35,278 nt of DNA from an uncultured Porphyromonadaceae bacterium (lineage in GTDB: Bacteria > Bacteroidota > Bacteroidia > Bacteroidales > Muribaculaceae). Within the stretch, counting starts at the first letter, position 1. Each line of letters starts with the position of its first letter. The translations under genes were made by a program, and so were the position numbers. Positions 1 through 35,278 of this stretch are shown one piece after another. The DNA is taken from positions 1 through 35,278 of the forward strand of contig CAMWPX010000004.1 of assembly GCA_947176205.1 (NCBI GenBank), given 5' to 3'. Under the pieces are notes generated by a model. The model saw only the letters and a list, made by a program, of their open reading frames with translations. It was not told where the DNA came from and ran no database searches.

Positions 1-12
1 TCAGTACACACC

Positions 13-70
13 TTTTATTGGATAAAAAACATACTATTTTATCCAGTACAGTTATTTTATTGGATAAAAA
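13..70. repeat. Two direct copies of TTTTATTGGATAAAAA (13-28 and 55-70), 42 bp apart, with an inverted TATTTTATCC copy between (about 36-44) and a co-repeated CAGTACA (2-8, 44-50)
   Basis: Exact 16-bp identity. Each copy is itself an inverted repeat, TTTTAT-TGG-ATAAAA. Lies just upstream of the methylase promoter. Confidence 0.75.
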
Positions 71-94
71 GGGAGTTTGTCAGGTAGATAAAAA

Positions 95-126
95 TTTGGA
101 CTTATATGGATGTATTTATATTTTTG
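95..126 (+). promoter_or_regulatory. Bacteroidales-type promoter TTTG-N20-TATTTTTG for the methylase gene
   Basis: TTTG at 95-98 and TATTTTTG (TAnnTTTG) at 119-126, ATG at 156. Confidence 0.6.
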
Positions 127-155
127 TGATATAAAACCACTTAATCCATACGGTC

Positions 156-2567
156 ATGAGTTTATACCAGAAATTAAAAGAGGCTAAGAGTGAAGAGGAT
201 GTAAAGGATATTTATATACGCGTTCTTGGATTAAAGGGGGTGTCAAGAAATCTTGTGGATATTCAGACAAAAGAGATTTGGTTTGAGGCTAAAAGGGGTT
301 CTAAAGAATCTATATATGCCATGTTCACTCAACTGCTTCATTATGTTCAGGATGCCTTAAACAAGGGAGAAGCGGTGCCTCCATTTCTATGTGTAATTGA
401 TTGTGTGAAAGCTGCTATAATGAGGACGGAGGATGTCTTGCCGTTTCTTGAATTGAAAACTATAAAATGGGGTAAATCGGCGAGTGATTATACACAGGAC
501 GCACTTGATGCCGTATCCGGATTTATCGGTACACATTTTGTCTCATTTAGGATTAGCACACATGAAGAAGAATTTATAAATACAATTAAATCAGCAATAA
601 AAACTGGTAAAATAATCCGTACACAGATAACTCCGGACAATCTTAAATCGGTGTTTGATAAATGGGTTGAAATGATTGGGCGAGAAATAAAAAATGTCAT
701 GCCTGAAGATTACAATTTGTTGTTTTTTGCCGATATTATGTCTGACGGCAGAATTTCGACACATAAGAATCTTCCGGCATCATTGATATATAAAGATGAC
801 AACCCCTCCTTTTTATTGAATGGTAAGGTTTATGAATTAGGTAATCAGGATGGTTATGATAGATTTTGGAGAATCTATGACCGTCCGCCTAAAGAAGAAT
901 ATCGTGATTATTTATTGGAGCGAAGAGATTCCCTGATTCCTATAGATGAAAGGCAATTCAAGGGTGCTTATTACACACCACTTGAGGTTGTAGATAAGGC
1001 ATACGAATATCTTACTGCAACATTAGGGAATAACTGGCAGAAGGATTATATCGTGTGGGATATGTGTTGTGGAGTGGGGAATTTAGAGACTAAGCATGCC
1101 AATCCTCGTAATCTGTATATGTCAACATTGGATAAGAGCGATGTAGATATAATGAAAGCGACAAGAACCTGTATTGGAGCAGAGAGATTTCAATATGATT
1201 ACCTTAACGATGATATAAATGACAACGGGGATATTGATTACTCGTTGTCTGATAAATTGCCTAAAAGTCTCCGTGATGCTATCAAATCAAATAAGAAAAA
1301 GATTTTAGTCCTCATCAATCCTCCATATGCCGAAGCGACAAATGCCGATAACAGTGTTTCGGGAAAGGAAGCTAAAAATAAAACAGCTGTAAAACGTACT
1401 AAGATGGCGGAAGTAGGAATGGCTGAATATGGTCGTTCAAGTAATGAACTGTTTGTTCAATTCTTAGCTCGTATAGCGAAAGAAATTCCCACGGCTGTAA
1501 TAGGGATGTTTTCAACGATGAAGTATATAAATGCTCCGGCGTCAGCTGATTTTAGAAAAACTTGGAATGCAACATTCTTAAATGGATTCGTCATACATAA
1601 TAAAGCGTTTGATGGACTTAAGGGTAATTTCCCGATAGGTTTTACTATCTGGAAGACGGATAATAGACTCATGGCAAAGCGTACTCCGATTACAGAAGTC
1701 TCTTGCGAAGTTTATAATCGTCATGTTAATGCGATTGGCAACAAGGTGTTTTATAATCTTCCGGAAGATTTGTATCTTTCACAATGGATTCAAAGACCTA
1801 AACCAAATTTAGAATTGTCTGTACCATTGACAAGCGCTATAATGCCCCCCGCAGGATTCAGAAAAGACCAGCGTGGAACCAGATGGTCTGATGGTGCCAT
1901 CGGTTATTTGGTGACTGGCGTAAATGATTTTCAGCATCAAAAATATATTACGCTTTTATCATCAGGAGCTTCAATGGGTCACGGTATATATGTCAATGAA
2001 GAAAATTTATTGAAATGTGCCGTGTATTTCACGATGCGTAAGATTATTTCGGCAACATGGCTTAATGACAGGGATCAATTTCTTCAGCCTGATGGACCGC
2101 TTGACACGGAGTTTTGTACTGATTGTCTGATATGGATGTTGTTTAACCCCTCAAATAATACGGCTTCAGCTGATGGAATTGAGTGGAATGGTAGGTCGTG
2201 GAGTATAGTAAATCATTTCATCCCCTATACTGAAGAAGAAGTTGATGCCCCGGATCGTTTTGAAAGTGATTTTATGGTTAGATTTCTTGAAAACAGAGTT
2301 TTGTCTCAGGAAGCCAAGGCGGTTTTGGATGCTGGTAAAACTATATGGAAAATTTATTTTTCTAAAGAAGATGAATTTGCGGTAAAGACACGCTTAAAAC
2401 TTAATAGACCGGATGTAGGATGGTATCAGATAAGATTCGCATTAGAAGCTCGTAATCAAAGTGGAATTGGAAAGCCAATTGACTTTAGTCTGTTTAATGA
2501 AACTTATGAAGTGCTGACTCAAAAGTTGCGTCCAGAAGTTTACCGGAAAGGATTCCTGAAAAGTTAA
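156..2567 (+). CDS. Type IIG-like restriction-modification protein: N-terminal PD-(D/E)xK-like nuclease plus N6-adenine methylase
   Basis: 803 aa. Motif I-like VWDMCCGVGNLE, motif IV NPPY, N-terminal DIQTKEIWFEAKRG resembling D-Xn-ExK. Confidence 0.75.
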   Translation: MSLYQKLKEAKSEEDVKDIYIRVLGLKGVSRNLVDIQTKEIWFEAKRGSKESIYAMFTQLLHYVQDALNKGEAVPPFLCVIDCVKAAIMRTEDVLPFLELKTIKWGKSASDYTQDALDAVSGFIGTHFVSFRISTHEEEFINTIKSAIKTGKIIRTQITPDNLKSVFDKWVEMIGREIKNVMPEDYNLLFFADIMSDGRISTHKNLPASLIYKDDNPSFLLNGKVYELGNQDGYDRFWRIYDRPPKEEYRDYLLERRDSLIPIDERQFKGAYYTPLEVVDKAYEYLTATLGNNWQKDYIVWDMCCGVGNLETKHANPRNLYMSTLDKSDVDIMKATRTCIGAERFQYDYLNDDINDNGDIDYSLSDKLPKSLRDAIKSNKKKILVLINPPYAEATNADNSVSGKEAKNKTAVKRTKMAEVGMAEYGRSSNELFVQFLARIAKEIPTAVIGMFSTMKYINAPASADFRKTWNATFLNGFVIHNKAFDGLKGNFPIGFTIWKTDNRLMAKRTPITEVSCEVYNRHVNAIGNKVFYNLPEDLYLSQWIQRPKPNLELSVPLTSAIMPPAGFRKDQRGTRWSDGAIGYLVTGVNDFQHQKYITLLSSGASMGHGIYVNEENLLKCAVYFTMRKIISATWLNDRDQFLQPDGPLDTEFCTDCLIWMLFNPSNNTASADGIEWNGRSWSIVNHFIPYTEEEVDAPDRFESDFMVRFLENRVLSQEAKAVLDAGKTIWKIYFSKEDEFAVKTRLKLNRPDVGWYQIRFALEARNQSGIGKPIDFSLFNETYEVLTQKLRPEVYRKGFLKS

Positions 2568-2640
2568 ATAGCTGATGATATATACATGTTATAATATGCT
2601 ATTCGTGATAATTCGCAAATTAAATTATAATTTCAATACA

Positions 2641-3115
2641 ATGACCGATTACAAAGATATTTTTCTTGCAATTTTAGCAATTCTCGTACCTGCAATAGTT
2701 GCCATATTAGGCTATGTGATCCATCGTAAAACAGAACGTATAAAAATAATGGAAAACCAGCTGTCAGATAAAAAATACCAGGCTTATGCAGGTCTTGTAG
2801 GTATGTTTTTAGAGTTCTTAAGAATACGAAGAGAAGCAATGTGTCAAACGATAATTTGGCAGAACAGATGGTTGATTTAAAGAAGGATATTTTCTTGTAT
2901 GGCTCAGATAAAGTATTCTATGCCTATAATAGAATTTTTGATATATCTACCAATCAACCCGGAGTCTTAAATTATTAATGGATGCATGGTTAAATCTGAT
3001 GCTTGAAATTAGGCAAGATATGTGTGGACATTCATCCAAAATCACAAAGGATGAAATATTATTTAATTTAATGCAGAGCCGGGATGAAATGAATAAGTAT
3101 TATGCTTCATTATAA
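2641..3115 (+). pseudogene. Frameshifted small membrane-anchored hypothetical protein
   Basis: MTDYKDIFLAILAILVPAIVAILGYVIHRKTE... reads on in a second frame (SNDNLAEQMVDLKKDIFLYGSDKVFYAYNRIFDIST...) and a third (MDAWLNLMLEIRQDMCGHSSKITKDEILFNLMQSRDEMNKYYASL*). Confidence 0.6.
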
Positions 3116-3139
3116 TACATTGTAAAAGAATATAAGTAC

Positions 3140-3931
3140 ATGAATATTTTAGAGGCTATAAAGGTGCGACGTTCTGTAAGAAGTTTTGATGGGAGGGGGC
3201 TTACCGCTGAGCAGAAAAGATTACTTGAGGATGCTATCAATAAATCTCATACTCCATTTGGAGGGAAAGTGACCATACGTCTTAAAGAATATGATTTGAA
3301 AGCGGGTTATAAACCGAACACATACGGAATGATAAAAGGGGCTGCTGACTTTTTCTTAATAGGAATGGGGATGGATGAAGCTTCGGCACTCAGTGCCGGA
3401 TTTCGTTTTGAGCAGGTGGTGCTTAAAGCCTGTCAGCTTGGTTTGGGCACGTGCTGGATAGCGGCTACATTCAAAAATTCTGATTTTGACAGAGGTGAAG
3501 AGTGGTCAGAAGGGGAGACGTTGAAAGTCATCAGTCCGGTCGGTACAGCAGTCAAGCCTACAATTAAAGAGAAGCTGGCACGTCTGACTCTCGGCAGCAA
3601 GAACCGTAAGCCCTTTGATAGAATGTTTTTCTATAACGATTTCACTACTTCAGTACCTATAGATAATCCATTCAGGGAATCTCTTGAGATGCTTCGTTTA
3701 GCACCATCGTCCACCAATTCGCAGCCATGGCGGGTGTTGGTTAAGGGTAGGGCAGTTCATTTTTATTATAAACCTAAAAGTTCGTTATCAGTGCTTGATA
3801 CCGGTATCGGTATTTGTCATTTTTATGAGACGGAAAAGTATTACGGACGTTCCGGAGAATTTTCAAAAATAGAAGAATCGCCCGCGGCACCTGATGATTG
3901 GAAATATCTTGTAAGTTACTTCGGTCAATAG
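3140..3931 (+). CDS. Nitroreductase family protein (putative TM nitroreductase type)
   Basis: N-terminal AIKVRRSVRSF and C-terminal LRLAPSSTNSQPWRV motifs. Confidence 0.85.
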   Translation: MNILEAIKVRRSVRSFDGRGLTAEQKRLLEDAINKSHTPFGGKVTIRLKEYDLKAGYKPNTYGMIKGAADFFLIGMGMDEASALSAGFRFEQVVLKACQLGLGTCWIAATFKNSDFDRGEEWSEGETLKVISPVGTAVKPTIKEKLARLTLGSKNRKPFDRMFFYNDFTTSVPIDNPFRESLEMLRLAPSSTNSQPWRVLVKGRAVHFYYKPKSSLSVLDTGIGICHFYETEKYYGRSGEFSKIEESPAAPDDWKYLVSYFGQ

Positions 3932-3988
3932 AAGATTAAGTATTAACTTTGCATACTGAAATTCAGTGACAGGATGTCGTGAGATATT

Positions 3989-5320
3989 ATGGATATAGAG
4001 GTACGTAGCAAGAAGGAAATTATCCGCAGGTATATAGTATTTGGAATATCCTTGTTCGTTATGGCGTTTGGCGTAAGTCTCGTTACGCGTTCGCTGATGG
4101 GAACATCGCCGATATCAAGCATTCCTTATGTATGGAGTCTGAATACGGCGCTTTCCATGGGTACATATATAATCATTCTTAATGCGTTGTTGATTTTGGC
4201 TCAGGTGTTGATGCTGGGTGTCAAGGGAGTGCGGCAACGGAAGATAGAATTGTTGATGCAGATACCCGTGTCACTGCTATTCGGTGTTTTTATAGATATT
4301 ACCATGTATATCTTGTCATTCTGGCATCCTGATGAATATATTTTACAGTTTATTTCATGTATAGCCGGCAGTGGTTTTATGGCATTGGGAATTGCTCTTG
4401 AAGTAGTGGCTGATGTAAGCATGAATTCGGGAGAGTATGTACTGCATATCGCATCACAGAAATTGAAAAAAGAATTCGGAATGATGAAGATAATGTTTGA
4501 TGTTACATTACTTCTTATTGCGGTAGGATGTTCGTGGATTTTTGCCGGACGCATTGATGGAGTGCGTGAAGGTACAGTTATTGTGGCTGTACTTACCGGA
4601 CCGCTTGTAAGATTGATTCGTCCGTATCTTGAGTTTGTGAGCAAGTGGGAGAAGGCGCCAAGTGATAGTTGTGCTATAAAGGTGTGTATGGAGGATGATG
4701 CGGAAGAACATTCTCCCAAATATCCGGTAATAACCATAGGTCGCGAGTATGGTAGTGGTGGACACGAAATCGGTGAAATGATAGCTCGTGAGCTTGGAAT
4801 ACCGTTTTATGACAATGCTATGATGGAGATGGTGGCGAAGGAATCGGGATTCAGTGAGCAGACTGTGCGTGACTATGACCAGCGGTTACCTCATTCGTTG
4901 CTTTACGAGATGATTGTGCATGATTATACAGTACCGTTGGAGCGGTCAATGTCAAAAAAAGATGCATTGTTTGTAGCTCAGAGCCGGGTTATACGTCGTC
5001 TTGCTGCCGATGGTCCCTGTGTGATAGTGGGACGCTGTTCTGATTATGTATTGCGTGACAACCCTGATTGTATCCATCTATTTCTGTATGCTTCATCGGA
5101 GTATAAGGAGCATCGGGCGGAAAAATACTACGGAATACCCCAGAATCAAGTTGCGGCATACGTATCACAGATTGATTCTACCCGACGTGAGCACTATGCT
5201 TATTATACTGGGCGTATCTGGGGTGACAGTCATAATTACCATGCAGTGTTTGACACCTCGCGACTCTCAGCTGAAGCGATAGTCCGTGCTGTGACGGCAA
5301 TGGTCACTGCCGGACGATGA
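3989..5320 (+). CDS. Fusion of YczE/YitT-like membrane domain and cytidylate-kinase-like domain
   Basis: N-terminal hydrophobic FGVSLVTRSLMGTSPISSIPYVWSL; C-terminal VITIGREYGSGGHEIGEMIARELGIPFYDNAMM and CVIVGRCSDYVLRD. Confidence 0.8.
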   Translation: MDIEVRSKKEIIRRYIVFGISLFVMAFGVSLVTRSLMGTSPISSIPYVWSLNTALSMGTYIIILNALLILAQVLMLGVKGVRQRKIELLMQIPVSLLFGVFIDITMYILSFWHPDEYILQFISCIAGSGFMALGIALEVVADVSMNSGEYVLHIASQKLKKEFGMMKIMFDVTLLLIAVGCSWIFAGRIDGVREGTVIVAVLTGPLVRLIRPYLEFVSKWEKAPSDSCAIKVCMEDDAEEHSPKYPVITIGREYGSGGHEIGEMIARELGIPFYDNAMMEMVAKESGFSEQTVRDYDQRLPHSLLYEMIVHDYTVPLERSMSKKDALFVAQSRVIRRLAADGPCVIVGRCSDYVLRDNPDCIHLFLYASSEYKEHRAEKYYGIPQNQVAAYVSQIDSTRREHYAYYTGRIWGDSHNYHAVFDTSRLSAEAIVRAVTAMVTAGR

Positions 5321-5975
5321 TTTTACGGGTAGAAGTGCCTTGACGCGCTATATATATTCCGGGTTGGTTTGTGTTTGTAGATATACGGATTCCTTGCAGG
5401 GTATAGAAATTTATAGGCTGGTTGTCACAATCTTCTTTTGTATCGTATATTGAAGCGTCAGAAGTGCGGTAGTTTATACTGATATAATTGAAGCGTATCA
5501 GAGATTCCGGGGATAGTTGAATTCCGACAGTCACGTTTCCATTCCAAGTGCGTAAATAAGGTCTGTCATACACTCTTGGTAATACTGTGTCATCATCATT
5601 ATCAACGGCAAGATGGCAGATGGACTGAGCATAGGTCAAGGTGGTTACCATCATTTCTAATCCGGTTATAGTTATACCGGCATATGGTCTTACTGTCATT
5701 ACATCTCCGGGCTGGAAGTTAGCGTAAGCACTGACAATCAGTCCTTCTTTAACGCCAGATGAAGAGAATGATATAGAGCATATACCCGGAGCTTCAATTA
5801 TGGATGTTGATTCGGGAGATGCTTCAGGATACAAACTACCGGATAATATGATATTGGTTCCGTGTAAATCGGAGGTGTCGTAGCCGTCACATACGAAATT
5901 GATGGTATCGGCATGGATGGTTACGTTGAAACACAATGAACAAAGAAATGCCAGGATAGATTTTCTCATCAGCAT
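5304..5975 (-). CDS. Secreted hypothetical protein with a C-terminal sorting-domain-like tail
   Basis: Signal peptide MLMRKSILAFLCSLCFNVTIHA; tail FYTLQGIRISTNTNQPGIYIARQG...RKIIVRQ. TAAGTTTG promoter upstream. Confidence 0.65.
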   Translation of the reverse strand: MLMRKSILAFLCSLCFNVTIHADTINFVCDGYDTSDLHGTNIILSGSLYPEASPESTSIIEAPGICSISFSSSGVKEGLIVSAYANFQPGDVMTVRPYAGITITGLEMMVTTLTYAQSICHLAVDNDDDTVLPRVYDRPYLRTWNGNVTVGIQLSPESLIRFNYISINYRTSDASIYDTKEDCDNQPINFYTLQGIRISTNTNQPGIYIARQGTSTRKIIVRQ

Positions 5976-6070
5976 AGTGATATTCGGTGTTTATTTTCTT
6001 GACAAACTTACTGATATTTAGGCAGAGAAACAAAAAATATTGAATGATAAAAACTGTCAGGTAAAAATAT

Positions 6071-6078
6071 TATATTTG
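6071..6078 (+). promoter_or_regulatory. -7 element TATATTTG 7 nt before ATG 6086
   Basis: Matches TAnnTTTG; N7 spacing to the start codon. Confidence 0.5.
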
Positions 6079-6085
6079 TGCTTGT

Positions 6086-6610
6086 ATGAATCTGAGAGAA
6101 ATATTAAGTGTGCGTATAGGGCGAAGGGAGATTTCCGCGATTTGTTCGTCATGTATGAGCAGCACAGATTATTCGCTAAGAGAAGATTTATTCTCACTAA
6201 TTGATGATTCGGATAATCGCACGGGTTACAATGCTTTATGGATATTGACCCATTTGTCTGTTTATGAAACAAAATGGTTGAAATCCAAACGCGATATTCT
6301 GATTGACCGGCTGTTGGGTGAGACTCATACCGGCAAGCGACGTTTGATTTTGACGTTGCTTGAGGCTCTTGATACCGAGGAAAGTGACGTAAGAACCGAT
6401 TATCTTGATTTTTGTTTGTCAAGAATTAATTCAGTTGAGCCCTATGGAGTGAGGGCATTATGCCTAAAGCAGGCATACGCTCAATGTAAGTTTTATCCTG
6501 AATTATTACAGGAGTTGAAAGCAGAGATTGAAATGATGGATAGCGGAGTAATGTCTCCCGGGATAGTCAGTGCGCGTAAAAATATATTAAAGCGTATTTT
6601 GAAGCAATGA
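6086..6610 (+). CDS. Hypothetical protein, HEAT-like helical repeats
   Basis: 174-aa ORF with adjacent promoter; alpha-helical repetitive character. Confidence 0.65.
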   Translation: MNLREILSVRIGRREISAICSSCMSSTDYSLREDLFSLIDDSDNRTGYNALWILTHLSVYETKWLKSKRDILIDRLLGETHTGKRRLILTLLEALDTEESDVRTDYLDFCLSRINSVEPYGVRALCLKQAYAQCKFYPELLQELKAEIEMMDSGVMSPGIVSARKNILKRILKQ

Positions 6611-6634
6611 AAGGTTCTGTAAAGTGCATGCCGT

Positions 6635-7150
6635 TTACTTTATAGGCTCAGGGCAATATTGTCGGCGTCCGCAACTGAGGCAGTGAGCTCCACGCCAAAC
6701 GGAGTCGAATTGTTCGATGGCTGATTCTACAATGTCAGGTATGTCAGTGAGTATTCCCGCTTCAAAGTTACGTCGGTCGGGACTTTTCATTCCTATGCCG
6801 GCACCGGTGAGATTGGCGGAGCCCAAATACACTGAGTCAAAATCAAATATGAGCATTTTGAAGTGAACGCGTGGACACAGCATGTGTTCAAGAGCGGTAT
6901 TAAGAATTGGATAACGACCGAAGTCATCACGGAAAGCCTGTCCGGGTTCTTTGGCATGTATCAGGCGGATTTCAATACCACGTTGCAATAGCTCAGCAAG
7001 CAATCCAAGAAAAGGTTTTGTTACGGAGCCTGTTTTGATATACAAATCCTTGATGTCGGCAGTCCCTATCCACAATGATTTTTTTACGGATGAAACCATT
7101 GACAAAACTGTATCATAGTGCTCCTTCCCGGAAATAAAAGTTATAGACAT
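6635..7150 (-). CDS. Phospholipase D-like domain protein, single HKD motif
   Basis: HFKMLIFDFDSVYLGSANLTGAG; C-terminal CLSCGRRQYC. Confidence 0.8.
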   Translation of the reverse strand: MSITFISGKEHYDTVLSMVSSVKKSLWIGTADIKDLYIKTGSVTKPFLGLLAELLQRGIEIRLIHAKEPGQAFRDDFGRYPILNTALEHMLCPRVHFKMLIFDFDSVYLGSANLTGAGIGMKSPDRRNFEAGILTDIPDIVESAIEQFDSVWRGAHCLSCGRRQYCPEPIK

Positions 7151-7228
7151 ATATCTTTTAAGTATTAATAATGAGCATTATTGCGGTGTGTCAACAATAT
7201 AATGCCAACTATTTTATTCCTGTGTTGT

Positions 7229-7243
7229 TGATATGATATCAAA
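7229..7243. promoter_or_regulatory. Odd-centred palindrome TTGATATGATATCAA overlapping a minus-strand -7 element (TATCTTTG, 7240-7247)
   Basis: Perfect 7-bp arms; ATATGATATC also forms a 10-bp inverted repeat with 7299-7308 just before ATG 7310. Confidence 0.55.
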
Positions 7244-7309
7244 GATAACGAATGATTATATTATAAAAAAATAAGTACATAAGATAAATAATAGAAAGGA
7301 TATCATATT

Positions 7310-8020
7310 ATGTTGACATTAACTGTTTGGTCTGATTTTGCCTGTCCCTATTGTTATATAGGCGAGACTCGTTTACAAAAAGCTATCGAAGAGTTAGGTT
7401 TGAATGATGGGGTTCAGATAGTATTTCGTGCGTTTGAGCTTGACCCGACAGCTCCTAAAGAGGTAGTGACTACTACTCCCGAACGATTTGCCATGAAGTA
7501 CAGACTACCACTTGAAGAAGCTAAAAAGCAGATAGAGCAAATATCAACCCTTGGACGAGAACTTGGTATCGATTTTCGTTATATGACCACTCAATATTCC
7601 AATACTCGTGATGCTCATCGTCTGATGAAACTTGCGGAAGCCGAGTATGATAGTGTGACTGTCGGTAAACTAAACGAGGCTTTGTTTGCTGCATATTTTG
7701 CTGAAAATCTTGTTCTGTCCGACCTTGCCGTATTGCTTGATAAAGCTGTGTCGGTAGGTATGGATGCCGAGGTAGTAAAAGCTGTTTTGGCTTCAGATAA
7801 ATATGATGATGAAGTTCGGTTTGATGAGCGTGAAGCCGCTATGCGGGGTGTGCGGGGTGTTCCTTACATAGTATTCGGAGGTGATTTTGCAGTCCCCGGA
7901 GCTTTATCAATTGATGGCTTCAAGTCAGCCTTACAGCGTGAAATGTCGCGACGTCAACATGATGAAGTCGCTTCAGAACGACCACATGTATGCGGTCCCG
8001 ACGGATGTCAGTTGCTTTAA
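7310..8020 (+). CDS. DsbA family oxidoreductase (FrnE-like)
   Basis: WSDFACPYCYIGE CxxC motif; GVRGVPYIVFGG cis-Pro region. Confidence 0.9.
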   Translation: MLTLTVWSDFACPYCYIGETRLQKAIEELGLNDGVQIVFRAFELDPTAPKEVVTTTPERFAMKYRLPLEEAKKQIEQISTLGRELGIDFRYMTTQYSNTRDAHRLMKLAEAEYDSVTVGKLNEALFAAYFAENLVLSDLAVLLDKAVSVGMDAEVVKAVLASDKYDDEVRFDEREAAMRGVRGVPYIVFGGDFAVPGALSIDGFKSALQREMSRRQHDEVASERPHVCGPDGCQLL

Positions 8021-8036
8021 TAAAGAGAATCCGGCT

Positions 8037-8663
8037 ATGGTAAGAGAATTGCAGGTTCGCGGTGTGTTTTCAGAGAATTGTTATTTCTATATTGATCAAC
8101 ACACCGGAAGCGGGTTTATTGTCGACCCCGGAGCACAGGCGGGACTGATATATGATGTTGTAGTCCGAAATAATTGGCATATTGAGAAAATACTGCTTAC
8201 CCACGGACATTTTGACCATCTCGGAGCCGCGGAATTATTAGGAGAAAAATTTGCAGTTCCGATATATGTTTATCCTTCGGATGCACGATATCTTACAGAT
8301 ACATTTTTGAATCTTAGCGGTAATTATGGTGAAGGCATCACTATTCCGCATTATGAGGAATTGTACGATGGTGAAATAATCGGGCTTAAAGCCAATTCTG
8401 GGTTCACACTTATGGTCATACATACTCCTGGTCATACACCCGGTTCGGTCACTTATTATTCACCTGATGAAAAAGTGGCTTTTGTAGGTGATACATTGTA
8501 TGAGCATGGAATAGGACTTACAAATTTTCCGGGTGGAAATCGTGGTGAAATTATGCGTTCGGTTGTCGATAAGATTCTTGCATTGCCTGACGATACGATA
8601 CTTCTGTCAGGACATTCATCGCCTATATCTGTACGTGACCAGCGAAGAATATTGTTAGGTTGA
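8037..8663 (+). CDS. MBL-fold metallo-hydrolase (glyoxalase II-like)
   Basis: THGHFDHLGA, HTPGHTPGSV, FVGDTLY, SGHSSP. Start set at ATG 8037 (MVRELQVRGV); the track start at 7881 overlaps the dsbA-like gene. Confidence 0.88.
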   Translation: MVRELQVRGVFSENCYFYIDQHTGSGFIVDPGAQAGLIYDVVVRNNWHIEKILLTHGHFDHLGAAELLGEKFAVPIYVYPSDARYLTDTFLNLSGNYGEGITIPHYEELYDGEIIGLKANSGFTLMVIHTPGHTPGSVTYYSPDEKVAFVGDTLYEHGIGLTNFPGGNRGEIMRSVVDKILALPDDTILLSGHSSPISVRDQRRILLG

Positions 8664-8665
8664 AT

Positions 8666-9613
8666 TTATTTACAGGACCCGTCGGGTAGTAGCGGTTCAC
8701 CTTTGTAAGGCTCGATATGGGTAGTGACTATTGTCGTGTATTGTCCGCCCATGCGTGTGGAGATGCGCTTTTCTACTTGCGTAGCTATTTCATGTGCAGC
8801 TACTACTGTAATGTCGGGCGCTACTTTGATGTCAATATCAATAATGATGGTATTGCCGCTTCGACGTGAACGCAAGTGGTGAAATGTTTTTACTCCCGGG
8901 GTCTCACGGACTTCTGTCTTAATGGCAGTTACAACTTCCTCCGGAAGTGATACCTCAAGTAGTTCACGGATTGACGGTAGTGCTAATTTTATTGATACTA
9001 TAGCTATCAATATGGCTACAAACATTGCCGCAATAGGGTCAAGTATACGCCAATGATCACCTAAGAACATTGCGCCGGACACGCCTGCAAGTGTGGCTAT
9101 TGATGAAAAAGAATCACTTCGGTGATGCCATGCATTGGCTATTAAAGCGGCTGAATTGATTCGGATGCCGGCTGCACGCGTATATCTGTATAGCCACTCT
9201 TTTGTTAAAATACTGAGTGCACACATAATCAGTGCTATGTATCCGGGCTTCTCAATAGTCATGCCATTTATGGTGTCGATAATTTTCTGTAAGGCATCCC
9301 AAAAGAGTAGTACACTAACAAATAATAAACTGACCGATATTATCATGGTGGCAAAAGTTTCGTATTTGCCGTGACCATATTGATATCGTTGGTTTACACC
9401 CTTACGGCTTATACCAAACATTACCAGTATCACCACATCGGTGAAAAAATCAGAAAGAGAGTGAACACCGTCGGCTATGACGGCTCCGGAGCGTCCGATA
9501 ATTCCGGCGAAGATTTTTGCGACTCCTAAAGCTATATTGCACCAAAATCCTACCCATGTAACATGGCGACTTACTTTTATTGCATACTTGTCGTTATTTG
9601 GTTCATTGTCCAT
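8666..9613 (-). CDS. Cation diffusion facilitator family transporter
   Basis: SGAVIADGVHSLSDFFTDVVIL and NAWHHRSDSFSS motifs. Confidence 0.9.
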   Translation of the reverse strand: MDNEPNNDKYAIKVSRHVTWVGFWCNIALGVAKIFAGIIGRSGAVIADGVHSLSDFFTDVVILVMFGISRKGVNQRYQYGHGKYETFATMIISVSLLFVSVLLFWDALQKIIDTINGMTIEKPGYIALIMCALSILTKEWLYRYTRAAGIRINSAALIANAWHHRSDSFSSIATLAGVSGAMFLGDHWRILDPIAAMFVAILIAIVSIKLALPSIRELLEVSLPEEVVTAIKTEVRETPGVKTFHHLRSRRSGNTIIIDIDIKVAPDITVVAAHEIATQVEKRISTRMGGQYTTIVTTHIEPYKGEPLLPDGSCK

Positions 9614-9752
9614 AGGTGGAAATGATTAAAAGTGTGGTGACAAAATTACGGATTATTCCTTAACAGTCAAAATGTATAAAGAATCCAAAGGCAATAATTC
9701 CATAATTTTGATGTTGCGTGATAAAATGGTAAATTTGTATGATAATTTATAA

Positions 9753-10724
9753 ATGAATTATGTGATGAAACAGAAAGCTTATGTGGCTGAAAATACTATG
9801 CGTGAGCTTATTAGAGATAATAATATGCTTCTTATGGCTATTAGTCGTTTCGATATAGCTTTCGGTTTCGGTGAGGGAACGGTAGCTGAAGTATGTGGAG
9901 CTAACGGAATAGATGTCGATACATTTTTAGCAGTATGTAATTTGTTGAGTGATAAGGATTACGTCGGCTTAGAAATTTCGTTGCCCACGCTTATGGATTA
10001 TTTGAAGAGGGCGCATACTACATTCTTGGATTGTACTTTGCCAAAAATACGTTATAATTTACTCTCGGCTATAAATTATTCTGATTCGAATGAGGTGACG
10101 TTCCAGTTGATAAAGTTCTTTGATGACTACGTAGAAGAGGTCAAGCGTCACATGGATTATGAGAATAATGTGATATTCAGCTATGTGGAGCATCTTTTAT
10201 CAGGGCAGATTGATGATGGATTCAATATCATGCATTTTTCAGTGAATCACGGACACATGGCTACCAAGTTGAAGGATTTGAAAGATGTGTTTGTGTATCA
10301 TTACAAGCAGAAAGATAATGCACGGTTAAGTGCTGTGCTATTTGATATTATAGTTTGTGAGAAGGATTTTATGTCGCATTTTGAGGTAGAACGTCAATTA
10401 CTTGTACCTGAAATAGAGCGTTTGGAATCCAAATTGCGGAACGGTTATGTGGATGTGCTCGAGTCGGAAGAGGCAGATGAGGTCGGTGAGGATACGCAGT
10501 TATCGCTTCTGAGTAATAGGGAGCGTGATATTATCAGATGTGTAGCCAAAGGAATGTCCAATAAAGAAATAGCAGATGTGTTATGCCTGTCAGTTCATAC
10601 AGTGGCGACACATAGGCGTAATCTGGCATCAAAATTAGGCATCCATTCGACAGCTGGCATTATTATCTTTGCATTATTGCATCATTTGGTTGAGCTTGAG
10701 GATGTCAGTAAGTCTCAGGGGTGA
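9753..10724 (+). CDS. Regulator with ScdA_N-like and hemerythrin/RIC-like domains fused to a LuxR-type HTH
   Basis: FGFGEGTVAEVCGANGIDVDTFLAVCN; His/Glu-rich helical region (VKRHMDYENNVIFSYVEHL, FSVNHGHM, FMSHFEVE); LSNRERDIIRCVAKGMSNKEIADVLCLSVHTVATHRRNLASKLGI. Confidence 0.8.
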   Translation: MNYVMKQKAYVAENTMRELIRDNNMLLMAISRFDIAFGFGEGTVAEVCGANGIDVDTFLAVCNLLSDKDYVGLEISLPTLMDYLKRAHTTFLDCTLPKIRYNLLSAINYSDSNEVTFQLIKFFDDYVEEVKRHMDYENNVIFSYVEHLLSGQIDDGFNIMHFSVNHGHMATKLKDLKDVFVYHYKQKDNARLSAVLFDIIVCEKDFMSHFEVERQLLVPEIERLESKLRNGYVDVLESEEADEVGEDTQLSLLSNRERDIIRCVAKGMSNKEIADVLCLSVHTVATHRRNLASKLGIHSTAGIIIFALLHHLVELEDVSKSQG

Positions 10725-11217
10725 CGAGGTTTAGTGCTTGTTGCGGTGCCGGAAAAGCATCAAGTGGAATAATTAATGGAATAGAAGAACCGAGGACGTG
10801 GATAAGTAACAGCTTTCGTGTAGAGCTGATGCGTTTTATTTGCGCCCACGGTATTGATTGATGATTCAGCGGTGTATGTTCATTATCAGCCGAATGGAAT
10901 GTGATGATGATGTACTCATCCGGAATTATACTGCATGATTTGGGTGAAATCATGTATTGAGCCTCCGGTGTGAGTAATTTGGAATAATAAATGTGGAAGA
11001 TAATAAAGGGAATAACCAAGAATATTATCATTACAAGCACTAAAGCCCAGCGAATGTCATAAAATGATGCTATACAGCATGCCACGGTACAAATGATAAG
11101 GATTACAGAGAGTCGGGTTAAAATACCCGAGGCTGCTACCCGAAGGTAACAGCCCGGCGTGATACGGAAAATATTTGTTTGTATTCTCTGTGTCAAATTA
11201 TTGTCATTCAAGTGCAT
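10705..11217 (-). CDS. Membrane protein with bacterial PH-like domain
   Basis: Two TM segments then a beta-rich segment (YMISPKSCSIIPDEYIIITF...IPWAQIKRISS). Confidence 0.5.
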   Translation of the reverse strand: MHLNDNNLTQRIQTNIFRITPGCYLRVAASGILTRLSVILIICTVACCIASFYDIRWALVLVMIIFLVIPFIIFHIYYSKLLTPEAQYMISPKSCSIIPDEYIIITFHSADNEHTPLNHQSIPWAQIKRISSTRKLLLIHVLGSSIPLIIPLDAFPAPQQALNLVTPETY

Positions 11218-12448
11218 GTATAATAAGACCCGAACGTAGTTTCGGTTCGAACCATGTGGTTTTCGGCGGCATTATATTACCTGTATCGGCAATATCCATA
11301 AGTTGCTTCATTGACACCGGATATAAAGCTAAAGCCAAAGCCATCTCGCCTGAATCCACGCGGCGTTTGAGTTCGCCGAGACCTCGTATACCGCCCACAA
11401 AATCTATTCTCTTGTCAGAGCGTAAGTCAGTTATACCAAGAATATCGCGTAATATCAAATCACTTGATATGGTTACGTCCAGTACTCCTATCGGGTCACT
11501 ATCATTGTAGCGTCCTTCAAGAGGAGTGAGAGAGTACCATTTGCCATCGATGTAAAGGGAGAAATTATGCAGATGTGCGGGAGTATAAATATCTTCTCCC
11601 ATTTCTGTTACGGTAAAGTCCTTTTTCAGGGCAGTAAGGAATTCATCGACAGTAAGTCCGTTAAGGTCACGAACCACACGGTTATAGTCGATAATGCGTA
11701 ATTGAGAAGCGGGGAATGCTACGGCAAGAAAATAATTGTATTCTTCTTCACCGGTGTGATTAGGGTTGTTTTGAGCTTTTTCGTTGCCAACCAATGCTGC
11801 TGCTGCTGTGCGGTGATGACCGTCGGCTATATAAAGGGCGGGCATCCCGGCAAACTCAGCCGTGATAGTCGCAATCTGAGTCTTATCTTTTATTACCCAG
11901 AAATGATGACCGAATCCGTCCGGTGCGGTGAAGTCATATTCAGCTGGTGATGACGTCACATCTTTTATGATGTTTTGGAGGGTGTCATTGTCGGGAAAAG
12001 CAAAAAACACCGGTTCGATATTGGCATTATTGATGCGGACATGCTTCATGCGATCTTCTTCCTTGTCACGGCGGGTCAGTTCGTGTTTCTTAATGCGTTG
12101 CTGCATATAATCTTCTACGCTCGCCGCAATTACAAAACCGTATTGTGTACGACCGTCCATGGTTTGAGCATATATATAATATTGCTCATCCGCGTCTTGT
12201 ATAAGCCAACCGTTTTCTTGGAATGCCTTATAGTTGGCTACTGCTTTATCATAGACCTCAGGGGAGTGTTCGTCAGTGCCGGGCGAAAAGTCTATTTCCG
12301 GTTTGATAATATGATATAGTGACATCGGATTACCCTCGGCTTCGGCACGTGCTTCGTCAGAATTCAATACGTCGTAAGGGCGTGATGCGACTTTTGTGAC
12401 GAGCTCGCGTGGCGGGCGGATACCTTTGAATGGTTTTATTTTCGCCAT
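11204..12448 (-). CDS. DUF1015 family protein
   Basis: IKPFKGIRPP...SRPYDVLNSDEAR and YIADGHHRTAAA motifs. Confidence 0.88.
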   Translation of the reverse strand: MAKIKPFKGIRPPRELVTKVASRPYDVLNSDEARAEAEGNPMSLYHIIKPEIDFSPGTDEHSPEVYDKAVANYKAFQENGWLIQDADEQYYIYAQTMDGRTQYGFVIAASVEDYMQQRIKKHELTRRDKEEDRMKHVRINNANIEPVFFAFPDNDTLQNIIKDVTSSPAEYDFTAPDGFGHHFWVIKDKTQIATITAEFAGMPALYIADGHHRTAAAALVGNEKAQNNPNHTGEEEYNYFLAVAFPASQLRIIDYNRVVRDLNGLTVDEFLTALKKDFTVTEMGEDIYTPAHLHNFSLYIDGKWYSLTPLEGRYNDSDPIGVLDVTISSDLILRDILGITDLRSDKRIDFVGGIRGLGELKRRVDSGEMALALALYPVSMKQLMDIADTGNIMPPKTTWFEPKLRSGLIIHALE

Positions 12449-12473
12449 ATTATATAGATAAGTTTAGTCAGGA

Positions 12474-13745
12474 TTATTTTTTGAGTATGATTGTCTGTTC
12501 GCGGTCAGGACCTACTGAAACTATCGTGATGGGTACTCCGAGTTCGTTTTCGAGGAAATGAATGTAGTCCACGAATTCTTTAGGGAACTGTTCAGCCGAT
12601 TTCATGGCGGTCATGTCTGTACGCCATCCGGGCAGGGTGGTGTAGACGGGGACAATCTCATCGGAATCAACTGAATAAGGGAAATCACGAGTTATTTCGC
12701 CGTTGATAGAATATGCGGTACAAGCTTTTATTTCCGGGAAATTGTCAAGCACATCGCTTTTCATCATTATCAGGCGAGTTACGCCGTTGACCATAATGGC
12801 GTAACGTAACGCTACAAGGTCAATCCAGCCGCAGCGGCGCTCACGTCCGGTTACGGCTCCATATTCATGTCCGATGTCACGGATGGTTTTGCCCGTTTCG
12901 TCAAACAGCTCGGTAGGGAATGGTCCGCTGCCTACACGTGTGCAATAAGCTTTGAATATACCATAGACATCGTTTATCTTATTGGGGGCTACTCCAAGTC
13001 CGGTACATGCTCCTGCGGTGACAGTGTTTGATGAGGTTACAAATGGATAAGAGCCGAAGTCAATGTCAAGCATGGTTCCTTGTGCACCTTCACATAACAC
13101 TGTTTTTCCTTCGTTAAGCTGGTGGTTGATGTAGTGTTCCGAATCCACGATATCATAATCCTTGATGTATTCTATGGCATCGAACCATTCTTTTTCAAGG
13201 GCGCTTATATCGGGTGTTTCACCCATGGATTCGAGCATATGCAGGTGACGGTCGCGGGCATTGGCATAACGTTCGGCAAAATCTTTGGAAAGAGTGTCAC
13301 CCAGACGTACACCGTTGCGACTTATTTTGTCCGTATATGTCGGACCGATACCTTTTCCGGTTGTACCGATTTTTGCGCTACCTTTAGATTTTTCATTAGC
13401 AGCATCGAGCAGTCGGTGTGTAGGAAGTATCAGGTGTACTTTTTTTGATATCTTGAGAATTTTTTTCAGGTCGATACCTGACTTTTCAAGTGCTTCTGCT
13501 TCCTGGCGGAACAGTATCGGGTCAAGAACCACTCCGTTACCTATCAGATTGGTCTGTCCATGTTGGAAAATACCTGATGGTATCGAGCGGAGCACATATT
13601 TTTTACCTTCAAATTCCAATGTGTGTCCGGCATTAGGTCCGCCTTGAAAGCGGGCTATTATATCGTAGTGTGGTGTAAGTACGTCCACTACCTTACCCTT
13701 TCCTTCATCACCCCATTGGAGTCCGAGTAAAACGTCTATTTTCAT
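12474..13745 (-). CDS. purA: Adenylosuccinate synthase
   Basis: LLGLQWGDEGKGKVVD, GPNAGHT, GTTGKGIGPTYTDKISRNGVR. Confidence 0.97.
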   Translation of the reverse strand: MKIDVLLGLQWGDEGKGKVVDVLTPHYDIIARFQGGPNAGHTLEFEGKKYVLRSIPSGIFQHGQTNLIGNGVVLDPILFRQEAEALEKSGIDLKKILKISKKVHLILPTHRLLDAANEKSKGSAKIGTTGKGIGPTYTDKISRNGVRLGDTLSKDFAERYANARDRHLHMLESMGETPDISALEKEWFDAIEYIKDYDIVDSEHYINHQLNEGKTVLCEGAQGTMLDIDFGSYPFVTSSNTVTAGACTGLGVAPNKINDVYGIFKAYCTRVGSGPFPTELFDETGKTIRDIGHEYGAVTGRERRCGWIDLVALRYAIMVNGVTRLIMMKSDVLDNFPEIKACTAYSINGEITRDFPYSVDSDEIVPVYTTLPGWRTDMTAMKSAEQFPKEFVDYIHFLENELGVPITIVSVGPDREQTIILKK

Positions 13746-13773
13746 TTTGGTGTTATTATAAAGAATTGAATAC

Positions 13774-14244
13774 TCAGTTATTGGTTACAGTCGGTTGTGA
13801 TTTACGCATACATCTCGAGCAGATACCATGAATATAAACATCGGCATACACCGGATGAAATTTCGGATAGCGTCGTGATGAAAGCAATATGTCTAATTCA
13901 GCATCTTTTACTTCCTTTATTTTCCCGCATTTTGTGCATACAAGGTGATAATGTTTTGTCAGTCCTGTAATCTTTTCATAACGGGGTGTGCCGTTGTTGA
14001 ATGCGTTGCGTCGCACTAATCCGGCATCAATAAGCAGTATGATGGTGTTATAGATGGTGGCGCGGCTCACATGATAGCCATCATTATCTAATGCGGCATG
14101 TAATCCGTCGATAGAGAAATGCGAAGGTGTACTCATCACGGTCTCAAGTATAGCAAATCGTTCGGGTGTCTTACGCAATCGCTGGCGTGTAAGATATCCG
14201 GTAAATATGTTTTTAGCCGATGACTTGAGTTTTTCTTCGCTCAT
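13774..14244 (-). CDS. Fur family transcriptional regulator
   Basis: RQRLRKTPERFAILETV, HVSRATIYNTIILLIDAGLV, KHYHLVCTKCGKIKEV. Confidence 0.93.
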   Translation of the reverse strand: MSEEKLKSSAKNIFTGYLTRQRLRKTPERFAILETVMSTPSHFSIDGLHAALDNDGYHVSRATIYNTIILLIDAGLVRRNAFNNGTPRYEKITGLTKHYHLVCTKCGKIKEVKDAELDILLSSRRYPKFHPVYADVYIHGICSRCMRKSQPTVTNN

Positions 14245-14251
14245 TGCACCA

Positions 14252-14259
14252 CAAAGATA
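14252..14259 (-). promoter_or_regulatory. -7 element TATCTTTG 7 nt before the fur-family ATG
   Basis: TAnnTTTG on minus strand between tyrA and the regulator. Confidence 0.5.
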
Positions 14260-14265
14260 ATGAGT

Positions 14266-15039
14266 TTATTTAAGATTCTCACGCACACGGTCAAGATAAT
14301 TTTTCATTCCATCGCTATCATGCCGTTCTACTATGGATTGAAGAGTGCGTAATTGTTGTTGGATTTTTTCAAGTTGTCGCGATGTATGCGGATTGAACAG
14401 AATCTCGCTTAGCAGGTAGTCATCTTCACTCATCAGTCCGTCGGCAATGCGTTTATGGCGTTTGAATGTCGTCCCCGGAGCATCCTGATGCTTCATTACA
14501 GAAGCGAATACGAGCGTGGATGCAAAAGGAATGGATAATGAGTATGCTATGGTAAGGTCATGCTCGGCAAAGGTATATTCTGCGATATTAAGATGCAGGG
14601 ATTGGTATAGCTTATGGAAAAACTCACGACCGGCTGTATCGCCTTCGGTTATGATTATGGCATTTTCATTTTCAAGATTACTTAGTGATGCGAATGTAGG
14701 TCCGAACATAGGGTGTGTAGAGACATATCGGTGATTGCATTCGGCATAAAATTCAGGTAATCCGGTTTTTACAGAAGCGATGTCGGATAATATACAGTCA
14801 TCCGGGATATGCGGTAAGATATTGCGGAACGCTTCTAAGGTATATTTTACAGTTGCCGCGTTTATAACCAACTCTGGAGCGAAGCCATCGACATCATTGA
14901 CATCGCTGAATCGTTCAGCTCCGTATGTGAAACGGAGTTTTGACGGATCCGGGTCATATATCCCTACCTGATGGTCGGCTGAAAGAAGGTCAGAGAAAAA
15001 CGTGCCCATTTTTCCGGCACCGAGTATAAGAATCTTCAT
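14266..15039 (-). CDS. tyrA: Prephenate dehydrogenase
   Basis: ILGAGKMGTFFSDLL Rossmann motif; STHPMFGPT motif; genomic context. Confidence 0.85.
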   Translation of the reverse strand: MKILILGAGKMGTFFSDLLSADHQVGIYDPDPSKLRFTYGAERFSDVNDVDGFAPELVINAATVKYTLEAFRNILPHIPDDCILSDIASVKTGLPEFYAECNHRYVSTHPMFGPTFASLSNLENENAIIITEGDTAGREFFHKLYQSLHLNIAEYTFAEHDLTIAYSLSIPFASTLVFASVMKHQDAPGTTFKRHKRIADGLMSEDDYLLSEILFNPHTSRQLEKIQQQLRTLQSIVERHDSDGMKNYLDRVRENLK

Positions 15040-15059
15040 AAAATTATTGCGACTGTTTA

Positions 15060-16142
15060 TTATTTTATGCGGTCTTGAACTATCTCAATCTGCTGACGAA
15101 CGGATTCATCGTGTATGGCAAGAAGAATTACTTTCATAAAATCCTCTCCGATACCCATCTTTTTTGCTACTTCAAGCCGCGAATGTATTATGTCGTTGTA
15201 GCGTCCGGGCTGTACTACAGTCATGCGGTGCTCTTTCTTGTAGCGTCCGATATCACGTGACACAGCCATGCGGCGGCTAAGAATTTCAAGCAGCTCATTG
15301 TCTATACGGTCAATTTGCTGTCGTAACAACGTAAGATTTTCGGTAGTGGTGGATGTATCACGGATTACCAGAGTATTAAGGATGAAATTCAGTATCTCAG
15401 GCGTGATTTGTTGGGAAGCATCGCTCCATGCATCGTCAGGACTGCAATGAGATTCTATGATAAGACCATTGAAACCCATATCCATGGCTTGTTGTGAAAG
15501 AGGTGCTATAAGTTCTCGTTTACCACCGATATGTGATGGGTCACATATAATCGTCATTGATGGGAAACGAAGCCTTAATTCTATAGGGATTCGCCACTGA
15601 GGCATATTGCGGTACAGATGTTTACCATATGTGCTGAAGCCGCGGTGAATAGCACCTAAATTATGTATGCCGGCATTATACAGACGTTCGAGAGCGCCTA
15701 CCCAAAGTTCGATATCAGGATTAATCGGGTTCTTTACAAGTACGGTTACGTCAGTGCGACCGCATCTGGCTATGGCATCGGCTATTTCCTGTGTGGCAAA
15801 TGGATTGGCGGAAGTGCGTGCGCCAATCCATAGTATATCTACTCCGGCAGCAAGAGCTTCTTCCACATGGTTACGTGTAGCAACTTCCGTAGCAATAAGC
15901 ATTCCAGTGGTATTTTTTACTTCTTTTAGCCATTCGAGACCATCCGTACCGATACCCTCGAATCCGCCCGGTTTTGTACGCGGTTTCCATATACCGGCTC
16001 TAAATATTTTTATGCCTGAGTCAGCAAGACCCTTGGCTGTGTCTATAACTTGCTGGCGGGTTTCGGCGCTGCACGGACCGGCTATTACGATGGGTTGACC
16101 AGATTCTATACACGGGAATTTTAATGGTGCTATAACGTCCAT
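15060..16142 (-). CDS. Bifunctional DAHP synthase (type I-beta) / chorismate mutase
   Basis: IVIAGPCSAE, FRAGIWKPRTKPGGFEG; C-terminal AroQ-like LRQQIDRIDNELLEILSRRMAVSRDIGRYK. Confidence 0.93.
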   Translation of the reverse strand: MDVIAPLKFPCIESGQPIVIAGPCSAETRQQVIDTAKGLADSGIKIFRAGIWKPRTKPGGFEGIGTDGLEWLKEVKNTTGMLIATEVATRNHVEEALAAGVDILWIGARTSANPFATQEIADAIARCGRTDVTVLVKNPINPDIELWVGALERLYNAGIHNLGAIHRGFSTYGKHLYRNMPQWRIPIELRLRFPSMTIICDPSHIGGKRELIAPLSQQAMDMGFNGLIIESHCSPDDAWSDASQQITPEILNFILNTLVIRDTSTTTENLTLLRQQIDRIDNELLEILSRRMAVSRDIGRYKKEHRMTVVQPGRYNDIIHSRLEVAKKMGIGEDFMKVILLAIHDESVRQQIEIVQDRIK

Positions 16143-16143
16143 T

Positions 16144-17349
16144 TTATTTGATATTTAGATTTATTATTCTGTTAAGTGCTGCATTAAGTTTTGATGTGTC
16201 GGCGCAAAGAGATATACGTATATATTGTTTGCCTTGGGTGCCGAATATGAATCCGGGAGTAACGAATATGTCAGCTTCGTATAGCAGTCGGTCAGCAAGA
16301 GATGTTCCGTCAGGATATATTTCGGGCACCTTTCCCCATAAGAACAGACCTTTTTGCGTGAGTGAATACTTACATCCGAGAGCTGTCATGATTTGTTCAG
16401 CTATTTTTCTTCGTTCTGAATAAACTTGATTGAGTTCGGAGTACCAGCTGTCGGGCAGTTCAAGCGCTTTTACGGCAGCAAGCATGGCAGGGCGGAATTG
16501 CCCTGAGTCAATATTGGATTTTACTTGTAGAATCCATGAGATAAATTGCTGATTGGATGTGACCATAGCCATTCGCCATCCAGCCATATTATGACTTTTG
16601 CTCAAAGAGTTAAGTTCTAATGCAATTTCTTTTGCCCCCGGAATCTGCATTATGCTCATAGGAGAGTCATTCAGAATAAAACTGTAAGGATTATCGTGGG
16701 CTATTACAATACCATGCTTTTTGCCGAAAGCCACCGCACGTTCAAAGAGTTCACGAGTAGCCGGTGCGCCAGTAGGCATTTGGGTATAGTTGAGCCACAT
16801 TAATTTTATGTGTTCCAATGGTAGCTGTTCCAAAGCTTCGAAATCAGGATACCAGCCGTTATCTTCAGTAAGAGGATATGTGAAAATTTTAGCTCCAATC
16901 AGATTGCTTACTGACGAATATGTGGGATAGCCCGGATTCGGTATAAGAACTCCGTCGCCCGGATTAAGAAATGCGAGAGAAATATGGAGTACACCTTCTT
17001 TAGAGCCGATTAAGGGTAAAATTTCATTATCCGGATTAATAGTTACATCATAATGCCGTGCATACCAATTGCAGAAAGCTTGACGTAGTTCGGGTATGCT
17101 TCCGGAATTCTGATAACCGTGGACTGTAGCTTTGTGGGCTTCTTGACATAGTGTATCTATGACGCTGTCGTGTGGTGGACGGTCCGGTCCGCCGATGCCC
17201 AAAGATATTATGTCGTGACCTTGAGAACGTAAAGAAGCTATTTCACGAAGTTTTCGTGAAAAGTAGTATTCGCCTGTAGACTGAAGACGTTCGGCAGGTT
17301 TGATATTATAATTGTCAGATTTCATTATCGCATTCTTTATATTGTCCAA
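16144..17349 (-). CDS. Class I/II pyridoxal-phosphate aminotransferase (probably aromatic pathway)
   Basis: ISLGIGGPDRPP, HDNPYSFI, ELNSLSKSHNMAGWRMAM. Start may be the internal Met at 17325. Confidence 0.9.
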   Translation of the reverse strand: MDNIKNAIMKSDNYNIKPAERLQSTGEYYFSRKLREIASLRSQGHDIISLGIGGPDRPPHDSVIDTLCQEAHKATVHGYQNSGSIPELRQAFCNWYARHYDVTINPDNEILPLIGSKEGVLHISLAFLNPGDGVLIPNPGYPTYSSVSNLIGAKIFTYPLTEDNGWYPDFEALEQLPLEHIKLMWLNYTQMPTGAPATRELFERAVAFGKKHGIVIAHDNPYSFILNDSPMSIMQIPGAKEIALELNSLSKSHNMAGWRMAMVTSNQQFISWILQVKSNIDSGQFRPAMLAAVKALELPDSWYSELNQVYSERRKIAEQIMTALGCKYSLTQKGLFLWGKVPEIYPDGTSLADRLLYEADIFVTPGFIFGTQGKQYIRISLCADTSKLNAALNRIINLNIK

Positions 17350-18172
17350 GTGATTTGTAATCGGTTAGAAGTGGAAGGATAGCATTTATAGCTTGTTGGT
17401 AGCGTGCATAGCTGTCAAAAGTTAGGTCGATATAAAATCGATATTCCCATTCTCTTCCTATTATAGGGGTAGATTGTATCTTGGTGAGATTTATATCATA
17501 AAACGATAGTATGGTCAGTACTTTTGATAATGCTCCATTGGTGTGTGGCAGGGTGAAGACTATGGATGCTTTATTTATATCGTTATCGGTCACGTTTTTG
17601 TTCTCTGAGTATTTATCGGAAAGAATCAGAAAACGGGTAAAATTTCGTTTATTTGTTTCAATGCTTTCAGCAAGAATATCCAGTCCGTAAAGATGTGCTG
17701 CGTATGCACCACAGATTGCAGCTTGTCCCATCAGATGATTTTCGGCAATATGTCGCGCGGCTCCGGCAGTGTCAAAGGTTTCTGTCATTTTGGCTTTGGG
17801 AAGCGTGTGCAGAAATTGTTCGCATTGCATAAGTGCCATAGGGTGTGAACAAACTTCGGTTATGTCATTGAGAGTTTGTCCCGGTAGCGCAGCAAGAACA
17901 TGCGATATACGCATTTTATGTTCCCCGGCGATAACGAGATTGCTTTTTCGCAGGAGTTCATGATTTTGCAGAAGTGGACCGGCTATGGTGTTTTCAATCG
18001 CGACTATACCTTTAAGTGATGGGTCTGAATCAAGCGTATCAAACAGATGCGGAAAGCTATCGCACTCTATGGTGTTGATATCTGTTTCAGGAAAATATTT
18101 TGCGAAATAATCTCTTGCGGCAGCATCGTGATAGCAACCGGCTATACCTTGTATGGTGATGTTTTGCGTCAT
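17315..18172 (-). CDS. pheA: Prephenate dehydratase
   Basis: GIAGCYHDAAARDYF, VAIENTIAGP, TRFLILS, ACT domain HTNGALSKVLTILSFYDINLTKIQSTPI. Confidence 0.93.
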   Translation of the reverse strand: MTQNITIQGIAGCYHDAAARDYFAKYFPETDINTIECDSFPHLFDTLDSDPSLKGIVAIENTIAGPLLQNHELLRKSNLVIAGEHKMRISHVLAALPGQTLNDITEVCSHPMALMQCEQFLHTLPKAKMTETFDTAGAARHIAENHLMGQAAICGAYAAHLYGLDILAESIETNKRNFTRFLILSDKYSENKNVTDNDINKASIVFTLPHTNGALSKVLTILSFYDINLTKIQSTPIIGREWEYRFYIDLTFDSYARYQQAINAILPLLTDYKSLGQYKECDNEI

Positions 18173-18175
18173 ATC

Positions 18176-18208
18176 AAAAAAATCCCGAACCTTGATGAGG
18201 ATCGGGAT
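18176..18208 (-). terminator. Intrinsic terminator / attenuator hairpin upstream of pheA
   Basis: Minus strand ATCCCGA-T-CCT-CATCA-AGG-T-TCGGGAT followed by T7; ends 3 nt before ATG 18172. Confidence 0.85.
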
Positions 18209-18258
18209 ATATAGTTTGTTTAATCTGTTACGTTATTTTCAAATCAAATGCATATAAA

Positions 18259-18290
18259 ATCCCGATTTTATTCATGGTAAAAATAAAATC
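18259..18290 (-). promoter_or_regulatory. Attenuator helices 1, 2 and antiterminator segment
   Basis: GATTTTATT (18290-18282) pairs with AATAAAATC (18272-18264). Overlapping ATCGGGAT (18266-18259) pairs perfectly with terminator arm ATCCCGAT (18208-18201). Confidence 0.8.
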
Positions 18291-18321
18291 CAAAATAGTT
18301 ATATGCATAAAATCGTGTCAT
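18268..18321 (-). CDS. Phe/Tyr-rich leader peptide MTRFYAYNYFGFYFYHE
   Basis: 17 codons with 4 Phe and 5 Tyr, promoter immediately upstream, attenuator helices immediately downstream. Confidence 0.85.
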   Translation of the reverse strand: MTRFYAYNYFGFYFYHE

Positions 18322-18328
18322 AATGCTG

Positions 18329-18336
18329 CAAAGATA
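18329..18336 (-). promoter_or_regulatory. -7 element TATCTTTG of the leader/pheA transcript
   Basis: TAnnTTTG match 7 nt before the leader ATG. Confidence 0.6.
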
Positions 18337-18391
18337 GACTAAATTTTGATAATATGAAATAATTTTGCAGAAAAAGTGTGTGTTGTGAAAT

Positions 18392-19753
18392 TTATGACAG
18401 CATAGCGACAGCTTCGTCGGGTGTAACAGTACGTTGCGTACCGTCAGCCATATTTTTAAGCGTAATAGTACCGTCAGCCATTTCAGATTCACCGATTATA
18501 GCTACAAACGGAATACCTTTATTATCGGCATAGGTCATTTGTTTCTTCATTTTTGCGGTATCGGGATATATTTCAGCGGCAATACCATGTTCGCGCATCC
18601 GTTTCAGAATTTTCATGGATACAGCGCATTCCTCCGTGCCAAGATTTGCGAAAATAACTTTGGTGGATATCCCGGCTGTCGACGGATATAACTCAAGTGT
18701 GTTGAGAACATCGTAAATGCGGTCAGCACCGAATGAAATTCCTACACCTGATAATCCAGGCATTCCGAATACTCCGGTGAGATTGTCGTATCGTCCGCCA
18801 CCGGTTATACTGCCTATAGCTACATCAGCAGCTTTAACTTCGATAATGGTGCCGGTATAATAATTTAAGCCGCGTGCCAGTGATACATCTAATTCTACCG
18901 AAGCTGTCATACCTAACGATTCCAGACCCTTGATAACAGTAGTCAGTTCGGAGATACCTTCCGTACCGGTTGCGGATTTTTCAAGAAGTTGACCTAATGC
19001 AGTGAGTCGTTCCGAAGTTGAGCCGCTAATAAGCAAAATAGGTTTGAGCATCTCTATAGCAGTAGCACTTATACCACGTTCCGTCAGTTCGGCGCATACG
19101 TTATCCAATCCGATTTTGTCAATCTTGTCTATAGCGACTGTGATATCAATCAATCTGTCAGGTTCCCCTATGAGTTCGGCAATTCCGGCGAGAATCTTAC
19201 GGTTGTTCAGTTTTATAATAATGCGTATTCCTAAGCGGCGAAATACCTCATCGATTAGTTGAAGCAGTTCTATCTCGTTAACTAATGAGTCAGAACCGAC
19301 GATATCGGCATCACACTGATAGAATTCACGATAGCGCCCTTTTTGTGGACGGTCAGCACGCCATACCGGTTGTATCTGAAAGCGCTTGAATGGCATCTGA
19401 AGTTCATTACGATGTTGCACTACATATCGTGCGAACGGTACGGTAAGGTCATATCGTAATCCTTTTTCTGATATCTTAGAGGTCAGGTGGATATGGTTAT
19501 CCGAAGACAATAGTTCGGAATCTACATTTTGCAGGTAATTACCGGAATTAAGTATTTTGAACAGAAGTTTGTCACCCTCTTCTCCGTATTTACCCATTAA
19601 CGTTGATAGATTTTCCATGGCAGGAGTTTCTATCTGGGAAAAACCGTACAGACGAAATACATCTTTGATGGTGTCAAAAATATAATTTCTTCGTGCCATT
19701 TCGGTTGTTCCGAAGTCACGTGTCCCTTTTGGTATCGATGGTTTCTGAGCCAT
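18392..19753 (-). CDS. hisS: Histidine--tRNA ligase
   Basis: [47 protein letters not shown]. Start taken at [10 protein letters not shown]. Confidence 0.95.
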
Positions 19754-19783
19754 ATTTAATTTTACATTATATATTACTGAGCA

Positions 19784-19791
19784 CAAAATTA
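19784..19791 (-). promoter_or_regulatory. -7 element TAATTTTG for hisS
   Basis: TAnnTTTG on minus strand about 30 nt before the ATG. Confidence 0.5.
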
Positions 19792-19891
19792 AGCATTTTT
19801 ACGCGGAGGTCAATGTAGGGTAGATATTATTGCGTCAAAAAACACACTGAAAGTGTAAAAAATTTTAATTAATGGACGTTTACTGCAAAAA

Positions 19892-19905
19892 TGTATATAT
19901 ATACA
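19892..19905. promoter_or_regulatory. Palindrome TGTATATATATACA upstream of arginine operon, candidate ArgR-type operator
   Basis: Perfect 14-bp palindrome in the intergenic region before the first arg gene. Confidence 0.4.
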
Positions 19906-19966
19906 AAAAAAACAAAGACCATTAGCGATGTATTTTTTGCGAATATTTATTTATTTATAAATTATA

Positions 19967-20563
19967 ATGAGTGAAGAAGAAATTAGTGTGGAGTATGCAC
20001 AGCCCGAGCATGCGGTACATGCCGAACGCATCTGCGATTTGATTTATGAATCGGCATTACAGCGTGGTACGGGTATAGCCCGCCGCTCCCCGGAATACAT
20101 ATCGGCAAAAATCACCGGAGGTAAAGCGGTTGTAGCTATGCAGGGTGAAAAATTGGTGGGCTTCAGTTATATAGAGTGTTGGGGGCATGGCGATTTTGTG
20201 GCTACTTCCGGTCTTATTGTTGATCCGGAATACCGTCATGGAGGACTTGCCGCTAAAATAAAAGCAAAAACATTTGAATTGGCCCGTTTACGTTTTCCAT
20301 TTGCCAAATTATTTAGTATTACGACATCACTACCGGTGATGAAGCTGAATTCCCGTATGGGATATCGTCCTGTGACATTCTCGGAATTGACTGATGATGA
20401 GGAGTTTTGGCAAGGATGTCAAGGTTGTGTAAACTATGATATCCTTATGAGGAACAAGAAGAAAATGTGCTTATGTACAGGTATGCTTTATGACCCGGCT
20501 GAGCATCCTGAACCCAAACAGCGAATGGGAGCATTGAGGAAAATTTTGAAATTAGGTAAATAA
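19967..20563 (+). CDS. GNAT N-acyltransferase, likely N-acylglutamate synthase
   Basis: GLIVDPEYRHGGLAAKIKAKTFELAR acyl-CoA site; first gene of arginine operon; Cys-containing tail. Confidence 0.8.
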   Translation: MSEEEISVEYAQPEHAVHAERICDLIYESALQRGTGIARRSPEYISAKITGGKAVVAMQGEKLVGFSYIECWGHGDFVATSGLIVDPEYRHGGLAAKIKAKTFELARLRFPFAKLFSITTSLPVMKLNSRMGYRPVTFSELTDDEEFWQGCQGCVNYDILMRNKKKMCLCTGMLYDPAEHPEPKQRMGALRKILKLGK

Positions 20564-20572
20564 CAGATAATT

Positions 20573-21796
20573 ATGTCTACAGAAAATAATAAGAAGAAAG
20601 TATTACTTGCATTCAGCGGCGGTCTTGACACCTCGTTCTGTGTAAAATATCTTAGTGAAGATTTAGGCTATGAAGTTCATACGGCTATAGCTAATACCGG
20701 CGGTTTTTCCGATGAAGAACTTAAGGTTATAGAGGAAAAAGCGATGAAGCTTGGTGCCACTACTCATACTACGCTTGATGTTACTGACGAGTATTATAAC
20801 AAAAGTATAAAATACATGATAGCCGGTAATGTGCTTCGTGGGGGAGTATATCCTATAAGTGTGTCATCCGAGCGTATATTTCAGGCAATCGCGATTATTA
20901 ACCATGCCAAGGCTATCGGTGCCGACGCTGTGGCTCATGGGTCTACAGGAGCCGGTAACGACCAAGTGCGTTTTGATTTGACTTTTAAGGTACTTGCCCC
21001 TGCAATGGAGATTATTACACCTACCCGTGACTTGACTCTAACCCGTGACTATGAGATAGATTATTTGCGTCGGCATGGTTATGAAGCTGATTTTAAGAAG
21101 ATGGAATATTCCATCAATAAAGGTCTGTGGGGTACAAGTGTAGGAGGTAAAGAAACTCTTGATTCCTCGAAAACTTTACCTGAGCATGCATATCCTTCAC
21201 AGGTTACGGCTACAGAGCCATCAACTCTCACTATAGAATTTAAGAAAGGTGAGCCGGTAGGAGTCAATGGTGTTATATTTGAGAATCCTGTAGATGCCAT
21301 CCGTGAGATAGAGTCTATAGGAAGTAAATATGGTATAGGTAGAGACATGCATATCGGAGATACGATTATCGGTATCAAAGGTCGTGTCGGATTTGAAGCG
21401 GCTGCTCCCGTACTTATTATTGCGGCTCACAAAATGCTTGAAAAGCATACTTTGACCAAATGGCAGTCGTATTGGAAAGAACAGCTGTCTACTTGGTATG
21501 GCATGTTCTTGCATGAAGCTCAATATCTTGACCCTGTGATGCGTGATATGGAGAAGTTTATTGAAAGTACGCAGGAGCATGTTACCGGTACGGTAGAGAT
21601 AACCCTTCGTCCATATAGCTATACTTTGGTCGGTGTGGTTACACCGTTTGATTTGATGAACAATGATTTCGGCGAATACGGTGAAGTTAACAAGGCTTGG
21701 ACTGCCGATGATGTTAAAGGATTTACAGCTATTATGGCTAATCCAATGAAAATATATTATAGTGTAACCGGCAAACATTCATCATCGAATGATTAA
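20573..21796 (+). CDS. argG: Argininosuccinate synthase
   Basis: LAFSGGLDTSFCVKYL, HGSTGAGNDQVRFD. Confidence 0.95.
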   Translation: MSTENNKKKVLLAFSGGLDTSFCVKYLSEDLGYEVHTAIANTGGFSDEELKVIEEKAMKLGATTHTTLDVTDEYYNKSIKYMIAGNVLRGGVYPISVSSERIFQAIAIINHAKAIGADAVAHGSTGAGNDQVRFDLTFKVLAPAMEIITPTRDLTLTRDYEIDYLRRHGYEADFKKMEYSINKGLWGTSVGGKETLDSSKTLPEHAYPSQVTATEPSTLTIEFKKGEPVGVNGVIFENPVDAIREIESIGSKYGIGRDMHIGDTIIGIKGRVGFEAAAPVLIIAAHKMLEKHTLTKWQSYWKEQLSTWYGMFLHEAQYLDPVMRDMEKFIESTQEHVTGTVEITLRPYSYTLVGVVTPFDLMNNDFGEYGEVNKAWTADDVKGFTAIMANPMKIYYSVTGKHSSSND

Positions 21797-22754
21797 AGTA
21801 GGGATTGTAGGAGCTGCCGGTTATACGGCAGGTGAGTTACTTCGGTTGCTTGTGCATCATCCTGAGGTTGAGATTGCCAGAGTATATTCATCATCTCATG
21901 CAGGCGAACTTATAAGTAACGTGCACCCGACATTGACAGGTGATATCGATATGTCCTTTGAGGGTGGAGAAGTGAATCTTGAGGGACTTGACTGTCTTTT
22001 CTTATGTTCAGGTCATGGTGCGAGCAGTGCATTTTGGGCTGAAAGAGAATATCCTGCAGGACTTAAAGTTATAGATTTGGCGCAAGATTTTAGGGATGAA
22101 ACATCTGATTACGTCTATGGCTTGCCGGAACTGCAGCGTGAAATGATAAAGTCAGCGGAGCGTATCGCAAATCCGGGTTGTTTTGCTACAGCTATTGAAT
22201 TGGCATTACTGCCGTTAGCTTCATCATCATTATTGACCGATGATGTGCAGATAACCGGTATTACCGGAAGTACGGGTGCCGGAGTAAAGCCCTCCTCCAC
22301 TACACATTTCAGTTGGCGCAATGATAATCTGTCGGTATATAAGGTGTTCACTCATCAGCATCTTGCCGAAATAAATCGTACGTTAAGGAAGTTGATGCCC
22401 GAATTGAAAGTGTCGCTTAATTTTATTCCTGTCAGAGGGGATTATCCGCGTGGAATTTTTGTAATGGCTCACACCCGTTGTGATAAGTCTATAGATGAAA
22501 TCAAAGAGTTGTATAAGGAATTTTATGCCTCAAGCCGTTTTACACATGTAGTTGATGGCAATATAGATATGAAAATGGCGGTCAATACCAATAAGGCTTT
22601 TATAGGTATTGGAAAAAGCGGTGACAGGCTTTTGGTGACTTGTGCCATAGATAATTTATTGAAAGGGGCATCCGGTCAGGCAGTGCAAAATATGAATCTG
22701 ATGTTTGGCTTGCCTGAAGATATGGGATTAAAATTGAAGGCTTCCACATACTAA
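21789..22754 (+). CDS. argC: N-acetyl-gamma-glutamyl-phosphate reductase
   Basis: VGIVGAAGYTAGELLRLL, NPGCFATAIELAL, HQHLAEI. Confidence 0.95.
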   Translation: MIKVGIVGAAGYTAGELLRLLVHHPEVEIARVYSSSHAGELISNVHPTLTGDIDMSFEGGEVNLEGLDCLFLCSGHGASSAFWAEREYPAGLKVIDLAQDFRDETSDYVYGLPELQREMIKSAERIANPGCFATAIELALLPLASSSLLTDDVQITGITGSTGAGVKPSSTTHFSWRNDNLSVYKVFTHQHLAEINRTLRKLMPELKVSLNFIPVRGDYPRGIFVMAHTRCDKSIDEIKELYKEFYASSRFTHVVDGNIDMKMAVNTNKAFIGIGKSGDRLLVTCAIDNLLKGASGQAVQNMNLMFGLPEDMGLKLKASTY

Positions 22755-22766
22755 TATCAATTGACG

Positions 22767-23891
22767 ATGAATCTTTTTGATGTATATTCTTTGTATGATA
22801 TAGAACCGGTGATAGGCAGGGGAAATTATGTTTACACCGCAGATGGAACGAAATATATGGATTTATATGGAGGTCATGCGGTAATATCCATAGGTCATAG
22901 CCATCCGCATTATATATCGGCTGTAGGCAGACAGTTAAATCGGTTGGGCTTTTATTCCAATTCCGTAAAAAATTCGCTTCAGGAAGAATTTGCCGAGTTG
23001 CTCGGACAAGCGTGCGGTTATCCCGGATACTCTTTGTTTTTATGTAATAGTGGTGCGGAAGCCAATGAGAATGCAGTGAAACTGGCTTCGTTTCATACCG
23101 GCAGAGCAAAGGTGCTTGCATTTTCGGGAGCGTTCCATGGTAGAACTTCCGGTGCTGTTGCTCTGACTGATAATCCTCGTATAGTATCACCTTTCAATAC
23201 AACGGATAATGTTACGTTCTGTGAATGGGGAAATATAGAAGAAGCCCGTCGATTACTTTCTACAGAAGAATATTGCGCTGTAATCATAGAAGGTATTCAA
23301 GGTGTTGCCGGAATTAGAGTTCCTGATGATGAATTCATGAATAAGCTAAGCGAAGAAGCTCATAAATACGGTACACTGGTTATTGCTGATGAAATACAAT
23401 CGGGTTATGGACGTACCGGTAAGTTCTTTGCTCATCAATATAGTGCTATGAAACCGGATATAATTACCTGTGCCAAGGGTATTGCCAATGGTTTCCCGAT
23501 GGGTGCTGTATTGATTTCACCTGACATAGAAGCAAGAAAAGGTATGCTTGGAACTACATTTGGAGGTAACCATCTTGCTTGTGCTGCGGCTATAGCCGTA
23601 TTGGAAGTTATGAAGCAAGAAAATCTTGTGGAAAATGCGGCTGAAGTAGGCAGCTATCTTATGTCGATGCTTGGAAAACGTAATGCTGCATTGAATCTCA
23701 GAGGTAGGGGACTGATGATAGGTTTTGATGTAGAAGGTGAGGCTGCTGATGTTCGTAAGCGATTGTTGTTCGAGCAGCAGGTGTTTACGGGTGGAGCCGG
23801 CAAATCGACAGTGCGTCTTCTTCCAGCGTTGAGTCTTACCAAAGAGATGGCTGAAGATTTTGTAAACAGATTTGATAAATTGGAGCTATGA
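22767..23891 (+). CDS. argD: Acetylornithine/succinylornithine aminotransferase
   Basis: CNSGAEANENAVKLA, VIADEIQSGYGRTGKFFAHQ, TFGGNHLACAAA. ATG 22767 preferred over TTG 22761. Confidence 0.93.
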   Translation: MNLFDVYSLYDIEPVIGRGNYVYTADGTKYMDLYGGHAVISIGHSHPHYISAVGRQLNRLGFYSNSVKNSLQEEFAELLGQACGYPGYSLFLCNSGAEANENAVKLASFHTGRAKVLAFSGAFHGRTSGAVALTDNPRIVSPFNTTDNVTFCEWGNIEEARRLLSTEEYCAVIIEGIQGVAGIRVPDDEFMNKLSEEAHKYGTLVIADEIQSGYGRTGKFFAHQYSAMKPDIITCAKGIANGFPMGAVLISPDIEARKGMLGTTFGGNHLACAAAIAVLEVMKQENLVENAAEVGSYLMSMLGKRNAALNLRGRGLMIGFDVEGEAADVRKRLLFEQQVFTGGAGKSTVRLLPALSLTKEMAEDFVNRFDKLEL

Positions 23892-24841
23892 AGAAATTTA
23901 CTTGTGTCAATGATATAGGGTCATGGCGTAAAGCTGTCAGGGATGCTCTTGAGATAAAACGTAATAAATTTGCATATAAGCACTTGGGACAGGATAAGAC
24001 TTTGCTTATGCTCTTTTTTAATTCCAGTCTTCGTACGCGTCTCAGCACTCAGAAAGCGGCAATGAATCTGGGTATGAATGTGATGGTGCTTGATGTCAAT
24101 CAAGGTGCGTGGAAATTGGAGACAGAGCGCGGAGTTATAATGGACGGAGACAAAGCCGAGCATCTTCTTGAAGCTATTCCGGTAATGGCAAGTTACTGTG
24201 ATATAATAGGCGTGAGGTCGTTTGCATCGCTCACAGACAAGGAAGCAGATTATAATGAGAAAATCCTAAACCAGTTTATTGACTATAGCGGACGTCCGGT
24301 TATAAGCATGGAAGCAGCTACACGTCATCCGCTTCAGTCTTTTGCTGATTTGATAACTATAGAGGAATACAAGACCAAGGTTCGTCCTAAAGTGGTGTTG
24401 ACATGGGCTCCACATCCTAAAGCGTTGCCTCAGGCTGTGCCTAATTCATTTTGTGAATGGATGAATGCTACTGATTATGACTTTGTAATCACACATCCTC
24501 ACGGATATGAACTTGACCCGCTTTTCGTGGGCAATGCCAAGGTGGAATATGACCGTGATAAGGCATTTGAAGGTGCTGATTTTATTTATGCCAAAAACTG
24601 GTCGGCTTATGCTGACCCGAATTATGGTAAAGTATTATCTACCGATAAAAGTTGGACTGTGACCAAAGAGGCTATGGCGTTGACCGATAATGCTTACTTT
24701 ATGCACTGTCTGCCCGTGCGCCGTAATATGATAGTGGCTGATGAAGTGATTGATTCGTCTCGAAGTATTGTGATTCCAGAAGCTGCCAATCGTGAGATTT
24801 CCGCTCAGACTGTACTTGCGAAAATACTTTCAGATTTATGA
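23888..24841 (+). CDS. argF': N-acyl (probably N-succinyl) ornithine carbamoyltransferase
   Basis: FFNSSLRTRLSTQKAAMNLG; GAWKLETERGVIMDGDKAEHLLEAIPVM; HCLPVRRNMIV. Resembles Bacteroides SOTCase rather than canonical OTCase. Confidence 0.88.
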   Translation: MKKFTCVNDIGSWRKAVRDALEIKRNKFAYKHLGQDKTLLMLFFNSSLRTRLSTQKAAMNLGMNVMVLDVNQGAWKLETERGVIMDGDKAEHLLEAIPVMASYCDIIGVRSFASLTDKEADYNEKILNQFIDYSGRPVISMEAATRHPLQSFADLITIEEYKTKVRPKVVLTWAPHPKALPQAVPNSFCEWMNATDYDFVITHPHGYELDPLFVGNAKVEYDRDKAFEGADFIYAKNWSAYADPNYGKVLSTDKSWTVTKEAMALTDNAYFMHCLPVRRNMIVADEVIDSSRSIVIPEAANREISAQTVLAKILSDL

Positions 24842-25617
24842 AAAAGCCGCTTACAGTAATTAAGATAGGAGGAAACGTAGTTGATAATCCTGAAATGCTG
24901 AGTTGCTTTATAAGTGATTTCAGCCAATATAACGGAGATAAGATATTAGTGCATGGCGGAGGAAAAGAAGCGACACGCATGAGTGCTGCATTAGGATTGG
25001 AAACCGTCATGATTGAAGGTCGCAGAGTTACCGATGCGGCTACCCTTGAAGTTGTAACGATGGTGTATGCCGGATTGGTCAACAAGCGTGTTGTAGCAGG
25101 ATTACAAGCGGCGGGAGTTGATGCCTTGGGAATGACCGGTGCCGATGGACACGTTGTTACAGGTGTTCGGCGTAATCCCGTTCCGATTGATTATGGATTT
25201 GTCGGTGATTTATCGCCGGATGGAGTCAATGTAAGTTTGCTTGCGGGAATGCTTGATAATGGTGTGGTGCCTGTTATGAGTGCCATAGCGCATGATGGTA
25301 AAGGCCAGTTGCTTAACTGCAATGCAGATACTGTCGCGTCGACACTGGCAGTGGCAATGTCACAAGAGCGGGATGTCACTTTGGTATATTGTTTCGAGTT
25401 GCCGGGAGTGTTGAGTAATCCGGATGATATCACAAGTGTGATTCCGTATATTAACGAGTCTACATTCAAAGAATTGAAATCAGAAGGTGTGGTATCGGGA
25501 GGAATGATACCAAAAATCACGAATGCGTTCAATGCTATAAATAGTGGAGTAGGCAAGGTGGTTATAAAGCATGCCTCGGGATTGTTGGACAATACAGCCA
25601 CTGTGATATGCCGATGA
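24838..25617 (+). CDS. argB: Acetylglutamate kinase
   Basis: VIKIGGNVVDNPE, VHGGGKEATRMSAALGL, GGMIPKITNAFNAI. Confidence 0.93.
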   Translation: MKKPLTVIKIGGNVVDNPEMLSCFISDFSQYNGDKILVHGGGKEATRMSAALGLETVMIEGRRVTDAATLEVVTMVYAGLVNKRVVAGLQAAGVDALGMTGADGHVVTGVRRNPVPIDYGFVGDLSPDGVNVSLLAGMLDNGVVPVMSAIAHDGKGQLLNCNADTVASTLAVAMSQERDVTLVYCFELPGVLSNPDDITSVIPYINESTFKELKSEGVVSGGMIPKITNAFNAINSGVGKVVIKHASGLLDNTATVICR

Positions 25618-26693
25618 ATGGATTCTCACCGGTCAGTCTGTTGAAACAGATGATTGCTACGCCTTCTGTTTCGAGAGAAGAAAAAGAGGTGGCAGATATA
25701 ATATATGGTTTGCTGAGCGATTATGGTGTATCACCAAATCGCATTGGAAATAACGTGTGGGCTGTACAGCGGGATTTTGACCCGGCTCGACCCACGTTGA
25801 TGCTTAATTCACACATCGATACGGTACGCCCGGTAAGCGGTTATACGCGTGACCCTTTTTTACCTGTAGTAAGTGATGGTAAGCTTTATGGGCTTGGCAG
25901 TAATGATGCCGGAGCTTCCGTGGTAAGTCTGACCGCTACTTTTCTAAATTATTTTGATAAAAAGACACCTGTAAATATTTTACTTGCACTTACAGCACAG
26001 GAAGAAGTGATGGGTGAGGGTGGCATGCGAATGTTTTTGCCATATCTTGAAGAGCGCGGAATAATTCCGGTAATGGCTTTGGTGGGTGAACCCACCGGTA
26101 TGGATGTGGCGATAGGCGAGCGCGGACTGGTGGTACTTGATTGTATCGCTCATGGCAGAGCAGGGCATGTGGCGCGTGGTGAAGGGGAAAACGCTATATA
26201 TAAAGCTATAGAAGATATTGCGCGGTTACGTGATTTTACTTTTGAACGTGAAAGTAAGTTGCTTGGTCCGATTACTATGGCTGCTACTATGATTTCTGCC
26301 GGGACACAGCATAATGTCGTCCCTGACGAGTGTAAATTTGTGGTTGATATCCGTACCACTGATGCGTATACCAATGAGGAAACTGTGAAAATAGTTGCGT
26401 CTAAGTTGAAAAGTGATGCAATGCCGAGGTCAACGCGCGTCAGGGCATCGGCTATAGATATGGAGCATCCATTAGTTAAAGCTGCTGTAGCAAGCGGAGC
26501 ACGGCCGTTTGTGTCACCGACTACATCGGATATGGCTTTGATGCCTGATATTCCTTCTATAAAAATGGGACCGGGGCAATCAAGCCGAAGTCATAAAGCT
26601 GATGAATATATTGTAATTGAAGAAATAGAAAATGCGTGTGTGAAATATTCCACGTTTATTGATAATTTGATGAGCTATGCAGTTATGGAATAA
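25608..26693 (+). CDS. argE: M20 family N-acyl-ornithine deacylase
   Basis: LNSHIDTVRPVSGYTRDPF, LYGLGSNDAGASVVSL, TAQEEVMGEGGM, VGEPTGMDVAIGERG. Confidence 0.88.
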   Translation: MPMNGFSPVSLLKQMIATPSVSREEKEVADIIYGLLSDYGVSPNRIGNNVWAVQRDFDPARPTLMLNSHIDTVRPVSGYTRDPFLPVVSDGKLYGLGSNDAGASVVSLTATFLNYFDKKTPVNILLALTAQEEVMGEGGMRMFLPYLEERGIIPVMALVGEPTGMDVAIGERGLVVLDCIAHGRAGHVARGEGENAIYKAIEDIARLRDFTFERESKLLGPITMAATMISAGTQHNVVPDECKFVVDIRTTDAYTNEETVKIVASKLKSDAMPRSTRVRASAIDMEHPLVKAAVASGARPFVSPTTSDMALMPDIPSIKMGPGQSSRSHKADEYIVIEEIENACVKYSTFIDNLMSYAVME

Positions 26694-27978
26694 AGGTTTT
26701 GAACCGGATAGATTAATAGAGGAATTTACCGTAGGAAATGACCGCGAACTTGATTTACGGTTGGCACCGTATGATGTACAGGGTTCGTTGGCGCACATAA
26801 AGATGCTTGAAAGTATCGGTATGCTGACTAAGGAAGAGCTGACTAAGCTCACCGAAGGTCTGCAAGAGATTGCCAAAGTGATAGATGACGGTGAATTTGT
26901 GATAGAAGAGGGTGTGGAGGATGTCCATTCTCAGGTGGAGTTCATGCTTACACGCCGATTAGGAGATATAGGTAAAAAAATACATGCCGGACGGTCGCGT
27001 AACGACCAGGTGCTTGTGGATTTGAAATTGATGTTCCGTCATCAGATACAACTGATAGCCGGGACCGTTTTTGAAACTTTCAGGAAATGGCAGGAACTCA
27101 GTGATAAGTATTCAGATGTGCTTATGCCGGGCTATACGCATCTGCAGATAGCCATGCCCTCATCCATGGGATTGTGGTTCGGAGCATACGCAGAAACACT
27201 TGTGGATGATATGCAGATGCTGTTGGCGGCTTATCACATAGCTAATCAGAATCCGCTCGGTTCGGCGGCCGGCTATGGTTCTTCTTTTCCTCTTGACCGA
27301 ACCATGACCACCCGTCTGCTTGAGTTTCCGACAATGCATTATAATGTGGTGGCTGCACAGATTAGTCGTGGAAAGACTGAGCGTAGTCTTGCTATGGCTA
27401 TTGCATCGCTTGCATCTACATTGGGTCATTTTGCAATGGACGTATGCTTATGGATGTGCGGTAATTTCGGATTCATATCCTTCCCTGATGAATTTACAAC
27501 CGGGTCAAGTATTATGCCGCATAAGAAGAATCCGGATGTTTTCGAGATATTGCGAGGTAAATGTAACCGACTGCAGGCATTGCCTGATGAGGTAGGATAC
27601 CTTGTGGGAAACTTGCCGTTGGGATATAATCGTGATTTGCAATTGCTTAAGGATATACTTTTCCCGGCTATGGATACTATACGCGAGTGTTTCGATATGT
27701 GTACATTTATGCTTGGTCATATTCAGGTCAATAATCATATAATTGAAGATTCGCGTTATGATTATCTCTTTACGGTAGAGGATGTCAATCGGCTTGCTGC
27801 TGAGGGTATGCCATTCCGTGATGCTTACCGGAAGATAGGTATGCAGGTGCAGGACGGCACTTATGTGCCGACACGTAGTGTGCACCATACCCATGAGGGA
27901 AGTATTGGTAATTTATGTAATGATGAAATCTTACGGAAAATGCTGGTTGTGCTTTCAGAAATGGGAGTGAAAGAGTGA
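26677..27978 (+). CDS. argH: Argininosuccinate lyase
   Basis: EDVHSQVEFMLTRRLGDIGKKIHAGRSRNDQVLVDLKL; TTGSSIMPHKKNPDVFE. Confidence 0.95.
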   Translation: MQLWNKGFEPDRLIEEFTVGNDRELDLRLAPYDVQGSLAHIKMLESIGMLTKEELTKLTEGLQEIAKVIDDGEFVIEEGVEDVHSQVEFMLTRRLGDIGKKIHAGRSRNDQVLVDLKLMFRHQIQLIAGTVFETFRKWQELSDKYSDVLMPGYTHLQIAMPSSMGLWFGAYAETLVDDMQMLLAAYHIANQNPLGSAAGYGSSFPLDRTMTTRLLEFPTMHYNVVAAQISRGKTERSLAMAIASLASTLGHFAMDVCLWMCGNFGFISFPDEFTTGSSIMPHKKNPDVFEILRGKCNRLQALPDEVGYLVGNLPLGYNRDLQLLKDILFPAMDTIRECFDMCTFMLGHIQVNNHIIEDSRYDYLFTVEDVNRLAAEGMPFRDAYRKIGMQVQDGTYVPTRSVHHTHEGSIGNLCNDEILRKMLVVLSEMGVKE

Positions 27979-28052
27979 GTAGTTGTGAAAAAAGTGTAAC
28001 TTTGCATTAAAATAATCCTTTCAATTAACTTAATAAAAAACATTTTTACACC

Positions 28053-30242
28053 ATGGAAAATTGGTTGTTTTGGTTAGTTCCGGTGTCAGCGTTGCTGGCA
28101 TTGGGATTTGCATGGTTCTTTTATCGCGGTATGATGAAAGAAAGCGAGGGAACCGACTTGATGAAAAAAATCGCATCACATGTGCGTAAAGGTGCCATGT
28201 CCTATCTTAAACAGCAGTATAAGATAGTAGGAGTGGTATTTCTTGTGCTTGTAGTGGTATTTTCAATCATGGCTTATGGCTTTGATTTGCAGAATCATTG
28301 GGTACCCGTGGCATTCCTTACCGGTGGCTTCTTCTCCGGACTTGCAGGTTATCTCGGTATGAAGACTGCTACCTATGCTTCGGCGCGTACAGCTAATGCC
28401 GCTCGCCGTTCGCTTAACTCCGGTCTGCGTGTGGCTTTCCGCAGCGGCGCGGTGATGGGACTTGTAGTGGTAGGTCTCGGACTGCTTGATATATCTTTCT
28501 GGTATCTTCTTCTTGATGCCATAGTGGATGTGGCAGGTGCTCCTACTGCTAAATTGTGCATGATTACAACAACGATGCTTACATTCGGTATGGGTGCCAG
28601 CACACAAGCTTTGTTCGCGCGTGTTGGTGGCGGTATTTATACCAAAGCTGCTGACGTTGGAGCCGACCTTGTCGGTAAGGTTGAGGCTGGTATTCCTGAA
28701 GATGACCCCCGTAACCCGGCGACTATAGCCGATAACGTAGGTGATAACGTAGGTGACGTGGCTGGTATGGGCGCTGACCTGTATGAATCATATTGCGGTT
28801 CTATCCTTGCTACTTCGGCTCTTGGAGCGGCTGCTTTCATCTCTACCGGTGATGTAGCCATGCAGACCAAGGCAGTTATGGCTCCCATGCTTATAGCCGC
28901 TGTAGGTATTCTACTTTCTATTATAGGTATATTCTGTGTTCGCACTAATGAAAACGCTAAGATGAAGCAGCTTCTCGGAGCACTTTCATTCGGAACTAAT
29001 TTAAGTTCTATCCTGATAGTAGGTGCTACATTCCTTATAATGTGGCTTCTTAACATTCAGAACTGGGCTTTGATAAGCACTGCTGTTGTAATCGGTCTGC
29101 TTGTCGGAATAATAATCGGACGCTCTACAGAGTACTATACCTCGCAGTCATATAAACCTACACGCAAATTGGCTGAAAGTGGTAAGACCGGTCCTGCTAC
29201 AGTGATTATTTCAGGCGTTGGTCTTGGCATGGTCTCTACAGCTGTACCTGTTATCGCAGTTGTTGCCGGTATTATACTGTCTTACTGGTTTGCTTCCGGA
29301 TTTGATTTCACAAATGTGGGTATGGGTCTTTATGGTATTGGTATCGCTGCTGTAGGTATGCTTTCTACTCTCGGTATCACTCTCGCCACTGATGCTTATG
29401 GTCCTATTGCCGACAATGCCGGCGGTAATGCTGAAATGAGTGGACTTGGCGAAGAAGTGCGTCGCCGCACTGATGCTCTTGACTCACTGGGTAATACTAC
29501 TGCAGCTACCGGTAAAGGTTTTGCTATCGGTTCGGCTGCGCTTACCGGTCTCGCCTTGCTTGCATCGTACATTGAAGAAATCCGTATCGGCATTGAACGT
29601 ATTGATGCATCACAGCTGATTTGTGGTAAGGCAGTTAATGAAGCTACGTTCACTGACTTCATGAATTACTTTGAGGTCAATCTGATGAGTCCGAAAGTGC
29701 TTTCAGGTATGTTTATCGGAGCAATGATGGCATTCTTGTTCTGCGGCTTGACTATGAATGCCGTAGGTCGTGCCGCTCAGCACATGGTAGAGGAAGTTCG
29801 TCGTCAGTTCCGCGAAATAAAAGGTATACTTACCGGTCAGGCAGAACCTGATTATGCACGTTGCGTGCAGATTTCCACCAAGGGAGCTCAGCGTGAGATG
29901 ATTTTCCCCTCGTTGCTTGCCATTATCGTTCCTATACTTGTAGGTGTGATATTCGGAGTGCCCGGTGTGATTGGTTTGCTCGTAGGCGGTCTTTCTGCCG
30001 GATTTGTTCTCGCTATATTTATGGCTAACTCAGGTGGTGCCTGGGATAATGCAAAGAAGTATATCGAGGAAGGTAACTTCGGAGGTAAAGGCAGTGAAGT
30101 TCATAAAGCCACTGTAGTAGGTGACACCGTAGGTGACCCGTTCAAAGATACTTCCGGTCCGAGCCTTAACATTCTTATCAAGTTGATGTCAATGGTGGCT
30201 ATCGTAATGGCCGGTCTGACAGTCAGCTTCCACCTGTTCTAA
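28053..30242 (+). CDS. hppA: Membrane-bound ion-translocating pyrophosphatase, K+-dependent type predicted
   Basis: [42 protein letters not shown] (Ala at the K+-dependence position); [24 protein letters not shown]. Confidence 0.95.
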
Positions 30243-30260
30243 GAATAATTACATACGTAA

Positions 30261-30300
30261 ATACGAGAGGGTATGCCGTCGACATACCCTCTCGTCGTAT
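30261..30300 (+). terminator. Strong hairpin downstream of hppA
   Basis: CGAGAGGGTATG-CCGTCGA-CATACCCTCTCG perfect 12-bp stem; no long U-tract. Confidence 0.6.
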
Positions 30301-30322
30301 TATGGTCTGTGCTTTTATATAG

Positions 30323-30358
30323 TTGACATTGTAATTATAAATTTAATTATTACCTTTG
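30323..30358 (+). promoter_or_regulatory. Promoter TTGACATTG-N19-TACCTTTG for the structured RNA
   Basis: -33-like ATTG ending at 30331 and TACCTTTG at 30351-30358. Confidence 0.65.
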
Positions 30359-30362
30359 TATA

Positions 30363-30584
30363 TCCAACAAAAATGAATTTGCCTATGAAGTAATAACGAC
30401 AAAAAGACATATTAGATAAACAGCGTAACTTTATATTTCGGTTATCCAAAATCGCCAATTTTGTATAATGCAACCAGAAGTAAAAGGTTGACGCTCACGT
30501 TTATAACGTGGGCTTTTACTTATTTGGTTGCAACGTGTTTGGCGATACGTGGATAACAAATAAAGTTTCAGTCCACGCTTTTTA
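30363..30584 (+). ncRNA. Rod-like structured RNA, 6S RNA-like candidate
   Basis: Colinear helices AACTTTAT/ATAAAGTT, GTTATCC/GGATAAC, ATCGCCAA/TTGGCGAT, GCAACCA/TGGTTGC, AAGTAAAAG/CTTTTACTT, GCTCACGT/ACGTGGGC. Own promoter; CGTGGA...TCCACG-CTTTTT terminator. Confidence 0.72.
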
Positions 30585-30654
30585 TTGTCTATACCTTAAG
30601 AACTTAGGACTGATTAAAATAAAAATTTTATCAATCATTTTTACTATTCCTACA

Positions 30655-31203
30655 ATGAAATTATTAAATAACCTTGTAAAATTTGGAGTCCCAGTATTAG
30701 GTATTATATTAATCAGCTCATGTGGCTCACAACAGCGCAGCGTGATTCCTCAAGCTGTTAACACTGTCAGCACGGTAACTTTCCGCGATTTGAATCTTAG
30801 AACCGGAGATTATTATCTCCTTAACAAGGTCAATGCTGATGCTACAATCAATGTAGAATATAAATCAGATGACCATATCCAGATTCAATGTGTGGAGGAT
30901 GATTTTACATTGACGTATAAAAAGGATAAAACAGGCGTATGGGCAATCGATAAATTCAAGGGAGTCGCACGTTTGGGATATCTTACGAACGATGATAGAA
31001 ATATGACAACATCATTATATAGTCCTGAAGATATTGTACGTCGCCTTGCCATATATCGTTTGATAAACAGTGTGCAGCAACAAGGTGCTGACGGACTTAT
31101 TGAACCGACCATTTCAACTAACGTCGTGCAGACCGGAAAGAAAACCGTTACATTTACCACTCATGCAGAAGGTAAACTTATTCGTCTTAAATCAACTAAA
31201 TAA
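30655..31203 (+). CDS. Lipoprotein, uncharacterised
   Basis: Lipobox ILISSCGSQQ; start ATG 30655 preferred because the upstream extension lies in the RNA element. Confidence 0.75.
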   Translation: MKLLNNLVKFGVPVLGIILISSCGSQQRSVIPQAVNTVSTVTFRDLNLRTGDYYLLNKVNADATINVEYKSDDHIQIQCVEDDFTLTYKKDKTGVWAIDKFKGVARLGYLTNDDRNMTTSLYSPEDIVRRLAIYRLINSVQQQGADGLIEPTISTNVVQTGKKTVTFTTHAEGKLIRLKSTK

Positions 31204-31226
31204 TGTAAACTTTTAGCAGTTTCAAT

Positions 31227-32210
31227 ATGAATTTAAGAAATCTTTTTGTACAGATATTTGTTCCTGTAGCCGGTCTGTTTGTAATTTCATCTTGTGGCTC
31301 GAGCAAATCCAATAGCACTCCGGTTTTGCCATCAGCACCTGCCAGAATAGACCTATATCTTGGTGATGACGGAATCAGAAATCAGTTTGTAAATCTTGAC
31401 TACGGTATCAGATTGAATGTTAAGGATAACCGTGATTCAGAGAATATTCTTACAAAATTTGATGCTAATCCGGCTTATCGTTCGGGTTGTCCGAAAACAC
31501 CCGGTCAAATGAATGAGTTTGTAGGAGAGTCAATGCGCCGTTATATGAGAAATCTTGGATTTACTCTAAACGCTGATATTAATACTGACTATCTTATGAC
31601 AGTGATAATCCGAGAATATAATGTGGGATACTATACCGGTGTAGGCTGGAAAGGTACAGTTAAACTTGGGGTCGAAGTTTATGACCGCGATAACAAACTT
31701 GTTTATCCCAATGTCAATGCTACCGGGTCGGCTGTAGTAAAATCTCCTGCATCTAACGCTTCGGCACCATCGGAGGCTCTCAGCAAAGCTTTTGGCTATG
31801 CATTAAAGGATATTGACTGGGATAGGATTGCCTTTTTCTTAAAGAAATCGTCTTCGCCTAAACAAGAAGCTAACAAGCAGGTGAATGGAAAAGGTGATAC
31901 TGCACTTGAAAGCACGGTAATCCGTTGGTATATTACCTCAAAACCACAAGGAGCTGATGTGACGTGGAGAGTGGTTTCATCTACACCCGAAGTTAAGAAT
32001 ACCAATTCAAATTTCCTCGGTTCTACCCCTTATGAATCAACTGAAACATTTGATATCAAGGGCTTGACGTACAATAATGCGGGTAACGTGCAGATAGAAG
32101 TCACATGTGAAAAGGATGGCTATATAGTTCAGCGTAAACGTTTCAATTTGCTTCAGGCTATTGACCAGAAAGAGATTTCAGCCAAATTTAACCTTATAAA
32201 GGATGAATAA
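31227..32210 (+). CDS. Lipoprotein with C-terminal PEGA-like segment
   Basis: LFVISSCGSSKS lipobox; WYITSKPQGADVTWRVVSSTPEV...FLGSTPYESTETFDI. Confidence 0.72.
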   Translation: MNLRNLFVQIFVPVAGLFVISSCGSSKSNSTPVLPSAPARIDLYLGDDGIRNQFVNLDYGIRLNVKDNRDSENILTKFDANPAYRSGCPKTPGQMNEFVGESMRRYMRNLGFTLNADINTDYLMTVIIREYNVGYYTGVGWKGTVKLGVEVYDRDNKLVYPNVNATGSAVVKSPASNASAPSEALSKAFGYALKDIDWDRIAFFLKKSSSPKQEANKQVNGKGDTALESTVIRWYITSKPQGADVTWRVVSSTPEVKNTNSNFLGSTPYESTETFDIKGLTYNNAGNVQIEVTCEKDGYIVQRKRFNLLQAIDQKEISAKFNLIKDE

Positions 32211-32244
32211 ATTTGTGCCATAGCCACCAAAGTACCCCTAATCT

Positions 32245-32289
32245 AACAAAGAGGCTGTCTGACGCTGGTTGTCAGGCAGTCTCTTTGTT
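32245..32289 (+). terminator. Long hairpin downstream of the lipoprotein pair
   Basis: AACAAAGAG-G-CTG-T-CTGAC / GTCAG-G-CAG-T-CTCTTTGTT. Confidence 0.65.
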
Positions 32290-32364
32290 GTGATGTCACA
32301 TAGCGGGGTATTTTGGATATTTTGTATAGAGTGTGTATATTTGATAGTCAAAACAAAATTCATT

Positions 32365-33822
32365 ATGCCATTGCGATTTATATTATCTGTATTGTTGCTT
32401 TCTTATTGGAGTGGGTGCTATTCTCAATCTTTATAGGATTTCAAAATCATGAAAGTTGGTGAGCAGGTTAAAGAATTTCAACTTGACTCTATCAATCTTT
32501 CTTCTCCGCTTGACTATTACCTGTCAAGGGCATGGGTACGGTTATCCGGTATAGGTGAAAATTGAAATGTGATTTCTACATCTAAGTTTTATAATGACAA
32601 TAGAACGGATGAAGCAGTGGATGATGACCTCCGTTCCTATGTATTGAATGAACAGATTGATGATATTATAATTTATCGTGATTCAGTGGCAACTATTGTA
32701 ACTCATACTGATGGTGAGGGGTATTTTCTACTGAATAATTGTTGGTTGGAAAAAGGACGGTGGGTTAATGGTGGTCAATGTCTTGCAGAAGATAAAAATA
32801 AAGCGGAGGATATGATTAAGGCTCAACTGCCAATGACCTTATATAATTTGCCACGAATTGACATAGTAAATAGCGTGCCTGATGATGTGACACTTTTTGT
32901 TGATTTTCTTTCTGATGTCACTACTTCACCTGAGGATTTTGTTCTCGATATGTTGGTATCGCATAAACTTGTCATCAATGGCGAATATCATCGCAGAAAA
33001 GTATCATGGGATATGCTGAAGCGTCTTGTGTCATCAGCAGAATTCCCTGATATTTAGGATGTGTCTTTATGGAGTTGCCATCGCATCATCAACCGTTAAT
33101 GGATAAATTTCTTTGTTCAGAAAATCTTGATTCAGATTTAATTATAAAGATATTCCAGGATGAGCAATTAAACGGCTGGTGGGGATAGGGGAGAGTTTGA
33201 ATTTCTCTGCAATCTTTGGGAGAAAAACCGAACTTTACCTCAAGATAAAAAAGTTCGGGTAGTGTTGGCTGATTATCAGATTCCGTATTCTGCGATTACT
33301 AATCGAGAGGAAGACAAGGCTGATGAAGATAGAAATACGCACATGGCTGACATAATTGTGAATACCATGTACGCAGTCGACCGATGCAAGAAATAATTTG
33401 TTTCTTGTAGGTTGTGCTCATGCTTATAAATCTAAACAAAAGGGGTTTGCTTCTTCAGCAGATGGAACTGAAGAAGGATTCACTGCCGGAGCGCAAATCG
33501 CTGACCGGGTTGGAAAAGACAATGTCTTCACCGTATTTCAACACGTTCTTTCCGGGGATAATAATGGTGAAAATAAGTCACCTATACGTGGTGGTATTTT
33601 TGACCTTGCATTTGAAAGAATGGTAACAGACCTGTTGGGTTTAGGCTGGCAGGGTCTCCTTTTGGCGATGAACCTTTCGATGGTATTTATGAAATCAAAT
33701 ACAACACGGTTACAGGAAATTATGCGGATAATTTCGATGGTTATCTGTTTTTATCCCCATTGAAAGATGAACCCCACTCTTCTCCATTGATTGAGATTTT
33801 CACTGATGAATTTGTTGCGTAA
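32365..33822 (+). pseudogene. Decayed secreted-protein gene with nonsense and frameshift mutations
   Basis: Signal peptide MPLRFILSVLLLSYWSGCYSQS then in-frame TAG (32434) and TGA (32563). Reading then scattered over frames (RGEFEFLCNLWEKNRTLPQDKKVRVVLADYQ; LFLVGCAHAYKS...GGIFDLAFERM; FGDEPFDGIYEIKYNTVTGNYADNFDGYLFLSPLKDEP...IFTDEFVA*). Confidence 0.8.
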
Positions 33823-34043
33823 TTGCAACGCATGGCAACGGTTACGGTTAGGGGAATTTTACGTTGGATGTAGTTTGGTTACAACTCTACAGAGCTACTT
33901 TAATTTTAAAAGTTTATTGGACAGCAATAATGAAAAATAAGTGTAAGTGTAATTTGTTTTATCCCTATGTGTTTAAGCTTGTTTACGCTAAATCCATGAA
34001 TGATTTTTATTAATAATATATGTAACAAAATAAAAATAACTAT

Positions 34044-34051
34044 TATATTTG
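34044..34051 (+). promoter_or_regulatory. -7 element TATATTTG about 340 nt upstream of the SUMF1-like gene
   Basis: TAnnTTTG match; no clear -33 element. Confidence 0.4.
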
Positions 34052-34250
34052 CATTGTAGATAATCTTTATTAGATTGGTCTATAAACATATTAAAAGCGC
34101 GTTTGCTGATGCGCTGCATCTTTGATGGTTGGAAATCTGGCAGTTTCTCTACTTCTTCAATGATGTGGCAACAGTAGATGTCCAAGTGGATATGTATATA
34201 TCTTAATTCGTGTAGGACGTATATCTGCGAATAAAGTTATAGCATATTAT

Positions 34251-34342
34251 CTGCGTGGGGCCTCTGCATGTTGCTTATCTTAGAAGTAAGGCATGCCAGA
34301 GCCTCCAACCATTGGATAAGCGACAGTAAAGATCTCACGTAG
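34251..34342 (+). other. Predicted structured RNA domain in the leader of the SUMF1-like gene
   Basis: Outer helix CTGCGTG/CACGTAG; inner bulged hairpin GG(C)CTCTGCATG / CATGC(C)AGAGCC; GCTTATC (34273) also complementary to GATAAGC (34315). Confidence 0.45.
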
Positions 34343-34403
34343 TCTTTTAATGTCTATTTTTTAATATTAACTGTCAGTTGAGGTCGCTGACGTGATTAAA
34401 ACG

Positions 34404-35150
34404 ATGAAAAATTTTTTAATGTTTGCGCTTTTATGTGCTTTAGTTAGCTGTTCTGATGAAGACTATGAGTCTAATGATGAAAATGTTGAGCGATTTAATG
34501 TTGATGGTGTAATTTTTGATATGGTTCGTGTTGATGGAGGATCTTATGTTATGGGTTCTCAATATGGTCATGATAATGAACGTCCGGCGCATATTGAGTA
34601 TGTAAAAACTTTTTATATATGCAAGACAGAAGTAACGCAAGCGTTATGGGTAGCTGTAATGGGGAATAATCCATCACATTTTCAAGGTGATAATTTGCCT
34701 GTGGAGCAGTTGTCTTGGTATGATTGCTTAGAATTTATTGTTAGATTAAATCGTATTACTGGACGAAATTTTCGTTTGCCTACTGAGGTGGAGTGGGAAT
34801 ATGCAGCGCGAGGAGGCAATAAATCAGAAGGATACATATTTAGCGGTGGTAATGACTTGGATAAAGTTGGGTGGTATTATGAGAATGCTGATGAGAAAAC
34901 ACATCCTGTAGGTTCAAAACAGTCAAATGAATTAGGTATTTATGATATGAGTGGAAATGTATGGGAGTGGACTTCTGACTTGTTAAGTTCAGATTATAAT
35001 AGTCCAAGAGATATGTACCCCAATTCTCGACATGTTACTAGAGGGGGTGGACATAATACGGATTCAGATAAATGTCGTTCTACGTATCGTAGAAGTAGTG
35101 CTAATAATCATCACTATGAATTTCAGGGTATAAGAATTGTATTAGAATAA
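34404..35150 (+). CDS. SUMF1/formylglycine-generating-enzyme-like lipoprotein
   Basis: Lipobox ALVSCSDED; MVRVDGGSYVMGS, EVTQALWVAVMGNNPSHF, RLPTEVEWEYAARGG, MSGNVWEWTSD. Alternative GTG start at 34392. Confidence 0.88.
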   Translation: MKNFLMFALLCALVSCSDEDYESNDENVERFNVDGVIFDMVRVDGGSYVMGSQYGHDNERPAHIEYVKTFYICKTEVTQALWVAVMGNNPSHFQGDNLPVEQLSWYDCLEFIVRLNRITGRNFRLPTEVEWEYAARGGNKSEGYIFSGGNDLDKVGWYYENADEKTHPVGSKQSNELGIYDMSGNVWEWTSDLLSSDYNSPRDMYPNSRHVTRGGGHNTDSDKCRSTYRRSSANNHHYEFQGIRIVLE

Positions 35151-35278
35151 AATACACAATGTAATTCTTATTATTTGTTGTGGCAATAATAATTTTTAAC
35201 CAATATATGGTAATAGTATCGGCTTTACAGAAATATCATTATTTTAATAAAGTAAACTAATTATAAATGGGGTAACCC

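Follow-up and report, generated by a model that had tools for sequence, protein, structure and literature searches.

Which amino acids control entry into the aromatic amino acid operon of this bacterium, and by what kind of switch is that control exerted? The operon lies on the minus strand of the window, as we call the whole stretch of 35,278 nucleotides analysed, and the initial annotation placed a leader-peptide attenuator sensing both Phe and Tyr in front of its first gene, pheA. The hisS gene is located upstream of this attenuator on the same strand. The features of the locus, in order of transcription, are as follows.

18336-18329, minus strand: Bacteroidota -7 promoter box of the leader transcript, TATCTTTG; homologues carry TAnnTTTG near the leader
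18321-18268 including the stop, minus strand: leader ORF, MTRFYAYNYFGFYFYHE followed by a stop, 17 codons with 4 Phe and 5 Tyr; F/Y-rich peptide kept in relatives
18308-18299, minus strand: region 1a, ATGCATATAA, 5' arm of the outer 1:2 helix, leader codons Y-A-Y-N; 10 bp with 18257-18248, covarying
18290-18282, minus strand: region 1b, GATTTTATT, 5' arm of the inner 1:2 helix, G-F-Y-F codons; 9 bp with 18272-18264
18272-18264, minus strand: AATAAAATC, 3' arm of the inner 1:2 helix, overlapping the leader stop; pairing and covariation
18266-18259, minus strand: region 2, ATCGGGAT, 5' arm of the antiterminator; 8/8 pairs with region 3
18257-18248, minus strand: TTATATGCAT, 3' arm of the outer 1:2 helix; pairing and covariation
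18208-18201, minus strand: region 3, ATCCCGAT, common to the antiterminator (2:3) and the terminator (3:4); pairing and covariation
18208-18202 / 18188-18182, minus strand: intrinsic terminator ATCCCGA / TCGGGAT, 5' arm / 3' arm
18188-18176, minus strand: region 4, TCGGGAT and T-run, 3' arm and tail of the terminator; 94% of cells paired, covarying
17318..18172, minus strand: pheA, prephenate dehydratase, regulated gene 1 (NF008865, E 1.6e-54)
16144..17349, minus strand: aminotransferase class I/II, gene 2, start codon uncertain (NF006756, E 2.7e-117)
15060..16142, minus strand: DAHP synthase / chorismate mutase (DAHPS/CM) fusion, gene 3 (NF006421, E 5.3e-54, and chorismate mutase models)
14266..15039, minus strand: tyrA, prephenate dehydrogenase, gene 4 (NF006409, E 4.9e-20)

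The -7 box, the 17-codon ORF with its 4 Phe and 5 Tyr codons, the helices and the terminator of the initial annotation are recovered base for base at these minus-strand positions. Two 1:2 helices are nested in the window, and the 8-bp 2:3 helix competes with them; the intrinsic terminator (18208-18176) stands between the leader and the first structural gene. Phe and Tyr, the control codons of the leader, match the products of the downstream operon, and the density of F and Y is the highest among the 1,766 short ORFs (8-45 codons) of the window; of the 17 codons, 4 F and 5 Y specify pathway products in a presumably translated peptide, the third codon positions of which vary only synonymously among homologues. 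The fold of the minus-strand leader, put forward earlier as a check, lies five standard deviations under shuffled sequences: the attenuator strand (181 nt) folds at -43.3 kcal/mol against -26.3 +/- 3.4 (z -4.98; 0/200). A generic promoter and terminator scan of the window detected neither the -7 box nor the hairpin, because its rules fit sigma-70 promoters and short terminator loops. At the other end of the operon, a Fur/PerR-family regulator and purA (12474-14244, minus strand) lie close behind tyrA, likewise on the minus strand, and readthrough from the attenuated operon might reach them.

The best reading of this arrangement, and a highly probable one, is a ribosome-mediated transcription attenuator of the classical kind whose control peptide is rich in Phe and Tyr. 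Transcription would start just 5' of the leader ATG, with a ribosome following the RNA polymerase through the leader. With ample charged Phe- and Tyr-tRNA, the ribosome would reach the stop codon and cover region 2, so that 3:4 would pair and transcription would terminate before pheA. A shortage of either charged tRNA would stall the ribosome on F/Y codons, where it would cover region 1 and leave region 2 free to form 2:3, and RNA polymerase would then continue into pheA, the aminotransferase, DAHPS/CM and tyrA. The Phe/Tyr-sensing reading of the initial annotation thus finds support in what can be read from the DNA itself, namely the peptide, the covarying and mutually exclusive helices, the terminator, the promoter box and the codons that track gene products; what we infer from it is that in the cell ribosomes stall and transcription terminates or reads through accordingly, and that a shortage of Phe or of Tyr would open the operon by an OR logic.

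Modelling of ribosome stalls, with a footprint reaching 12 nt ahead of the A site, agrees with this scheme in its outline. With the ribosome at the stop codon, region 2 is no longer available for pairing and the terminator remains; before region 4 is made, stalls at the upstream F/Y codons allow 2:3 (mean P about 0.9). In the full-length equilibrium model of the window, only A-site codons 8-11 (Asn, Tyr, Phe, Gly) switch clearly to the antiterminator; the other F/Y-codon stalls give it only in the kinetic model, before region 4. Since most stalls favour the terminator at full-length equilibrium, the model implies that switching has to occur kinetically, which is the common case among attenuators. 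When no ribosome is present, 2:3 hardly forms in the window (P 0.007), blocked by the 1:2 helix of the same leader. Most homologues (36 of 53) behave differently: in them, 2:3 beats 1:2 before region 4 even without a ribosome, which means that the default off state there depends on translation reaching region 2.

The comparison with relatives proposed by the initial annotation covered 103 distinct pheA loci, mostly from Muribaculaceae and Barnesiella-like genomes, a few of them truncated by contig ends, and found the leader, its F/Y richness and the three helices kept together rather than the hairpin alone. An F/Y-rich short ORF lies 80-230 nt 5' of pheA in 69 of these loci. The usual peptide is MTRFYAYYYFxYFYFxKNKNGILCA, and its reading frame continues through region 2 in many relatives; that of the window stops at the region 2 edge. 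TAnnTTTG is found within 60 nt 5' of the leader ATG in 51/58 homologues, against 2.7% in shuffles. In most cases 17-43 nt separate the box from the ATG; the window and one relative (L002) have just 7 nt there, and the leader transcripts of these two are therefore probably almost leaderless. Tandem F/Y leaders, each with its own terminator-like hairpin, precede the aromatic operon at four loci, L124 (G192), L273 (G042), L325 (G468) and L328 (G626).

Six same-genus relatives (L032, L033, L034, L035, L040 and L044) have pheA almost directly behind hisS and no attenuator at pheA, and the covariance model finds no match in their genomes. Relocation of the attenuator upstream of hisS was considered for these hisS-linked relatives and rejected, as no comparable leader is found there; weak F-rich ORFs, scored on the reading frame alone, occur upstream of hisS in L032, L033 and L044 only.

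The spacing between hairpin and pheA bears on a different mode of control, in which the 3:4 hairpin beside the pheA ATG would hide the start codon and transcription would not end. The window could suggest such an arrangement, as its T-run ends 4 nt 5' of the ATG (18172). In many relatives, however, the terminator is tens of nucleotides from the ATG at variable spacing, and the U-run is kept in their alignment, so we regard control at the level of translation as very unlikely.

The covariation of the helices argues further for the attenuator. Swapping partners between species weakens 1:2 from -9.65 to -7.43 kcal/mol, 2:3 from -12.99 to -10.83 and 3:4 from -12.91 to -11.10 (0/5,000 permutations in each case), and the non-partner control 1:3 gives no signal in the same test. 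When partners are slid by 1-3 columns, pairing declines from 77-94% to 26-55%; these slid and non-partner controls matter because the swap permutations ignore relatedness. Pairs changed on both sides amount to 13/19 in 1:2, 4/8 in 2:3 and 3/7 in 3:4. The mutually exclusive antiterminator and terminator helices are therefore conserved, and all three helices covary.

Helices of this strength, together with the U/A-rich nature of F and Y codons, would also be expected of an RNA-only switch (a terminator, riboswitch or thermosensor) in which the short ORF arises incidentally from a U-rich helix. The codons themselves speak against it. In alignment columns with at least 70% F/Y, we count TTT 212, TTC 42, TAT 214 and TAC 83, and TTA or TTG in 0 of 551 codons, though TTA would fit well into an A/U helix. 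Such a pattern is not what RNA pairing by itself would lead one to expect; the third base in F/Y columns is always T or C, which indicates that the leader peptide itself is under selection. The start codon and the promoter box are conserved as well, and an Rfam riboswitch match is absent, leaving the RNA-only account extremely unlikely.

Within the selected peptide, F and Y interchange freely in several columns, and the YFYF core is nearly fixed. If only the Phe codons exerted control, the Tyr codons would simply be carried along by the pairing region, which is rich in U and A. No linked leader lacks Phe codons, and E. coli pheL sets the precedent of a Phe-only leader. Nevertheless, Y codons are no rarer than F codons (303 vs 256) and have T/C third bases; Tyr nearly disappears only where pheA stands alone, and is commonest before tyrA/DAHPS operons without pheA. 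Control by Phe alone is accordingly an unlikely reading. Separately, a Trp codon is embedded in the F/Y block (e.g. YFWFY) in L120-L122, L155, L157, L321 and L323, lineages in which Trp is possibly a third amino acid sensed.

The strongest evidence for dual sensing is provided by lineages with split operons rather than by the codon count alone. One genome (G054) has a solitary pheA preceded by MTRFFTHFFFFFTQQ and, at another locus, a tyrA-DAHPS/CM operon preceded by MNNTFGYYAFYYYFFYNN and followed 3' by two genes that resemble aroB and aroD by eye. An order-wide search for such splits added five genomes whose stand-alone pheA has a Phe-dominated leader (G402, G412, G594, G468 and G626) and five in which the stand-alone pheA has no recognisable leader (G476, G506, G536, G444 and G611). 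Mixed leaders, two of them doubled, occur on the tyrA/DAHPS operons of G402, G476, G536, G444, G468 and G626; together with G054, these are the genomes in which F/Y leaders were found at unlinked DAHPS/CM genes, and ten genomes of the class sample with split genes have none there. The Tyr fraction is 0-0.20 where pheA is alone, the leader being Phe-only or nearly so (six genomes, four families, a small set sought after the first case had been seen), 0.22-0.70 in linked pheA...tyrA operons (100 leaders) and 0.33-0.67 in tyrA/DAHPS operons without pheA. It differs by operon type with a Mann-Whitney P of 2e-5, or 4e-4 when each family contributes a single value. The nearly exclusive use of Phe where pheA is alone suggests that the switch probably responds to precisely those amino acids that the genes behind it produce.

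In two of these genomes (G412 and G594), ilvD- and ilvB-like genes, recognised by eye, lie next to pheA and have a separate promoter box, a leader rich in Ile and Leu, and a terminator; pheA there is therefore probably its own transcription unit. At L331 and L330, the Ile/Leu-rich leader between pheA and the ilvD-like gene (MRHMLTSIIFIILTCHGKK and MRHILTSILFIILRESGKK, respectively), with its TACATTTG box and terminator, is likely a branched-chain attenuator.

Across the class Bacteroidia, the leader is present in 36 of 55 sampled genomes bearing pheA, 32 of them with a strict terminator, against F/Y-rich ORFs in 0.9% of shuffled upstream sequences, and strong matches of the covariance model R1 occur at pheA only, one per genome. 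The arrangement is not due to chance, and the mixed Phe/Tyr leader, which the initial annotation took to be unusual, is the norm of the class, not a local oddity. Outside Bacteroidia, none of 20 genomes from the same phylum, all with divergent pheA, has such a leader. The leader occurs in three other-class genomes, L178, L182 and L192 (G267, G367 and G307, respectively), with a pheA unusually close to that of the window (43-45% identity); this combination suggests that operon and switch moved together in a possible transfer. We consider it likely that the leaders form a class-wide attenuator family whose specificity has been evolutionarily re-tuned to operon content, with Phe and Tyr codons before pheA...tyrA, Phe alone before lone pheA, and Tyr and Phe, sometimes with Trp, before tyrA/DAHPS, so that one switch can act as a Phe-or-Tyr sensor.

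The locus resembles the trpL, pheL, hisL, ilv and thr leaders of Enterobacteria in its ORF of control codons, its alternative 1:2, 2:3 and 3:4 helices and its terminator before a biosynthetic operon. Leaders with several amino acids are known among them, thr using Thr/Ile and ilv the branched-chain amino acids, and E. coli pheL is Phe-only. The present family differs in its mixed Phe/Tyr control codons, in phylum and promoter, and in lacking a detectable sequence-structure match to Rfam leader families: the window gives no gathering match to the amino-acid leader families, Phe_leader included, and up to E 5 only unrelated weak matches. The Leu/phe leader of Lactococcus (RF01743) likewise indicates two amino acids by its name; it concerns other amino acids and another host, and has no match here. 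A cis-regulatory RNA candidate is known from the same phylum, the Bacteroid-trp motif (RF01692), described in Bacteroidetes and named for trp genes (Weinberg 2010, PMC2864571). Its covariance search returns nothing in the window and nothing above the cut-off in 21 genomes including the window's, and it is a different element. A pheA motif known from Actinobacteria (Weinberg 2010) has no listed Rfam accession.

The portion available of a study on Flavobacterium psychrophilum (PMC9723704) reports a structured 5' element before pheA, kept in other Flavobacteriaceae and without an Rfam match, and its authors see clues for leader-peptide attenuation before amino-acid operons. These elements probably belong to the same family, whose existence in part of the class was thus already hinted at; the Phe/Tyr codon mix, the class-wide spread and the link between codons and genes are absent from that portion of the account. 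In the open-access papers searched, we found neither a Phe/Tyr leader family nor its codon tuning described.

The results add a widespread leader family that is absent from Rfam and would explain the control of Phe and Tyr synthesis in many gut and environmental Bacteroidia. The promoter-to-terminator switches could be usable in Bacteroides genetics, and the split-operon cases constitute a natural series on how control codons set attenuator specificity, including the sensing of either of two amino acids.
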